A DNA stretch of 64,000 nucleotides from Leadbetterella byssophila DSM 17132 (GTDB lineage Bacteria; Bacteroidota; Bacteroidia; Cytophagales; Spirosomataceae), in NCBI RefSeq assembly GCF_000166395.1, contig NC_014655.1:2480001-2544000 (forward strand), read 5' to 3'. The notes beneath the pieces are model-generated. The model had not been told where the DNA came from. It saw only the letters and a program-made list of their open reading frames with translations, and ran no database searches. Position 1 is the first letter of the stretch; each line of letters starts with the position of its first letter. Positions 1 through 64,000 of the stretch are shown here, piece by piece. The position numbers and the translations under genes were made by a program.

Positions 1-767
1 CGGAAATCAATAAGATCAAGCATGCTCATGCACCGGTAGTGGGTGACGCTAAAGAAGTCCTCAAACTTCTAACTCCATTGGTTGAAAAAAGAGACCTCTC
101 CCATTGGAAAAATGAATTCAGAAAACTTGAGGTCCCTGAGAAGGAATTAGTAACAGATCGTGATCTGGCTTGCAAAGGAGAAATCAAGATGGCTGAAGTG
201 GTCAAAATGGTTTCTGACAAGACCAAAGGAGAAGCCTGCATAGTGGTTGACGTAGGTCAGCACCAAATGGTTTCTGCTCGCTATTACGAATTCCGCAAAC
301 CCCATTCTTATATCGCATCAGGAGGATTAGGAACCATGGGATTTGCCATTCCGGCAGCCTTAGGGGCTAAATTCGGTGCCCCTGATAGAGAAGTGGTGGC
401 TTTCATAGGAGATGGATGTTTCCAAATGACTATCCAGGAGCTTGGAACCATTGCTCAGAGCGGACTAGATGTTAAACTGGTACTTTTGAACAATAACTAC
501 CTGGGCATGGTGAGACAGTGGCAACAGTTGTTCTTCCAAAAAAGATACTCTTTCGTAGAGCTTCAAAACCCTGACTTTATCACCATAGCAAAAGGTTTCG
601 GTCTAGAGGCTACAAAGGTTACTCAAAGAGAAGAATTAGAAGGAGCTATAGATCAGATGCTCGCACATAAAGGTGGTTTTGTACTAGAGATTCTAGTGGA
701 GAAAGAAGAGAACGTCTTCCCTATGGTACCGGCAGGCAAAAGCGTTTCAGAGATCAGATTACAGTAA
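1..767 (+). CDS. ilvB: Acetolactate synthase large subunit, C-terminal part
   Basis: Catalytic subunit of acetohydroxyacid synthase, which makes 2-acetolactate from pyruvate (and 2-aceto-2-hydroxybutyrate) as the first common step of valine, leucine and isoleucine synthesis; thiamine diphosphate dependent and cytoplasmic. The reading frame is open from position 3, so the gene is cut by the window edge and only about the last 254 residues are present; the GTG at 39 is not its start. The C-terminal TPP-binding domain is complete: the GDG metal/diphosphate motif lies at about nt 408-416 and is followed about 27 residues later by the NNNYLG segment. The stop codon is 10 nt before ilvN, so the two subunits are co-transcribed. 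Identification is certain from family knowledge; the N-terminal half is unseen. Confidence 0.97.
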   Translation, partial: EINKIKHAHAPVVGDAKEVLKLLTPLVEKRDLSHWKNEFRKLEVPEKELVTDRDLACKGEIKMAEVVKMVSDKTKGEACIVVDVGQHQMVSARYYEFRKPHSYIASGGLGTMGFAIPAALGAKFGAPDREVVAFIGDGCFQMTIQELGTIAQSGLDVKLVLLNNNYLGMVRQWQQLFFQKRYSFVELQNPDFITIAKGFGLEATKVTQREELEGAIDQMLAHKGGFVLEILVEKEENVFPMVPAGKSVSEIRLQ

Positions 768-777
768 TTAGAGAGAG

Positions 778-1314
778 ATGACACAATATACCATATGCGT
801 TTACGGAGAAAATGCCGTAGGACTGCTCAATAAGATCACGATTCTCTTTACCCGAAGAAGAATCAATATAGAGTCATTAACGGTGTCTGAAACGGTAAGA
901 AAAGGAGTTTCCCGCTTTACCATTGGCATCAAACATGAAAAGAGAGAAGAAGTTGAAAAATTAGTAAGACAGATCAGAAAAGTGGTCGAAGTCTTGGCCG
1001 TATTTGGATACTTGAATCAAGATATCGTCTATAACGAGATCGCCCTATTCAAAATCCCTACTCCGGTAAATGCCAAACCTTTGGACATTGACACCATCAA
1101 TAAGGTGTATAAAGCCTGGGTAGTGTATTGGGAATTGGACTATGTAGTTATAGAAAAGACAGGTTCTGAAGAAGAAATCTTTGAGTTCTTCAGATACTTA
1201 AAACCTCACGGCATTACAGAATTCGTAAGATCAGGTAGAGTAGCCGTAGGAAAAACCCCTCAAGGATTAGTAGAGTACCTTCCGGAAGAAATGGAATGGG
1301 AATATTCAGTTTAA
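778..1314 (+). CDS. ilvN: Acetolactate synthase small (regulatory) subunit
   Basis: Regulatory subunit that activates IlvB and confers valine feedback inhibition. The 178 residues show an N-terminal ACT domain (about residues 4-75, beginning YTICVYGENAVGLLNKI) and a second C-terminal domain from about residue 85, the usual two-domain layout and length. The ATG lies 10 nt after the ilvB stop, with a purine-rich AGAGAGAG stretch between. It is followed after 22 nt by ilvC, giving the order ilvB-ilvN-ilvC. Confidence 0.95.
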   Translation: MTQYTICVYGENAVGLLNKITILFTRRRINIESLTVSETVRKGVSRFTIGIKHEKREEVEKLVRQIRKVVEVLAVFGYLNQDIVYNEIALFKIPTPVNAKPLDIDTINKVYKAWVVYWELDYVVIEKTGSEEEIFEFFRYLKPHGITEFVRSGRVAVGKTPQGLVEYLPEEMEWEYSV

Positions 1315-1336
1315 TCATCTAAAACAAAACATAAAA

Positions 1337-2380
1337 ATGGCAAAATTAAATTTTGGAGGCATAGAAGAAGAAGTAGTAACCAGGGAAGAATTCCCATTAG
1401 AAAAAGCTAGAGAGGTATTGGCTGGAGAAACCATTGCCGTGATCGGATATGGTGTACAAGGTCCTGGTCAAGCCCTAAACATGAGAGACAATGGTCTTAA
1501 CGTGATCGTTGGTCAAAGAAAAGGTAAAACGTATGACAAAGCCGTTGCTGACGGTTGGGTACCAGGTGAAACACTTTTCGAAATCGAAGAAGCTCTAGCT
1601 AAAGGTACTATCATCTGTTATCTACTTTCTGATGCTGCACAGATAGAACTTTGGCCTACAGTGAAGAAGTATTTGACAGCCGGTAAATCTCTTTACTTCT
1701 CTCACGGTTTTGGTATCACTTATAAAGAGAAAACAGGAATCGTTCCTCCTGCTGATGTTGACGTGTTCCTAGCAGCTCCAAAAGGATCAGGAACTTCCCT
1801 TCGTCGTCTATTCGTAGAAGGAAAGGGACTTAACTCTTCTTTTGCCGTTTACCAAGATGCTAGCGGTAAAGCAAGAGAGAAATGTATAGCTATGGCTATC
1901 GGCGTAGGTTCTGGATATTTGTTCGAAACAGATTTTTATAAAGAAGTAACTTCTGACTTAACCGGTGAAAGAGGTACTTTGATGGGTGCTATCCAAGGTA
2001 TCTTCGCAGCACAATACGAAGTACTAAGAGAAAACGGCCACTCTCCATCTGAAGCGTTCAACGAAACAGTGGAAGAACTTACTCAATCCCTTATGCCTCT
2101 AGTAGCTGAAAACGGTATGGACTGGATGTATGCCAACTGTTCCACTACAGCTCAAAGAGGAGCTTTGGATTGGTGGAAACCATTTAGAGACGCAACAAAA
2201 CCTGTTTTCGAAAAACTTTACAACAGCGTTAAAACTCAGAATGAAGCAGCTATCTCTATCGAACGTAACTCTCAACCGGATTACAGAGAGAAACTAGAAG
2301 TAGAACTTGCTGAACTTAGAGATTCTGAAATGTGGCAAGCCGGCAAAACCGTAAGAAGCCTAAGACCAGAAAACAATTAA
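1337..2380 (+). CDS. ilvC: Ketol-acid reductoisomerase
   Basis: Second step of branched-chain amino acid synthesis: Mg-dependent isomerisation and NADPH-dependent reduction of acetolactate to 2,3-dihydroxyisovalerate. The 347-residue protein has the Rossmann signature GYGVQGPGQA near residue 38, a following QRKGK segment typical of NADPH binding, and the C-terminal KARI domain with the metal-binding DLTGERG stretch and the conserved ENGHSPSEAF helix. Length fits the short class I enzyme. It is last in the ilvBNC operon and is followed directly by a strong intrinsic terminator, so leucine-specific genes are not part of this transcript. Confidence 0.97.
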   Translation: MAKLNFGGIEEEVVTREEFPLEKAREVLAGETIAVIGYGVQGPGQALNMRDNGLNVIVGQRKGKTYDKAVADGWVPGETLFEIEEALAKGTIICYLLSDAAQIELWPTVKKYLTAGKSLYFSHGFGITYKEKTGIVPPADVDVFLAAPKGSGTSLRRLFVEGKGLNSSFAVYQDASGKAREKCIAMAIGVGSGYLFETDFYKEVTSDLTGERGTLMGAIQGIFAAQYEVLRENGHSPSEAFNETVEELTQSLMPLVAENGMDWMYANCSTTAQRGALDWWKPFRDATKPVFEKLYNSVKTQNEAAISIERNSQPDYREKLEVELAELRDSEMWQAGKTVRSLRPENN

Positions 2381-2386
2381 TCATAC

Positions 2387-2414
2387 TCCCCGCTCAGGCG
2401 GGGATATTTTTTTT
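2387..2414 (+). terminator. Intrinsic terminator of the ilvBNC operon
   Basis: Inverted repeat TCCCCGC / GCGGGGA with a four-base TCAG loop (2387-2404), followed by a run of eight T. It begins 6 nt after the ilvC stop. This is a textbook rho-independent terminator on the plus strand. Confidence 0.93.
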
Positions 2415-2444
2415 GTTGACTTCTACGAATTTTTCGTAGATTTG
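2412..2444 (+). promoter_or_regulatory. Bacteroidota-type promoter for the 2449 gene
   Basis: TTTG at 2412-2415, a 21-nt spacer, then TAGATTTG at 2437-2444, matching the -33 TTTG / -7 TAnnTTTG consensus used by the primary sigma factor of Bacteroidota. The -7 element ends only 4 nt before the ATG at 2449, so transcription should start at or next to the start codon (leaderless or nearly so). The -33 element lies in the T-tract of the ilvC terminator. Confidence 0.7.
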
Positions 2445-2448
2445 AAAC

Positions 2449-3669
2449 ATGAAGCATCTCACCTTAATTCTCTTTCTCCTGCCTTTCCAAATTTTGGCAC
2501 AAATTAAAGGGCAAATATTCAGTGCGGGCGACAAAAAACCGGTGCCCTTCGCTGCGGTATTCATCAATAACTCCACCATCGGTACCACATCGGATGAAGA
2601 AGGAAGGTTTACCTTACCTCAACTCTCTCCAGGAAAGCACGAACTAATCGTCTCTGTATTGGGATTTGAGAAACATCTGGAAGTCATTAATGCTCCTGTA
2701 AACCAAGCGTTCAAAATCTACCTGACGGAAAAAAGTCAAGAACTGGATATGGTCCTGGTAAAAGCCTTTGATAAAGATGGCTGGATGACCTGGGGAAAAC
2801 TCTTCACGGAATGCTTCATAGGCACAGGAACCAATGCCTCTCAAACCAAACTACTCAATTCAAAAGATCTTCGATTTAGACATAACAAGAAGGAAAAGAT
2901 CCTCGAAGTATTTGCAGTTGCCCCTTTAAAGATAAAAAACAAAGCCCTGGGCTATGATTTAGAATACCACCTGGAAGTATTTCGAGTGGACTTTAATAAC
3001 AATACCCAACTCTACGCCGGCTACCCTTTCTTCAAAGAACCATCTAAGCTCAGTAAAAAACAGAAGGAAAGACGACAAGCCTCTTATGATGCCTCATTAA
3101 CCAAGTTCTTAAAATCACTCTATCATAACAAGCTTCAGGAAGACGGATACTTGGTAAGGAAGCTTGTAGAAGTACCTAACAGGGAAAAACAAAGAGTCAG
3201 AGCCTTGTATGATAAATACACCATCCGTGGATTTGATGAAAATGGATCCTCCTTCATCATCAGCGGTCCTAACTTACCACAAGAAATCTACACTCCAGAT
3301 TCTTTGAGCTATTTCCAAAAGATTTTGGCCCAACCTAATGGTACGAAAAACCTATATAAAGATACCCTTAGTAGAAGCCAGATCTTAAAGAGAGACACTA
3401 AGGGCAACAAGTATATTCAATTCCGGGATTACTTGCATATCGTTAATACTAAACACTTAGAGGATCCGCTTTATCTAAGCTTCAATAGGGAATCCAGAAC
3501 CGTAGGACCTCAGACATCCATGTTAAAAATGACGGAAGATGAACCCATTGAAATTCAGGAAAATGGAAATTATTTCCCTCCTTTGAACCTGATATCTATA
3601 GATTATTGGGGATGGTCAAATAAGATTGCTGATTTGCTGCCTCTGGACTATAAATCATCCACGCCGTAG
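2449..3669 (+). CDS. Secreted protein with carboxypeptidase-regulatory-like domain
   Basis: 406 residues. A signal peptide (MKHLTLILFLLPFQILAQ) is followed by one CarboxypepD_reg-like beta-sandwich (about residues 20-95, with the typical AAVFINNSTIGTTSDEEGRFTL segment) and a roughly 300-residue region I do not recognise that is rich in charged and aromatic residues. In Bacteroidota such domains sit at the N terminus of outer-membrane or periplasmic proteins, including SusC-like receptors, but no plug or barrel follows here. Likely periplasmic or outer-membrane associated; function unknown. It has its own promoter. Its 3' end overlaps the convergent membrane-protein gene by 22 nt. The start is fixed by the signal peptide and the promoter position. 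Confidence 0.85.
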   Translation: MKHLTLILFLLPFQILAQIKGQIFSAGDKKPVPFAAVFINNSTIGTTSDEEGRFTLPQLSPGKHELIVSVLGFEKHLEVINAPVNQAFKIYLTEKSQELDMVLVKAFDKDGWMTWGKLFTECFIGTGTNASQTKLLNSKDLRFRHNKKEKILEVFAVAPLKIKNKALGYDLEYHLEVFRVDFNNNTQLYAGYPFFKEPSKLSKKQKERRQASYDASLTKFLKSLYHNKLQEDGYLVRKLVEVPNREKQRVRALYDKYTIRGFDENGSSFIISGPNLPQEIYTPDSLSYFQKILAQPNGTKNLYKDTLSRSQILKRDTKGNKYIQFRDYLHIVNTKHLEDPLYLSFNRESRTVGPQTSMLKMTEDEPIEIQENGNYFPPLNLISIDYWGWSNKIADLLPLDYKSSTP

Positions 3670-5237
3670 ACTTCGAAGTTTTCAAAATCTACCCCACTGT
3701 AGGCATCTGCGTAGAAATCCCTACTTAATTTCCTTACTGTTTCCTGAGAGGAAGCCCAAAACGGCTTTACACCGGGCAAAAGAAACTGAACACAAGTTTT
3801 CTCCCCGTAGAATTTGACAAAATAGTATTTCTTCTTTGGGAACTCACCCCTAAGTTCAAAATTAGACATTGGCACCGGGAAACCTGCCCAGTCCCCGTCA
3901 CTGCCCGGATCTTCAGAAAGAACTCTCCATTGATGGGCTATGGGCTTTAACCTGTTTTCTTCTCGCAAAGCTTTTTTTAGGATCTTATCCGCCTCTTTAA
4001 AGGAGTAAAAGCCATGCTCTTCTAAGTATCTTCTTTTCTCTTCATTGACAAAGAAGGCACGGGCAAATTCAAGCTCATAGGAATCATGATATACATTATA
4101 AGCTTCCGTAATCTTTTCTTGGTGAAGAAGTTCTAACTGTTGCTTGCCCTTATAAAACCCAGCCGCATACAAAAGAACCAAGCAAACAGCCGTAGATAAA
4201 TAGGCCTTTTTGCCCCATCTCCTGCCCACTATTACAAAGAACATGAGTAAAGGAAAAGCACCGTAGATCTTATACCTACTTTCTAAAACACTAGGGTAAC
4301 CCGTAATCCAATAATTATATCGTAGGATGACAATCAAGCCTAAACTAGCTATAGAGAACAGGAAAACCATCTTCTCAAAATCTAATCTCCATTTCCACGG
4401 ATAAAACATCTTCCAGATCACATACCCTATCACGAAAATCATGGATATAGCTACAATGGGCCATATAAAACTGTGCTGTATAAAGACCAAAATCCCTCCT
4501 AAGGAAAGAAAATACGCATAAAGCAACTGATAATTATACTTCATGATATTTTCCAAAATGCCCGCAGATTTGCTATCCCCGCCTAGTACCAAATAAAGTT
4601 GAAAGATGAGGATTACTAATAGCACAAAGGCCATCCTTTTCTTCTCCAAGAAGAAGTACAATATGATGAGACTGCTGGCAATGAATCCATTTATACTTCC
4701 AAGAGGCGTCAGCATAAATCCTAACAAAAATAAGCACCGCAACCATTTAGGAGCAGACTGATAATTCGTTGCCCCATAAAACAAGAAAATAGCTAAGCTG
4801 AAAGAGGCAAGTTGGTAAGTCCCCACATCATTCCTAAAATACATCTCATAAAGAAGTGGATTTAAGAACAATAAACAGGCAAAACTTATGGCCAAAAATT
4901 CTTTCTTTTTATAGAAATGTAAGGAAATACATCCCAGAAAAACCACTAAAGAAACATTACAGAAAATCAGTAGATGCTTAAAATTCAAGGCTCCGTCAAT
5001 GAAAAACTGCGCCAAGACAGATAGACGCATCACAATAGGCCTACTTTCGTTTTCAGGAAGGGCCAAAGCTGCCCACTTATCAGGAGACTGTAAATAATGA
5101 TAAAGATAACTTACAAATACCCGATAGTCATCTTTCAAAGGAAAGTTAATGGCATACTTTCCCAGAAGTATAAAGTGGAGGAGTATAGGAAGTAAACCGA
5201 GTGCCCAAACACTCGGTTTTCTTAAAGTCTTCATCAT
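3648..5237 (-). CDS. Multi-pass membrane protein, possibly GT-C-type glycosyltransferase
   Basis: 529 residues with many hydrophobic segments between about residues 10 and 380 and a soluble C-terminal part of about 150 residues. After the first membrane helix comes a loop with an acidic pair (PLKDDYRVF), and a second acidic site (FRNDVG) follows later; this layout resembles GT-C membrane glycosyltransferases that use lipid-linked sugars, but I cannot assign a family with confidence. The start codon overlaps the argG stop (ATGA at 5234-5237), so the gene should be translationally coupled to argG. An alternative in-frame ATG lies one codon later. It converges on the 2449 gene with a 22-nt overlap. 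Confidence 0.8.
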   Translation of the reverse strand: MMKTLRKPSVWALGLLPILLHFILLGKYAINFPLKDDYRVFVSYLYHYLQSPDKWAALALPENESRPIVMRLSVLAQFFIDGALNFKHLLIFCNVSLVVFLGCISLHFYKKKEFLAISFACLLFLNPLLYEMYFRNDVGTYQLASFSLAIFLFYGATNYQSAPKWLRCLFLLGFMLTPLGSINGFIASSLIILYFFLEKKRMAFVLLVILIFQLYLVLGGDSKSAGILENIMKYNYQLLYAYFLSLGGILVFIQHSFIWPIVAISMIFVIGYVIWKMFYPWKWRLDFEKMVFLFSIASLGLIVILRYNYWITGYPSVLESRYKIYGAFPLLMFFVIVGRRWGKKAYLSTAVCLVLLYAAGFYKGKQQLELLHQEKITEAYNVYHDSYELEFARAFFVNEEKRRYLEEHGFYSFKEADKILKKALREENRLKPIAHQWRVLSEDPGSDGDWAGFPVPMSNFELRGEFPKKKYYFVKFYGEKTCVQFLLPGVKPFWASSQETVRKLSRDFYADAYSGVDFENFEVYGVDDL

Positions 5238-6436
5238 TTTTTCTTTTCAGCCAGCTCTTGAATCTTCTGATGAATCATCACTTGGTTAGAGGCAATTTTA
5301 GAGAACCCTCTTACGTCATCCCCTGACCATGCATTGTTCATTTCACCATAAGAACCAAATACATCAGACATGAGATCATAATCCGACTGAATACCTAGAA
5401 CTTGGAAGTTATAAGGAGCTAATCGTACCCGAACCGTTCCGGTTACCGTTTTTTGACTATGTTCAAAATATGCCTCGATGTCTCTCAAAACAGGCTCATT
5501 AAAATGTCCTTCATGAAGTAACATGCCATACCATTCAGCTAGGTTTTGTTTCCAGTATTGCTGCCATTTGGTTAGAACATGCTTTTCCAATAGGTGGTGA
5601 GATTTAATAATGATCAAAGGTGCAGGAGCTTCAAATCCTACTCTACCTTTGATACCTATAATGGTGTCCCCTACGTGAGTATCTCTACCTATAGCATAAG
5701 GAGCTGCTAAAGCATGTACTCTACGGATGGCCTCCACAGGGTTTTTGAATCTGCGATTATTTACGGCTTTCAATTCACCCTTAACAAACTCTAAAGTAAT
5801 CTCTGAAGGTTTCTTCTTCGTCAACTGAGTAGGATAAGCCTCTTCCGGTAAGTAATCCCAGGAATTAAGCGTCTCTTTACCTCCCACACTTGTTCCCCAA
5901 AGTCCTTGGTTGATGGAATAGGTAGATTTGTGCCATTCTCTCTGTACACCTTTCCCTTTCAAATATTCAATCTCCGCTTCACGGGATAATTTCAAATCAC
6001 GAATCGGGGTAATGATTTCTGCATCCGGCACAATGATTCTGAACGCCATGTCAAACCTAACCTGGTCATTTCCTGCTCCTGTACTTCCGTGTGCAATGGC
6101 CGTAGCCCCTATAGATTTAGCGTATTCCGCTACAGCAACTGCCTGGAATATCCTCTCTGCACTCACAGAAAGAGGATAGGTATTATTTTTTAGTACATTA
6201 CCAAAGATCAAAAAGCGAATACAATCCTTATAGTATTTATCCGCCACACGTGCAGTGTAATGAGTTTTTACACCCAAATCATAGGCTTTCTTCTCTATGT
6301 CTGCTACTTCCTCGTCCGTAAACCCACCGGTATCTACCAGCACGGAATGGACTTCCATTCCTTTGTCGTCTTTTAAGTATTTAACACAAAAAGAGGTATC
6401 CAATCCTCCACTAAATGCCAGTACTACCTTTTTCAT
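5234..6436 (-). CDS. argG: Argininosuccinate synthase
   Basis: Condenses citrulline and aspartate with ATP to argininosuccinate, the penultimate step of arginine synthesis; cytoplasmic tetramer. The 400-residue length is normal. The N-terminal PP-loop AFSGGLDTS (residues about 7-15) binds ATP, and family segments such as AHGSTGAGNDQVRFD and GRVGFEAPAP are present. No other arginine gene lies nearby; in this window its only partner is the downstream membrane-protein gene, which overlaps its stop codon. A -7 element TAAATTTG lies 23 nt before the ATG. Confidence 0.97.
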   Translation of the reverse strand: MKKVVLAFSGGLDTSFCVKYLKDDKGMEVHSVLVDTGGFTDEEVADIEKKAYDLGVKTHYTARVADKYYKDCIRFLIFGNVLKNNTYPLSVSAERIFQAVAVAEYAKSIGATAIAHGSTGAGNDQVRFDMAFRIIVPDAEIITPIRDLKLSREAEIEYLKGKGVQREWHKSTYSINQGLWGTSVGGKETLNSWDYLPEEAYPTQLTKKKPSEITLEFVKGELKAVNNRRFKNPVEAIRRVHALAAPYAIGRDTHVGDTIIGIKGRVGFEAPAPLIIIKSHHLLEKHVLTKWQQYWKQNLAEWYGMLLHEGHFNEPVLRDIEAYFEHSQKTVTGTVRVRLAPYNFQVLGIQSDYDLMSDVFGSYGEMNNAWSGDDVRGFSKIASNQVMIHQKIQELAEKKK

Positions 6437-6458
6437 TCCCTTTAAAAAAAATTTCCCG

Positions 6459-6466
6459 CAAATTTA
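6459..6466 (-). promoter_or_regulatory. -7 element upstream of argG
   Basis: The minus strand reads TAAATTTG, an exact match to TAnnTTTG, ending 22 nt before the argG start and giving a predicted leader of about 18 nt. No exact TTTG is seen at the -33 position. Confidence 0.55.
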
Positions 6467-6495
6467 GACTTTAAGTTCTTAAAAAACACCAATTT

Positions 6496-7302
6496 TCATT
6501 GGGGATTATTTTTATATGCTGCAATCAATTCTTTTAATCGGGATATTCTGTTTGCGGGACTAGGATGTGAACTGGAAAATTCATCCCTGTCCATATCTCC
6601 ACCAGATGCCTCCGCTAAGATTTGCATTACTTCAATCATAGCCTCAGGATGATATCCGGCATTGATCATATACTTTACTCCAAATTCATCTGATTCTAAT
6701 TCATCCTCCCTTCCGTATTTCAATAGCTTCATATTTGCCACATAGGAAGCAATCTGCCCCGCTCCCAAATCACCTGCAGATGCTGAAGCTGCTCCAGCCA
6801 AACCCTGATAAAGCTCAGTTTTTGCCATTTGTTCGGAAGAATGCCTATGAATCACATGAGCTATCTCATGCCCCAATACTCCGGCTAACTGATCCTCTGT
6901 TTTCAACCTACCCAATAATCCCGCAGTAATAAAAATCTGCCCCCCGGGCAAGGCAAATGCATTGACCGTCTTCCCGTCTCTTAGCACATAAAAATTAAAT
7001 ACATAAGGATTCTTGATCCCCTTATTATCCAATTCTCTGTTAAAGGCCTGAACCAATCTGTTACCCACACCACTCACCTGCTTTTGTACCTGCTCATCAG
7101 GATACAATCCTCCATACTCCTGAGCCATCTGAGGAGCACTTTGTAAACCAAGGGCCACTTCTTCCTCAGGGCTCAGACTCACCTTTTGAACTTCACCGGT
7201 CAATGGGTTTTCTTGAGACTTTCCTAAATAACTGAAGTAAGCCACTCCAGCTAAGACTAAGCCAATGATGATTCTAAATGTAAAACCACTGTTGCGTCTC
7301 AT
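6496..7302 (-). CDS. M48-family zinc metalloprotease
   Basis: 268 residues. A hydrophobic segment at residues 9-26 (signal anchor or signal peptide) directs the protein to the cell envelope. The zinc-binding helix HEIAH is at residues 145-149 and the downstream glutamate motif ELESDEFG at 201-208 supplies the third metal ligand, so the catalytic site looks intact. This architecture matches the single-domain M48 (BepA/Oma1-like) proteases involved in envelope protein quality control; the TPR domain of BepA itself is absent. It is a single-gene unit 59 nt upstream of argG on the same strand and divergent from nrdB. Confidence 0.9.
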   Translation of the reverse strand: MRRNSGFTFRIIIGLVLAGVAYFSYLGKSQENPLTGEVQKVSLSPEEEVALGLQSAPQMAQEYGGLYPDEQVQKQVSGVGNRLVQAFNRELDNKGIKNPYVFNFYVLRDGKTVNAFALPGGQIFITAGLLGRLKTEDQLAGVLGHEIAHVIHRHSSEQMAKTELYQGLAGAASASAGDLGAGQIASYVANMKLLKYGREDELESDEFGVKYMINAGYHPEAMIEVMQILAEASGGDMDRDEFSSSHPSPANRISRLKELIAAYKNNPQ

Positions 7303-7455
7303 ATGATTCAGTTTTAGGTTTCAATATTAGATGAAATTTCCCGTAATCCAATAATTGTGCCGATAAAGCTACTCCGAGGAAAATAATATTTTTCATTTTA
7401 AGCCAAAGTCCTTATTTTAGATGCCATAGTACTTAACCTTAAACACTCTCACCCG

Positions 7456-8442
7456 ATGACAGATGAAGAATTACGGCAGATTGAACCTCTGCTCATGGAT
7501 GATCCAACACGCTTTGTTATCTTTCCTATCAAACACAATGACATTTGGGAATTCTATAAAAAAGCAGAAGCCTCATTCTGGACAGCAGAAGAATTAGACC
7601 TTTCTCAAGACCATAAAGACTGGGCCTCACTGAATGACGGAGAAAGACATTTTATCTCTCATGTCTTAGCCTTCTTTGCTGCATCTGATGGAATTGTAAA
7701 CGAAAACCTTGCGGTAGGATTTCTTTCAAATGTACAATACGCAGAAGCCAAATGCTTCTATGGTTTCCAAATCATGATAGAAAACATTCATGCTGAAACC
7801 TACTCCCTTCTCATTGATACTTATATCAAAGATACCACTGAAAGACAGCGGATGCTGAATGCCATTGAGACCATCCCTTGTGTAAAGAAAAAGGCGGATT
7901 GGGCTATACGCTGGATAGAGCAAGGTACCTTCATTGAAAGACTGATAGCCTTTGCTGCCGTGGAAGGAATTTTCTTCTCCGGATCCTTTTGTTCCATCTT
8001 TTGGCTAAAGAAAAGAGGACTTATGCCGGGGCTGACCTTCTCTAATGAATTAATTTCCAGAGACGAAGGTCTGCACCGTGATTTCGCCTGCCTTCTATAT
8101 ACCAAGTATATTGTAAACAAACTACCTGAAGAACAGGTTTACACCATCATTAAAGACGCCGTAGAAATAGAGAAGGAGTTTGTCTCTGACGCCCTTCCTG
8201 TTTCACTGATAGGCATGAATGCTCCGCAAATGTGTCAGTACATTGAGTTTGTGGCGGATCACTTGCTAGAATCCTTGAATCTTAAGAAGGTATACAATGC
8301 CACTAACCCTTTTGATTTCATGGACTTGATCTCTCTTCAAGGAAAAACCAACTTCTTCGAGAAGCGTGTAGGAGAATATCAAAAGGCAGGGGTGACTGCT
8401 GACAAAGACAAGATGAACTTCTCTCTGGATGAAGATTTTTAG
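7456..8442 (+). CDS. nrdB: Ribonucleotide reductase class Ia, beta subunit (eukaryote-like)
   Basis: Radical-generating small subunit that, with NrdA, reduces ribonucleoside diphosphates to deoxyribonucleotides. 328 residues. Iron ligands and radical tyrosine are visible: D48 (FWTAEELD), E109-x2-H112-x3-Y116 (the E/H/radical-Tyr pattern), E in AVEGIFFSG and EGLH further on. The C-terminal tail NFSLDEDF is the peptide that docks on the large subunit. The sequence follows animal RRM2 very closely over long stretches (for example [19 protein letters not shown]), placing it in the eukaryote-like clade. No nrdA is in the window. It converges on tamL with a 4-nt overlap. Confidence 0.96.
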
Positions 8443-10739
8443 AATGGTAAACCAACGGCAAAGTTCCAGATGATGTTTTCCCTACGCCATTCTTTGCTCT
8501 TTAAACTCATCTGATCAAATACCCAGCGGTTTGATTCCTCTAACCAAGGCTTCCGGAAAGGTGTGGCCACATCTATTCGGAACACGAAGATGCCAAAATC
8601 TAGTCGGAAGCCTATCCCACCCCCTACAGCCAATTCCTTCATAAAGTTCTTGGAAAACACTGCCCCTTCATCATAGATGTAAGGATCCTTAAACATCCAT
8701 ATATTACCCGCATCCACAAAGAATGCAGTACTAAACAGGCTGTTCAGTTTATACCTTAACTCCGTATTAAACTCTATCTTAATATCCCCCGTATTTGTGG
8801 CTACAAACTTCTCTGCGTTTGACTTACCTTCCGTGGTATACGTTCCCGGACCTACCCCTCTGGCACGGAAAGCTCTTAAAGAGTTATTTCCCCCCACAAA
8901 AAACTGATTCACGAAGGGCAGAGTATAGGAATTCCCGTAAGGTGCACCAATACCCACAATAGCACGGTTTGCCCAAGATACATCTCTAGAAAGTTCATAC
9001 CTATACCGCACCTCATTCTCCACCCTTACAAACTGACTATATAGCTCCCCAAAAAACTCTCCTCTTTTTGACTCATCTTTTTTCAACTTATCAAAGAGAG
9101 TCAACAAGGTTCCGGCAGCATCTACTCCTCCTCTATAACTGAAGGTACTCTTCTTCCTACTGGTAGGCGTAATCACAATCTCATACCCGGATCCTATAAT
9201 CAAGTTGTTATTCAGGATTTCCAAAAGTTGTGGATTCAAAAAGATCTCCTCCACAAATGCTGGTGTTAGGTTAGAAGATTTTACAAAGGTGAATTTGAAC
9301 GGTTTAAATGCATGTTCTATCCCTCTACCTCTGGTCCAGGCATAACCCCATTCTGCACTTGCAGAGTTCAAATCATACAAGCCTCTCTTAATAAAGTTTT
9401 CGTAAGATATCCTCAATAAAGTTCTGGGTAATACCTTAGAATTCTCAGGGTCAATCTTGATCCAAGGTGCTATAAATCGTGGAAACTGCAAAGTAGTCCA
9501 AGCTCCCGTCCTATAGTTTTCATTGTATTCGGTGTCTACTCTTTTACCGCCCAACTGAAACTCGAAGTTGCCATTCACCCCCACTTCTATCCGTTCAGCG
9601 CCCTTAAAAGTATTGATGTTCTTCCAACTCAGACTCACCTGAGTACCCGCCAAACCACTGGAGCGGCTCAAGGCGTTTGTCTCAAAATTGATGGTCTTTT
9701 TCTTATTGGTCTGAAGATTATAATATACGTCTATCAAGGTGGAGTCTAAGCGGTTCACCACCGTAAACTGGCTTTGAATGGAGCGGAAATTCCCTAAACT
9801 TAATAGCCGGTTTGAGGTTACAGATACCGCATCATTATTGTACAATACCCCTGGACGGAAGGCAATGGCATCTAGGAAAATCTTCTCCTTATACTTCTTA
9901 TTAGGGTCATCCAGAATCAAACCTCTAAAGAAGTCAAAAGAGGAACTGTCTCGTCTATTGATGACTGTAGGTTTATCTATGTTCACATAGATGTTATTGA
10001 TCTGATATCTCTTCTTCGCCGTAGTGGGAATATGCTCTCGGGGTGCAACTTTAGCACTTAGTCGGGTGCCGGCACGATTAGAATCTATTTGAATATTGAT
10101 GTATTCAGGTCGGAAATAATAGTACCCCATATTCCTCATGGAATTATACATCTCCTGCCTTTCTTCCTTGATTTTTTGGAGGTCAAAGTACTTCGGAAAT
10201 TTAAAATGTTGAGAAAAACTTAGGAAATCCTCATTGAAATCCCCTTCTGAAGGTGGATCAATGATCACTGAATCTATCTGGTAACGCTCATTCGGCTCCA
10301 CTTGATATTTTGCGAAGCCTAATACATTCTTCTCTTCCAGATCTCCGGAAACCCTTCCATCAAAATAACCGTAAGAATGCAGTATGGATTGAAGGTTAAG
10401 TACATTTTGATCTACCAAATAAGAATCTATAAATACAGGTTCTTCGCCTAGACGCTTTCTAAACCACTCTTTAAACCCTTTGTCCTTCTTCTTTGGTCCT
10501 AACCAATAATTAAAGGCTACTTTATAAGGGTAACCAAAAAGCATGGTATTGGGAGACGGGCGGGTAGCATCTTCTAAGATTGTCTTAAACTCAGGAACTT
10601 CTCCGCCTTTCAAACTGTCATGCTTCACCACTTTTACTTCCGCTCCTCCATACAAGCGTTTCTGCGGCGGGATCTTGTCCGCTACTTTACAGGCTTGAAA
10701 GACCTGAACAAATAGGATTAAGAGCAGTAGTTTCCTCAT
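8439..10739 (-). CDS. tamL: TamL-type outer-membrane lipoprotein of the BamA/TamA (Omp85) family
   Basis: Omp85-family barrel protein of the translocation and assembly module. 766 residues: a lipoprotein signal with lipobox FQAC (Cys17), POTRA-like region up to about residue 350, then a C-terminal 16-strand-type barrel (surface antigen D15 domain) containing the RGVGPGTY segment and ending in a terminal Phe (VGLPF), the usual barrel-assembly signal. Lipidation of the Omp85 partner is the Bacteroidota variant (TamL) of proteobacterial TamA. Its start overlaps the tamB stop (ATGA, 10736-10739), so the two are translationally coupled. Product naming rests on architecture and pairing with tamB. 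Confidence 0.9.
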
Positions 10740-13700
10740 TTCTTTCTTTTCATCAATTCCCTCCAGGTATCATAGTCGATGGCTATGATAAAACCTAAAC
10801 CGGTTTCTATCACAGATCCTTCCACGGCCGTTTGGTTTCGGTTTTTCCGGAATACTTTTAATCTATATCGACCATCCGTACTGATGAGCCAGTTGGCCTC
10901 CACATTATCAAAGATCTCGTCACTTTGTAATTCCTTGTTCTCTAATTCAAAGTTTTTACCTACGGAAAAGATGAGGCGGTCATTAGCCAACTTCTTACTC
11001 ACCCCTAAATTCAGGTTCGTACTCCTATCGCTACCATCCGTAGTAGCCCCTCCTGAAGATTGTAAACCTACGTTCAAGTCCACCCCTTTGATCAAACCAG
11101 AGGCATACCGTTCCAGTTGGGAAGAAATGATCTGACTCACATTTCTTCGGGCTAAATCCTCATACCCTGCACCGGAAGAAGAGGTAAAGCTGTCTAAAAT
11201 TTGGTCCATGGAGAAGCTACCTGCCACTAATAACATGATTGCATTCTGCTTCAACATCTCTTTATTCGCTGCGGTAACTGCCCCTTCGGAATCAGATTTC
11301 TTTTCGCCTCTGTCATTGACTATACTCCACCCTTGACCTTTTAAGTCTTCAGCTATGGAAGCCACCTCGTTCTCTTTGGCTACAATTTGAAAATCTACAT
11401 CAGAAAGATTTAAAACCTCCCCTTTAAGAACCAGATCCACTCTTACATCCGCAAAAACCTTTTCCTTGACATCATCTAGTCCAGGATATGTACTCACATC
11501 CTTTCTACCCGGTACCTTATATTCCGCCGTGATATCCATGATTCCTTTGGTTGGATCTCCGGCAAATGAAATACTACTTCGGCTGCTTTCCGTGATCTCA
11601 AAACGCTTCTTGATGGTTTGGAAAGTCAATTCATAACTACCGCTACTGATCTGCAGATTACCTATAATGAAGAGCTCACCGGCATTATCAAAACCAATGT
11701 TCAACTTACCATTACCGGAAGCCGTTAACATGTCTCCCGTAATAGGATTCATCAGCATATTTATGGTGGTCTTTTGGTCTACATTAATGTTTACATTTAA
11801 TGCATTCGCTAAAGACAACTGTGTCTCTGTACTTTCCTTTTTATTCTTCTCAGGATGTTTAAAATCCACAAAGGTCACCACAGCATTCAGGTCTTCACCT
11901 ACACTTTCATCCGGTAAGAGTAGCGTCAAGTTTGTTCCCTCTCTGGAGGTAATATCACCTGTTATTCTGAATTCAGCGTTTCTACCTCGGATATTCAATT
12001 TACTGTCCAAATACGCAGTTCCATAGAACAACTCACTTTGTCCTCTTTCTGACTGTGCTATCAGGAAGTTATCTGTACTTATGTCCAAATTGTATCTAAA
12101 CACTGGCAAACCGGAAAAGTCTACGCTTCCGTTAATGGTCATAGGCTGGTCTTTAGCATCCTTCACCACGAAGTCCTCAAATCTGAGGCGGGATTGAGTA
12201 AGCTCTAGTTTTTGCTGATCAATCTTCAGAAGACCTGCCGTTTCTTTTATTCTTAATTCTGCATTATTAAAAGCTAAAGTACCGTTGACATCTGGCTTAG
12301 ACACCTCTCCCTTGATACTTATCTCCCCTAGGATAGCCCCTTTCATGTCATAGGCTATATCTTTTAAGAAGGGCTCTACGGCATGCAAGTCTAATCCACC
12401 CATATCTAAGACAAAGTCCAGCGCTTCCTTCCTTTGGCTATAATATTTCCCTCTTAATTCAAACTCATTATTCGAACCTGCCAGGGTAGCGTTTACAGTA
12501 ATGGTCTCCAAATTATCACTCTCAGCTTTGGCTTTTAGATCACCCAGCACTACCTGATTAAAATGGAAGTCTTCGATTTCCGCTTCGCCAACAAAAGCCA
12601 AGTTACCTTCACCCATGTATTGGCTGACTTCTAAATCTAGATCCAGATAACCTGAAACCAACAATGAATCCTGCAAAATGGCCCTAGACAAGAAGTTCAG
12701 ATCCAGATTTTCCGCAAAGATGGCTAAAGGAGCATTAGTTGCCTCCGCTGTACTATTTATCCTTAACACTTGACTTCCTGAGGAGAATACTATGTTATCT
12801 ACATATAGGCCTTCAGGTGAATAATCTATATAACCATAAGGGTTCCCCCCCCATTCTTCATAAAAGAGCTTACTTCCGGTCTCATCAAAACTCAACCTGA
12901 CTTTTTTCCCATCACTTTCCAGAAGCCCTGCCAATGAGTGAATTTCTGTATCCAGACTGTCTTTCACAGACAAGTCAAAACTTGCCGCATTATTCTTTAA
13001 ACGTCCATGCAGATCCGCCTTCCTGAGACGGAAAGAAGGATTTGAGATTTGATCAGAGAGTAACTCGTAATCTAACTGAGTACCGTTTCCTTTGAACTCA
13101 AAGGTAGTATTGACCACATGTATGGAATCATACACCAGGTAAGGCACTTTAAGCAATCCTGTAAATGGTAAGTCACCTTCAGAGCGCAAAGCAGAGTTGA
13201 TGGTAATAGGTTTAAAATCCCTGATTCCCGGTACAAAAACGGAGATAACAGGATCATATTCTACCGTACCATTGATATCGAAATAATAAGCCAAACTATC
13301 AGAAGGAGGAGTAAAATCTGGGAGTTTAAAGTACTTATTAACCTCATTCTTGAGAATGTCCGCTAACCTATCGTATTCAAAATTACCGGAAAGAGAAAGA
13401 TTTACGAATTCGCCTTTCAAATCCAGTCTCTTATCCAGTTCTCCATATTCTGTTAACACACTCAACTCACCAATTGGGAACTGTGTGGAATCTGTGGAAA
13501 CTTGTATTTGTGTTCCCTTGAAATCTATGAATGGCTTTTTCAAGTCGGCTACTAACCTATTGATATCAAAATTCCCTTTGAGGTAGATCCTATCTTCTGT
13601 GATGCCAAGTGCTTTTAAATCCAGATGTTTAACATCTGCATTTCCTGTTAGCAATATGGCCTCTTGACGCATATCCACTTGGGCATCCAGACTCAAACGT

Positions 13701-15520
13701 GCTTTGGGGTCATCCAACTGAGCTTTGGCATCAACCAATTGATTTGCTAAAGTTCCGTCTAGACTTAAGTTTTGATATACTTGTCCCGCCCAGGAAGCTT
13801 CTTCTACCTTCCCATCAAATTTTACGTTGGGATTTTCAAATCCTGAACCCTCAAAATTTACCAATGCACTGATATTTCCCAGTTGAGGATTTTGGATCAG
13901 TTGTCCTACACCAAAGTTTTCTATATAAGCAGAGCCCCCATAACTTGGAGTTTTAGAAAGATTCTTTAGGTAAGCGTTCAGCCGGGCACCCCCATACGTG
14001 GAATTAAGATAAGCATCTGCCTTTAGATCCTCTAACGTTCCTTTTACTTTTCCGTTCAGCACCATGAGGTTAGGTAATCTCATACTATCCGGAAGAGTTA
14101 CATATTTTGCCAGGTCACCGGGATGGGTTGAGAAATCTTTGATAGCCAGATCCATACCAAAGACCTCCCCAAAACTCAAGCTTCCGTTAACTGTCACTCG
14201 GGTATCTGAACTTGCGGTCAGATACACATGGTTCAAATTCAATTTTTCAGGAGTACCTGTAATCCTACCTTTTCCCGTCAGATAATCCTGATGTGATTTA
14301 GGCAAGGTTTGTTTAAGAGATGAAGCAAAGTAAAAGGCATCTGCAACCGCCACCTTCAATTCCGGAATGACTACATCAAATTGGGTCTTTTGGAAGTTAG
14401 CAGTATCTAATACAAAGGTGCCATTTGCCTTAAGGAGTGATCTATTCGTTTCAAGAACTAAGCCTTCCACTCCCCCATCCTGGCCTTTTAAAGCCACTTT
14501 ACCCTCCAGATGTTTGACTGCTAATCCACTCTTTTCTTCGACTTTCAGCTCTTTTACTTCCAGAGCCAGGTTTCCTTCGCTGTAAACTACGTTTTCTAGG
14601 TCTATACTGCCTTTTGTCAGCTCCAAATCAGAATAGTTGATTTCTCCTTGAGGAACCCTCTGAGGGTTTTTCTGCGCAAAACTTATGGCATCAAAGCCAG
14701 CGTTAAGGGCTTTCACATCCACTTCTAGTTGAGGCAGATTGATATCTTTAGGTTCCAAATGCAGGGCTACATTTTGTCCCTTGGTTAGCTGTTCTCCTAA
14801 GTCAAAGTTCCAGTTTAGGTTCTTAGCGTCAATGGTTTTTAGTCGGATATCAGGAAGTACTCCAGAGGAGCTGGTATCCGTAGAGCTTTGGCCTAAACTA
14901 CCTTGTACATAGAGGTTTTCCACTAGAAGCGGTTTTAGGTCAAACCTACTCTTTTCCAGATCCAAGACATCAAAACCGGTATTTAGAAGGCCCAGATGGA
15001 CGAGGAACCTTTGACCGGAATCCTGATCATCATAATCCACCTTAATGGATTTCAAATCCACGCCTGTCAGATTAATCTTTAAAGAAGAGCTATTGGTATC
15101 CTTAGGTGTAGGTTCAGAGGCAAAAGCATTCAGAATAAAGTCGAAGTTAAAAGCCTCATCCTTCTTTTTGAGTTTTACAACGGCGTTCTCTAATTCTACT
15201 TGTTCAATATAGAGCTCATTATGCAGCAGTTTCATCAGAGCTACATCTAAGTGAGCGCGCTGGGCATATACTAGGGTGTCATTAGACAAGTCCCTAATAA
15301 GTAATTGATCTAATTGAACCCAATCCGGCAGAGAAAAACTTAACCTTCCTTCAATGGGAGTCCCTATCTTTTTGGACAATCCATTAAAGATTAAATCGCT
15401 CAACTTCTTCTGACCGGGTGTAGAATTAAAGTAGAGCAGGATAGCCACCATTGCTCCCAGGATCACCAAAATACTGATGCCGAAGACCTTGAGTGTTTTT
15501 CGTATGGAGCTTCCTGTCAT
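10736..15520 (-). CDS. tamB: Translocation and assembly module protein TamB
   Basis: 1594 residues. One N-terminal membrane anchor (about residues 10-32), then a very long region of repetitive beta-strand sequence (AsmA-like, the groove-shaped repeat of bridge-like lipid transfer proteins), ending in the conserved TamB/DUF490 domain (roughly residues 1200-1594). TamB spans the periplasm from the inner membrane to the Omp85 partner and is linked to outer-membrane protein assembly and anterograde phospholipid transport. It is first in a two-gene operon with tamL. A -7 element TATATTTG lies 18 nt upstream of the ATG. Confidence 0.93.
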   Translation of the reverse strand: MTGSSIRKTLKVFGISILVILGAMVAILLYFNSTPGQKKLSDLIFNGLSKKIGTPIEGRLSFSLPDWVQLDQLLIRDLSNDTLVYAQRAHLDVALMKLLHNELYIEQVELENAVVKLKKKDEAFNFDFILNAFASEPTPKDTNSSSLKINLTGVDLKSIKVDYDDQDSGQRFLVHLGLLNTGFDVLDLEKSRFDLKPLLVENLYVQGSLGQSSTDTSSSGVLPDIRLKTIDAKNLNWNFDLGEQLTKGQNVALHLEPKDINLPQLEVDVKALNAGFDAISFAQKNPQRVPQGEINYSDLELTKGSIDLENVVYSEGNLALEVKELKVEEKSGLAVKHLEGKVALKGQDGGVEGLVLETNRSLLKANGTFVLDTANFQKTQFDVVIPELKVAVADAFYFASSLKQTLPKSHQDYLTGKGRITGTPEKLNLNHVYLTASSDTRVTVNGSLSFGEVFGMDLAIKDFSTHPGDLAKYVTLPDSMRLPNLMVLNGKVKGTLEDLKADAYLNSTYGGARLNAYLKNLSKTPSYGGSAYIENFGVGQLIQNPQLGNISALVNFEGSGFENPNVKFDGKVEEASWAGQVYQNLSLDGTLANQLVDAKAQLDDPKARLSLDAQVDMRQEAILLTGNADVKHLDLKALGITEDRIYLKGNFDINRLVADLKKPFIDFKGTQIQVSTDSTQFPIGELSVLTEYGELDKRLDLKGEFVNLSLSGNFEYDRLADILKNEVNKYFKLPDFTPPSDSLAYYFDINGTVEYDPVISVFVPGIRDFKPITINSALRSEGDLPFTGLLKVPYLVYDSIHVVNTTFEFKGNGTQLDYELLSDQISNPSFRLRKADLHGRLKNNAASFDLSVKDSLDTEIHSLAGLLESDGKKVRLSFDETGSKLFYEEWGGNPYGYIDYSPEGLYVDNIVFSSGSQVLRINSTAEATNAPLAIFAENLDLNFLSRAILQDSLLVSGYLDLDLEVSQYMGEGNLAFVGEAEIEDFHFNQVVLGDLKAKAESDNLETITVNATLAGSNNEFELRGKYYSQRKEALDFVLDMGGLDLHAVEPFLKDIAYDMKGAILGEISIKGEVSKPDVNGTLAFNNAELRIKETAGLLKIDQQKLELTQSRLRFEDFVVKDAKDQPMTINGSVDFSGLPVFRYNLDISTDNFLIAQSERGQSELFYGTAYLDSKLNIRGRNAEFRITGDITSREGTNLTLLLPDESVGEDLNAVVTFVDFKHPEKNKKESTETQLSLANALNVNINVDQKTTINMLMNPITGDMLTASGNGKLNIGFDNAGELFIIGNLQISSGSYELTFQTIKKRFEITESSRSSISFAGDPTKGIMDITAEYKVPGRKDVSTYPGLDDVKEKVFADVRVDLVLKGEVLNLSDVDFQIVAKENEVASIAEDLKGQGWSIVNDRGEKKSDSEGAVTAANKEMLKQNAIMLLVAGSFSMDQILDSFTSSSGAGYEDLARRNVSQIISSQLERYASGLIKGVDLNVGLQSSGGATTDGSDRSTNLNLGVSKKLANDRLIFSVGKNFELENKELQSDEIFDNVEANWLISTDGRYRLKVFRKNRNQTAVEGSVIETGLGFIIAIDYDTWRELMKRKK

Positions 15521-15537
15521 AAAGAGGAATTATTGCA

Positions 15538-15545
15538 CAAATATA
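15538..15545 (-). promoter_or_regulatory. -7 element upstream of tamB
   Basis: The minus strand reads TATATTTG, an exact TAnnTTTG match, ending 17 nt before the tamB ATG. No clear TTTG at -33. Confidence 0.55.
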
Positions 15546-15589
15546 TGAACCAATCTATTAACGAAGGTAAAATGAGCTTTCCTGCCTAA

Positions 15590-15633
15590 TATAAATAAAA
15601 AAATTAGAGAAAAGCCAATGGCCTTTCTCTAAT
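15590..15633 (-). terminator. Terminator after the small beta-barrel gene
   Basis: On the minus strand a 10-bp stem (ATTAGAGAAA paired with TTTCTCTAAT), one mismatch, then GGC/GCC around a 3-nt loop (15603-15633), is followed by a T-rich tract of seven T then ATTTAT. It sits 18 nt past the stop at 15651 and separates that gene from tamB. Confidence 0.82.
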
Positions 15634-15650
15634 CCATGCATTACTATTAC

Positions 15651-16334
15651 TTATTTACCTACAGGAAAGCTCACTCCGGCTGAAATTCCGAAGTTGCTGG
15701 TTTTGCTATCCACCTTCACCGGACCGAAATTGTCCACTGCATTTAAGAAGCCTTGTCTATAGGTAGCTTCTACAAAACCTTTCATTTTGCCGTTTAAAGG
15801 CATTTCATATCCTAGGCCAACTACTCCTCCTAAGTCAAAGTTCTTGAAGTTCATGTTTACATTGTAGTTCAAGTCTATCAATCCTAGGATGGAATTACTC
15901 ATGGTATGTCCCACCATAAAGCCTAATGACGGACCGGCTACCACGTATGGGGAACCTTCTCCTTCAGTAGAAATGTTATATTTAAATAGGAGCGGTATAT
16001 CTATATAGTCCAGATTCAGACGTGCATTAGCTAAATTCCCAATGATCTGCCCGATAGTCCCCGAGCCTAGATTCAATCCCTCTAACTTCCCACCTCTTCT
16101 GTTATAAGCTATCTCCGGACGGAAGCTAAAATTTGCATCCAAAGGAATCTCAGCGAAGAGAGCGCCTCCACCCGTTGCCATGTATTTTAGGTCCTGACCT
16201 AAACTTTCAATTACGGTAAATTTAGGAATGTTTGTAAGGTTTAAGGATCCTTTTGCACCAATGTTAATACCTTGTGCCTGAGCCGCTCCGGTAGTCAAAA
16301 CCAGGGCAATCGCCACTTTTAAAATGCTTTTCAT
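15651..16334 (-). CDS. Outer-membrane beta-barrel protein (PorT-like family)
   Basis: 227 residues with a signal peptide (MKSILKVAIALVLTTGAAQAQG) and alternating amphipathic strands throughout, including GSLNLTNIP at the start and a final GISAGVSFPVGK strand. The pattern PEIAYNRRGG followed by LDYIDIPLLFKY is typical of the Bacteroidota outer-membrane beta-barrel family (PF13568). Role unknown; PorT itself belongs to the type IX secretion system but this general family is large, so I do not assign that function. Single-gene unit with a terminator behind it. Confidence 0.88.
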   Translation of the reverse strand: MKSILKVAIALVLTTGAAQAQGINIGAKGSLNLTNIPKFTVIESLGQDLKYMATGGGALFAEIPLDANFSFRPEIAYNRRGGKLEGLNLGSGTIGQIIGNLANARLNLDYIDIPLLFKYNISTEGEGSPYVVAGPSLGFMVGHTMSNSILGLIDLNYNVNMNFKNFDLGGVVGLGYEMPLNGKMKGFVEATYRQGFLNAVDNFGPVKVDSKTSNFGISAGVSFPVGK

Positions 16335-16388
16335 CTTTTATGTTTAATGTCTATACACTTTAGACGAAAAGAGTAGGCAAAAGTATTG

Positions 16389-18896
16389 TTAAGGCATTGT
16401 TAATCTCTGAATTTTCTCTCTTAATGCCATGATTTCGTCCTGTGAAAGATAGGGGCTACCGTTTTCCAAGCCTTCTTCCGCATACGCTTTCATAGAAAGA
16501 TCAAGAGCCTTCTGAACATAAGTCCTCCAAAGCAAAGGTGAATCCGGCTGAAATTCTAAAGCATAGAAAATCAAATTGTAGGCATCTAGTTTTCTTCCTT
16601 CCTTACTTAAAGCATCCGCCGTCTTCACCAATACATAAGGATTTAAAGGCGCTTTCTTCACTGCTTCTAATGTGGGAGCTAAGCTTTCCGACTGTCCACG
16701 TAAAGCAGAATCCACTTTTATTCTTATCTCTGGAGTATTCAACAGAGCTGCCGAAGATTCATCACCAGAAGATTTCAGAAATTCAATGGCTTTCGTATAA
16801 GCACCTTCATTCATCAACCACATGCCCAGGTTCTGTTTATACACCGGTGCCATTTTTGATGGACTGTCGCCCAATGTCCTCATGGCCTTGATCCCGTCTA
16901 ACTTATCCTCTCTATAGTATTTTTGCATAGCATAAGCCCATGATAAAGGCTCAAAGTACTCTTCGTTTTTCTGTTGAATCTTCCTAACTTCCTCAGCAGT
17001 CACCTTTTCATTCTTAGTAAATCCGTGACTCAGGGAATTCAAAAGATAGGCGGCTCTACTGACATCAAGTAGGGAATCCTTTTCTAATCTAAAATCTGAT
17101 AAATCCAGCTCTTCCCCTATTACTCTAGCCATAGCGGCTCGGTTAGCTTTGACACTATATCCTTCACCCCCTTTGCTTAAGGCGCTCATCTCTTCCCATT
17201 TTTCAGGCTTTCCGTTTGCTATCCAAAAAGCCAGGAAATTGGCATTCTCAGGTGCACATTTAGGACATAAGTCCATGGCCTGATTAATATTTACCAAGAC
17301 GGAATCCATCACCCCAGCACGTTCCTGTAAATGTGCGAGATTCGTATAAAGTTTATGCTCTTGAGGAAACAGCTTCGTTCCCTCTTTTAATTGGAACAAA
17401 GCATCAAAATAGAAATCCTGAGCATCTAAATATTGGCTAAGACCTAAAATACTAGCTAAGTTCGGCTGCTTTTCTCCTGCTTGTCTATAATAAATCACAG
17501 CATTTACATCATCTTTTGCCTTCACAGAAAGGGAGGCTAATGCCAGATTCGACTTTTGATTATAAGCATCAAAACCTGCAGCACTTTTGTAATAGGTTTC
17601 TGCCGAACGAAAATCTCCTTCCAACTCATAGAAATCTCCTATGGCATTATGCAATCCTGACTTGAACTGATAAAGAGAATATTGACTCTTTAAGGCAAAT
17701 AGGAAGAAAATCACAAACAAGGCAGCCACTCGGGCAATAATAAAGGATAAGAACGGCGGCTTATATATGACCTTATGAAAAGGAAGTCCTCCTTTGATCA
17801 AGGGCCAAAAGTTCAGTAGCGAATAGGTCAAGAATACTCCCCCTCCCGCTACTGCGGAAATGCTGGCAAAATCTTCTAAAAATTCTATCAAAGGAGTATT
17901 ATACGTGCCATAAGCAAAAGCCCAGGTTCCTAAACTAACCAAAAACAATCCTAGATAGACCCAGAGGCCTACTCCTAGATAGGTGAACCATTCTTTCTGT
18001 TCCGACAATTTTCTGAAACCCCAAATACCCAACAAGCCATTACTAACAAATACCAAGAATGCCGGTGGGATATAAGACCCTGTACTGATCCTGTTCGAGT
18101 TCTCCAAATACACCAGTAGGGCATTAAAAAGGAATACCAATCCCATGATCAGGACTTCCATCAAGCTACTTTTCTCTTTTACCGCCCTGTCAGAGACTAT
18201 GCTAAGCAGAGCAGAAACTATCTCATGCGCACACAAAAACATGAAGAGCATGCTGAGAAGAACGCCTATGCTTACTCCATAATGACTCAATGCAACCACA
18301 GGCACATTAATCACTGAAAACTTCAGGCAAACAAGAACAAGCAGAATCCATACTCCTATCCATATGCCCAAAGTTTTAAAAACATTCAGGCTCTTAGCGG
18401 CATTATGCGTGAAATAGTAGGTTAGTCCACAAATGGTAAAAGCCACTAAAAAAGGCCAACGGTGTGCTGTCAAGAACAAATTTTCCGGTCGGACAGCCAC
18501 TAAAACCCCACCTAATAACAGAGCTCCTACCAAAAACCAAACCCCTCGTAAGCGGGAAAGACCATTTAGGATTAAGCTGGTCCCTAGCAGTAGAGCAGCT
18601 AAATAGATATAACTAAGTACAGGTGAAAGTTGGATAGTAGAAGGCGAGTAATATTCATTCACGTACCACAGAGGTGCAGTGGAAGAGAAAGAAAACTTAT
18701 CCCAGTATAAAGCCGGAGTTTGAACTAATTTTTCCCTCAACACTGACACTACATCCCAGTGAACCACATTCTCCAGCCCCTTTGACTTTAGAAAAAAGGT
18801 GTATGCAATAAGACCTATTAAACACAGAAAGAAGGCAAAAAATAGGATCTTTTCCTTTTTTGACCAGTTTCCCCAGAAAATCCAATCTTCTTTCAT
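16389..18896 (-). CDS. Membrane protein with C-terminal tetratricopeptide repeats
   Basis: 835 residues from the ATG at 18896. I prefer this start over the one at 18947 because the longer form would run over the divergent psd start and its promoter, and MKEDWIFWGNW precedes the first membrane helix naturally. About the first 400 residues contain roughly ten or more hydrophobic segments; the rest is soluble and alpha-helical with TPR-like units (for example FRSAETYYKSAAGFDAYNQKSNLALASL). The layout resembles O-antigen-ligase-like/TPR membrane proteins but I see no diagnostic motif. Function unknown; an extracytoplasmic TPR scaffold is an inference. Confidence 0.78.
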   Translation of the reverse strand: MKEDWIFWGNWSKKEKILFFAFFLCLIGLIAYTFFLKSKGLENVVHWDVVSVLREKLVQTPALYWDKFSFSSTAPLWYVNEYYSPSTIQLSPVLSYIYLAALLLGTSLILNGLSRLRGVWFLVGALLLGGVLVAVRPENLFLTAHRWPFLVAFTICGLTYYFTHNAAKSLNVFKTLGIWIGVWILLVLVCLKFSVINVPVVALSHYGVSIGVLLSMLFMFLCAHEIVSALLSIVSDRAVKEKSSLMEVLIMGLVFLFNALLVYLENSNRISTGSYIPPAFLVFVSNGLLGIWGFRKLSEQKEWFTYLGVGLWVYLGLFLVSLGTWAFAYGTYNTPLIEFLEDFASISAVAGGGVFLTYSLLNFWPLIKGGLPFHKVIYKPPFLSFIIARVAALFVIFFLFALKSQYSLYQFKSGLHNAIGDFYELEGDFRSAETYYKSAAGFDAYNQKSNLALASLSVKAKDDVNAVIYYRQAGEKQPNLASILGLSQYLDAQDFYFDALFQLKEGTKLFPQEHKLYTNLAHLQERAGVMDSVLVNINQAMDLCPKCAPENANFLAFWIANGKPEKWEEMSALSKGGEGYSVKANRAAMARVIGEELDLSDFRLEKDSLLDVSRAAYLLNSLSHGFTKNEKVTAEEVRKIQQKNEEYFEPLSWAYAMQKYYREDKLDGIKAMRTLGDSPSKMAPVYKQNLGMWLMNEGAYTKAIEFLKSSGDESSAALLNTPEIRIKVDSALRGQSESLAPTLEAVKKAPLNPYVLVKTADALSKEGRKLDAYNLIFYALEFQPDSPLLWRTYVQKALDLSMKAYAEEGLENGSPYLSQDEIMALREKIQRLTMP

Positions 18897-18908
18897 CAAT
18901 TCTCTTAG

Positions 18909-18916
18909 TATATTTG
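18909..18916 (+). promoter_or_regulatory. -7 element upstream of psd
   Basis: TATATTTG exactly matches TAnnTTTG and ends 19 nt before the psd ATG, giving a leader of about 14 nt. A TTTC at 18891-18894 is a near match to TTTG at a plausible spacing of 14-17 nt. The element lies just upstream of the divergent gene's preferred start. Confidence 0.55.
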
Positions 18917-18935
18917 TCGCGAAAAAGAAACATCT

Positions 18936-19589
18936 ATGACTATACATAAAGAAGGTACAGGAACCCTGCTGATCACTATAATCGCCCTTGCAGCTATTAA
19001 CGCTATTGCATGGTTCTATGCATCAGATCTTGTCCAAAATATTTTATGGATCTTCAGTGCCTTATTCTTTTTGATAGTCCTACAATTCTTCCGCAAACCT
19101 ACAAGAAAAACCCCAATAAACCCACAGCACATCATTGCTCCGGCTGATGGTAAAGTGGTAGTTATCGAGGAGGTTATGGAGACAGAATATTTTAATGACA
19201 AGCGTATTCAGGTGTCTATATTCATGTCACCGTTGAATGTACATATTAACTTCAATCCGCTTTCGGGGATTGTTTCTTACTTCAAATACCATCCGGGTAA
19301 ATACTTGGTAGCTTGGCATCCTAAGAGTAGTACAGATAATGAACGTACCACTATAGTGACGAAGCATGAAAACGGCACCGAGGTGTTATTTAGACAGATT
19401 GCCGGTGCCTTGGCCCGCCGCATTTGTTGGTACGTGGACAAAGGAACGGTCGTTACCCAAGGTCAAGAATTTGGCTTCATCAAATTTGGTTCAAGAATTG
19501 ATCTTTACCTTCCATTGGATGCAAAAATAAACGTGAAGATCGGCGATAAACCCGTAGGAGGTGAAACCGTCATCGCTGAACTATGCTAA
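18936..19589 (+). CDS. psd: Phosphatidylserine decarboxylase
   Basis: Pyruvoyl enzyme that decarboxylates phosphatidylserine to phosphatidylethanolamine at the inner membrane. 217 residues, the short form typical of many non-proteobacteria. Two hydrophobic segments at about residues 10-52 anchor it, followed by the catalytic domain with [14 protein letters not shown]. The self-cleavage site is the FGSR motif at residues 184-187, with cleavage expected between G185 and S186. It overlaps rnhB by 7 nt, so they form a two-gene operon. No pssA is present in the window. Confidence 0.93.
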
Positions 19590-20161
19590 GACCTTGCTAT
19601 AATTCCTCATGTATTGAAGCCGGAGTCGATGAAGCCGGCAGAGGATGTTTAGCCGGTCCGGTAGTTGCCGCCGCCGTCATTCTTCCTCCTGGTTATGAGA
19701 ATGAATGGTTGAATGATTCCAAACAGCTCAGCAAGGAGGATAGGAACCAACTCAGAACAGAGATAGAGAATATCGCTGTGGCCTTCGCCGTAGGCCAAGC
19801 TTCTCACGAAGAGATTGACAAGATAAACATATTACAGGCTAGCTTTCTAGCCATGCACAGAGCCATAGAGCAATTGAGCACTAGGCCTGACCACCTGCTC
19901 ATAGACGGAAATAGATTCTCCCCTTACCCTCTGATTCCTCATACCTGTATAGTGAAAGGCGACGCAAAGTTCATGAACATAGCTGCAGCCTCCATCCTAG
20001 CTAAAACCTATAGGGACGAGATCATGGAGATCCTTTCTCAGGAATATCCTCAATACAAATGGGAAGCCAATGCCGGCTATCCCACCATTTTTCATAGAAA
20101 AGCCATACAGGAGCACGGGTTTACCCCCTACCATCGTATGACTTTCCGGGTTAAAGTGTAG
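19583..20161 (+). CDS. rnhB: Ribonuclease HII
   Basis: Removes ribonucleotides misincorporated in DNA and RNA in RNA-DNA hybrids. 192 residues with the hallmark GVDEAGRG (residues 14-21; D16 and E17 are metal ligands), LLIDGN carrying the next acidic ligand, and [21 protein letters not shown]. The ATG lies inside the end of psd (7-nt overlap). It converges on the Dabb gene with an 11-nt overlap. Confidence 0.96.
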
Positions 20162-20543
20162 TGTCGTGAACTACCACTTTGGTCCAAAAATGAGAGAAAT
20201 TCTTGATGGCTTCCAGGTGAATAGGATGATTTTCATAAACCCCTACTTCCTTAAGTGAATCAAAGGTCACTATCAGGTTATAAGAAAAGGAATTATCTAC
20301 CACCGGTCTAGGGTTCGTAGCTGCCGGTCTACCGTAATTCAGGGTCTTTATTTCAGGTATCTTCCTCAGCTCTTCAAAAAAGGCCACAAAATCTTCCACT
20401 TCCTTTTCTGTCAAATCTTCCCTCAACCAGAAAAGTACATAATGTAAAACACCTCCTAAGGATGCTTCATTTTTTGGAGCTCCACAAGCCGTTAGAAGAC
20501 CTCTTGAAAGGGCCAAACCGCCCACGAAATCGCGTCTATTCAT
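20151..20543 (-). CDS. Dabb-domain lipoprotein (stress-responsive alpha/beta-barrel)
   Basis: 130 residues. The N terminus [20 protein letters not shown] combines a twin-arginine motif with a lipobox ending at Cys20, suggesting Tat export and lipidation. The rest is one Dabb domain ([26 protein letters not shown], then [27 protein letters not shown]), a ferredoxin-like dimeric fold usually found in cytoplasmic proteins. Biochemical role unknown. It converges with rnhB and is divergent from the DUF1080 gene. Confidence 0.85.
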
Positions 20544-20629
20544 AGCTAATATTTGGTTTCTAAAAGGAAAGATAAGAAGATTTTCAGCATTTCGTAGTAT
20601 TTTTAAAGCTGCTATTAAAATTATTCCTA

Positions 20630-21463
20630 ATGAAAAAGATTCTAATTCTCCTTTTCTTATCTACCGCTGTATTTGCGCAAATTCCAAAGAAAGACTGGAA
20701 GCCTTTGTTTAACGGTAAGGATTTGAAAGATTGGGATATCAAAATCAGAGGTTTCGAACTGAATGATAATTATGCCAATACCTTCTCTGTGAAGAATAAA
20801 AAGATTGTAGTGAACTATGATGGCTATGACGAGTTCAAACAAAGATACGGCCACCTTTTTTATAAGACTCCCTATTCCTATTATAGAATCAAAGTAGAGT
20901 ACAGGTTTATAGGAGAACAAGCCAAAGGCGGAGAGGGATGGGCGTTCCGTAACAGTGGGATCATGGTGCATGGCCAACCGGCCAATACCATGCTGAAAGA
21001 TCAGGATTTCCCTATTTCCATTGAGGTGCAATTATTAGGTGGCAAAGACGCCGAAAGAACTACTTGTAACCTTTGTACGCCAGGAACAAATGTTGTTTAT
21101 GATGGTAAACTAGACACTCGCCATTGCATCAACTCCACCTCTTCTACTTATTATGGGGACCAATGGGTTACCGCAGAAGTGGAAGTCCTTGGAGATTCAC
21201 TCATTCGCCATTATGTAAACGGTGAAAAAGTAATGGAATATGAAAAACCTCAAATAGGTGGAGGGAACGTAGATCCATTTGATCCAAAAGTAAAGATTGA
21301 CGGTATGCTCCTAAAAGAAGGAACCATCTCTCTTCAAAGCGAAAGTCATCCCGTAGAATTTAGAAAAGTAGAACTTTTAAACTTGAAAGGATGTATGGAT
21401 CCAAAAGCCAAAAACTACAGATCCTACTTCGTAAAAGAAGATAATTCTACCTGTCGATATTAA
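20630..21463 (+). CDS. Secreted DUF1080 (3-keto-disaccharide hydrolase-like) protein
   Basis: 277 residues with a signal peptide (MKKILILLFLSTAVFAQ). The domain begins KDWKPLFNGKDLKDWDIKIRG, the standard opening of DUF1080, a concanavalin/LamG-like fold that includes 3-keto-glycoside hydrolases. The SGIMVHGQPANTM and SIEVQLLGG segments follow, and the protein ends in a cysteine-containing tail (MDPKAKNYRSYFVKEDNSTC). Probably acts in the periplasm or outside the cell on oxidised sugars, by family knowledge only. Its 3' end overlaps the convergent SulP gene by 17 nt. Confidence 0.88.
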   Translation: MKKILILLFLSTAVFAQIPKKDWKPLFNGKDLKDWDIKIRGFELNDNYANTFSVKNKKIVVNYDGYDEFKQRYGHLFYKTPYSYYRIKVEYRFIGEQAKGGEGWAFRNSGIMVHGQPANTMLKDQDFPISIEVQLLGGKDAERTTCNLCTPGTNVVYDGKLDTRHCINSTSSTYYGDQWVTAEVEVLGDSLIRHYVNGEKVMEYEKPQIGGGNVDPFDPKVKIDGMLLKEGTISLQSESHPVEFRKVELLNLKGCMDPKAKNYRSYFVKEDNSTCRY

Positions 21464-23363
21464 GATTTAACCATTCCAAAGACTGATCAAAGGTCTTAAA
21501 CACGCGATCTCGAGGAACAGCATTAGGTATGAGCTCCAAGCGCTCTAACATATATCTAGGCTGTTCCTTTAATCCAATCAGCAATACTGTTTTTTTGCGC
21601 CGTTTTAAGTCGGCAAGAATATCCTCCAAAGCATACAATCCGCTTTGGTCTATATAAGGAACTCTATCCATACGAATAATCACGTACTGAGCATCATTGG
21701 GTATTTGACTATACAATAACTTTAAGTCATTCGTATACCCAAAGAAGATAGGCCCTTCCAGTCGCTTCACATGCACATGGTGCATGACCTCAGAACTTAA
21801 TCCTGTTTCATCATCCCAGGGAAGCGTATTCCCCATTTCATCAAGACGCTGCACATTTGATTTCTCTGAGGAGATCTCTCCCATCTTCTTCATGAAGATC
21901 AGAGCGGAAATGATCAAACCTGCCCCTACAGCTATCACCAAATCCCAGAAAACAGTCAGTAACATGACTACAAACATGACAAACACATCCCCTATTGGCA
22001 TCTTCTTCACTGCCTTGAGCCCTTTGTAATCCATGATACCTATACCCACGGTGATTAATACCCCGGACAGAACGGAATAAGGTATTTTCGAAGCCAAAGG
22101 TGCAAGAAACAAGACTATCATCAGAAGCAACAGAGAAGCTACAAGGCCTGAGATCCGTGTTTCTCCTCCCGTCTTCATATTTAATAAGGTCCTGATGGTG
22201 GCACTAGATCCCGGAATCCCCCCGAATAATGCAGACATACTATTTCCTACCCCTTGGGATATCAATTCCTGAGAAGGATTATGCCGCTTCTGGGTCATGT
22301 TATCTACTATAACTGAAGTCAGAAGAGAGTCTATACTCCCTAACATGGCCAAGGAAAAGATAGCCAAAAGATGTGGACGAATGGCCGGAAAGCTGAAATC
22401 TGTAAATATCCCCGATTGGAATTCAGGGAATCCCTGGGGTACCGTAGAGATGGTATTGAGCTTTGCTCCGGAGAGGATGGCAATGAACGTAACTACCACA
22501 AGTGCAACCAGAGTATTAGGCAAACTGGAAGCTATCTGTTTCAAAGCCTTAAAGACACTCCATTTGTCTGGTAAGAAATTCACCAGCCTCCTGAATCCGT
22601 AGATAACCAGCACCGTCAAACTCACAAACAGGAATTCTATGTAATTGACATTAGCAAGCCCCCGATCTAAATGTTTAATCACACCCCAGGTGGATTTCAC
22701 CTGAGCCTTAGAAATATATTTGGCCTCCAAGATGATCTCCTGTTCAGTAATTTGCTTAGCTTTTCTGACCTTATCCTCTATTAGCGCCAGATCTTCCTTA
22801 GTTAAGGTTTCAGCTGACTTAAGCTCCTGAAAAATCTGCCCCATCAACTTAGATTCTGCTAAAACCCTGTTCTTCTGAATCATGACAGGATCATTTTCCG
22901 CCACATATCCTAAGAGGGGGAACAATTGGGTCAAGATAATAATCACTCCAATACCCGTCATAAAGCCTGAGATCACGGGGTACGGAATGTATTTCATGTA
23001 CTTTCCAAAGCCTATAACCCCTAATAGTATTTGAAGCAGACCGGCCATAAAGAAAACAAACAAAATGGAGGGTAAGGCTTTTTCCAAGTTTCCATCAAAA
23101 CTTTGAATCACTTGAGAGATAACCACCACAGATACAGCCGTCATAGGCGCCGTAGGTCCACTGATCTGCTGCTGAGTGGAACATAATAAGGAAGCAAAGA
23201 ATCCAATGAGGATGGCACCATAAAGTCCTGCTGCTGCACCTAAGCCACTTTGTTCTCCAAATGCTAAAGCTAGAGGCAATGCTACAATACCTGCTGTAAT
23301 TCCACCAAAAAAGTCGCCTTTTAGATTATCGAAATGCACGTATTTTCCCTGTTGAGATCTCAT
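21447..23363 (-). CDS. SulP-family anion transporter with STAS domain
   Basis: 638 residues from the ATG at 23363; the longer form would need a TTG start at 23393, so I use the ATG, which gives MRSQQGKYVHFDNLKGDF, the usual SulP N terminus. Membrane core up to about residue 490, including the SGPTAPMTA and STIR/GNSMSALFGGIPGSSA signatures, then a cytoplasmic STAS domain (about 515-630, with DQSGLYALEDIL). Substrate could be sulfate, bicarbonate or another anion; no carbonic anhydrase is fused. Unusual is a charged helical stretch at about residues 160-235 between two membrane segments, longer than in typical members. Confidence 0.9.
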   Translation of the reverse strand: MRSQQGKYVHFDNLKGDFFGGITAGIVALPLALAFGEQSGLGAAAGLYGAILIGFFASLLCSTQQQISGPTAPMTAVSVVVISQVIQSFDGNLEKALPSILFVFFMAGLLQILLGVIGFGKYMKYIPYPVISGFMTGIGVIIILTQLFPLLGYVAENDPVMIQKNRVLAESKLMGQIFQELKSAETLTKEDLALIEDKVRKAKQITEQEIILEAKYISKAQVKSTWGVIKHLDRGLANVNYIEFLFVSLTVLVIYGFRRLVNFLPDKWSVFKALKQIASSLPNTLVALVVVTFIAILSGAKLNTISTVPQGFPEFQSGIFTDFSFPAIRPHLLAIFSLAMLGSIDSLLTSVIVDNMTQKRHNPSQELISQGVGNSMSALFGGIPGSSATIRTLLNMKTGGETRISGLVASLLLLMIVLFLAPLASKIPYSVLSGVLITVGIGIMDYKGLKAVKKMPIGDVFVMFVVMLLTVFWDLVIAVGAGLIISALIFMKKMGEISSEKSNVQRLDEMGNTLPWDDETGLSSEVMHHVHVKRLEGPIFFGYTNDLKLLYSQIPNDAQYVIIRMDRVPYIDQSGLYALEDILADLKRRKKTVLLIGLKEQPRYMLERLELIPNAVPRDRVFKTFDQSLEWLNLNIDR

Positions 23364-23462
23364 CCAAGATTTTAGTTTTAGGCTTCCCCCCAATTTACAC
23401 CTTTTTTGTGGTTTTTTTGATATAAAAAACGGCTATATTTACCCAAAAGAGACCTTAAATAA

Positions 23463-24950
23463 ATGAAAGTAATAGCCGCCATAGATCAAGGCACCACCAG
23501 CACCCGTTGTATCTTCGTAGACCGAAAAGGGGAGATCATCTCTGTAGGACAAAAGGAACACAAACAAATCTTCCCAAAGCCGGGCTGGGTGGAACATGAT
23601 CCCATTGAAATTGCACAGAATACATTGGAAGTCATCGCCAGAGCCAGAATCCAGAAGCAGATCCAACTGAACCAAATCGTAGCTTGCGGAATTACTAACC
23701 AGAGGGAAACCACTGTTATTTGGAACAAAAAAACAGGAAAACCATACTATAATGCTATCGTTTGGCAAGATACTAGAGTAGCAGAGAGAGCAGATGCCCT
23801 TGAGAAGGAAATTGGCTCAGAATACTTCCGTAAAAAAACAGGCCTACCTATCACCACCTATTTCAGCAGCTTGAAGATTCAATGGCTACTAGAAAATGTG
23901 CCGGGTCTACGCCAGGATGCAGAGGAGGGTTTAGCCCTCTTTGGTAACATGGACACCTTCACCGTCTGGCACCTTACAGGCGGTAAACTTCATATTACGG
24001 ATGTAACAAATGCTTCCAGGACTCAATTGATGAATCTGGAAACACTAGATTGGGACGAGGAAATCCTACAAAAACTGAATATCCCCAAAAGTATTCTTCC
24101 GGAAATAAGATCCAGCTCAGAGGTATACGGAGATATCAGTGCGGAGCCATTAGCCGGAGTACCTTTAGCCGGAATTCTGGGAGACCAACAAGCGGCACTG
24201 GTGGGTCAAACCTGTTTTGAAGCTGGAGAAGCAAAGAACACCTATGGCACAGGGTGCTTTATGCTTCTAAATACCGGCACAAAAATAGTGCACTCAAAAC
24301 ATGGACTTTTGACCACTGTAGCTTATAAACTGGGAGAGTCAGAAGTACAATATGCCCTCGAAGGATCCGTGGCGGTAACAGGTTCCCTGGTTCAATGGGT
24401 CAGAGATAACCTAGGTATAATTAAAGAAAGTAGAGACATTGAAGCATTAGCCGCTAGCGTAGAAGATAATGGTGGAGCATACTTTGTCCCCGCTTTCTCC
24501 GGTTTGTATGCCCCTTACTGGGAATCCTCTGCTAGAGGCATCATAGCGGGATTAACCCGATTTGTATCTAAGGGACATATTGCCAGAGCGGTTCTAGAAG
24601 CCACCGCCTATCAAACCCTAGATGTACTTCAAGCCATGGAGAAAGATGCCGGTCTACCTCTTAGCACCTTAAAAGTAGATGGAGGCATGGTAGTAAATGA
24701 ATTACTCATGCAGTTCCAGGCTGATATGCTGGAGGTTCCGGTGATCAGACCCAAGATGATTGAAACCACGGCTTTAGGAGCAGCCTATGCCGCAGGTTTA
24801 GCTACGGGGTATTGGGCCACTCTTGAAGATCTGAAAGCCAACTGGGGCGAAGATAAAAGATGGAATCCTCAAATGGACGCACAGAAGCGTTTGGAACATC
24901 AGAAGGGATGGAAGAAAGCCATAGAAAGAGCCAGAAACTGGATGGATTAA
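23463..24950 (+). CDS. glpK: Glycerol kinase
   Basis: Phosphorylates glycerol with ATP to sn-glycerol 3-phosphate; FGGY-family kinase, cytoplasmic. 495 residues, normal length. The N-terminal nucleotide-binding motif [12 protein letters not shown], the glycerol-site [13 protein letters not shown] and NAIVWQDTR, and the C-terminal [19 protein letters not shown] segment with [14 protein letters not shown] are all present. No glpF or glpD is adjacent; the following gene is an MFS exporter with its own promoter. A near-consensus -7 element (TATATTTA, 23434-23441) precedes it. Confidence 0.97.
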
Positions 24951-24992
24951 TTTTTTTACCGCTAACATTTTAAGGGAAACCTTCTCCTATTG

Positions 24993-25000
24993 TACCTTTG
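24993..25000 (+). promoter_or_regulatory. -7 element immediately upstream of the MFS gene
   Basis: TACCTTTG, an exact TAnnTTTG match, ends 7 nt before the ATG at 25008. The predicted transcript start is therefore within about 3 nt of the start codon. No exact TTTG at -33 (ATTTTAAG is the nearest sequence). Confidence 0.55.
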
Positions 25001-25007
25001 GCGTCTT

Positions 25008-26225
25008 ATGAAAAAAGCAGGACTCGCATTTATACTTGTTACAGTCTTAATAGACGTCATTGGTATAGGATTGATCATCCCTATTATGCCAGCTCTATAC
25101 CAGGAGTTGACCGGTGGAACCATCTCGGAATCATCTACCTACTCGGCCTATCTTGTATTTGCGTATTCTTTAATGCAATTCATCTTCTCTCCTATAATTG
25201 GGGGATTAAGTGACCAATATGGCCGAAGACCCATACTCCTTCTCTCTCTATTTGGCTTCGGACTGAATTACCTTTTTATGGCCCTAGCGCCTTCACTGGT
25301 ATGGCTGTTTGTGGGGAGAATTATTTCCGGAATTACTGGAGCAAGCTTTGCTACGGCTAATGCCTATATCGCAGACATCAGTTCGCCGGAAAAACGGGCT
25401 CAAAATTTCGGATTAGTGGGAGCCATGTTTGGAATAGGTTTTATCATAGGACCTGCCCTAGGGGGACTTTTAGGAGAACTCGGAACCAGAGTACCTTTTT
25501 ACGTTGCAGGGGCGCTTTCACTAGCTAACTGGCTATACGGATATTTCTTCCTACCGGAATCATTAGTCGAGGAGAAAAGAAGAAAATTTGATTTTTCCAG
25601 ATCAAATCCTCTAGGCAGTGTGATGAACCTGAAGAAAAACAAATTTGTATTTGCATTGGTGACCGCTTTATTCCTGGTATATGTTTCCGGATTCGCTGTT
25701 CAAGGGACCTGGGCATTCTATACTATTGAAAAGTTTCATTGGAGTGAAGCACAAATAGGAATTTCACTGGCCGTCCTAGGCCTTTTAGGAGCAATAGTTC
25801 AAGGCGGTCTCATTAGATATGCCATTCCTAAGTTTGGAGCAGAGAAAGCCCTTTTTCTGGGATTAGCTTGTAATATGATTGGCCAACTAGGTTTTGGTTT
25901 GGTAGCAGACGGATGGATGCTGTATGCAGCAATGGCCATACACGCTATCAGCGGATTAGCTAACCCTGCCTTCCAAGGCATCATAACTGCTAAAGTAGCT
26001 CCTAACGAACAAGGGGAACTTCAAGGCGGTTTAACGAGTTTAATGAGTATAGCGGCTATTGTGGGGCAGCCTTTGATGTTAGGCTTGTTCCGCATGTTTA
26101 CGAAGGAAGATGCACCCGTGTACTTTCCAGGTATGCCGTTTTTAGTTGGGGCTGTACTGAGTGCTGCAAGTATTATTTTAACTTTGCGAATAATCTCTAG
26201 GAAAAATTTTGCAAATGAGAATTAA
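25008..26225 (+). CDS. MFS transporter, TCR/Tet-like drug efflux type
   Basis: 405 residues from the ATG at 25008; an upstream TTG at 24990 would include the promoter and is rejected. Twelve hydrophobic segments. The MFS motif A between helices 2 and 3 reads GGLSDQYGRRPILL, and the antiporter-type helix 5 sequence GAMFGIGFIIGPALGGLLGE is clear, as in TetA-like proton-driven efflux pumps. Substrate cannot be predicted; family members export tetracycline or other small compounds. It stands alone between glpK and tRNA-Trp. Confidence 0.9.
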   Translation: MKKAGLAFILVTVLIDVIGIGLIIPIMPALYQELTGGTISESSTYSAYLVFAYSLMQFIFSPIIGGLSDQYGRRPILLLSLFGFGLNYLFMALAPSLVWLFVGRIISGITGASFATANAYIADISSPEKRAQNFGLVGAMFGIGFIIGPALGGLLGELGTRVPFYVAGALSLANWLYGYFFLPESLVEEKRRKFDFSRSNPLGSVMNLKKNKFVFALVTALFLVYVSGFAVQGTWAFYTIEKFHWSEAQIGISLAVLGLLGAIVQGGLIRYAIPKFGAEKALFLGLACNMIGQLGFGLVADGWMLYAAMAIHAISGLANPAFQGIITAKVAPNEQGELQGGLTSLMSIAAIVGQPLMLGLFRMFTKEDAPVYFPGMPFLVGAVLSAASIILTLRIISRKNFANEN

Positions 26226-26239
26226 TATGACTACATTTG
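26208..26239 (+). promoter_or_regulatory. Promoter of the tRNA-Trp-secE-nusG unit
   Basis: TTTG at 26208-26211, 20-nt spacer, TACATTTG at 26232-26239: a full match to the Bacteroidota -33/-7 consensus. It overlaps the end of the MFS gene and lies 19 nt upstream of the tRNA 5' end, a typical stable-RNA promoter arrangement. Confidence 0.8.
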
Positions 26240-26258
26240 CACCCCGATTTAATCACAA

Positions 26259-26329
26259 ACAGGTATAGTTTAAAGGTAGAACTGCGGTCTCCAAAACCGT
26301 CGGTCTGGGTTCGAGTCCTAGTACCTGTG
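26259..26329 (+). tRNA. tRNA-Trp (anticodon CCA)
   Basis: Folds as a cloverleaf: 7-bp acceptor stem ACAGGTA / TACCTGT, D stem GTTT/GAAC, anticodon stem GCGGT/ACCGT around loop CTCCAAA giving anticodon CCA, T stem CTGGG/CCTAG around TTCGAGT, and discriminator base G as expected for tryptophan. The 3' CCA is not encoded. It lies directly upstream of secE, the common bacterial position for trpT. Confidence 0.95.
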
Positions 26330-26358
26330 CTAATGGCGAAAGCCTTAACAAGAATACT

Positions 26359-26550
26359 ATGAATAATGTTATTCAATTCTTTAAAGACTCTTGGCACGAG
26401 ATTACAAGTGAAGTAACGTGGCCGGAATGGAGCTCCTTGCAATCAAGCGCTACGCTTGTTTTGGTAGCCTCTATTATCTTCGCCCTAGTGGTGGGAGGTA
26501 TAGACTTCATTATCACCAATGCTCTGGAATTTTTGCTTGAGTCTATCTAA
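26359..26550 (+). CDS. secE: Preprotein translocase subunit SecE
   Basis: Essential inner-membrane partner of SecY in the Sec translocon. 63 residues, the short single-helix form: an amphipathic N-terminal helix with the conserved FKDSWHEITSEVTWPEWSSL segment, then one membrane helix (about residues 31-53). It lies between tRNA-Trp and nusG, its usual place. Confidence 0.95.
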   Translation: MNNVIQFFKDSWHEITSEVTWPEWSSLQSSATLVLVASIIFALVVGGIDFIITNALEFLLESI

Positions 26551-26562
26551 TAAAATCATCAT

Positions 26563-27117
26563 ATGAGTGAATTTAACTGGTATGTGGTGAGAGCTGTTTC
26601 GCAGCAAGAAAAAAAGATAAAAAACTACATCGAAAATGAAGCAGCAAGAAGAAAGCTTACTGATTTCATTCCAGAGGTTCTTATCCCCACAGAAAAGATC
26701 ATAGAAGTTAGAAACGGAAAGAAGAGGGTTCGTGAAAAGAACTTTTTTCCGGGTTATATATTAGTGAATGCTGACCTGAATAACGGTGAGGTATTACACT
26801 TGATTAAAAGTATTCCTGGTGTTATAGGTTTCTTAGGAAAGAACGGTGGAGCTTCCATTGAACCGGAACCTTTACGTCAATCTGAAGTAAATCGTATCTT
26901 AGGTGTACAAGATGCACCACAAGAAGAAGCTATAGACGCAGGCGTATCTTTCGTAACCGGAGAAACCGTGAAAGTTATAGATGGACCATTCAATGGTTTC
27001 GAAGGAACTGTAGAAGAAATCTTCGACGAGAAGAAAAAATTAAGCGTAAGTGTAAAAATCTTCGGAAGAAGCACTCCTGTAGAGTTAGGTTACTTACAAG
27101 TAGAGAAACTACAATAA
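26563..27117 (+). CDS. nusG: Transcription termination/antitermination factor NusG
   Basis: Binds RNA polymerase and couples it to Rho or to the ribosome. 184 residues: N-terminal NGN domain (beginning FNWYVVRAVSQQEKKIKNYI, with FFPGYILV and IPGVIGFLG) and C-terminal KOW domain (VKVIDGPFNGFEGTVEEI, residues about 128-184). It starts 12 nt after secE. Unusually, it is followed by an intrinsic terminator and unrelated genes instead of rplK-rplA-rplJ-rplL-rpoBC. Confidence 0.97.
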   Translation: MSEFNWYVVRAVSQQEKKIKNYIENEAARRKLTDFIPEVLIPTEKIIEVRNGKKRVREKNFFPGYILVNADLNNGEVLHLIKSIPGVIGFLGKNGGASIEPEPLRQSEVNRILGVQDAPQEEAIDAGVSFVTGETVKVIDGPFNGFEGTVEEIFDEKKKLSVSVKIFGRSTPVELGYLQVEKLQ

Positions 27118-27137
27118 TCTTTTATAAATTATAATAG

Positions 27138-27169
27138 AAAGCCGTCAGGGTAACCCGACGGCTTTTTTA
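27138..27169 (+). terminator. Intrinsic terminator after nusG
   Basis: Stem AAGCCGTC / GACGGCTT with an inner GGG/CCC pair around a TAA loop, followed by a run of T (TTTTTTAT). Starts about 20 nt past the nusG stop and ends the tRNA-Trp-secE-nusG transcript. Confidence 0.92.
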
Positions 27170-27326
27170 TTGCTTAATATCCTCCTTTTCTGCCACTTAA
27201 CTTTTCTTAACATATTTTTTATATAGTCCATGCAACGTTTACATGCCTTTTTCCGTCTATAAATTAAAGCTGTAAACAAGTTTTCAGCCATTCAGAACAA
27301 AAATCTGACCATTCAAATAGAATCGC

Positions 27327-27357
27327 TTTCCAGTTAAGAATATCAGATCTAATTTTG
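27327..27357 (+). promoter_or_regulatory. Promoter for the small exported protein gene
   Basis: TTTC at 27327-27330 (one mismatch to TTTG), 19-nt spacer, TAATTTTG at 27350-27357 (exact TAnnTTTG). It gives a leader of about 28 nt to the ATG at 27391. The preceding 150 bases after the nusG terminator are AT-rich and show nothing else I can support. Confidence 0.6.
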
Positions 27358-27390
27358 AATCAGAAAAAGCAACAAAAATTACTTAAAATT

Positions 27391-27750
27391 ATGAAAAAGC
27401 TATTTAAAACCTTCGCCGTATTGGCGCTATGTACTTCATTCGCCTTCGCTAATGTTAAGCCTGCATCTTTTAAAGTTGGAATGTACAATGTACAAAACAC
27501 TCACACTTTAAAAGTATTCGTTGAGAAGAAAACTTCTGACGCTTTATTACTTGAAGTAAAAGACAGCAAAGGAGCAGTTCTACAATCAGAGAAATTAGGA
27601 AAAAATAAGAGCCAGATGGGTGTAGCACTAGACTTGTCTAGCTTGCCTTCGGGAGATTATACTTTGCATATTTCGGATAAAAACTCTACGTATGTTAAAG
27701 ACATCCGTTTAGAGAAAGAGCAAAAAGAAGAGTTAAAAATTGTTATTTAG
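27391..27750 (+). CDS. Small exported protein of unknown function
   Basis: 119 residues from the ATG at 27391; the TTG at 27355 is rejected because it overlaps the -7 element and the ATG gives a clean signal peptide (MKKLFKTFAVLALCTSFAFA). The mature part of about 98 residues is a single predicted beta-sandwich with the pattern LPSGDYTLHISDKNSTYVKDIRLE, resembling the fold of type IX sorting or DUF3244-type domains, but no partner domain is present. Probably periplasmic or surface. Its own promoter and downstream hairpin make it a single-gene unit. Confidence 0.8.
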   Translation: MKKLFKTFAVLALCTSFAFANVKPASFKVGMYNVQNTHTLKVFVEKKTSDALLLEVKDSKGAVLQSEKLGKNKSQMGVALDLSSLPSGDYTLHISDKNSTYVKDIRLEKEQKEELKIVI

Positions 27751-27760
27751 TTAGAAATGA

Positions 27761-27789
27761 ACAGGACCGGCTACTGGCCGGTCCCCTGT
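27761..27789. terminator. Hairpin between convergent genes, likely terminator
   Basis: Perfect stem GGACCGG (27764-27770) / CCGGTCC (27778-27784), extended outward by ACA/TGT with a one-base bulge. It lies between the convergent 27391 gene and gldG and may serve both strands, but the flanking T tracts are weak (TTTC on plus, TGTTCATTTC on minus). Confidence 0.6.
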
Positions 27790-27790
27790 T

Positions 27791-29428
27791 TCAAATATAT
27801 TTTCTTCGGATGAGATAATACCTCACCACACCGAATATCATCAACAACACCAAGGGCAATCCCAAATTCATCCACTGTATCTTTGTCCTTTCATCCCGGA
27901 TCTTTAAAGCATCCAATGGTCTCAGGCCTACCGTCTTATTTCTTGAGATCAATAAGCCATCATCTTCTATAAGGTAATTCAAAGCATTCAAAAGGAAATC
28001 CTCATTCCCGTACCAATGTTTGAAATACATATCAAACCCTAAGGGATAATAGGTCCCCTTCTTAGGATTCGTTTCGTTTTGGATAATATCTCCATCCCCA
28101 ACTACCAAAATCTTCGCCGGAGCGCTCTCTTTGATTATACCGGGATCTGAAATTCTATGTCTGTATAAAGAAGGGAATCTACCTTCTACTAAATATGCTA
28201 AAGCCTTCACTCCTGATGTATAATTCTCTCCCTCCGTTTCCGTTCTAGCTTCGTTAAACGTTATTAAAGCAGGTGCATTCAAAACCTGAGTATAATCTGA
28301 AGTCAATAATAGAGGGGTCTTCCTCAAACCATCACCCGAATTCACAGTATCTACAGATGAGGCATACTTCGTCAACACCATCCCAATGTTCTTTGTGATA
28401 ATGCTATTCCCAAAATTGTTAACCAAAGGGAAATACCTGTACACCATAGGTTGGATATTCGGCTCGTCCCCCATTTGACCCACCACTAATGGGATAACGG
28501 CTGCATTTAGACCGTCTTTTACCAGATTCTTATTGATCCTGATCCCATAATTGAAAAGTAAATCATCCAGGTTCACATCCAGTGCCTTAGCATAACTTCC
28601 CTCTAAACCTACCGAATCTACCTCTAAACCATCTACGAAAAAGAGTACAGAACCTCCTTTCATCACAAATTGGTCAATCTTGAACTTTGTACTATCATCA
28701 ATAGGCTTATCCGGTGCAGGTACTATCAAGGCGTCAAGACCGTCAAAGTTCTTGGAAGCTTTGGCATCCAGAATAAAGAAATTATACCTGTCTTTTAAAG
28801 CATCTATCATTCCTCTGAAGGCCAAAGGAGATTTAGAGGTAAAATCCGGCATAAATCCTACATTCCTTTTATCCGTATCGCTCAACTTATGAATAGCGGT
28901 GGCTAATAAATATTCCACATTCTCATAAGATTGATTCAACTTCTCTTCAGCAGTAACAGAACTTACTAAATTAGATTTCAAAAGCATCACTACCTCTTCC
29001 CTATTCCCTACTTTAACCTTTGCGTATGGGAAAACCGGAATCTCTACCCTTCTTCCACCTTTTTGATCAAAAACATTCGTAGGCATCATGCCCCATTGCT
29101 GGAATTCAGCGTATCTGGCTTTCTTTTCCTCATCTGAACCCGACTCAGGGTCTACAAACTTTACACTCAAATACCTACCGCCGTACTGCCTGAATTCTAC
29201 CAGAGTCTCTTTTACCGCTCTTCTAAGGCGCTCAAATCCTCCGGGCAATTGATCCCCCTCCAAATAAACCGTTACCTCCACCGGTTCCTGTAAATCACGA
29301 AGGAGGTTTTTACTCGGATTAGAAATTGAGTATCTCTTGTCCTCTGTAAGATCCAGACGAAAATAAAAGAAGAATCCAATGATATTTAAGAGGAGCAATC
29401 CTCCCCATAGTAAGGCATTTTTACCCAT
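27791..29428 (-). CDS. gldG: GldG, gliding-associated ABC-type system periplasmic-domain subunit
   Basis: 545 residues: an N-terminal membrane helix (about residues 5-22), a large extracytoplasmic region with the ABC-2-associated domain (RYSISNPSKNLLRDLQEPVEVTVYLEG, later GGSVLFFVDGL), and a C-terminal membrane helix before RRKYI. This is the GldG architecture; with GldF (permease) and GldA (ATPase) it forms a transporter linked to gliding motility in Bacteroidota. GldF, normally adjacent, is not here: the upstream gene is divergent DUF4293. A -7 element TATTTTTG lies 21 nt before the ATG. Confidence 0.9.
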   Translation of the reverse strand: MGKNALLWGGLLLLNIIGFFFYFRLDLTEDKRYSISNPSKNLLRDLQEPVEVTVYLEGDQLPGGFERLRRAVKETLVEFRQYGGRYLSVKFVDPESGSDEEKKARYAEFQQWGMMPTNVFDQKGGRRVEIPVFPYAKVKVGNREEVVMLLKSNLVSSVTAEEKLNQSYENVEYLLATAIHKLSDTDKRNVGFMPDFTSKSPLAFRGMIDALKDRYNFFILDAKASKNFDGLDALIVPAPDKPIDDSTKFKIDQFVMKGGSVLFFVDGLEVDSVGLEGSYAKALDVNLDDLLFNYGIRINKNLVKDGLNAAVIPLVVGQMGDEPNIQPMVYRYFPLVNNFGNSIITKNIGMVLTKYASSVDTVNSGDGLRKTPLLLTSDYTQVLNAPALITFNEARTETEGENYTSGVKALAYLVEGRFPSLYRHRISDPGIIKESAPAKILVVGDGDIIQNETNPKKGTYYPLGFDMYFKHWYGNEDFLLNALNYLIEDDGLLISRNKTVGLRPLDALKIRDERTKIQWMNLGLPLVLLMIFGVVRYYLIRRKYI

Positions 29429-29449
29429 GTTAGCAGATGTATATCTTCA

Positions 29450-29457
29450 CAAAAATA
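29450..29457 (-). promoter_or_regulatory. -7 element upstream of gldG
   Basis: Minus strand TATTTTTG, exact TAnnTTTG, ending 21 nt before the gldG ATG. It supports independent transcription of gldG rather than read-through from an upstream gldF. Confidence 0.5.
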
Positions 29458-29498
29458 CGGAGATTATCTATAAGGACTCATAACTCAAATTAAAGTTG

Positions 29499-29506
29499 TA
29501 TTTTTG
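29499..29506 (+). promoter_or_regulatory. -7 element upstream of the DUF4293-fmt operon
   Basis: TATTTTTG, exact TAnnTTTG, ending 18 nt before the ATG at 29525. No TTTG at the expected -33 position. It faces away from the gldG element 42 nt to the left. Confidence 0.5.
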
Positions 29507-29524
29507 CACAAAGGTTTAATATTT

Positions 29525-29992
29525 ATGATCCAAAGAATCCAATCGGTCTTCTTACTTATCACGGCCATGGCCATGGCTGTATTCTTAGGTACAAACGCTT
29601 ATACACGTACCCTTTCTGAATCAGAAACTATTTCAGTAAATGCCTATCATGTACTTCATAAAGTAGGTGGACTAGGCACTGAAAAACCCATATACTATGT
29701 AGCTGTCATGGGCGCTATAGCTGTACTGGTCAGCCTTGTAGCTATCTTCCAATACAAAAACAGAATTCGTCAAATCCTTTTCGTAGCATTTAACGCCTTG
29801 ATGATGGGAGCTACCCTAGCCGTGACCGTCTACCATATCATGAAGGATGCCAAAGAAGTAGGTACTGGAGGGACAGAATCATATGAGGTGGGTATTTTTG
29901 CCATCATCGTAGCTATGATCAGCAATACCTTAGCCAATTATTTTATTAAGAAGGACGAAAAACTGGTGCGCTCAGCGGACCGTATGAGATGA
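29525..29992 (+). CDS. DUF4293 family membrane protein
   Basis: 155 residues from the ATG at 29525 (MIQRIQSVFLLI, the usual opening of this family); the upstream TTG at 29504 lies within the promoter element. Four hydrophobic segments. DUF4293 is a Bacteroidota-restricted family of unknown function. Its stop overlaps the fmt start (ATGA, 29989-29992), so it is translationally coupled to fmt. Confidence 0.88.
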   Translation: MIQRIQSVFLLITAMAMAVFLGTNAYTRTLSESETISVNAYHVLHKVGGLGTEKPIYYVAVMGAIAVLVSLVAIFQYKNRIRQILFVAFNALMMGATLAVTVYHIMKDAKEVGTGGTESYEVGIFAIIVAMISNTLANYFIKKDEKLVRSADRMR

Positions 29993-30915
29993 GAATAATC
30001 TTTATGGGTACGCCGGATTTTGCAGTGGCTACCCTTAGGGCATTAATTGAAAACGGGCAAAATGTGGTGGCAGTTGTCACTGCGCCCGACAAGCCTACCG
30101 GAAGAGGACTAAAACTTAGCGAATCTCCGGTAAAAAAATATGCGGTGGAGAAAGGTCTCCCTGTCCTTCAGCCTGAAAAGCTGAAGAACCCTGCCTTTTT
30201 AGAAGAATTAGCTTCCTATAAAGCTGATCTACAAGTGGTAGTGGCCTTCAGAATGTTACCAGAAGCAGTATGGAACATGCCACCTATGGGAACCATAAAC
30301 CTACATGGATCACTGCTTCCAAAATACAGAGGGGCTGCGCCTATTAACTGGGCCATCATTAACGGAGAAAAGGTTACCGGTGTAACCACTTTCTTCATTG
30401 AGAAAGAAATTGATACGGGAAAAATTATATACACCCGAGAATTAGAAATAGGTGAAAACGAAACCGCTGGAGAGCTACATGATCGTATGATGGAATGTGG
30501 AGCTACTTTAGTAGTAGAAACCGTCCAAGCCATTTCTAAGGGCGACTATCCTCAAAGAGATCAGGAATTTACTGCTGACCTGCCCTCAGCACCAAAGATC
30601 TTTAAAGAGACTACAGAGATCAACTGGGAAAATACTGCTCCACAGTTGCATAACTTCATACGTGGATTAAGTCCCTACCCTGCCGCTTGGACCCTGCTCT
30701 TCGGTAAGATGGTAAAGGTCTTTCAAGCTCTACCCGTTCAAGAACTACCGGATCAATTATCCCCATTAGAAGATGGGAATAAAACCTGGTACACAGATCA
30801 CAAAAAACTCTTGTACGTTTCTACAGCTCAAGGATTCCTTCAGATCCTCAGCCTACAGATAGAAGGGAAAAAACGTATGGGTACAGAAGAATTTTTAAGA
30901 GGTTACCGCTTCTGA
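29989..30915 (+). CDS. fmt: Methionyl-tRNA formyltransferase
   Basis: Formylates initiator Met-tRNA from 10-formyl-tetrahydrofolate. 308 residues: N-terminal formyltransferase domain with catalytic N104, H106 and D142 (INLHGSLLPKYRG and IDTGKI) and the C-terminal OB-fold-like domain from about residue 205. Coupled to the upstream DUF4293 gene. Its functional counterpart, a peptide deformylase-like gene, lies at 57306 rather than adjacent. Confidence 0.97.
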   Translation: MRIIFMGTPDFAVATLRALIENGQNVVAVVTAPDKPTGRGLKLSESPVKKYAVEKGLPVLQPEKLKNPAFLEELASYKADLQVVVAFRMLPEAVWNMPPMGTINLHGSLLPKYRGAAPINWAIINGEKVTGVTTFFIEKEIDTGKIIYTRELEIGENETAGELHDRMMECGATLVVETVQAISKGDYPQRDQEFTADLPSAPKIFKETTEINWENTAPQLHNFIRGLSPYPAAWTLLFGKMVKVFQALPVQELPDQLSPLEDGNKTWYTDHKKLLYVSTAQGFLQILSLQIEGKKRMGTEEFLRGYRF

Positions 30916-30943
30916 ATTATATTTACTTATCAATTAACACACG

Positions 30944-32401
30944 ATGCTGCTAAGTGACATCCTCTATAACATCTCCCTAATCACTGTTTCCGGAAAAACA
31001 GATATAGAGATTGAACAAATCACCTTTGACTCCCGTCAGGTAAATAAAGGTACTCTCTTTGTAGCGGTACCCGGGACACAATCTGACGGCCATGATTATA
31101 TAGAGACCGCTATAGATGCAGGCGCTTCTGCCGTACTGTGTGAAGTATTACCCAAAATGCTGGAGGAAGAGGTGACTTATATCCAGGTGGAAAATTCTGC
31201 TAAATCCATGGGCATAGCAGCGGGTAATTTCTATGGAAATCCTTCTAAGAGACTAACTTTAGTGGGAGTTACCGGCACCAATGGGAAAACCTCTGTAGCC
31301 ACCCTTCTATTCAAACTATTCCGTAAACTAGGTTATAAATGTGGTTTGATTTCTACGGTCCAAAATCAGATCGAAGACGAAATCATCCCAGCTACACATA
31401 CTACCCCGGACTCTATCACCTTAAACGCACTCCTACATGAAATGCATCAGAAAGGCTGTGCATTTGTCTTTATGGAAGTAAGCTCACATTCAGTAGTACA
31501 AGGTAGAATCTCCGGTCTACATTTCTCAGGCGGTATCTTTACGAATATCACTCAGGATCATTTGGATTTCCACAAGACCTTTGATGAATATATCAAAGCC
31601 AAAAAAGGCTTCTTTGATGCTCTCCCTTCCACGGCATTCGCACTTACAAACGTAGATGATAGAAACGGGAAGGTCATGCTTCAAAACACAAAAGCAGAGA
31701 AGCACAGCTACTCTCTCAAGAACATAGCGGATTTCAAAGGTAAGGTCCTAGATTGTGGACTTTTCGGACTACAGATGGAAATTGATAAGCAAGAAGTTTG
31801 GTTCAAGCTTATCGGGCAGTTTAATGCCTATAACCTCCTTGCTGTTTATGGTGCCGCCGTATTACTTGAAGAAAATCCTGAGAACATTTTAACTGAGCTG
31901 TCCCAACTCACCCCTCCTCCGGGCAGGTTTGAGCAAGTGATTTCTTCTCAACAAACCGTGGGAATTGTGGACTATGCACATACCCCGGATGCCTTAAAAA
32001 ATGTACTAGAAACCATCAATGGACTTCGTCAAGGACATGAAAGAGTAATTACAGTAGTAGGGTGCGGAGGTAACAGGGACAAAGGCAAAAGACCACTTAT
32101 GGCCGGAATAGCCTGCGAACTTTCAGATACCGTCATTTTGACTTCAGATAATCCTAGATTCGAAGAACCTGAGGATATTTTGAAAGACATGGAGGCAGGC
32201 ATACCTATCACCAAGCAAAAACGCGTACAGGTTATAGTAGACAGACGAGAAGCCATACGTCAGGCCGTAGCACTGGCAGGACCAGAAGATATCATTCTAG
32301 TAGCTGGCAAAGGACATGAAACGTATCAAGACGTTAAAGGAGTTAAGTCGCACTTTGACGATAGGGAGGAATTGAAGTTGGCTTTCCATGCCCAACAGTA
32401 A
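30944..32401 (+). CDS. murE: UDP-MurNAc-tripeptide synthetase, meso-diaminopimelate type
   Basis: Adds the third residue to UDP-MurNAc-L-Ala-D-Glu in peptidoglycan synthesis. 485 residues with the three Mur-ligase domains: N-terminal UDP-binding (FDSRQVNKGTLFVAVPG), ATP-binding P-loop GVTGTNGKTS (108-117) and C-terminal domain. The DNPR motif (residues 402-405) is diagnostic for meso-diaminopimelate specificity. It is 28 nt behind fmt and outside the division-cell-wall cluster. The 3' end overlaps the convergent PepSY gene by 59 nt. Confidence 0.96.
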   Translation: MLLSDILYNISLITVSGKTDIEIEQITFDSRQVNKGTLFVAVPGTQSDGHDYIETAIDAGASAVLCEVLPKMLEEEVTYIQVENSAKSMGIAAGNFYGNPSKRLTLVGVTGTNGKTSVATLLFKLFRKLGYKCGLISTVQNQIEDEIIPATHTTPDSITLNALLHEMHQKGCAFVFMEVSSHSVVQGRISGLHFSGGIFTNITQDHLDFHKTFDEYIKAKKGFFDALPSTAFALTNVDDRNGKVMLQNTKAEKHSYSLKNIADFKGKVLDCGLFGLQMEIDKQEVWFKLIGQFNAYNLLAVYGAAVLLEENPENILTELSQLTPPPGRFEQVISSQQTVGIVDYAHTPDALKNVLETINGLRQGHERVITVVGCGGNRDKGKRPLMAGIACELSDTVILTSDNPRFEEPEDILKDMEAGIPITKQKRVQVIVDRREAIRQAVALAGPEDIILVAGKGHETYQDVKGVKSHFDDREELKLAFHAQQ

Positions 32402-33908
32402 AAGCCATCACCCCACTAATTATACTAAAGGTTAACCAAGCGATATCAGTGGCCAGCACCATCGGTAAAGGGGAATTCCATACCCAGTCTCCTGTGGTAA
32501 ATCCATTACTTAAAGGTACACATAGACCTAAAACACCTCCGGCGAATAGGTTTAGTCGGAAAGATTTAGCTTCATTACCTGAGAAATAACTGATAACACT
32601 CCAAACTAACCAAAAAAGGAAAAATATTAGGTTAACGTTCTGCGCATGATTCTCACCCGAAGGAACGATTAAATCCATTGAAAAAAGGAGAGCCACTGCC
32701 GGAAATAAAGAAAAACAAATGCTCAGAAAAATCTGAGTAGTACGTGCATGAAAATCTTGCTGTTTTAAGGTGTACCTACCATTCTTCCTCGCTTCCTTCC
32801 AAATCAGAATTCCACTAACAAACACAAAACAGGAGAAAAGTGCCAAAAGAAAGTATATACCCTTTATCATCCATCCTCCAAAACTGGCAAAGTGCAACTG
32901 CATGATGCCTTCAACAAATGCATAGGAAAATTTTGAAGAAGGCATAGCCGAATATATCACTTCTAAATCTTTAAGCCTATAGCCTACATAACCATTAGAA
33001 ATAAAACGGTGCGGGTCTTTACTTACCAGTCTAAAATTAGCCACCCCATCTTCTTTGAGAAGATGATGGGTTTGAACGGCTAAAATTTTATAGTCTTTTC
33101 CATAATCTTGTACAACTCTTTCATAGGCGCTCTGAACAGACAAAGGAGTACGGAGTGTCAGAGCTTCCTCATTATATTCCACACCATACATGGGATAGGC
33201 TAATGCATAAACCTTTTCTGGTTTCCCTTCATAAAAAAGCATAACCGCAGGTAGTAAAGCCAATAGAAGCAAAAGATAAAAGGCCCCCGTTACAGCATAC
33301 ATGAACTGGTAGGGTAAACCCAATAGGCCAAAAACAGTGTGAGAATTTGTCCAAATTTGTTTCCAGGCGCCTTTTAAAGAAAAGGACCAAAACTTAGTCC
33401 AAATGTTATTCCAATGAATAATGACCCCCGTAATAATGGCAAAGATGAAAAACAATGAAACAAATCCTGCAAGCCACATGCCCACGTAAGGAATTTGAGC
33501 AAAATAGTGCAATTTATAAAGCGTTTGACCCGTGGTACTTGGGGGATTCTCCAAGAGTTCACCCGTGTTTGGCAACCACTTCCCTTCATAATGCAGTTCT
33601 CCTTTAGGAACATGTAGATGTCCGTACACTTGCATAAGGGGATAATCCTTTTGAGCAAAAGTCAAGTAGGTGTCATCGTTCCAATCAAAATCAGGCTTGA
33701 GCTTAGAAATCCCTTGTATGACCTCATCTAACTGTGGCTCAGATACAGATATTCTGCGTGCAGTGGGATTCTCCCATAAGTAAAATTCCCCCTTAAATAG
33801 CGTAAAGGCGCCGGCAAAGAAGATAATAAACAATGCCGCAGACAGAACAATCCCCGAAACAGTATGAAGGTGGAAAATAATGTTATAATTGCGTGGACTT
33901 AATTTCAT
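32343..33908 (-). CDS. PepSY-associated transmembrane protein (iron-uptake linked, putative ferric reductase)
   Basis: 521 residues from the ATG at 33908. This start is fixed by the ATGA overlap with the upstream DUF3649 gene; the longer form from 33962 would read deep into that gene. The protein begins LSPRNYNIIFHLHTVSGIVLSAALFIIFFAGAF, the first PepSY_TM helix with a conserved His pair, followed by a periplasmic PepSY region, further helices, and a C-terminal block of four hydrophobic segments. The family accompanies siderophore receptors and is thought to reduce or process ferric siderophores. It is third in the DUF3325-DUF3649-PepSY operon. Confidence 0.88.
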   Translation of the reverse strand: MKLSPRNYNIIFHLHTVSGIVLSAALFIIFFAGAFTLFKGEFYLWENPTARRISVSEPQLDEVIQGISKLKPDFDWNDDTYLTFAQKDYPLMQVYGHLHVPKGELHYEGKWLPNTGELLENPPSTTGQTLYKLHYFAQIPYVGMWLAGFVSLFFIFAIITGVIIHWNNIWTKFWSFSLKGAWKQIWTNSHTVFGLLGLPYQFMYAVTGAFYLLLLLALLPAVMLFYEGKPEKVYALAYPMYGVEYNEEALTLRTPLSVQSAYERVVQDYGKDYKILAVQTHHLLKEDGVANFRLVSKDPHRFISNGYVGYRLKDLEVIYSAMPSSKFSYAFVEGIMQLHFASFGGWMIKGIYFLLALFSCFVFVSGILIWKEARKNGRYTLKQQDFHARTTQIFLSICFSLFPAVALLFSMDLIVPSGENHAQNVNLIFFLFWLVWSVISYFSGNEAKSFRLNLFAGGVLGLCVPLSNGFTTGDWVWNSPLPMVLATDIAWLTFSIISGVMAFTVGHGKPTSIPPYRQSAT

Positions 33909-34174
33909 ACCAAAAAATAAAATAAAACGGTAAGAGCTAAATAAGTGCCACCTACTAACCATCCCCGCTTACTTAAGAAAGGAATGATAATAAGGCTAGC
34001 CCAAAGTATAAAAAAAGTGATTCCGGAAAGGATGATAACCTCTGACCTGATACTCTCTATTGAGGATAAAAAAAGGTGGAATGAAGCCGACAATAAATAA
34101 CCTCCCAAAATCCCGGAAACAATATTTATTGCTCGCGCCCATTTAGAACTAAAATATTTACTTTGTGCCGGCAT
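33905..34174 (-). CDS. DUF3649-like small membrane protein
   Basis: 89 residues with three hydrophobic segments. The start ARAINIVSGILGGYLLSASF and the spacing of helices follow DUF3649, a family found next to PepSY_TM and DUF3325 genes beside TonB siderophore receptors. The assignment rests on pattern and neighbourhood. It overlaps both neighbours (17 nt with the gene upstream, ATGA with the PepSY gene downstream), so the three are translated together. Function unknown. Confidence 0.75.
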   Translation of the reverse strand: MPAQSKYFSSKWARAINIVSGILGGYLLSASFHLFLSSIESIRSEVIILSGITFFILWASLIIIPFLSKRGWLVGGTYLALTVLFYFLV

Positions 34175-34448
34175 ATTCGAGAAGGATAAGTACTATACAA
34201 ATGAAGAATAGCATCTTGTAGCTCTTTAATGGGACAAAAAAGGCCACCAAACTAAAAGCAAGCATGATCATCCACAAACTAAAAACCAAGCCCATTCCCC
34301 AACCCTTCTCTATCACCAACAAAACAGTGGCCGCAAAGGTCAAACTGTGACCCGCCCACCTAGCGTGCTTCCACCTGGTACCTGTATTATACCTGGAACT
34401 TAGAAAATAGGAATATGCGCCTAGTGCAATCAATAAAAATGCTATCAT
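34158..34448 (-). CDS. DUF3325-like small membrane protein
   Basis: 96 residues, three to four hydrophobic segments. The central EKGWGMGLVFSLWMIMLAFSLV resembles the conserved GWGMGLV-W segment of DUF3325, a companion of DUF3649 and PepSY_TM proteins in iron-acquisition loci. First gene of the minus-strand operon, divergent from the siderophore receptor; the 202-nt intergenic space is very AT-rich and should hold control sites for both. Confidence 0.72.
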   Translation of the reverse strand: MIAFLLIALGAYSYFLSSRYNTGTRWKHARWAGHSLTFAATVLLVIEKGWGMGLVFSLWMIMLAFSLVAFFVPLKSYKMLFFICIVLILLEYAGTK

Positions 34449-34625
34449 GTATTTTCCACAAATGATGGCAAATATTATTTGTATTTAGATTAATTCCAAT
34501 TAATAGCCCTATTTTTCTTTAACATTTCTATTTTTATTGCACTTTTCATATAACTAAATAGGACTTTTTAAATATTTTCTAACAAAACCTCTTATTTTAT
34601 TTTTATTTGGACTTGTTCTTAATAG

Positions 34626-34633
34626 TAAATTTG
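34626..34633 (+). promoter_or_regulatory. -7 element upstream of the siderophore receptor
   Basis: TAAATTTG, exact TAnnTTTG, ending 17 nt before the ATG. A TTTG at 34606-34609 lies 16 nt upstream of it, slightly short spacing. I looked for a Fur box around it and saw no convincing 19-bp palindrome. Confidence 0.5.
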
Positions 34634-34650
34634 GAGAAAAAATAGGTCAT

Positions 34651-36957
34651 ATGCGACAAATATATCTTCTCACCTTTTTACTTTGGGCAACTCACCAAGT
34701 AAGCGCCCAACAAAGCGATACTCTTAAATCCTACACTTTAGAAGAAGTGAAAATTCAGGCACAAAGCATACTGAACAAGCAAAGTACAGATGCCAATAAG
34801 ATGCCGGTTCAGTACTTACAAAGTCCCCAAATCTATAATAGTGTTTCTAGGGTGGTATTGGAAAAACAAATCGCCACCACCTTAGAGGATGCCATGCATA
34901 ACATTCCGGGAGTTACAAAGCTTTGGGATGCCACGGGCAGAACGGATGGAGGTTCATTCTTTACCAGTCGCGGATTCTACACCTCCACTAAAGCCAGAAA
35001 TGGATTGGCAAATATTGCATCCACAAATATGGACATGGCTAACATAGAAAGAATAGAGGTGATCAAAGGACCATCTGCCACATTATTTGGGAGTATCATC
35101 ACGTCCTATGGAGGAGTAATAAACAGAATCACTAAAAAACCCATGTTCAAATCCGCTTCCACCGCACAGATAGCAGTTGGCACCCAAGGTTTCTATAGAG
35201 GACAAGTGGACGTCAATGCCCCCCTTTACAAAACCCTGGCCGTACGCGTGATAGGTGCATGGCAAAACCAAGATTCTTGGCAAGATGTTGGAAACCAAAA
35301 AAATTACCTCATAACTCCAAGCCTGACTTACATGCCAAATAATCGTCTTCAGATAGATCTGGAGGCTGAATTCCTAGGTTCAGATGCCAATTCCGGAGGG
35401 GGTTCACACATCTTTTTCTTGACTCCTTCCACCATTAATTCCAGCATTCGATCTTTCCTCTCGGCACAAGGCATGCCGGAAAGTTCCGTGAATGACATAA
35501 TGAAAAATGCCCCTAAAACATTTAAAGAAGCCTTTGGCGTAGACAAAATTCAAGATGTAAAGGTACATTATGACAGATCTTATCTAAACAAAGACATTAG
35601 GTTTAAATCCAATACAGCCTCCTTCTTTGGAACCTCAAATTATATCCTATCGGAGAATTGGAGATCACAAACTTCAATCACTTATAGCAATACAAAGAAT
35701 GATGGCTACATGGGCTACCAATACCTGCTCCCTAATTATCTCTTGAATTTTGCACAATCCATTGGCACCGGAACCCCTGATTTTGGTACTGCCGGACACG
35801 ACTACCTGGCCAGGATGGTCTGGAGTCCCAATGGAAACGCTGATAACTTCGAAGTTCAACAAAACTTTATCTCCGATCATTCCTGGGGTACATCCATGCG
35901 TAATCGCGCAGTATTTGGCCTAGACTACTCCCGATTTAAGTCCGATATCGTCTATACACGCTTTTATGGTTCTTTGGCGGGTATTCCATATCCCGACTTG
36001 TTCGATATCGTACCGGCATATGCAGAAGTACCAAATTATAAAGACTTTAATCTCCAAAATGTAGAAAAATCCTACAAAGAAAACACCTCGGGCAGTCTAA
36101 ATTATCAATATACTAATCAAACGTATAGTGCTTACCTTAATGATCTCATTAACCTAAATGAGTACATCATCTTAAATGCCGGCTTACGCTTAGACCACTT
36201 CCGCTACACCACTCCTACAGCCGGAGATTATAATCAAACTACACTATCCCCTAAATTCGGAATTATACTATCTCCTTGGAAAGATAAAGCTAGTCTTTTT
36301 GGGAATTACCAAAATGGGTTTACCAATAAAAACGGAGTTGATTTCAACAATAAGCCCTTTAAACCAGAAGAAGCTCATCAGTGGGAAGCGGGATTAAAAT
36401 ACCAATTATTTGAGCAGAAACTTACCGGTAGTATCAGTTATTATGATATACAAGTCAAAGACATAGTAAGGACAGACCCTGAAAATCCCCTCTTTAGTAT
36501 ACAGGACGGTACTCAAAAAAGTAAAGGTATAGAACTCGAAGTTCTAGCAAATCCCCTCAGAGGATGGACCATCATGGCCGGTTACGGATATAACGATAGC
36601 AAGTATACCAAATCTGATCCGGATGTGCTCGACAAAAGACCGGCGGGTTCCGGCCCAAAAAACACAGCGAATTTCTGGACCAATTACACCTTCACTTCTG
36701 GCATTATAAAAGGTTTTGGAGCGGGAATTTCCGCCAATTATGCTAGTGAAGCCTATGCCATCAGTAACAATACAGACGGAGATCTAGTGATCCCAGCCTA
36801 TACCCTCTTAGGCGTACATATCACCTATGATACACGTCATTGGAAAGCTGGACTTAAAATCAATAACCTGAGCGACGAAAAATACTGGATGGGATGGACA
36901 AACATGATCCCTCAAAGGCCTCGCCAAGCCATACTCACCCTTGGATATAAGCTATAA
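34651..36957 (+). CDS. TonB-dependent siderophore receptor
   Basis: 768 residues. Signal peptide to about residue 20, a TonB-box-like stretch (YTLEEVKIQA), plug domain with IPGVTKLWDATGR and IERIEVIKGPSATLFGS, then a 22-strand-type barrel ending NMIPQRPRQAILTLGYKL. The arrangement fits the FhuE/FpvA/FecA siderophore receptor subfamily and not SusC: there is no N-terminal carboxypeptidase-like domain and no SusD partner. It imports a ferric siderophore across the outer membrane, and the divergent DUF3325-DUF3649-PepSY genes support this. The siderophore is unknown. Confidence 0.92.
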   Translation: MRQIYLLTFLLWATHQVSAQQSDTLKSYTLEEVKIQAQSILNKQSTDANKMPVQYLQSPQIYNSVSRVVLEKQIATTLEDAMHNIPGVTKLWDATGRTDGGSFFTSRGFYTSTKARNGLANIASTNMDMANIERIEVIKGPSATLFGSIITSYGGVINRITKKPMFKSASTAQIAVGTQGFYRGQVDVNAPLYKTLAVRVIGAWQNQDSWQDVGNQKNYLITPSLTYMPNNRLQIDLEAEFLGSDANSGGGSHIFFLTPSTINSSIRSFLSAQGMPESSVNDIMKNAPKTFKEAFGVDKIQDVKVHYDRSYLNKDIRFKSNTASFFGTSNYILSENWRSQTSITYSNTKNDGYMGYQYLLPNYLLNFAQSIGTGTPDFGTAGHDYLARMVWSPNGNADNFEVQQNFISDHSWGTSMRNRAVFGLDYSRFKSDIVYTRFYGSLAGIPYPDLFDIVPAYAEVPNYKDFNLQNVEKSYKENTSGSLNYQYTNQTYSAYLNDLINLNEYIILNAGLRLDHFRYTTPTAGDYNQTTLSPKFGIILSPWKDKASLFGNYQNGFTNKNGVDFNNKPFKPEEAHQWEAGLKYQLFEQKLTGSISYYDIQVKDIVRTDPENPLFSIQDGTQKSKGIELEVLANPLRGWTIMAGYGYNDSKYTKSDPDVLDKRPAGSGPKNTANFWTNYTFTSGIIKGFGAGISANYASEAYAISNNTDGDLVIPAYTLLGVHITYDTRHWKAGLKINNLSDEKYWMGWTNMIPQRPRQAILTLGYKL

Positions 36958-36961
36958 TTAA

Positions 36962-36988
36962 AAAAAACGCCGGTTCAACCGGCGTTTT
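36962..36988. terminator. Bidirectional terminator between receptor and murF
   Basis: Perfect stem AAAACGCCGG / CCGGCGTTTT around TTCAA, with A-tract on the left and T-tract on the right so that it can act on both strands. The murF stop codon (36975-36977) lies inside the hairpin. Confidence 0.88.
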
Positions 36989-38276
36989 GAAATGCTTTTA
37001 ACACACTTTCCAGCCCAGTACTCCTAGAGCCTTTGACAAGGATATAGGTATTTTCATATTTCCTATCCAACAGCCAATTGTGCATAGAGAATTTATCTGT
37101 GAAGTAATAAGCTTTAGGCAAAAAGGCCAAAGCGGCCTTCATGTTCTCACCGAACAATACCACATCATCAAACTTCAATTCACTCAATAACTTGCCTATA
37201 GCTGCATGCTCCGCTTCGGAATAATCTCCTAATTCATACATATCACCCAGCACCACTACCTTAGGCGAGTCAGTCTTTAAAGCGCCAAAGCTCTTCAAAG
37301 ATGCTTCCATAGAGGAAGGATTAGCGTTATACGCATCCATTATGAAGTGATTTGTACCTACCATTACATGCTGTGAACGATTATTGTCAGGATTGTAGTG
37401 GGCGATAGCCTCACAAGCTTTGTCCTCCGATACATCAAAATAACGCCCTATGGCATGAGCAGTCTGCATATTGTCAAAATTATACTTACCGCCAATAAAC
37501 GTAGTATAGGTTTTACCGCTCACAGGTGATTCGAAAACCACCACTGGACTCTCCTCTTTTATGAGCAAAGCATCTTCGTCATCTCCGTAATATACTATCG
37601 GTAGAATGTTTCTCTCTTCTGCCAAGGCTCTTACCTTAGGATCATTTGCATTTACAAAGACTATGCCTCCGCTTTGCTTCAAGAAATCAAATAACTCTCC
37701 TTTGCCTTTTCTGATGCCTTCTTCACCTCCAAAACCTTCCAAGTGCGCCTTTCCAAGATTAGTGATAAATCCATGGGTAGGTTCTGCTATGGAACACAAT
37801 AACGCAATCTCTTTTTGATGGTTTGCTCCCATTTCTATTATGGCCACCTGCGCATCATCCGGCATGCTCAATAAGGTCAAAGGAACTCCAATATGATTGT
37901 TCAAATTCCCTTTTGTAGCATGAACCTTATATTTCTGTCCCAATACACGGGTCAATAGTTCTTTATTAGTGGTTTTACCATTAGAACCTGTCAATGCTAT
38001 TACAGCAATATCAAACTGTCGCCTATGGTGACGAGCCAAAGCCTGCAAGGTCTCCAGCACATCTTCACAGTATATCATCCTCTCCTTCCCTTTCAAGGAA
38101 GCATCATCTACCACCGCATACGCCGCACCGTCTTGTATGGCTTGCTCAGCAAAACCATTTCCATTAAACTTTTCACCCTTAAGCGCAAAGAATAGATTAT
38201 CCTTCTGAATATTACGTGTGTCTGTAGTGATTCCGCTAGAAAGCTTAAATAGGGAATACAGCTCTTCTATTTCCAT
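36975..38276 (-). CDS. murF: UDP-MurNAc-tripeptide D-alanyl-D-alanine ligase
   Basis: Adds D-Ala-D-Ala to UDP-MurNAc-tripeptide, the last cytoplasmic step of the peptidoglycan precursor. 433 residues with the N-terminal domain (DTRNIQKDNLFFALKGEKFNGNGF), the P-loop LTGSNGKTTNKE, IIEMGANHQKEI, and the C-terminal DAYNANPSSMEASL, all diagnostic of MurF. It is transcribed alone, separated from murE by the iron-uptake island and from the dcw genes. Confidence 0.96.
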   Translation of the reverse strand: MEIEELYSLFKLSSGITTDTRNIQKDNLFFALKGEKFNGNGFAEQAIQDGAAYAVVDDASLKGKERMIYCEDVLETLQALARHHRRQFDIAVIALTGSNGKTTNKELLTRVLGQKYKVHATKGNLNNHIGVPLTLLSMPDDAQVAIIEMGANHQKEIALLCSIAEPTHGFITNLGKAHLEGFGGEEGIRKGKGELFDFLKQSGGIVFVNANDPKVRALAEERNILPIVYYGDDEDALLIKEESPVVVFESPVSGKTYTTFIGGKYNFDNMQTAHAIGRYFDVSEDKACEAIAHYNPDNNRSQHVMVGTNHFIMDAYNANPSSMEASLKSFGALKTDSPKVVVLGDMYELGDYSEAEHAAIGKLLSELKFDDVVLFGENMKAALAFLPKAYYFTDKFSMHNWLLDRKYENTYILVKGSRSTGLESVLKAFQNAG

Positions 38277-38281
38277 GATGA

Positions 38282-38730
38282 ACTTTAAATGAGCTTCAAA
38301 TTTCCGTATTTTTCATTACTTCGCCAGTAGGATTGGAAGAAAGTTTCAAAACATATCTGAATGCAGGGGAAAGCATCATTCAAATCCTGGAAAATGATTT
38401 CGCTATCAGAAAAGTTAGGTTGGTAAATCCAGTAGAAAAGGACTAAGCTAATCCTTTGCTTAAAGAAGGTTTCTATTTTAAGGGCAACTTAAAGCCATGT
38501 GACTTACCTGTTAAACCTTACGGTTCCAGAAAAAAGTGTGACTGCTTTTACGAGAGATAACGTACCACTTGGACATTTCCCACACTCGGAGAGAAATTAG
38601 AACTTTTAAGACCATTGGACCTACAACTTATGCCAATGGTAAGTATCCCATCCTAATACCTTGTCCTAGAGTGAAAGGTAGTGACGGTTCTCTAAGCAGG
38701 TATCACGTAAGAATAGAGAACAAAGAATGA
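38282..38730 (+). pseudogene. Probable decayed gene remnant in a 487-nt gap
   Basis: No intact gene lies between murF and the esterase. One plus-strand frame reads protein-like sequence broken by stops: a stretch ending with the TAA at 38444, containing FFITSPVGLEESFKTYLNAG, then NPLLKEGFYFKGNLK up to the TAA at 38558, then FPTLGEKLELL up to 38654. A second frame (about 38611-38730) carries GPTTYANGKYPILIPCPRVK and ends with TGA. The pattern of one coherent frame with two internal stops and a probable frameshift suggests a degenerated coding sequence. I do not recognise the family, and it could still be chance. Confidence 0.45.
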
Positions 38731-38763
38731 ACTGGAAAATGCTAATGGAGTACTATTTTCCCC

Positions 38764-39831
38764 CTAAAACAACCACTGCAGGGCTTTAGGAAACTCTTGA
38801 CCCCACCTCTTTTCGTTGTGCTTTCCGTCCGGGTCTAATTCAGCTTTAATTTGAATCTTGTCTGCGGAGAATCCTTGTCCTTCTATGGTCTGCATTAGCT
38901 TGTCAAGATTACTCACCATACTAGCGCTTTCCTGTCCTCCACCGTACAGATAGATTCTGGTATCTAATGGATGAAAGAATTCTACTGCATCAAAATATAT
39001 CTTAGGACTGGTCCAAAGTGCAGGAGAAAATACCATCAATCTTCCCATCACTTCCGGATACATCATACCTGTATATATGCTGATCAATCCACCCATAGAA
39101 CTTCCACCAATTCCGGTAAATTGCCTCTCCGAAAGAGTTCTATAGGTCCTGTCTATCAGGGGTTTTAAAGTACGGACAATAAAGGTAGCATAACGCATAC
39201 CCTCTCCTTTTTGATTAGTCTTAGGTGCATGGTAAGGTGAATATTCTACATTCCTGTTATCATCACCGTGATCTATAGCTACAATAATTAGCCCTCGATG
39301 GCCCTGCTTAGCTAAAAGCGACAATCTCTTGTCTATTTCCCAGTTGCCATACGCAGATCCTGCACCAAATAAATTCTGGGCATCATTCATGTACAAAACC
39401 GGGAACCTTTTCTCCGGATTTTGATAATAATCATAGGGCAGCAGAACCGTTATCTTTCTTTGCCTTTTCAATTGCGGAATTTCAAAAGCCTCTGAAAATA
39501 CTTCTATGATAGGAAATGTGTCTTCGTAGTATGGAGTAAAACCCTGATTTCTCCACAAAGGCACAAAATCTCGTGTATTATATAAACGGAATCTTCTGTT
39601 TTCAGGATTATTACCCAAAACATCTAATTCTGCATGATCCCAGCCGCCCTTGGTATATTTATAAGTGGCTTCAGGAGCCCACTCAGGGATTTTTTCTAAA
39701 TCTATCCTAAATAGACCGTCCTGCACTCTATCCATGCGTAAATCAGGGTCTGCCGGGTTCCAGTTGCAGAATTCTCCTGTTAAATACACCGGACGATCAT
39801 CTTTAATTTTCGTCTCAACCTCTAAATACAT
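38764..39831 (-). CDS. Esterase-family alpha/beta hydrolase with N-terminal starch-binding-like domain
   Basis: 355 residues. Residues about 5-90 form a CBM48/CBM20-like beta-sandwich (YLTGEFCNWNP, then KYTKGGWDHAELDVLGNNPENR); the rest is an esterase D/PF00756 hydrolase with nucleophile elbow GSSMG (Ser245) and a late histidine (DGKHNEKRW). No signal peptide is seen from the available start. It is last in the starch locus, which suggests acting on acylated oligosaccharides or releasing glycogen-related substrates, but the substrate is unknown. It can be read with the operon or from its own -7 element. Confidence 0.85.
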   Translation of the reverse strand: MYLEVETKIKDDRPVYLTGEFCNWNPADPDLRMDRVQDGLFRIDLEKIPEWAPEATYKYTKGGWDHAELDVLGNNPENRRFRLYNTRDFVPLWRNQGFTPYYEDTFPIIEVFSEAFEIPQLKRQRKITVLLPYDYYQNPEKRFPVLYMNDAQNLFGAGSAYGNWEIDKRLSLLAKQGHRGLIIVAIDHGDDNRNVEYSPYHAPKTNQKGEGMRYATFIVRTLKPLIDRTYRTLSERQFTGIGGSSMGGLISIYTGMMYPEVMGRLMVFSPALWTSPKIYFDAVEFFHPLDTRIYLYGGGQESASMVSNLDKLMQTIEGQGFSADKIQIKAELDPDGKHNEKRWGQEFPKALQWLF

Positions 39832-39851
39832 GTCTCATCTCTAATCCCTTA

Positions 39852-39859
39852 CAAAGGTA
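39852..39859 (-). promoter_or_regulatory. Possible internal promoter -7 element for the esterase
   Basis: Minus strand TACCTTTG, exact TAnnTTTG, ending 20 nt before the esterase ATG. It follows a 9-bp stem hairpin (AGCAAAAGG / CCTTTTGCT, 39863-39891) that includes the stop of the preceding gene, so the esterase may be partly uncoupled from the operon. Confidence 0.4.
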
Positions 39860-39875
39860 AGAAGCAAAAGGAGAT

Positions 39876-41690
39876 TTATTCCCCTTTTGCTACAAGAATA
39901 CGAAAGGACATGGATGGTATTTTTACCTTTTCCTTCCAAATACTTCCATCTAAGGCATCAGAGAAAGTAGAATTTCCTTCCGTGATTTCCGTATATTCCT
40001 GAAAAGGAATTTCCACCTCTTCTTTATTTTTATTCAATATCACCCAGACTTTTTCTGTAGCCGTAAACCTCATATAAGTATATACCCCCTGCTGAGGAAC
40101 AAAGTGTATCATCTTTCCTGCGTGGACCGCTTTTGACCCCTTTCTCCAGTTGAACAGTCTCCTAGTAAAGTCCTGGAGCTCCTTCTGCAAAGGATCTAGA
40201 TTTTCGCCGGTAAAAGCATTCACTTTATCCCCCTTCCATCCACCAGGCATATCTGCTCTTAACACCCCATGTTCCTCTGAGTCCGGATTACTCATACCTA
40301 TCTCCGTTCCATAATACACTTGAGGTATCCCCCGCATGGTTGCTACTACGGCCAAACCCATCTTAAACAGTTCCTTATCTTCTCCTATCTGGGTAAAGAA
40401 ACGGTTCATATCATGGTTGTCTGCGAAAATAACCAACTTATCCGGGGCAGGATACAGATAATCATCCGCCATAGCTGAATATAACCTAGCCCAGCCTGTA
40501 TGAAAATCCTCTTTTTCTGTCAAAGCCTGAACAAGTGCTCCCTGGAAGGGGAAATCCATCATTCCCGGTATATAGCTTTTGTATCCGTCAGGATTCACTT
40601 TGCCTTGTTGCCAGTACGCTATTGTAGAAGCCTTCAAGGTCATCTCTTCTCCCACCATGTGCAGAGAAGGGTATTCATCCAGGATATCCTTTGTCCATTG
40701 CTGCAAAAAAGCCTTTTCAGAATAAGGCCAGGTATCCACTCTTAATCCGGCTAAACCGGCATATTCTATCCACCAGATGGTATTCTGAGTCAAATATTTC
40801 GCCATAAAAGGGTTTCTTTGGTTGAGGTCAGGCATGGTAGGCACAAACCAACCGCCCTTCATGGCCTCCAAGTCCTTTTGAGAAACATGGATATCTTGAT
40901 GTACCTCTCTCCTATGGTTAGATGGTGTAAATTTCCCCTTATTATTGATCCAGTCCTCAAAAGGCAAGTCTTTCATCCACCAGTGGTCTATCCCGCAATG
41001 ATTCGGAACCATATCCATAATCCACTTCAAACCCTTTTCTTTAGACTTTTGGACAATACCCTTAAACTCTTCATTACTACCAAACCTGGGGTCTATTCTA
41101 TAGTAATCTGTTATAGAATAGCCATGGTAAGTAACTTCTTCCAAGTTATTTTCTAATAAAGGCATACACCATAGTGTAGTGAATCCCATATTTCTGATGT
41201 AATCTAACTGCGCGGAAATCCCTTTCAAATCTCCTCCGTGCCTACCGTTGTAATGTTTTCTGTTCGCTTTTTCCTTCGTGTCTGAGGTGTTGTCATTACT
41301 CGGATCTCCGTTTGCAAATCTGTCCGGAGTGATAAGATAGATCACATCTGCCCCGTCAAAACCCTCGCCTGCTTTTGAACTTCTTTCCTGAAGATCTAAG
41401 TATGCTATATGGTCAGGATTTTTCAAGGCTATAGGGACCTTGCCGGCGGCAGCTTCAGGTTTAATTTCTATATCCAAAAACAAATAATTAGGACTCTCTG
41501 CCTTATGTACTTGCTTTAACTCTATGCCTGGATAGGAGATTTCAACTTTGGAGGATCCTATTCCCTTTGCGTGCAACAGGATCTGTAGGTTCCTATTTTT
41601 CATTCCTACCCACCAGGAGGCAGGTTCCACCCTAATATTTTGCGCTTGGGCAGAAAAAGCAAATAGGAGCATAAAAATGATTTTTTTCAT
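39876..41690 (-). CDS. Exported GH13 neopullulanase/cyclomaltodextrinase (SusA-like)
   Basis: Cleaves alpha-1,4 glucan oligosaccharides in the periplasm. 604 residues: signal peptide MKKIIFMLLFAFSAQA, N-terminal cyclomaltodextrinase-type beta-sandwich (about 18-105, containing EPASWWVGM), then the GH13 barrel with catalytic D319 (GLRVDTWPY), E348 (MVGEE) and the NHD pair H426-D427 (FADNHDMNRFF), and a C-terminal beta domain. All catalytic residues are present. It starts 3 nt before the lipoprotein amylase stop region, so the two are in one transcript. Confidence 0.93.
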   Translation of the reverse strand: MKKIIFMLLFAFSAQAQNIRVEPASWWVGMKNRNLQILLHAKGIGSSKVEISYPGIELKQVHKAESPNYLFLDIEIKPEAAAGKVPIALKNPDHIAYLDLQERSSKAGEGFDGADVIYLITPDRFANGDPSNDNTSDTKEKANRKHYNGRHGGDLKGISAQLDYIRNMGFTTLWCMPLLENNLEEVTYHGYSITDYYRIDPRFGSNEEFKGIVQKSKEKGLKWIMDMVPNHCGIDHWWMKDLPFEDWINNKGKFTPSNHRREVHQDIHVSQKDLEAMKGGWFVPTMPDLNQRNPFMAKYLTQNTIWWIEYAGLAGLRVDTWPYSEKAFLQQWTKDILDEYPSLHMVGEEMTLKASTIAYWQQGKVNPDGYKSYIPGMMDFPFQGALVQALTEKEDFHTGWARLYSAMADDYLYPAPDKLVIFADNHDMNRFFTQIGEDKELFKMGLAVVATMRGIPQVYYGTEIGMSNPDSEEHGVLRADMPGGWKGDKVNAFTGENLDPLQKELQDFTRRLFNWRKGSKAVHAGKMIHFVPQQGVYTYMRFTATEKVWVILNKNKEEVEIPFQEYTEITEGNSTFSDALDGSIWKEKVKIPSMSFRILVAKGE

Positions 41691-41693
41691 GAT

Positions 41694-43067
41694 TTAGAAT
41701 TTCTTTAATGACCAAATACTGTAAGATTTAGCGCCGGTTAGAATATCAGCTCTACCCTGTGCATCAGTTTTAAGGGTGGTATTTCCGGTGTAGTCATAGA
41801 TCTCCGCATTTTTCCAAGGAGTGACTATCGTTCTTTTTTGTGATTGAGCGGAATTATTCAAGTGTACCACTAATCCCGGCACCTTTCCATCCCCTCCACG
41901 TTGTGCGATATAATGCTCTCTATCAGCGTACAAAACACTTAGTTTTCCCACTGCTAAGCTTCTATGGATTTGAACTAATCTACTTAGTTTCTCTTTATTA
42001 AGAATCTTCTCATAGTCAGAATAAAAGATACAAGGATAACCGGGATGCGTAAGTATAAAAGCATACGCCATCAATCGGCTTTCTGCTGATCCTATACGGT
42101 TGCCTTGTTGGGTATCCTTCTCGGTATCATGATTATTCACAAATGTCACTGACTTTTCAGGAGATACTTTCCAGAGTGCATTTCTCTCCATCAGTAATTG
42201 CAGGTTATTACCGTCCAATGCCTGCTCCATGTTATAAAAATTAGGGAAATCGAAAGCATTTATACCCGTCTCATCTACCCACTTCTTTAAGTAATCCGTA
42301 TTGCCATCCCATACCTCCAATACACCGAAACCTCCCACTGACTGCATCCAGGACTTAATCACTTTGGGGTCAAATCCTTTCACATAATCAAACCTCCAAC
42401 CGTCAAAGCCTACCGTATTCTTGTAGTATTTTGCCACGGAATTTTCTCCTACCCAAAGCCAATGCTGCACCTCAGGATGATCATGACAAAGGTCTTGCTC
42501 TTCAAAAAACATGGCCTCCGCATCCCTCTCATGTATGGAATTAGGATGAAAATGCTGGGAGCTCCTAGGAAACTTCCCTGAAGCCGGTTCGAACAAAGTG
42601 TAAGTATCTTTATTTCTAAAAGGATTAAACTCTAATTTTCCTCCCGAATTATGATTCAGAACTATATCAGCTATGACCCCTATTTTTCTAGTTTTGGCTG
42701 CTTGGATCAGGGATTCTAGCTCTGCCCTTGATCCAAATCTGGTTTCCACCGTTCCCATTTGATCATACTCTCCTAAGTCGTAATAGTCCATAGGATCATA
42801 ACCCATGCTGTAACCTCCGGACATGCCTTTGGATGCGGGTGGCAACCAAATCCTGTCCACTCCCATCTCCTTCCACTCCTCTAGTTTAGACTCTAAGTGG
42901 GACCACCAGGATCCTCTGGGTTCTACATCCCAGTAAAAACCCTGCATCATCACCCCCTCCGGTCTCACATACGCAGCTAAATCTTCAGGAGCAGTAGAGC
43001 TAGGTACATTAGTATCTTTAGAGCAGGATAATACTAGGAGAAAAAGTAAAACGGATATGTACTTCAT
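41694..43067 (-). CDS. GH13 alpha-amylase lipoprotein (SusG-like role)
   Basis: 457 residues. Lipoprotein signal MKYISVLLFLLVLSC with lipid-accepting Cys15, followed by SKDTN, so it is probably anchored at the outer membrane. The GH13 barrel shows D227 (GFDGWRFDYVKGF), E251 (GVLEVWDGN) and H313-D314 (VNNHDTEKD); it is of the GH13_5/plant-type alpha-amylase style and lacks the inserted CBM58 of Bacteroides SusG. Its place behind susE/F makes it the surface endo-amylase of the locus. A hairpin separates it from the preceding gene. Confidence 0.92.
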   Translation of the reverse strand: MKYISVLLFLLVLSCSKDTNVPSSTAPEDLAAYVRPEGVMMQGFYWDVEPRGSWWSHLESKLEEWKEMGVDRIWLPPASKGMSGGYSMGYDPMDYYDLGEYDQMGTVETRFGSRAELESLIQAAKTRKIGVIADIVLNHNSGGKLEFNPFRNKDTYTLFEPASGKFPRSSQHFHPNSIHERDAEAMFFEEQDLCHDHPEVQHWLWVGENSVAKYYKNTVGFDGWRFDYVKGFDPKVIKSWMQSVGGFGVLEVWDGNTDYLKKWVDETGINAFDFPNFYNMEQALDGNNLQLLMERNALWKVSPEKSVTFVNNHDTEKDTQQGNRIGSAESRLMAYAFILTHPGYPCIFYSDYEKILNKEKLSRLVQIHRSLAVGKLSVLYADREHYIAQRGGDGKVPGLVVHLNNSAQSQKRTIVTPWKNAEIYDYTGNTTLKTDAQGRADILTGAKSYSIWSLKKF

Positions 43068-43077
43068 GTTTGGAGTA

Positions 43078-43100
43078 AGGGGCTCCTTATGAGTGCCCCT
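43078..43100 (-). other. Intercistronic hairpin between susE/F and the amylase
   Basis: Inverted repeat AGGGGC / GCCCCT with an 11-nt loop, in the 39-nt gap between the two genes. No T tract follows on the minus strand, so it is more likely an mRNA-stabilising or processing element than a terminator. Confidence 0.45.
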
Positions 43101-43106
43101 ATTATC

Positions 43107-44417
43107 TTATTTCTTAGTTAATTTATACACAGGCGCCCCTCCAGAGAAGTCCAGAACCACGTCATATACCCCGGCTTCCACTTTGATGTTCTCCCCTCCT
43201 TCTTCTAGGGTTCCACCTGAACCACCATAGTTTAATGTCCAGGAATTGTTTGCTCTAAACTTGATCTCCCCGGATTTCAGCGTAACATTTCTAGCTATCC
43301 ATACCCCATTCGTATTGAAATTCTTATCGTATTTTGAGTAGTCCAAATCAAAAGGCACATCCGGACCATCCCATCCATTTGGTGCAGCATCACCTACAAT
43401 TCCCCAAAGGTTAGTTACCGGTAATATGCTATACGAGAGATCTTTCAAATTAATGGTCACCAAATATAATCCTTCATTAACCTGAATATTGCTGCCTCCA
43501 TCTACCAGAGTACCGCTCAAACCAGGGCCCCCATAATTCACTCCCCAATCGTTATTCAGCCTAAACTTAAGCTCACCTGTTTTCAGTTTCACTATACTTC
43601 TCCATTGATCAGAGAACGGATCATACTGCAATTTGCCGTCAGGAGTAGCTCCCCAGTCATTAAAGGCACTTCCTACCACTCCCCAAGTATAAGGCTCTAT
43701 TTTATAGCTCTTACTAACGAGATTCAAGGTAATCTTATATGTACCTGCTTTTACAGCGATATCAGCGCCACCTGGTTCTAAAGTACCGTCAGCTCCGTCA
43801 TCTCCATAGTTTTCCGCCCAGTCCTGGTCTTTTCTAAATTTAATCATCCCATCTGTCAATGTCACATAAGCTACGTAAACATCATTTTGGGAAGTCTTAT
43901 AGAATGGACCATCAGGAGTAGCCCCCCAATCATTAATGGCTGACCCAACCACTCCCCAAGGTGAAGATAAATCCAGCACAGAAGAATATGGGGTGGCTTT
44001 CAAAGAAGCAATTGGTGAACGAAGAGAAAACGCATTAGACAAAACAGCATCTACTCTAACGATCAATTGATGTGCCTCTTCCGGTGCTAGATCCAGATTA
44101 AGTAGTAAAGCATTTAGCTCACTGCCTCTGAAAACCTTTTTTAGTTCTCTGCCGGTACTGGTTGCATAACCCTTTGAAAAATCTCCACCTTGTTTATCAA
44201 TAAACAACATATAAGAGGGAGCCGCATCATACCCAAAGTTCGGGGCTTGCCAGTTTATGGTCAAGACATCATTGTCTGCCTCATCTTTGCTTAAGATCAG
44301 CTCCGGAGCAGATAGAGTCACCGAGCTTACGGCGGCGTTTTCATCTAAAATGGCTCTTACTTCGTCTTTCTCACAAGACCACAAGGCCAACAAACATAAT
44401 ATTAATACTCTTTTCAT
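43107..44417 (-). CDS. SusE/SusF-like starch-binding outer-membrane lipoprotein
   Basis: 436 residues. Lipobox LWSC (Cys15), an N-terminal SusE-type Fn3-like domain (about 30-145), then three tandem starch-binding-type modules starting at residues 154, 245 and 338 with the repeated WGVVGSAxNDWGATPDG opening; each has the FRxNxxWxxNYGG core that carries the glucan-binding aromatic residues. In the Bacteroides Sus system SusE and SusF hold starch at the surface; here one protein seems to do this. It lies 12 nt behind susD. Confidence 0.9.
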   Translation of the reverse strand: MKRVLILCLLALWSCEKDEVRAILDENAAVSSVTLSAPELILSKDEADNDVLTINWQAPNFGYDAAPSYMLFIDKQGGDFSKGYATSTGRELKKVFRGSELNALLLNLDLAPEEAHQLIVRVDAVLSNAFSLRSPIASLKATPYSSVLDLSSPWGVVGSAINDWGATPDGPFYKTSQNDVYVAYVTLTDGMIKFRKDQDWAENYGDDGADGTLEPGGADIAVKAGTYKITLNLVSKSYKIEPYTWGVVGSAFNDWGATPDGKLQYDPFSDQWRSIVKLKTGELKFRLNNDWGVNYGGPGLSGTLVDGGSNIQVNEGLYLVTINLKDLSYSILPVTNLWGIVGDAAPNGWDGPDVPFDLDYSKYDKNFNTNGVWIARNVTLKSGEIKFRANNSWTLNYGGSGGTLEEGGENIKVEAGVYDVVLDFSGGAPVYKLTKK

Positions 44418-44429
44418 CTTTGGATCGAA

Positions 44430-46034
44430 TTAATAACCTGGAGTCTGCGTAAGATTAGGATTCACGGTTCTGGCTTCAGCCGGCACAGGGAAGAGCTTAT
44501 ACTTTGGATCTACCCCTCTTCCTCCTTGAACTCCACCTTTCCAAGCCCACAAATAGGTATCAGTAGTCAACTGATCATAACGGATCAAATCTGTTCTTCT
44601 ATGACCTTCCCAATACAACTCTCTGGCTCTTTCGTCCAGAATAAATTGCAGTGTCATATCTGAAGCGGAGATATTTCCACTGCTGTTTCCATAGGCTCTA
44701 ACTCTTAATGCATTGATCAAGTTTAGCGCCGTTCCTGCGTCACCTGTACTAGCCCCTCTCAATACTGCTTCCGCATAGATCAAATGCATCTCTGCCAATC
44801 TAAACACCGGAAAATCTGTATCCGTAAAGTTTTCGTTAACATCATTACCTTTTCTGCCACTGATGTAATTGTTCGTCCACTTTTTCACATGTACTCCATT
44901 CTTAAAATCAGAGACATCAGGAATCTCATTCGCCACCGGGTCAATTTTGAATACAGAAGTGGTAAATAGAGCTCTGCGGTCATTTGTGGTAGTAGCATTT
45001 CCTGCATAGAACTTAGAAGAAAGGCCCTTCGTAGCTCTATAACCTGCCCATCCACCTAGGACATTATAATCTGCCACGTCATCACCCGCCGCTGCATGCA
45101 CTAGGAAAGTAGTATTTCCGTGACCTTGTGTCATCAAACCATCGCAAGCAATTGACCAAATGATCTCATTGGTGTGTAAATGATTATCTGCCTGGAACAA
45201 CTGATAATATTCTGAATGCAAAGAGAAACCGGCATCAATCACCTTTTTAGCATACGTAGCCGCTTCGTTGTACTTCTCCTGACCTATGTAGGTCTTCGCA
45301 TTTAGATACAATCTTGCCAATAAAGCCCTGGCTGCATGCTTATTCACTCTACCGTAAACGGAAGTTTCAGGCAGAGAATTTTCTACTTCCAAAAGTTCAC
45401 TTTCAATATACTGGAAGATTTCCGCTGCCGACTTCTCCACAGGTGTAGTTCCGGACGGATCTGCTTCTGTCAAAAAAGAATATTTCCCGAAAAGGTCCAT
45501 AGCCACCCAATAATTAAAGGCCCTTAAGAAGCGAACTTCAGAAATCATATTCGCAATGTTTGAAGCGTCCGCCCCAGTGATTCCCCTTTCTGCCAATTTA
45601 GCGTCAGAAGATTCACGTATGAACTCATTGATCAACGCTATGTTCCAAATAGGTCTGGCATATGCTCCTTTGATAAATGGATCTGCGCTGGTCCAGGACA
45701 GATTATGGAAATCCTTTATGGTTTGGTCATTCCAGGCCACCACTGCCTCATCTGTAGGCAGTTCCTGCAAATTGAAGAAAGGACGAATAAAAGAGATCTG
45801 AGAACCACCGTCTAATCCTGAAATGTCCGGCTCTCCGTCACCGGCATTACCACCTAAAGCTAAACTTCCGTAGATCTTAGCTAAAACCGCCGTATAGCCT
45901 TCCACATTAGCGTATGCCTTATCCGGAGTCAAATCATTCTGAGGAAACAAGTCTAACTTGTTCCCGCACGAGCTCAACAAATAAAGAGCTCCGGCCATTA
46001 GAAATATTTTCTTGAATATATTTTTCATCGTCAT
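44430..46034 (-). CDS. susD: SusD/RagB-family glycan-binding lipoprotein (starch locus)
   Basis: Surface lid of the SusC/D importer. 534 residues; lipobox LSSC near residue 23, TPR-type helices, and the C-terminal SusD signature LQFILDERARELYWEGHRRTDLIRY followed by KYKLFPVPAEARTVNPNLTQTPGY. The ATG at 46034 shares one base with the susC stop (TAATG), with a second ATG two codons on. Starch/maltodextrin specificity is inferred from the downstream amylases. Confidence 0.93.
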   Translation of the reverse strand: MTMKNIFKKIFLMAGALYLLSSCGNKLDLFPQNDLTPDKAYANVEGYTAVLAKIYGSLALGGNAGDGEPDISGLDGGSQISFIRPFFNLQELPTDEAVVAWNDQTIKDFHNLSWTSADPFIKGAYARPIWNIALINEFIRESSDAKLAERGITGADASNIANMISEVRFLRAFNYWVAMDLFGKYSFLTEADPSGTTPVEKSAAEIFQYIESELLEVENSLPETSVYGRVNKHAARALLARLYLNAKTYIGQEKYNEAATYAKKVIDAGFSLHSEYYQLFQADNHLHTNEIIWSIACDGLMTQGHGNTTFLVHAAAGDDVADYNVLGGWAGYRATKGLSSKFYAGNATTTNDRRALFTTSVFKIDPVANEIPDVSDFKNGVHVKKWTNNYISGRKGNDVNENFTDTDFPVFRLAEMHLIYAEAVLRGASTGDAGTALNLINALRVRAYGNSSGNISASDMTLQFILDERARELYWEGHRRTDLIRYDQLTTDTYLWAWKGGVQGGRGVDPKYKLFPVPAEARTVNPNLTQTPGY

Positions 46035-49009
46035 TAAAAGTCAAAGTTTATACCAAAGCTATAGGTTCTAGGACGAGGATAAATGGTGTTATCCACTCCG
46101 GTAGAAGAGGAATTCTCCGGATCTAAGCCACTGTATTTGGTGATCACAAAGACATTGTTTACTCCTGCATTCAAACTCAGTGAAGCATTTCCAAATACTT
46201 TGCCTACATAGTATCCCAAATGAATCTGATCCAAGCGGAAGAAAGAGGCATTCTCTATGTATAAATCAGACAAGTATTGATTGTTTTGGAAGCCTTGTTC
46301 CAGGAACAAAGAAGTAGCATTGTTGATGGCCAATACCGGATTAGTCAAGTTACGCATTACAGACCTCTCTGCTTGGAAGTTGTTATACAGATAATTCCCT
46401 GCCATTCCATGTCCGGAAGCACTCAAGCTCCATTTCTTGTACTGGAAGGAAGTATTCACACCAAATAAGAAATCCGGAGCCGGCTTTTGGAACAAATACT
46501 TATCAGCGTCAGTAATCTGACCATCCTGATTTCTATCCACATATACCCCCTCTAATGGCTTCCCATTGGCGTCATAAACTTGTTGGTACACATGATAAGC
46601 ATAAGGCCACTGCCCTACTGCATGCATACCTATGGTATTACCTGTCCCCCCTTGGATACCGCTCACAGGAATTCCGGTGAAGTTAGGATCCTCTTGCTTA
46701 CGTAGAGAAGTGATCTCTGTTTTGGTTTTGGTTACATTGAAACCTATATCCCATCTAAAATCCTCTTTACGGATAGGATTAGTATTGATCACTACTTCAA
46801 AACCTTGGTTCACCAGATTTCCTACGTTCGTAAATAGGTTAATATCAAAGGTTGAACCATAAGCTACAGGAACGGTGGCAAGAAGATCTTTGGTATCCTT
46901 ACGGAACCATTCTACTGTACCACTGATCCGATTATCAACGAAACCAAAATCCAATCCTATGTTTTTAGTGGTGGTAGTTTCCCATTTGATGTTAGCATCA
47001 AATGCGGCCGGTCTAGAGAAGCTGTAATATTGATCACCAAACTGGTATTGAGCGGTATTCGAGCCTATACTATATCTGGCCATATAAGGATAATACTGAC
47101 CAAAATCCTGTTGGCCCGTAACACCCCAGCCCAATCTTAACTTCAAATCCGTAACATTAGAATTAGTAGCAAACAACTCCTCTTTAAGTTTCCATGCAGC
47201 CGCCAAGGCAGGGAAATAACCTACTCTGGTAGCAGGTGAAAACTTGGAACTTGCATCTCTACGCAAGGAAGCCGTTAATAAATACTTATCCATTAAAGTA
47301 TAGTTAACTCTTCCTAAATAGGAATCCAGTCTATATTGAGGTCTGTCAGTAGCAAATACAGGCATAGAACCCGGAATCATAGTAGATTTATCTGCACTGT
47401 ATGCAGGATTCATGTACACTTTGGTTAGGAAATCCTGGTAAGAATGAAGCAATAACACATCAAACTTGCTTCTGATATCTTTCAGATCCTTTTCATAGAA
47501 AAGGGATACATCCCAAAGTTTATTGACCTTACCTTCGTCCTCGTCTCTGAAGTATCCTCCGGTCAGGAAGTTGGAAGCAGACTGTGCTGAGATCAGTTCC
47601 GTTCTGTTCCCATTCGTCTGGTCTAAAGCCAGGTTTGTCCTTAGACTTAAACCATCTACAAATGGGAGCTTATAATCTAATTCAACGTTTCCTAAGAAAC
47701 GACTCGCGCTTCTTTTATCATTACGTAGCTCCAACATGGCTAGAGGGTTTCTTCCTGCCAAGGATTTAAAATTACCTTCAGCATCTGTCCACTCCCAGTA
47801 GCCCCCAAATTTATTTTCAGCATACACCGGTTTAGTAGGGTCCATCATCAATGCCGCACCTACAGCACCCCCATCAGCTGCTCTGTTTTGAGTATTAGCA
47901 TACCTCACATTTACTTGTACGCTTAAAGCATTTTCGAAGAACTTTGGATTTAAACTTAAAGCACCTGAGGTCCTCTGGAAGTTATCTGTCTTAAGTATTC
48001 CGTTCTGATTGGAATAACCTACAGAAGCACGAAAAGGTATTCCAGCTAAAGCGCCCGTAGCACTTAAGTTATTATCTGTGCCACTAGCATTTCTGAAGAT
48101 CTGATCCTGCCAATCCGTATTTTCAGATCCTAACATTTCCTTATACGTAGTGTTTCCAGTGGCTGCCGCATGTGCATTAATGATATCACGCACCTGATCT
48201 CCGTTCAGCATTTCTACCTTTTTGGCTATCACACCTGTAGAGAATTGGGAATTGAAGTTAAAGCGAGGTACTCCACTAGCACCCTTTTTGGTGGTTATGA
48301 TAATCACCCCATTTGAAGCACGAGATCCATATAAGGCAGCTGCGGAAGCGTCCTTTAACACAGACATACTTTCTATATCATTTGGATTGATAGAGTTTAA
48401 TAAGTTATCAGAACCTTTGATCCCGTTTCCTTCCACCGGAATACCGTCAATCACAATCAAAGGATCATTTGATGCATTTAATGAAGCTGCACCCCTGATT
48501 CTAAGGGTACTTCCTCCACCTGCAGAACCGCCTCCACTCGTGATCTGAAGGCCCGCCACTTTACCTTGTAATAATTGTTCTGACGACTGGATATTGCCCT
48601 TTTGAAAATCTTTGGCATTAATGGCAACAACGGATCCGGTAAGATCAGCTCTTTTGCGAGTTCCATATGCCACCACCACCACTTCTTCCAGTGACCAGTT
48701 AGCATCTTCTAAACTCACATCAATAGTACTCCTATTTCCTACTGCTACCTCTTGACTAATTTTTCCAACATAAGAAAATACTAAGGTAGCACCATCAGGC
48801 ACACCAGCTAGAACATATTTTCCTTCATGATCAGTTAATGAGGCCAGGGTACTTCCCTTAACTGCTACCGTAGCTCCTATTACCCCGGAACCATCCGCAG
48901 CATGTGTCACCTTTCCACTCACACTCCGCTGAGCCCAAGCCGTGGAAAGTGCGAAGAGGAAAAGAAGTGCAGCGCCTATAGCACCGCGAAATCGTACGTG
49001 TCTTTGCAT
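46034..49009 (-). CDS. susC: SusC/RagA-family TonB-linked outer-membrane transporter (starch locus)
   Basis: 991 residues: signal peptide ending AWAQ, a carboxypeptidase-regulatory-like domain (about 27-105), the plug domain after LEEVVVVAYGTRKRADLTGSV with VLKDASAAALYGSRASNGVI, then the barrel ending YSFGINFDF. This is the TonB-dependent channel for the oligosaccharides captured by SusD. It is the first gene of the susC-susD-susE/F-amylase-GH13-esterase operon. A -7 element lies about 65 nt upstream. Confidence 0.95.
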   Translation of the reverse strand: MQRHVRFRGAIGAALLFLFALSTAWAQRSVSGKVTHAADGSGVIGATVAVKGSTLASLTDHEGKYVLAGVPDGATLVFSYVGKISQEVAVGNRSTIDVSLEDANWSLEEVVVVAYGTRKRADLTGSVVAINAKDFQKGNIQSSEQLLQGKVAGLQITSGGGSAGGGSTLRIRGAASLNASNDPLIVIDGIPVEGNGIKGSDNLLNSINPNDIESMSVLKDASAAALYGSRASNGVIIITTKKGASGVPRFNFNSQFSTGVIAKKVEMLNGDQVRDIINAHAAATGNTTYKEMLGSENTDWQDQIFRNASGTDNNLSATGALAGIPFRASVGYSNQNGILKTDNFQRTSGALSLNPKFFENALSVQVNVRYANTQNRAADGGAVGAALMMDPTKPVYAENKFGGYWEWTDAEGNFKSLAGRNPLAMLELRNDKRSASRFLGNVELDYKLPFVDGLSLRTNLALDQTNGNRTELISAQSASNFLTGGYFRDEDEGKVNKLWDVSLFYEKDLKDIRSKFDVLLLHSYQDFLTKVYMNPAYSADKSTMIPGSMPVFATDRPQYRLDSYLGRVNYTLMDKYLLTASLRRDASSKFSPATRVGYFPALAAAWKLKEELFATNSNVTDLKLRLGWGVTGQQDFGQYYPYMARYSIGSNTAQYQFGDQYYSFSRPAAFDANIKWETTTTKNIGLDFGFVDNRISGTVEWFRKDTKDLLATVPVAYGSTFDINLFTNVGNLVNQGFEVVINTNPIRKEDFRWDIGFNVTKTKTEITSLRKQEDPNFTGIPVSGIQGGTGNTIGMHAVGQWPYAYHVYQQVYDANGKPLEGVYVDRNQDGQITDADKYLFQKPAPDFLFGVNTSFQYKKWSLSASGHGMAGNYLYNNFQAERSVMRNLTNPVLAINNATSLFLEQGFQNNQYLSDLYIENASFFRLDQIHLGYYVGKVFGNASLSLNAGVNNVFVITKYSGLDPENSSSTGVDNTIYPRPRTYSFGINFDF

Positions 49010-49074
49010 ATCCGTTTAGTTAATTGTTAGACCTATATAGAAGTTTCCCATCATAAAATAGGAAATTTCTCAGG

Positions 49075-49082
49075 CAAAGTTA
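49075..49082 (-). promoter_or_regulatory. -7 element of the starch-utilisation operon
   Basis: Minus strand TAACTTTG, exact TAnnTTTG, about 65 nt before the susC ATG, leaving a 5' leader of about 60 nt. No TTTG at -33, which would fit dependence on an activator. I saw no SusR-like gene nearby. Confidence 0.5.
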
Positions 49083-49170
49083 CGAAGTACTCCTCCCATG
49101 GTTCGCCCCGCCTTGTACAATTTGTATAAAAAATTGCACACAAATAACTAACTCATTTTCAATGTCTTAT

Positions 49171-49204
49171 AAAAAAGAAGAGTACCGCTTTTATAAACGG
49201 TACC
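49171..49204 (-). terminator. Terminator after the second susD
   Basis: On the minus strand GGTACCG... wait-free reading: stem GTACCG / CGGTAC (49182-49187 with 49198-49203) around a TTTATAAAAG loop, followed by a T-rich stretch TCTTCTTTTTTAT. It lies 56 nt past the susD stop at 49260 and separates the second SusC/D pair from the starch operon promoter. Confidence 0.78.
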
Positions 49205-49259
49205 CTTACACTCACTCACTTATGCACCCCACTATCCTTTTTTAAGGATATGGGAGGTG

Positions 49260-50735
49260 TTAATTATAACCAGGATTTTGCTTCAAATTTGGATTTAGCT
49301 TTAGTTGGTCATTCGGTATAGGGAATAACTTAGTATGTGCCGGAGAAGCAGGTTTAAATCTCCACGGATCATTAAACTTCCCAAACCGGATCAAGTCTTG
49401 GCGCTTATGTAGTTCCCAAGCCATTTCCCGGCCTCTCTCAGCTAACAGTTCGTTAAGGGTTAATTGGGCTGCTGTATACGGAGCCACTCCCGCTCTTTCC
49501 CTGATCACATTCACGTCAGTCAATGCCGCAGCGGTATTTCCTAGTCTTAAATTAGCTTCTGCACGCATCAAAATGGCATCCCCAAGTCTGTATACCACAA
49601 AGTCATTATCCTGACTGCTCAAAGGGTTATTCTTTTGGATCTCATATTTTGCACATCTGGCACCTCTCACACGAGTATCCGCACCTCCCGGCATCACAAG
49701 TGCAGGTACTTCAGGATTCAAGATCAAAGGGATATCATCATCATACAAAGGCGTTCCATCAGCTGCGTAACGCTGTCCTACCATCCACATGTTCTTCCTA
49801 ATATCATCATCAGAGAAAGAGTAATAGAACTCCGGCACCGCACATGGACCGTTCCATGGACTGTTTCCTATGTTAAATTCCAACTGCTGCCTATAATGAA
49901 GTACCGGCATTTGGATATTAAATCCGGTACGCTTCGTCTTATCAAAAGCAGTAGCCAGGATGATTTCCGGAGAATCCTGATTGTTCACAGAGAAAGTACT
50001 GAAGAAATCAGAAGGGAGAGAGAACTTACCTGAACCAATAATCCTGGTAGTGTAATCTACTACTTTTGCCCATTGAGGAGTACCGGTATAGGTCTCAGCA
50101 TTTAGGTATAGTTTTGCTAAAAGCATATCTACCACAAACTTGTTAAAGCGGGTATAATACGCTCCCCCTACGGTTTCACTAAGATTTGGATAAATCTCTA
50201 ATAATTCTTTCTCAATGAAATCATACACCTGCTTGCTGGTACTCTGTGGTGGATTACCTGAAGAGACCCCATCAGCTATGATCACGTTTCCGAAGTGATC
50301 CAAAGCAATGTAATGGAAGAAAGCTCTCAAAGCTCTTAACTCCGCTACAGTACTAGGCTCATTTACAGAAGCTAATTGTAGATTAATGGCGGTAATGGCA
50401 TCGTAACACCAGGTCCAGATACCGTTAAATCTGCCATTATCTTGGATGGCATCCCAGGTATGCGTATACATTCTCACGTGCTGTCCACCGTCGCCCCAGT
50501 CGCCACCACGCGTAGGAATCATCATCTCATCTGTACTAGGATATACCCAGAATAAAGTAGGCCAGTAATTCCCCACACGGTTATACAGTGGCCCAATCAG
50601 GGCTGCCTGCTGGGCAGGTGTACTACCGAACTTTTCTGTTGGAATTACATCATAGGTATTTTCTGTCAAATCTGTACAGGAAGCCATTAGCACACCTATA
50701 CTCAATATTCTTATTATCTTTTTCATCGCATTCAA
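49260..50735 (-). CDS. SusD/RagB-family lipoprotein (second pair)
   Basis: 491 residues. Lipobox MASC (Cys at about residue 20), SusD helices and the C-terminal family signature LTLNELLAERGREMAWELHKRQDLIRFGKF, ending FPIPNDQLKLNPNLKQNPGYN. Starts 3 nt after the second susC stop. Substrate unknown: no glycoside hydrolase accompanies the pair in this window. Confidence 0.93.
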   Translation of the reverse strand: MNAMKKIIRILSIGVLMASCTDLTENTYDVIPTEKFGSTPAQQAALIGPLYNRVGNYWPTLFWVYPSTDEMMIPTRGGDWGDGGQHVRMYTHTWDAIQDNGRFNGIWTWCYDAITAINLQLASVNEPSTVAELRALRAFFHYIALDHFGNVIIADGVSSGNPPQSTSKQVYDFIEKELLEIYPNLSETVGGAYYTRFNKFVVDMLLAKLYLNAETYTGTPQWAKVVDYTTRIIGSGKFSLPSDFFSTFSVNNQDSPEIILATAFDKTKRTGFNIQMPVLHYRQQLEFNIGNSPWNGPCAVPEFYYSFSDDDIRKNMWMVGQRYAADGTPLYDDDIPLILNPEVPALVMPGGADTRVRGARCAKYEIQKNNPLSSQDNDFVVYRLGDAILMRAEANLRLGNTAAALTDVNVIRERAGVAPYTAAQLTLNELLAERGREMAWELHKRQDLIRFGKFNDPWRFKPASPAHTKLFPIPNDQLKLNPNLKQNPGYN

Positions 50736-50738
50736 GAA

Positions 50739-53700
50739 TTAAAAGGTCAGATTCACGCCTAATTGGAAAGATCTCGTTTTCGGATACACAGTAGAATAAT
50801 CTAAACCCAAAGCATTTGGTCTTTGAGAAGAATTAGATTCCAAATCCCCCTTCGTTTGAAGCTCAGGATCTATACCCTTATACTTAGTGAAAAGAAGTAG
50901 GTTATTTCCTCCTAAGTAAATTCTGGCACGGCTCAAATTCTTACTTTTCACCGGTACATTATAACCTATTTGCCAGTTGTCCAGACGAACAAAAGACCCG
51001 TTTTCAATCCACATGGTAGTCAATCGGTTAGTATTATAATTATCCGGAAGATCATTCATGTCTTCTAGCATGTTCGTCTCCAAGATAGAACCCGGAATCA
51101 TCAGGTTATTCCTGATATTGTTCAATATGCTATTACCAAAGGTCCCTCTCAACTGGAAGTTCAAATCAAAATTCCCGAAGGTGAAATTATTGCTCAATGC
51201 CCCCGTCAGGAATGGCTGAGGATTTCCTTGGCCTATCGGATTGCCCGCCTCTACGGCTACATACGCATCCGACTTAGAAACGTCAGTAGTACCTTGTCCG
51301 TCTCCACCTTTCATCACCACTTCACCATTACTGTTGAACTCTAGGAAACTTGGCACATTATTAAACTCACCTAAAGGTCTTCCCGGAGTTAAATACGATG
51401 CAAATACATCACTCAAACCTCTACCACCGAACGGATTGAAACGAATTTGCCCGGTTTGGAACTGATCATTGGATAAGGAAACTACCTTGTTTTTATTGTA
51501 GGATACCACTAATTGTGGCGTCCAAGTAAACTTAGGCTTCTCCACCACAGCACCTCCAAATGAGAACTCTACTCCGGAGTTTTTCATACTTCCTACGTTT
51601 GCTAGGATAGAACCCGTGAAGTAATCCACCCCATTAGCAGGTACAGAGTAGTTATAAAGCATGTCTTTCGTTAACTTATTATACCATTCCACGGTACCTG
51701 AGAACCTTCCGGACATGATTTGGAAATCCAGACCTACGTTTGTAGTCTCCAAAACCTCCCATTTTAGGTTGGGATTAGCATTCTGGGTAATAGCATATCC
51801 CGGTAAAAAATCTCCCACACTACCATCATAGTAGGTACCACTTGGTCCGTAAAGCATAATAGAGTTATAGGGATTAATACCTTCCGAGTTACCGGTTTGA
51901 CCCCAACCAACTCTTAATTTTAGATAATTCAAACCAGTAGGCTCTCCAAAGAACTCTTCGTTAGAGATAATCCAGCCCGCACCAAATGAGGGGAATAAAC
52001 CCCATTTATTGTTCTTACCAAATTTAGAACTACCGTCTTGACGGATGGTGGCTGTCAAGTTATACCTATCATTCAAGTTCAAAGTACCTCTACCGAAGAA
52101 AGAGATTAATTTCGCTTGATTTCTATAAGAAGTAGCATAGTTATTACTTGGATTGATCAGCGTTCCTGATCCCAAACCAAGGTTATCAATGGTAACAAAA
52201 TCTGTCACAAAGCCGGAGTTAGCCGCCTGGAAACCGCTATTGTCGTTCTGCTGATAAGAGTAACCGGCCAATATGGCAAAATTACTTTCTCCCGCCAGGT
52301 TCTTGTAATAGTTGGCCGTTACTTCCATTAGCTTGCTATGCCCTTCCCAGTAACTTTTGCTAGCTCTACCGTTATTACCTTGGAAGGCCTTGATATTAGG
52401 GTTTGTCCAGAATTCACTTACCCCACTTTCTCTTTGCAACTGCCCATTCACTCCCAGAGTCAAGCCATCTAAGATCTCATATCTTAAGTTTAGACCGCCT
52501 TGTGTCAACTTCTTGTTCTGCTGGTTCGTATAATTCTCTATCATAGCTACCGGATTGAACAAGGAGAAGTTACCTAATACCTCATAGTACGAACCATCCT
52601 GATTTCGAATAGGTAAAGTTGGTAAAAATGTAGTAGCTCGTTCAATGGCTCCGATATCGTACTTGTTCTTCGTCTCTGTATATACCAAGTTGTACTGTAT
52701 GTTCAATCTGTTATCAAAAGCCTTTTGATCCAAGTTAATTCTGGCTGTAGCTCTATTTAGACCTGTATACTTCACCAGACCCTCCTGGTTGAGATAGTTG
52801 ACAGATCCTCGATAAGTTAAGCCTGTAGATCCCCCGGCTATACTTAGATCATGATTATGAACAAAAGCATTTTGAGTAATTTCCTTGATCCAGTCTGTAT
52901 TATAATAATTTCCACTAGCGTCTTTTGGGAAACGAAGACCATCACTTAAAGCGGATTCTCCTTTTATCCTTCTTACAGCATCTATATATCCCGGTCCATC
53001 AAATAGATTGTACCGGCGTGAGATGAGTGATGTACCTATATAATTGTCAAAGGAGATGGTAGGTGCACCTACTTTACCTCTTTTGGTTGTAATCAAGATC
53101 ACCCCGTTAGCCGCTCTCGATCCATAAATAGCCGCTGCTGAAGCATCCTTCAATACATCCATAGTCTCTATATCATTAGGAGATACGGAAGAAATAGGGA
53201 CCCCAATCATTCCGTCCACCACATAGAGAGGATCACTACCCCCCGCTAAGGAAGTATACCCTCTTAAACGTACAGTAGGATTTTGGTTCGGGTCTCCTGA
53301 AGGCTGAGTAATCACTAAGCCGGCCACTTTTCCCTGAATGGCTTGCAGAGGGTTAGGGTTGATACCCGGATTCAGGTCCTTAGAAGCTATGGAGGCTACT
53401 GAACCTGTTAAGTCCTTTCTTTTGGCAGTACCATAACCTACTACCACAATCTCTGAAAGGGAGGTGGTCTCATCTTCTAGATTTACATTGATGACGGTTT
53501 GGTCTGCCACTATTACTTCTTTACTTATTTTGCCAATGAAGCTAAAAACCAAGATGGTTTCTTTAGCAGGAACAGTAATGCTATACTTCCCGTCGACATC
53601 GGTCATAACGGCTTGTGTAGAACCTTTGATGGCCACGTTTGCTCCAGGTAAAGGACTGCCGTCTGTACCATCAGTGATTGTACCCGTGACTGCAATTTGT

Positions 53701-53786
53701 GCAAAAACCAAAGGACCTGCAAGAAGCAAAAACGAGGAGAGGATCCAACGCCGAGTACGGCTACGGATAGGTAGATTTGCTTTCAT
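50739..53786 (-). CDS. SusC/RagA-family TonB-linked outer-membrane transporter (second pair)
   Basis: 1015 residues: signal peptide ending VFAQ, carboxypeptidase-like domain (about 30-110), then SLSEIVVVGYGTAKRKDLTGSV and VLKDASAAAIYGSRAANGVILITT in the plug, and a barrel ending RSFQLGVNLTF. Forms the importer with the following susD. Clearly different in sequence from the other two SusC proteins outside conserved motifs. The AraC-type gene just upstream on the same strand is the likely regulator. Confidence 0.95.
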   Translation of the reverse strand: MKANLPIRSRTRRWILSSFLLLAGPLVFAQIAVTGTITDGTDGSPLPGANVAIKGSTQAVMTDVDGKYSITVPAKETILVFSFIGKISKEVIVADQTVINVNLEDETTSLSEIVVVGYGTAKRKDLTGSVASIASKDLNPGINPNPLQAIQGKVAGLVITQPSGDPNQNPTVRLRGYTSLAGGSDPLYVVDGMIGVPISSVSPNDIETMDVLKDASAAAIYGSRAANGVILITTKRGKVGAPTISFDNYIGTSLISRRYNLFDGPGYIDAVRRIKGESALSDGLRFPKDASGNYYNTDWIKEITQNAFVHNHDLSIAGGSTGLTYRGSVNYLNQEGLVKYTGLNRATARINLDQKAFDNRLNIQYNLVYTETKNKYDIGAIERATTFLPTLPIRNQDGSYYEVLGNFSLFNPVAMIENYTNQQNKKLTQGGLNLRYEILDGLTLGVNGQLQRESGVSEFWTNPNIKAFQGNNGRASKSYWEGHSKLMEVTANYYKNLAGESNFAILAGYSYQQNDNSGFQAANSGFVTDFVTIDNLGLGSGTLINPSNNYATSYRNQAKLISFFGRGTLNLNDRYNLTATIRQDGSSKFGKNNKWGLFPSFGAGWIISNEEFFGEPTGLNYLKLRVGWGQTGNSEGINPYNSIMLYGPSGTYYDGSVGDFLPGYAITQNANPNLKWEVLETTNVGLDFQIMSGRFSGTVEWYNKLTKDMLYNYSVPANGVDYFTGSILANVGSMKNSGVEFSFGGAVVEKPKFTWTPQLVVSYNKNKVVSLSNDQFQTGQIRFNPFGGRGLSDVFASYLTPGRPLGEFNNVPSFLEFNSNGEVVMKGGDGQGTTDVSKSDAYVAVEAGNPIGQGNPQPFLTGALSNNFTFGNFDLNFQLRGTFGNSILNNIRNNLMIPGSILETNMLEDMNDLPDNYNTNRLTTMWIENGSFVRLDNWQIGYNVPVKSKNLSRARIYLGGNNLLLFTKYKGIDPELQTKGDLESNSSQRPNALGLDYSTVYPKTRSFQLGVNLTF

Positions 53787-53928
53787 TCTGAGTAATTTAA
53801 GGTTAAATTTTCTAATTCCGACGAAGAATAACCTGACCGTATCTTCGTCCTATTCACGTCAAAACAAAATTCCGTGGTTTTTAATAGAAAGATTATATCT
53901 CTATTAATCGCTTTTTGTTCTGTATTAA

Positions 53929-54795
53929 TCAGAAGGAACGATTGATCATTTCGTTCCTGAACTGCATAGGACTTCTTCCCTTGACTTTTCTAAAAACCTT
54001 GCTGAAATACGACTGGGATGAAAATCCACACTCAAAACCTATATCAAGCATACTCTTATCGCTTAATAGCATTTGGCAGGCTTTGTGAATTCTGTATTCG
54101 TTCACAAAATCCGTGTACCGCATGCCCACCATTTTCTTGAAATGATTACAAAAGGCAGGTACCGATAAATTCACCAAAGAAGCCACTTCCTCTATATGTA
54201 TAGGTAGGTGGAAGTTTTGTTCCAAATATTCTGAAAGCTTCTTCAGCCTACTATGATCCTTAATGGAAAGATGATATGTATTCTCCTGTGGATTTAATAA
54301 GATGTATTCTTTTGATTGTGCCAACATATGGAATATCTCCATCATGTACAGGAAGCGCTCAAATGTCCCTAATTTAGGAAGGCGCTTCATCTTTGCACCT
54401 ACCTCTTCTTTGGTCTTTCCATAAAAACAAATACCAAATCGGGCGTGCTCAAAAAGTGATTCTATGAATTGAATTTCCGGAATCCCCAGGAATGCTTTCT
54501 CTTTGAACTGAATGACGATTTCCTCATGTATGCCTTTAGAACCATACCCAAAGCCGGCATGAGGCAACTGAGACCCAATCAACACCAAATCCCCATCCTG
54601 ATAATAACTGAGGTGACTTCCTACATGACGTCTCCCCACTCCCCCTACCACATACACTAATTCTAACTCCGGATGACAATGATACTCCCAACGAAAATGC
54701 TCAGCCTCCACCCTATGATGCAGTAGTTTAAAAGAACTGCCTGCATCAGGTTGAATGATCTCCACGGGCATTGCTCTGACGGGTAAAGAAGTCAT
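53929..54795 (-). CDS. AraC-family regulator with cupin sensor domain
   Basis: 288 residues. N-terminal cupin (about 20-110; HCHPELELVYVVGGVGRRHVG and DLVLIGSQLPHAGF), the kind that binds small sugars or metabolites, and a C-terminal AraC double helix-turn-helix (about 185-285; LDIGFECGFSSQSYFSKVFRKVKGRSPMQFR). Located 143 nt upstream of the second SusC gene on the same strand and divergent from an MFS transporter, it probably controls both. Being intact with all AraC signatures, it is likely functional. Confidence 0.93.
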   Translation of the reverse strand: MTSLPVRAMPVEIIQPDAGSSFKLLHHRVEAEHFRWEYHCHPELELVYVVGGVGRRHVGSHLSYYQDGDLVLIGSQLPHAGFGYGSKGIHEEIVIQFKEKAFLGIPEIQFIESLFEHARFGICFYGKTKEEVGAKMKRLPKLGTFERFLYMMEIFHMLAQSKEYILLNPQENTYHLSIKDHSRLKKLSEYLEQNFHLPIHIEEVASLVNLSVPAFCNHFKKMVGMRYTDFVNEYRIHKACQMLLSDKSMLDIGFECGFSSQSYFSKVFRKVKGRSPMQFRNEMINRSF

Positions 54796-54834
54796 GCTGG
54801 GTCATTTAAGTAGTACAATATTATTAATATAATA

Positions 54835-54842
54835 CAAAAATA
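54835..54842 (-). promoter_or_regulatory. -7 element upstream of the AraC gene
   Basis: Minus strand TATTTTTG, exact TAnnTTTG, ending 39 nt before the ATG. It shares a 94-nt intergenic space with the divergent MFS gene, whose own near match (TATATTTC) abuts its start. Confidence 0.45.
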
Positions 54843-54889
54843 ACCACATCTAATCCTATAAATTTTCACCAAATCTCTATATTTCGAGC

Positions 54890-55999
54890 ATGAGCCGAAC
54901 CATGACACTCCTTTTTTACCTTCTCTATTTTGTTTTCGCCCTCCTACTTAATAGTGTAGGAATACTGATTTATAAGTCGTTAGAATTGTATAAAATCAGC
55001 GAATGGGAAGCTAGTAGTCTTGAGGCTTATAAAGACATACCCATAGCCATCGTTTCTTTTGGGGCTGGTATTTTTTTGTCTCGACTGGGATATAGACTCT
55101 CTCTCATCCTCTCGGTGACCTTGGTCAGCTTGGGATGTTTAGGAATGTACTTTTTCCCCAGTTTCCAAATGAGCAAATTTCTCTTTGCCACTGTGGGAAT
55201 CAGTTTTGCTGTAGTCAAGATCTGCATTTATGCCATTTTTGGCAAGAGTAAGAGGCATTTAAGTAGCATTGAATCCGTTTTCATGTTAGGAATTGCTGCC
55301 GCGTATATAGGCTTCCCGTTTTTTGAGAAGGCTTTAGATCCCTTCGCATGGACCAGAATCTACCTTATATTAGCAGTACTCTTATTCCTGATTTTAGTAG
55401 GAATAACGCAGATAGAATTAAAAAACTTAACTACCCCTACCACCAGTTTAAAGAAAGTGAAAATGGCCTTGAGCCAATCTTCCTTGTGGTTATTCGCAAT
55501 TTGCATCTTTCTTTATGTAATGATGGAACAAGGAATAATGACTTGGTTACCTACATATAATGAGAGAGTCCTTCATCTCAATTCCCACATGGCCATACAT
55601 CTGGCGCTTTTGCTTAGCTTAGCATTGGCTTTGGGAAGATATCTGGTAGCTTATCCTTTACAGAAAATTCCTAGCGTACTAATGCTATATCTATCTGTCA
55701 TTGGTTGTGCTGTCATGCTTTTCTTCAGTAAGCAAACTGCTTATGCCTTCCCATTAATTGGAATCTTCCTGGCTCCCATATACCCTCTCCTAAATAACGG
55801 TATATTAAAAAACACCTCTGAAAGCGACCAAGCCACCTTAGCCTCCCTACTGGTTTTCTTTTCTGCCTTAGGAGGAACAGGAGGGGCCAGATTAGTAGGA
55901 TATGCCTTCTCAGAAAAGCCAGGATTTGATATCATTCTTATTCCCTTAATTGCCTTCGCTATGGGAATCTTTCTTCTTCACCGTAAATGGAAAAAATAA
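54890..55999 (+). CDS. MFS transporter, possibly sugar importer
   Basis: 369 residues with about twelve hydrophobic segments and little else. It lacks the strong motif A of drug-efflux types but has SFGAGIFLSRLGYRLSLILSV at the helix 2-3 position, as in sugar-type MFS permeases such as the fucose/hexose group. Divergent from the AraC regulator of the second SusC/D locus, it may carry that locus's sugar across the inner membrane; this is inference from position only. Confidence 0.82.
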   Translation: MSRTMTLLFYLLYFVFALLLNSVGILIYKSLELYKISEWEASSLEAYKDIPIAIVSFGAGIFLSRLGYRLSLILSVTLVSLGCLGMYFFPSFQMSKFLFATVGISFAVVKICIYAIFGKSKRHLSSIESVFMLGIAAAYIGFPFFEKALDPFAWTRIYLILAVLLFLILVGITQIELKNLTTPTTSLKKVKMALSQSSLWLFAICIFLYVMMEQGIMTWLPTYNERVLHLNSHMAIHLALLLSLALALGRYLVAYPLQKIPSVLMLYLSVIGCAVMLFFSKQTAYAFPLIGIFLAPIYPLLNNGILKNTSESDQATLASLLVFFSALGGTGGARLVGYAFSEKPGFDIILIPLIAFAMGIFLLHRKWKK

Positions 56000-56001
56000 T
56001 C

Positions 56002-56009
56002 TATATTTG
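56002..56009 (+). promoter_or_regulatory. -7 element upstream of the DUF5362 cluster
   Basis: TATATTTG, exact TAnnTTTG, immediately after the MFS stop and ending 20 nt before the ATG at 56030. It gives the following four-gene cluster its own start of transcription. Confidence 0.55.
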
Positions 56010-56029
56010 AAACAACAATTCAACTCATT

Positions 56030-56461
56030 ATGAACGAACTAACACTAAACTCTGCCGCAAAACAATATCTAAGAGATTCCATCAAATGGGGGAAATTCCT
56101 TGCCATTGTAGGGCTTGTCATCACTGGTTTTATCGTTTTAGGAGCCATCTTTGCGGGTACTATCTTAAGCGTCCTTGCAGAAAGATCCACTGAATGGGAA
56201 AGTATTCCTTCGGCAGCCATAACCTTTATCTACTTATGCATGGCTGCAGTCTATTTTTTCCCATGCTGGTTCCAATTAAAATCCTCTCAGAAACTGCAAG
56301 TTGCCCTAGATCAAAACAACGAGGAGGAGTTAGCGGAGGGATTAAAATACATGAAATATAATTACCAAATCTTTGGGATCATGACTGCCGTGGTTCTGGC
56401 TTTCTATGTATTGGTGATCATCTTTGCCATCATCGGTGGAGGTATAGCTGCTGCACTATGA
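56030..56461 (+). CDS. DUF5362-like membrane protein
   Basis: 143 residues, three to four membrane segments. The pattern LRDSIKWGKFLAIVGLVITGFIVLGAIF at the N terminus, [27 protein letters not shown] in the middle and a C-terminal GGGIAAAL helix follow the DUF5362 family, common in Bacteroidota. Function unknown. Its stop overlaps the next start (ATGA, 56458-56461). Confidence 0.8.
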   Translation: MNELTLNSAAKQYLRDSIKWGKFLAIVGLVITGFIVLGAIFAGTILSVLAERSTEWESIPSAAITFIYLCMAAVYFFPCWFQLKSSQKLQVALDQNNEEELAEGLKYMKYNYQIFGIMTAVVLAFYVLVIIFAIIGGGIAAAL

Positions 56462-56712
56462 CAACATTTTCTAAAATAAGTAGTAAGATTCTTGCTAAGG
56501 TTTGCAAAGCACTCGCCTTATATGGCTTAATGACACTTATCCTTCAAATATTATTCTATTATGTGGCCTATCTATTGGCTTTTGCAGCCCATATAGAATT
56601 GAATAAAAACATAAGCCCATCAAGCTTTGGCACAAATCTCATATTCTCCATTTTTCTCCTTGTGACATGTAGTTATCTATATTTCTTAGGCGATAAATGG
56701 GAAAAGCAATAA
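56458..56712 (+). CDS. Small membrane protein of unknown function
   Basis: 84 residues with two predicted membrane helices (about 20-45 and 60-78). No family recognised. The ATGA overlap with the preceding gene and the normal start support it as a real, translationally coupled gene. The next gene follows after 37 nt. Confidence 0.65.
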   Translation: MTTFSKISSKILAKVCKALALYGLMTLILQILFYYVAYLLAFAAHIELNKNISPSSFGTNLIFSIFLLVTCSYLYFLGDKWEKQ

Positions 56713-56749
56713 GGGAATTTTTTTGTAGGGAAATCTTGTTCTACAACAT

Positions 56750-57301
56750 ATGGATATATATGTAAAAAATATGGTTTGCCCCAGATGTATTTCTGCGGTT
56801 GAAGGTATTTTAAAACGACAGGATTTACCCTATGAATCAGTAGATTTAGGCCATATTGTGCTTAAATCTATCCTAAATGAAGAACAATCTCAATCTTTAG
56901 ATCAAGAGCTCTTATCTGCAGGATTCGTAAGAATAGACGATAGAAAGAAACAATTGACAGAACAGATCAAAAATATCATAGTGAAGATCGTTCACGGCCA
57001 AGAGGAGGACAAGGAAAAACTATCCGAACGCTTGAGGCAAGAGCTACAGTTGGACTACAAGCATCTCAGCACTGTGTTTAGCGAAGTAACCGGCCAAACC
57101 ATAGAAAAATTCTATATCCAACACCGAATTGAACGTGTGAAAGAGCTTATTTCCTATGACGAACTTAGCTTGAAGGAGATTGCTTTCCAGATGGGGTATA
57201 GCAGTGAAGCCTACCTCAGCAATCAATTCAAAAAGATCACTGGACTAACGCCCTCCCAGTTCAAATCCTCAATACAAAGAAAATCATTAGACCAAATATA
57301 A
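56750..57301 (+). CDS. AraC-type regulator fused to a heavy-metal-associated-like domain
   Basis: 183 residues. Residues 1-70 resemble a heavy-metal-associated (HMA) ferredoxin-like domain with a CPRC pair (C10, C13) in NMVCPRCISAVEGIL; residues about 80-180 are an AraC helix-turn-helix domain (FYIQHRIERVKELISYDELSLKEIAFQMGYSSEAYLSNQFKKITG). It lacks the cupin or periplasmic sensor usual for AraC proteins. The CxxC could bind copper, zinc or another soft metal, making this a one-component metal sensor; metal and targets are inferred. It is 4 nt upstream of the deformylase gene. Confidence 0.88.
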   Translation: MDIYVKNMVCPRCISAVEGILKRQDLPYESVDLGHIVLKSILNEEQSQSLDQELLSAGFVRIDDRKKQLTEQIKNIIVKIVHGQEEDKEKLSERLRQELQLDYKHLSTVFSEVTGQTIEKFYIQHRIERVKELISYDELSLKEIAFQMGYSSEAYLSNQFKKITGLTPSQFKSSIQRKSLDQI

Positions 57302-57305
57302 GAAT

Positions 57306-57962
57306 ATGTGGAGAGTACTATTCCTAATCATTAGCCTTCCCGCTTTGGCCCAGTTCCCTAAACTCAGCCATGGATTCAACGAACAGGAAAAAGCTTTAAT
57401 TCTTAGTGGTGATACTACTAAGATGATGAGAATCACACAAACCACTGACCCGGACGACTTACAGATCCTAAGTGCCATCTCTCAGGATATCTCACCGGAT
57501 GATCCCCTACTACCACTCTTGGCTAAACGTATGCATTTGGCCGTAAAACAAGCTGGAGGCGTAGGTATTGCTGCCCCGCAGGTAGGAGTCAACAGAAATG
57601 CCATTTGGGTTCAAAGATTTGATAAACCCGGACAGCCTTTTGAATTCTATATTAATCCTAAGATCACCTGGAAATCAGAGTTGCTCCAACTAGGCGCTGA
57701 AGGTTGCCTGTCTATCCCTGATACCAGAGATAATGTAGTGAGAAGCTATGCTATACAATTGTCCTACTCTCAATTAAACGGAGCTCATCATACTGAGGTG
57801 ATTGAAGGCTTCACTGCCGTCATTTTTCAGCATGAAATAGACCATTTGTACGGAATACTCTTCCCTCAAAGAGTAGATGAACAAAATACCCAAGAATTCA
57901 AGAAATCAGAAGAGAAAGGAAAGGTGCTCTTATACAATAAACAAAACAATAAGAGACTTTAA
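57306..57962 (+). CDS. def: Peptide deformylase-like metalloenzyme with apparent signal peptide
   Basis: 218 residues. All three deformylase motifs are intact: GVGIAAPQVG (85-94), EGCLS (132-136, metal ligand Cys134) and QHEIDH (175-180, ligands H176 and H180, catalytic E177). Unlike cytoplasmic deformylases it begins MWRVLFLIISLPALAQFP, which looks like a signal peptide with an ALA-Q cleavage site, and has an extra N-terminal region of about 40 residues before the catalytic core. It may therefore be exported. Co-transcribed with the HMA-AraC gene (4-nt gap) and convergent with lacI (4-nt overlap). Confidence 0.9.
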   Translation: MWRVLFLIISLPALAQFPKLSHGFNEQEKALILSGDTTKMMRITQTTDPDDLQILSAISQDISPDDPLLPLLAKRMHLAVKQAGGVGIAAPQVGVNRNAIWVQRFDKPGQPFEFYINPKITWKSELLQLGAEGCLSIPDTRDNVVRSYAIQLSYSQLNGAHHTEVIEGFTAVIFQHEIDHLYGILFPQRVDEQNTQEFKKSEEKGKVLLYNKQNNKRL

Positions 57963-58975
57963 ATTCTTCTCGAAGAATCTCTGACTACGAGCTCTGAACG
58001 TAAGACCACCGTAGAACCCTGATTCACGTTCAGGTTTCCTTCCAAATGACTAATGATGGTTTGTACAGCTATCTCTCCCATCTCTATCCCGGGATAATGG
58101 ATCGTGGTAAGGTTAGGTTCTACTACTTTAGAGATAGGATCATTGTTGAAACCTACAATGGCAATGTCCCCTGGAATTGAATACCCGGCCTTCTTTAATA
58201 ATATACATGTACCTGCTGCACAGGCATCATTGGTAAAGAAGATACCATCTGGAGGAGTTGTCATCTCTGAAATCTTTTCCATTACATTTTGAGGAGCATC
58301 ATTATCAAAACTAGTAAAGATGACATTCTCATCTGAAAAATCCAGGTGATACTCCCGCATAGCCGCTTCGAAACCTCTCAATCTATCTTTATACACGTTT
58401 CTTTGCAAACTTCCCGTTACATGTAAGATCTTCTTACACCCCTGTTCAATCAGATGTTTGGTACCTTCGTACCCATCCTTAAAATTATCAATGACTACTG
58501 AAGTACATGATGGATGATCCAAGACCCGGTCAAAGAAAACTACAGGTATCTTCTTCTTGATGAAAGGAGTAATATGGTCAAAAGTCTCTGTATCAAAAGC
58601 AAGGGAAATCAACAAAGCATCCACCCTGCTGTTAAACATGGTCCTTGCATTTTCTATCTCCTTCCGTTCTAATTCTAGAGACTGGCTAATGATCAAGTTG
58701 TAACCGCTTTCGTTTGCTACCCTCTCCATTCCTGAAAGGATAGAAGACATCACATAAGAATTTAACCGAGGCACAATTACCCCCAAGGTATTGCTTTTCT
58801 GCTTCCTTAAACTGCTGGCAAACTTGTTAGATTGGTAACCAAGGGCTAGCGCCGCCTTATTCACTTTCTCCGCCGTCTGTGCATTGATTCCGGGATGACC
58901 GTTTAATGCTCTGCTTACTGTAGCGGCTGAGATGCCCAAATGCCGGGCGATATCATAGATGGTGGCTTCTTTCAT
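57959..58975 (-). CDS. LacI-family transcriptional regulator
   Basis: 338 residues from the ATG at 58975 (MKEATIYDIARHLGISAATVSRALNGHPGI, the standard LacI HTH opening); the TTG at 58990 adds five unneeded residues. The N-terminal HTH plus hinge (to about residue 60, including the ALALGYQSNKFA hinge-helix region) is followed by a periplasmic-binding-protein-like sugar sensor domain with the FFTNDACAAGTCILL segment. It is divergent from the third SusC/D pair and very probably controls it through the palindrome at 59138. Also convergent with the deformylase gene. Confidence 0.95.
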   Translation of the reverse strand: MKEATIYDIARHLGISAATVSRALNGHPGINAQTAEKVNKAALALGYQSNKFASSLRKQKSNTLGVIVPRLNSYVMSSILSGMERVANESGYNLIISQSLELERKEIENARTMFNSRVDALLISLAFDTETFDHITPFIKKKIPVVFFDRVLDHPSCTSVVIDNFKDGYEGTKHLIEQGCKKILHVTGSLQRNVYKDRLRGFEAAMREYHLDFSDENVIFTSFDNDAPQNVMEKISEMTTPPDGIFFTNDACAAGTCILLKKAGYSIPGDIAIVGFNNDPISKVVEPNLTTIHYPGIEMGEIAVQTIISHLEGNLNVNQGSTVVLRSELVVRDSSRRI

Positions 58976-59003
58976 AAATCGGTTACGCAAATTTCAAAGA
59001 ACT

Positions 59004-59011
59004 CAAAAATA
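59004..59011 (-). promoter_or_regulatory. -7 element upstream of lacI
   Basis: Minus strand TATTTTTG, exact TAnnTTTG, ending 28 nt before the ATG at 58975. No clear -33 element. Confidence 0.5.
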
Positions 59012-59137
59012 CAACAATTGCAAGAAATAACGCTGATAAGTTCTCTCTTTTATAGAAAACCCAGGATTATACGTAGACTCAGTGGTTCTTTTCATCGGTA
59101 AATTGAAACTATTTATTGATATGTTGCAAAAAATATT

Positions 59138-59155
59138 TATGCAATCGATTGCATA
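59138..59155. promoter_or_regulatory. LacI-type operator
   Basis: TATGCAATCGATTGCATA is an 18-bp perfect palindrome with the central CG typical of LacI-family operators. It lies between the divergent lacI gene and the third susC, 75 nt upstream of the susC start, and overlaps the -33 region of the susC promoter candidate. Confidence 0.82.
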
Positions 59156-59171
59156 TATAAAATTAACTTTT

Positions 59172-59179
59172 CATATTTG
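59172..59179 (+). promoter_or_regulatory. Candidate -7 element of the third susCD operon
   Basis: CATATTTG, one mismatch to TAnnTTTG. The expected -33 position, about 20 nt upstream, falls inside or at the edge of the palindromic operator, so repressor binding would block the promoter. Predicted leader is about 47 nt. Confidence 0.5.
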
Positions 59180-59230
59180 TTTCACCTTAAACCTCTTGTG
59201 TTAGGGATTTACATAAAACCTTAAATAATT

Positions 59231-62200
59231 ATGCACTTCAATCATTACCTCATTTCACGGCTACGCATATTGCTCTTGCTGTTGGTTTCCACAGTAGTGG
59301 TACGAGCGCAAGACTTGACAGTACGCGGAACTGTAACGGATGAAAACGGCGCTGCTCTAACCGGTGTATCTGTGACCTTAAAAAGCACCACTTCAGGTGT
59401 GATCACGGATATCAACGGGAATTTCAGCCTATCCGCCAAATCGGGCAACGTCCTGGTCTTCTCTATGATAGGCTACGTGACAACAGAACGGACGGTCAAT
59501 GCAGCACAGACCGTCATTAATGTACAACTGGAATCTACAGACACCCAATTAACAGAAGTGGTAGTAGTAGGTTATGGTACCCAAAGAAAAGAAGCAGTGA
59601 CAGGTTCTGTGGCCTCTATCTCGGGCGACAAAGTTCGGGAAATCCCTGTACCAAACATCTCCCAGGCCTTACAAGGAAGACTGGCCGGGGTAGAAATGTC
59701 TCAAACCTCTACTCGCCCAGGTGCCACCATGCAGATCCGAGTGAGAGGAACTCGCTCCCTAAGTGCGGATAATAACCCACTCATTGTGCTTGACGGTATC
59801 CCGTTCCCTGGATCTTTAGCAGATCTGAACCCCAATGACATCAAAAGTATTGACGTACTAAAAGATGCCTCCGCCACAGCGATCTACGGTTCAAGAGGTG
59901 CTAACGGGGTAATCCTAGTGACTACTGAAAAAGGTACTAGAGGGGCAAAGCCTAGAGTAAACTATAATGCTTATCAAGGCGTACAGGAAATTTTCGCCAA
60001 ATACCCCATGATGGACGGCCCCACCTTCAATAAGTTCCGTAAATACGCCGGAATCTATTCTAATGCCATAGACGAAGACGAAAATGCTAATACCGACTGG
60101 CAAGACGAACTGTTCCGCAAAGGCTTTGTCTCTGACCATAACGTGAGCGTGACGGGAGGTACCGCCTCAGGTTCATACAATTTCGGTGCCGGTTATCATT
60201 TTAACCAAAGTGTAATTCCTACTCAAAACTATACCCGTTACTCCTTAAGAGCTTCTGTAGATCAAAAGATAGGAGAAGCCTTCCGAGTAGGATTCAATAC
60301 GAACAGTAACTTTAACCTGAGCAAAGGAAACCAAGTAGGTGTGGGCGGAATCTTGAGAGCCTCCCCTCTAGCTGTCATAAGAAACCCTGACGGTACACTG
60401 AAAAGAACCGTTAAGACAGGTATTGACGAATACTATGTATTAACCCGCGAAGTAGTAGAGAACCTTGGCGACGAATGGATTAGCCAAAGTAGAGGTTACG
60501 CCTCATACAATTCCATGTTCGGAGAAGTAAGCATTCCATGGGTAGAAGGATTAAAATACAGAACTAACCTGGGCCTTGACTTTATCCAAACAAACGGCGG
60601 TAGCTTTACCGGTAAGGGCGTAAATAACGTCAACCCTACTACCCCAAGTTCTGCATCTATTAGCAACAGCCAAACCTACCACTGGACAGTGGAGAACATC
60701 TTAAGCTACGACAAGAACTTTGGCCAAAAGCACACCATTAATGCAGTGGCCCTTTATTCCGCTGAACAAAGCAGATATAACCGCTCAGCCATGGGCGCAA
60801 GAGATATCCCCGCCAGCGCATTCCAATTCTATAACCTAGGTCAAGCTACCGGTGAAATCACCGTCAACCCAGGAGATCAGGACTATCAGCAATGGGGACT
60901 ACTCTCAGCCATGGGTAGAGTGATGTACTCCTATGACGACAAATACATGATCTCCGCCACCCTTCGTTCTGACGGTTCATCCCGCCTTGCAAAAGGACAC
61001 AAATGGCATACCTACCCGGCCATATCTGTAGGCTGGAATATAGCTAACGAAAGCTTCATGAGCAGTGTTCCTACACTAAATGCATTGAAACTTAGAGCTG
61101 GTTATGGTCAAACGTCCAACCAGGCTATTGCACCTTATGCTACTCTTGGTAGACTATCTACCCGCCCGTATAACTTCGGGGATGATGAATATGCTGTAGG
61201 TTATTACGTGTCTCAATTACCTAACTCCTCACTGGGATGGGAATACTCAGAAACCGTTAACATTGGGGTGGACTTTGGACTTTGGAAAAACCGTCTAAGC
61301 GGTACAGTAGAATATTATGTAACGAACACCAAAGATATCTTACTAGGCCTTGGACTTCCGGCTACTTCCGGAGTAGGTAGCTACACCGCAAACATAGGTC
61401 AAACCCAAAACAAAGGCCTGGAAATCAGCCTAAACGGTAGAATCATTGACAATATGAACGGATGGACCTGGGATGCAGGAATCAACTGGTACACTAACCG
61501 CAACCGACTAACAGCCTTGGCTTCCGGACAAACCCGTGACGAAGGCAACTCCTGGTTCGTAGGTTATAATATCAATGCCATCTATGACTACAAGAAGATA
61601 GGACTTTGGCAGGAAGGTGACCCTTACTTGCAAATCCTTGAACCAGGCGGTAACGTAGGTATGATTAAAGTGGAATACACAGGAGATTATAACGCTGACG
61701 GTACTCCTACCAGAAGAATTGGACCGGAAGATCGCCAAATCTTCAACGTGGATCCTAATTGGCTAGGTGGTTTTAACACTAGAGTAGGCTACAAAGGATT
61801 TGACTTAAGCGTAGTAGGAACCTTTAGAAATGGAGGACTACTATTGAGCAACCTTCACGGACCTGCAGGTTATATGAACCTTCTAACAGGTAGAAACGGT
61901 AACTTAGACATCGACTACTGGACACCAGAGAACACTGGAGCTAAATATCCAAAACCGGGTGGACTCATCAGTGGAGACAATGCCAAATACGCCAGTACAT
62001 TAGCCTATTTTGACGGATCATACATGAAGATCAGAACCATCTCCTTGGGGTATGACTTTAACGAGAAATTATTAAAGAACAAAAGCACAAGATTAAGAAT
62101 GTATGTAACCGTTCAAAACCCTCTTGTAGCCTTCTCATCCTTCCATAAGGAGTCCGGCCTAGATCCAGAACCTAACTCGTACGGAGATGAAAACAATGCC

Positions 62201-62290
62201 ACCGGAGGATTCAATAGAAGATTACTTGCCGTAAGTGCAAATACTCCTTCTACGAAAAGTTATGTCATAGGTCTAAACTTAAGCTTCTAA
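59231..62290 (+). CDS. SusC/RagA-family TonB-linked outer-membrane transporter (third pair)
   Basis: 1019 residues: signal peptide ending VVRAQ, carboxypeptidase-like domain (about 28-105), LTEVVVVGYGTQRKEAVTGSV and VLKDASATAIYGSRGANGVILVTT in the plug, and a barrel ending KSYVIGLNLSF. It forms an importer with the susD that follows after 6 nt. Regulated, by inference, through the adjacent LacI protein and its operator. Substrate unknown. Confidence 0.95.
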   Translation: MHFNHYLISRLRILLLLLVSTVVVRAQDLTVRGTVTDENGAALTGVSVTLKSTTSGVITDINGNFSLSAKSGNVLVFSMIGYVTTERTVNAAQTVINVQLESTDTQLTEVVVVGYGTQRKEAVTGSVASISGDKVREIPVPNISQALQGRLAGVEMSQTSTRPGATMQIRVRGTRSLSADNNPLIVLDGIPFPGSLADLNPNDIKSIDVLKDASATAIYGSRGANGVILVTTEKGTRGAKPRVNYNAYQGVQEIFAKYPMMDGPTFNKFRKYAGIYSNAIDEDENANTDWQDELFRKGFVSDHNVSVTGGTASGSYNFGAGYHFNQSVIPTQNYTRYSLRASVDQKIGEAFRVGFNTNSNFNLSKGNQVGVGGILRASPLAVIRNPDGTLKRTVKTGIDEYYVLTREVVENLGDEWISQSRGYASYNSMFGEVSIPWVEGLKYRTNLGLDFIQTNGGSFTGKGVNNVNPTTPSSASISNSQTYHWTVENILSYDKNFGQKHTINAVALYSAEQSRYNRSAMGARDIPASAFQFYNLGQATGEITVNPGDQDYQQWGLLSAMGRVMYSYDDKYMISATLRSDGSSRLAKGHKWHTYPAISVGWNIANESFMSSVPTLNALKLRAGYGQTSNQAIAPYATLGRLSTRPYNFGDDEYAVGYYVSQLPNSSLGWEYSETVNIGVDFGLWKNRLSGTVEYYVTNTKDILLGLGLPATSGVGSYTANIGQTQNKGLEISLNGRIIDNMNGWTWDAGINWYTNRNRLTALASGQTRDEGNSWFVGYNINAIYDYKKIGLWQEGDPYLQILEPGGNVGMIKVEYTGDYNADGTPTRRIGPEDRQIFNVDPNWLGGFNTRVGYKGFDLSVVGTFRNGGLLLSNLHGPAGYMNLLTGRNGNLDIDYWTPENTGAKYPKPGGLISGDNAKYASTLAYFDGSYMKIRTISLGYDFNEKLLKNKSTRLRMYVTVQNPLVAFSSFHKESGLDPEPNSYGDENNATGGFNRRLLAVSANTPSTKSYVIGLNLSF

Positions 62291-62296
62291 TTCGCG

Positions 62297-64000
62297 ATGA
62301 AAAATTTGAAATCACTCTTGGGGACAGCCCTATTGACTCTACAATTAGTAAGCTGTAATTCCATTTTAGAGGAACAACCCCGCAGTATATATGAACCCGG
62401 TTTCTTCAAGACAGAAACGGGCGTAATGGGTGGCCTTACCGCCATGTATTCTCACCTTCGCTGGCTTTATGGCGACGGATACCTCTACTCTGCCTGGGAA
62501 ACAGGAACAGATGAAGCTACATGGGCACAAAGTGCTGATGGTAACTTCAAGGATATGGACATGACAAACGTAGGACGTATCAGTGTCACTACCCATCCTA
62601 CTAGCATAGTTTGGAACGTGGTTTACTCCAATATCAATACCGCAAATGGTGTTATTGAAAATGCCAGCGAAGTAGGACTTTCACCTGCTCTAATCGCAGA
62701 AGCCCAGTTCTTCCGTGCATTTGACTACTTCCTACTGGTACAGACCTACGGTGGAGTTCCCCTTGATTTAGGCTCAGGTGAATTGAAATTCAACACTTCT
62801 CCCGTGCGTGTATCCGTAAGAAACACAGTTCCAGAAGTATACACAAAAGCCATCTTCCCAGATTTGCTTGCAGCTGTAGCTAACTTACCGGATAATCCTA
62901 GAGTAAAAGGCGGAGTTTCCAAAACCCTGGCTAGATTATACCTTGCCAAAGCTTACCTAACGTATGGATGGTGGCTGGAAAACCCTAACAATATCCCCAC
63001 TTACCCGGAAACCCCTAGGGTTGACCCTGATGGTAAGAATGCAGCCTGGTATTTCCAGCAAGCCTATGATATAGCCACTACAGCCATAGAAAATCCCGGG
63101 CCTTTCGGTTTACAACCTACTTTCTATGATCTTCATTTAGGAGCAAATGACCGCAATATGGAAATGCTTCTTTACGCTGATCATACTGAAAGAAGCGAGT
63201 TCTACAATGGGGGCAGTCTTACATTTGGCGGAGGAGGAGCACCGGACAACTGGGTTGTGTGGATGATGACATGGAACTATACCAACATCCGCTCAAGTAC
63301 TTCTGCGAGCAACTGGGCCCCGGTAAGTACCGTTCAGCGCGCCGCTACTCAAGACTTGGGTAGACCATGGACACGTATGGCTCCTCCTGCTGAAGTGTTT
63401 TCGAAAACGTTTGCCGACAAAAAACTTGACTCTCGCTATGATGGTACTTTTGTTACCGTGTATAGAGCCAACTGGGATCTTGCCGGTGACCGTACTCCTC
63501 AGTATTACAATGCCAACTATCTACCTGTAAAACCGGGAGATCCTATATTGACCTTTTTGGATGAAACTCCAGCCCAAGCTATTGACTATTCAAACCAAGT
63601 ATTCAATAGTAACGTAGGCGCCGGTGTCCTTCCTGGTAGAGCTGACTTTGTCATTGCCCCTAACGCTATAAGTAGATTACGTCATCCCGGACTGTGGAAA
63701 TTAGGGACCTACAGAACGGACAATGCAGGTGGGCTAGGCCAGCCTAACGCTGGTCTGACCCGTCCTTACTACGTAGCTAAGTTCTCTGAACTATACTTTA
63801 TAGCCGCAGAAGCTGCCGTGAAAGGTGCTACCACTAAAGCTGGCAAAAGCGCAAGAGAACTCATCAATGTAATCAGAGCACGTGCAGGAAAATGGAGATT
63901 CTCTAATGCATTAAATCTTAGTGTTATTCAGGACAATAGCGCTGCATTAACCGCAGCAACTCCTGCAAACATTGATATCAATTATATCCTAGCAGAAAGA
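62297..64000 (+). CDS. SusD/RagB-family lipoprotein (third pair), cut by window end
   Basis: The frame is open from the ATG at 62297 to the last base, 568 codons so far. Signal MKNLKSLLGTALLTLQLVSC with the lipobox Cys20, then NSILEEQPRSIYEPGFF, the N-terminal SusD opening, and the helix LIAEAQFFRAFDYFLLVQTYGGVPL. The last visible residues NYILAER are the start of the family's C-terminal ILxERxRE signature, so only about 60-100 residues should be missing. It starts 6 nt after the third susC stop. Confidence 0.93.
   Translation, partial: MKNLKSLLGTALLTLQLVSCNSILEEQPRSIYEPGFFKTETGVMGGLTAMYSHLRWLYGDGYLYSAWETGTDEATWAQSADGNFKDMDMTNVGRISVTTHPTSIVWNVVYSNINTANGVIENASEVGLSPALIAEAQFFRAFDYFLLVQTYGGVPLDLGSGELKFNTSPVRVSVRNTVPEVYTKAIFPDLLAAVANLPDNPRVKGGVSKTLARLYLAKAYLTYGWWLENPNNIPTYPETPRVDPDGKNAAWYFQQAYDIATTAIENPGPFGLQPTFYDLHLGANDRNMEMLLYADHTERSEFYNGGSLTFGGGGAPDNWVVWMMTWNYTNIRSSTSASNWAPVSTVQRAATQDLGRPWTRMAPPAEVFSKTFADKKLDSRYDGTFVTVYRANWDLAGDRTPQYYNANYLPVKPGDPILTFLDETPAQAIDYSNQVFNSNVGAGVLPGRADFVIAPNAISRLRHPGLWKLGTYRTDNAGGLGQPNAGLTRPYYVAKFSELYFIAAEAAVKGATTKAGKSARELINVIRARAGKWRFSNALNLSVIQDNSAALTAATPANIDINYILAER

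Follow-up and report, generated by a model that had tools for sequence, protein, structure and literature searches.

The window, a stretch of 64,000 nucleotides from Leadbetterella byssophila DSM 17132, carries a gene for an exported-type peptide deformylase (PDF) of 218 aa (57,306–57,962, + strand). The encoded protein is probably a periplasmic enzyme that removes the N-formyl group from peptides and protein N-termini outside the inner membrane. It belongs to a widespread, seemingly undescribed family of exported PDF copies. The assignment was based on the PF01327 match and on membership of the exported-PDF clade.

The ORF starts with ATG, 4 nt past the stop of an AraC ORF (56,750–57,301). 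An in-frame TAG lies upstream at 57,288–57,290, with zero alternative starts between it and the ATG at 57,306. PF01327 matched residues 43–194 with 121.7 bits against a cut-off of 22.8. The NCBIfam model TIGR00079 scored 110.9, above its cut-off of 103.95, and NF001159 scored 116.7, below its cut-off of 125. The PDF core defined by PF01327 and by the Foldseek match 6jes_A (residues 43–194, 57,432–57,887, + strand) contains three motifs on the same strand. Motif I is GVGIAAPQ (residues 85–92, 57,558–57,581) and motif II is EGCLS with the presumed metal ligand Cys134 (residues 132–136, 57,699–57,713), both recognized from the sequence and the clade alignment. Motif III is QHEIDH with His176, Glu177 and His180 (residues 175–180, 57,828–57,845), recognized from the sequence and found in 90 of 90 clade rows. 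The catalytic motifs were therefore intact, as the earlier note had claimed. In the form of motifs I–III updated by PMC12690207, the window PDF has GVGIAAPQ, EGCLSI, and HEIDHLYG.

The three-dimensional structure of the window PDF was modelled with AF2 (pLDDT 90.3, pTM 0.85). Ten-residue pLDDT means were 63 and 57 for residues 1–20 and 90–99 for residues 21–200. The best Foldseek match to the model was 6jes_A (E 1.9e-16, 36% identity), and 50 of the 50 matches listed were PDFs. The best PDB match by sequence was 3uwa (E 7.8e-25). The fold is shared with the class I type b PDFs of Acinetobacter baumannii (6jes/6jf4) and Synechococcus phage S-SSM7 (3uwa), but these chains of 154–160 residues begin near the core and lack the leader and extension of the window PDF. 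PDFs act at the ribosome through a C-terminal helix. The tail of the window PDF after HExxH is 38 residues, with low AF2 confidence at its end; it is not short, and its length gives no sign of lost ribosome binding. Median tail lengths were 32 (11–38) in the clade, 41.5 (28–53) in ordinary PDFs, and 19.5 in the lipobox rows (20 rows, one misassigned).

The leader of the window PDF was judged from hydrophobicity, cut-site pattern, and relatives. The N-terminus, MWRVLFLIISLPALA followed by Q, has a hydrophobic core and an AxA-type cut site (ALA-Q), and residues 1–16 (MWRVLFLIISLPALAQ) are leader-like with the cut at ALA/Q. The best 9-residue Kyte-Doolittle mean was 2.78, reached in 300 of 20,000 shuffles of the protein. 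The hydrophobic, signal-peptide-like start ending in ALAQ that had been reported before was thus confirmed, and relatives have leaders or lipoboxes. The leader codons (residues 1–15) span 57,306–57,350 (+ strand); the predicted cut, A15/Q16, is consistent with the xQ ends and hydrophobicity in relatives. The claim of about 40 extra residues had to be corrected: 42 residues precede the Pfam core, of which about 15 are leader and about 27 are left in the predicted mature protein. These form a clade-specific N-terminal extension (residues 16–42, 57,351–57,431, + strand), recognized by I32 conservation and AF2 pLDDT. Sec export of the window PDF itself is predicted from the leader and the relatives.

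A PF01327 profile search of the 4.06-Mb genome found three genes: L001 (159.8 bits), L002 (155.1 bits), and the window gene. L001 and L002 show 29 and 28% identity, respectively, to the window PDF and share its family and catalytic residues, but they start at the core without a leader and lie on the opposite side of the branch separating the clade from ordinary PDFs. Since two leaderless PDFs are encoded elsewhere, the PDF gene in the window is supernumerary, and the further cytoplasmic-type def supposed in the earlier note does exist. The accessory PDFs of PMC12690207 (Vibrio cholerae Def2 and integron PDFs) are likewise extra copies beside a housekeeping PDF and are spread unevenly; that paper treats them as intracellular and ribosome-related, unlike the exported PDF proposed here. 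In its main text, "bacteroid", "lipoprotein", "flavobacter", and "chryseobacterium" are absent, and "periplasm" occurs once, for a cloning vector. The literature searched, which did not extend to most subscription papers or to bioRxiv preprints, described no PDF that is exported, secreted, periplasmic, or a lipoprotein.

Export signals were compared across the clade. N-termini were read in 94 rows, comprising 80 named loci, the window, and 13 from other genomes; five (L050, L055, L103, L110, and L035) were left out of the leader count. In the remaining 89, there is a Sec-type leader with an xQ end in 67, a lipobox (e.g., LFSC, LGSC, LTSC) in 20, and neither in 2 (L071:6614-7204 and L104:3562-4152, both Myroides). 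The best hydrophobic stretch had a median of 3.19 in the clade versus 1.32 in 46 ordinary PDFs. A hydrophobicity cut of 2.0 was passed by 86 of the 89 clade rows, with L051 narrowly below, versus 1 of the 46 ordinary rows. These values are biased towards leaders by the start codons of the 80 named loci, which were scored partly on hydrophobicity, and many rows are near copies, notably in Chryseobacterium (36 representatives under 80% identity).

Export evidence less dependent on the choice of start is given by eight intact leader-DUF1684-PDF fusions (L035, L048, L052, L054, L056, L057, L058, and L060), mostly from Sphingobacterium. In these relatives DUF1684 (PF07920) is the N-terminal fusion partner of PDF, and in L044 a DUF1684 gene with a leader ends 6 nt ahead of the PDF gene. 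The window gene lacks DUF1684, and two DUF1684 genes are found elsewhere in its genome; presence of DUF1684 was uninformative, with 8 of 8 genomes searched having it. The model of fusion L052 had a pLDDT of 83.7 and a pTM of 0.75, and the other four models reached 65–72. L047 by eye retains the end of a DUF1684 domain without a Pfam match. In 8 of the 9 pairs compared, the first 25 codons evolve faster than the remainder, a pattern typical of leaders. Non-ligand Cys was absent from 71 of 89 clade rows and from 27 of 38 rows in the comparison, no clear difference by which Cys depletion could mark export. The leaders, lipoboxes, and leader-DUF1684 fusions in relatives suggested that export is the common state of the clade. 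Export is well supported by this comparison, and the best reading of the sequences is that the window-type PDF is periplasmic and some relatives are lipid-anchored. Within the clade, the Myroides pair is the earliest branch (SH-aLRT 81 for the two Myroides rows, 84 for the remaining rows); export could thus be a derived trait, or Myroides could have lost it.

Deformylation is described as a ribosome step, and we know of no deformylase for protein ends reaching the periplasm. Bacterial signal peptides are described as ligands of formyl peptide receptors. According to PMC9099147, inner-membrane proteins largely escape deformylation. Periplasmic N-terminal ends would presumably lie out of its reach. 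In the proposed mechanism, the N-terminal leader would take the chain across the inner membrane and be cut after ALA (residue 15). Once in the periplasm, the mature protein would adopt the fold of a class I type b-like PDF. Cys134, His176, and His180 would serve as metal ligands and Glu177 as general base, roles that we take over from PDFs in general. N-formyl would be removed on the periplasmic face of the inner membrane, beyond reach of the two cytoplasmic PDFs. Candidate substrates are N-out membrane proteins with fMet ends, fragments of signal peptides that still carry the formyl cap, and peptides from foreign bacteria; the deformylated peptides would then be open to aminopeptidases.

With an exported PDF, formylated membrane-protein ends and signal-peptide fragments with a formyl cap would have another opportunity to be deformylated, and the bacterium would shed fewer formyl-peptides. 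Beyond the inner membrane, the cell may in this way complete or reuse proteins and peptides that bear a formyl tag. We infer the deformylase activity, metal, and substrate of the window PDF, and an Fe(II)-Cys site, which should be fragile outside the cytoplasm, counts against the exported-PDF reading. A broader proposal can be put forward tentatively: Bacteroidota and kin may possess a second, extracytoplasmic N-deformylation step, with secreted or lipid-anchored PDFs, DUF1684 as a partner, and a Cys-to-Asp change in Weeksellaceae for survival there.

The active site of the clade was compared with that of 46 ordinary PDFs of the phylum. Q92, E132, G133, L135, S136, Q175, H176, E177, and H180 are kept in 90 of 90 clade rows. 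The residues particular to the clade are R75, R104, D106, F169, and V172. R75, R104, and D106 are present in 90/90 clade rows, and Phe169 in 89/90. Position 130 is Gly in 71/90 clade rows and Phe/Tyr in 36/46 ordinary rows; position 172 is Val in 85/90 clade rows and Arg in 45/46 ordinary rows. The positions compared as the S1' region presumably correspond to the S1' pocket of E. coli PDF. The change of this region in the clade is read as a sign of a PDF with altered specificity. Since the region is unlike that of ordinary phylum PDFs, the substrate may not be formyl-Met.

The metal-ligand position of motif II is Asp in 47 and Cys in 46 of 93 rows. Asp (EGDLS) is the Weeksellaceae-type form, found in L037-L043, L061, L063-L070, and L072-L102, and the six Asp rows in the tree form one clade (SH-aLRT 100). 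In PMC10751367, the PDF Cys is described as oxidized along with its iron by peroxide. PMC7683392 describes S-nitrosylation of this Cys by NO and the failure of a C90S form to rescue zinc-stressed cells. An Asp at this position would avoid thiol chemistry and may alter the metal and the rate. Relatives with Asp instead of Cys amount to a natural experiment on the metal site of PDF, where the Cys is vulnerable to peroxide (PMC10751367) and nitric oxide (PMC7683392).

These residues also bear on a second reading, in which the exported protein has ceased to act on formyl-peptides and its PDF scaffold cleaves another periplasmic amide, e.g., a formylated sugar or small formamide. The invariance of R75, R104, and D106 outside the catalytic set, the altered S1' region (G130, V172), the DUF1684 fusion in 8 relatives, and the occurrence of Asp as metal-site residue in 47 of 93 rows are consistent with it. 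However, 90 of 90 rows retain the formyl-cleaving residues together with the segments GxG and EG(C/D)LS, and the S1' positions compared are mostly still hydrophobic or Gly. Cleavage of another amide is thus rather unlikely.

The protein could also be a cytoplasmic accessory PDF of normal length, with a leader that does not work or a start at Met40/Met41. The codons of Met40 and Met41 sit just N-terminal to the Pfam core, and the two Myroides relatives have no leader. However, the extension is predicted to be ordered (AF2 block means of 91 and 98 for residues 21–40) and is moderately conserved, with 27–59% identity between the window PDF and six relatives over residues 21–42. I32 is present in 86 of 90 clade rows, and 45 of 46 ordinary PDF rows have a gap there. 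Met occurs at the place of Met40/41 in 38 of 89 clade rows and in only 4 of 47 Asp rows, and an internal start was judged unlikely on these grounds. With the lipoboxes and leader-DUF1684 fusions of relatives, a cytoplasmic location is improbable.

The exported-type PDF is widespread but patchy. Among 59 genomes (own included), close relatives were found in G009 (72% identity), G005 (59%), G023 (47%), and G056 (43%), the next best match having an E of 2.8e-20. When 395 genomes of the phylum (own included) were searched with a 36-row profile, 10 carriers scored ≥251.7 bits; the next best scored 131.7, a gap of about 120 bits between clade and ordinary PDFs. A five-row profile picked the same 10 carriers, and 10 of 10 have a second PDF match. 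In the window's family, 4 of 200 genomes (own included) carry a clade PDF (≥272 bits), other matches listed scoring ≤118.8. In the Weeksellaceae-type family f24, the clade PDF is common (7 of the 8 genomes listed). The scan of named genomes found at least 581 relatives, which may include ordinary PDFs. The best 80 of these were analysed and include Sphingobacterium, Pedobacter, Parapedobacter, Flavobacterium, Chryseobacterium, Epilithonimonas, Elizabethkingia, and Kaistella, as well as Myroides, Reichenbachiella, Saprospiraceae, Polaribacter, Algibacter, Bacteroidales, and one Ignavibacteriaceae MAG.

In a 96-row tree, 45 exported-type rows lie on one side of a branch with SH-aLRT 98; the other 51 rows are 46 ordinary phylum PDFs, two from phages, and three from plasmids. 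The four window-family carriers were rejected as one clade (AU p 4.3e-5); taken with the patchy presence, this result suggests transfer. Within the window's genus no transfer is claimed, since the AU test did not reject a single clade for its three carriers (p 0.454). A phage or plasmid origin was rejected, every match in both collections being below 60% identity. Among the matches listed, 80 on viral contigs had 33–43% identity, with alignments starting at residue 35 or later except L269 (residue 24). The dN/dS of the clade gene was 0.037–0.113 in 7 unsaturated pairs, and by this measure the gene is under purifying selection. Presence in 4 of 200 window-family genomes argues against a housekeeping role, and patchy spread speaks for a niche function, e.g., peptide use, over a general one.

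Patchy distribution and the AU result would also suit a decoy or resistance factor binding actinonin-like PDF inhibitors while these are still outside the cell, and accessory PDFs can confer resistance to natural PDF inhibitors as described in PMC12690207. However, binding alone would not require a strictly conserved catalytic Glu, and the neighbours at 25 named loci do not suggest inhibitor biosynthesis. A decoy role is therefore very improbable, and catalysis on N-formyl substrates in the periplasm is preferred.

The gene upstream of the PDF gene (56,750–57,301, + strand) encodes an AraC-type regulator (HTH_18, 66.9 bits) with a CPRC HMA-like N-terminus; a 63% identical relative occupies the same place in G009. 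The earlier description of an HMA-AraC neighbour 4 nt upstream held for the spacing and the AraC domain; a CPRC motif is present, but HMA had zero Pfam matches on the window AraC at E ≤ 1. HMA was matched by 3 of 14 AraC family members (best 1.8e-4), and an hhalign comparison of the family with the HMA profile was weak (probability 17.7%). Farther upstream on the + strand are two possible operon members, an 84-aa hydrophobic ORF without a Pfam match (56,458–56,712) and a DUF5362 protein (56,030–56,461; PF17319, 26.2 bits, cut-off 25) with 50% identity to L005:1440-1895. The order DUF5362-AraC-def is maintained in G009 (congener locus L005). Promoters and terminators were about as frequent as in shuffles. 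Cotranscription of AraC and def is putative, as judged from the 4-nt spacing.

Relatives of the window AraC at E ≤ 1e-15 were found in 19 of 29 genomes, own included. L126-L139 hold a family of small CPRC-AraC regulators, often adjoining copper or heavy-metal genes. At 7 of these 14 other loci (L128 and L129 being the same sequence by eye), Pfam, run on metal-looking neighbours only, placed the AraC gene beside multicopper oxidase, P-type ATPase, RND, or HMA genes. A PDF gene stands next to AraC in G000 and G009 only, 2 of the 16 AraC loci fetched. At 25 named PDF loci, the neighbours are other than AraC and, by eye, without a common metal neighbour. Metal control of the window PDF gene is at most a fair guess. 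As a guide to the substrate, gene neighbourhood offered nothing widely shared save DUF1684, and the best-kept PDF neighbours look like genus-level synteny.

A ChaN-like gene was seen near the PDF gene in 30 Chryseobacterium-type loci (Pfam on L039 only). A haem-uptake-like cluster by eye lies upstream of the exported PDF at L063:67-6689. The ChaN/haem link of Chryseobacterium was set aside, as it is absent from Elizabethkingia L078. That the window PDF is a metal-stress or metal-handling protein under the HMA-like AraC regulator, with catalysis secondary, is scarcely credible: the AraC family adjoins metal genes at 7 of 14 loci and the ChaN-like gene lies near PDF at the 30 loci, behind the haem-uptake-like cluster in L063, but the AraC-PDF pairing occurs in 2 genomes only, zero common metal neighbour was seen by eye in 25 loci, and the Chryseobacterium synteny may be mere descent.

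Two minor observations were made at single loci. The Kaistella chaponensis copy (L103:8001-8282) ends after 93 aa, being either a broken gene or a sequencing error. At L115:4177-8555 and L121:4246-8624, a lipobox PDF directly follows a cluster that by eye consists of mreD, PBP2, and rodA.
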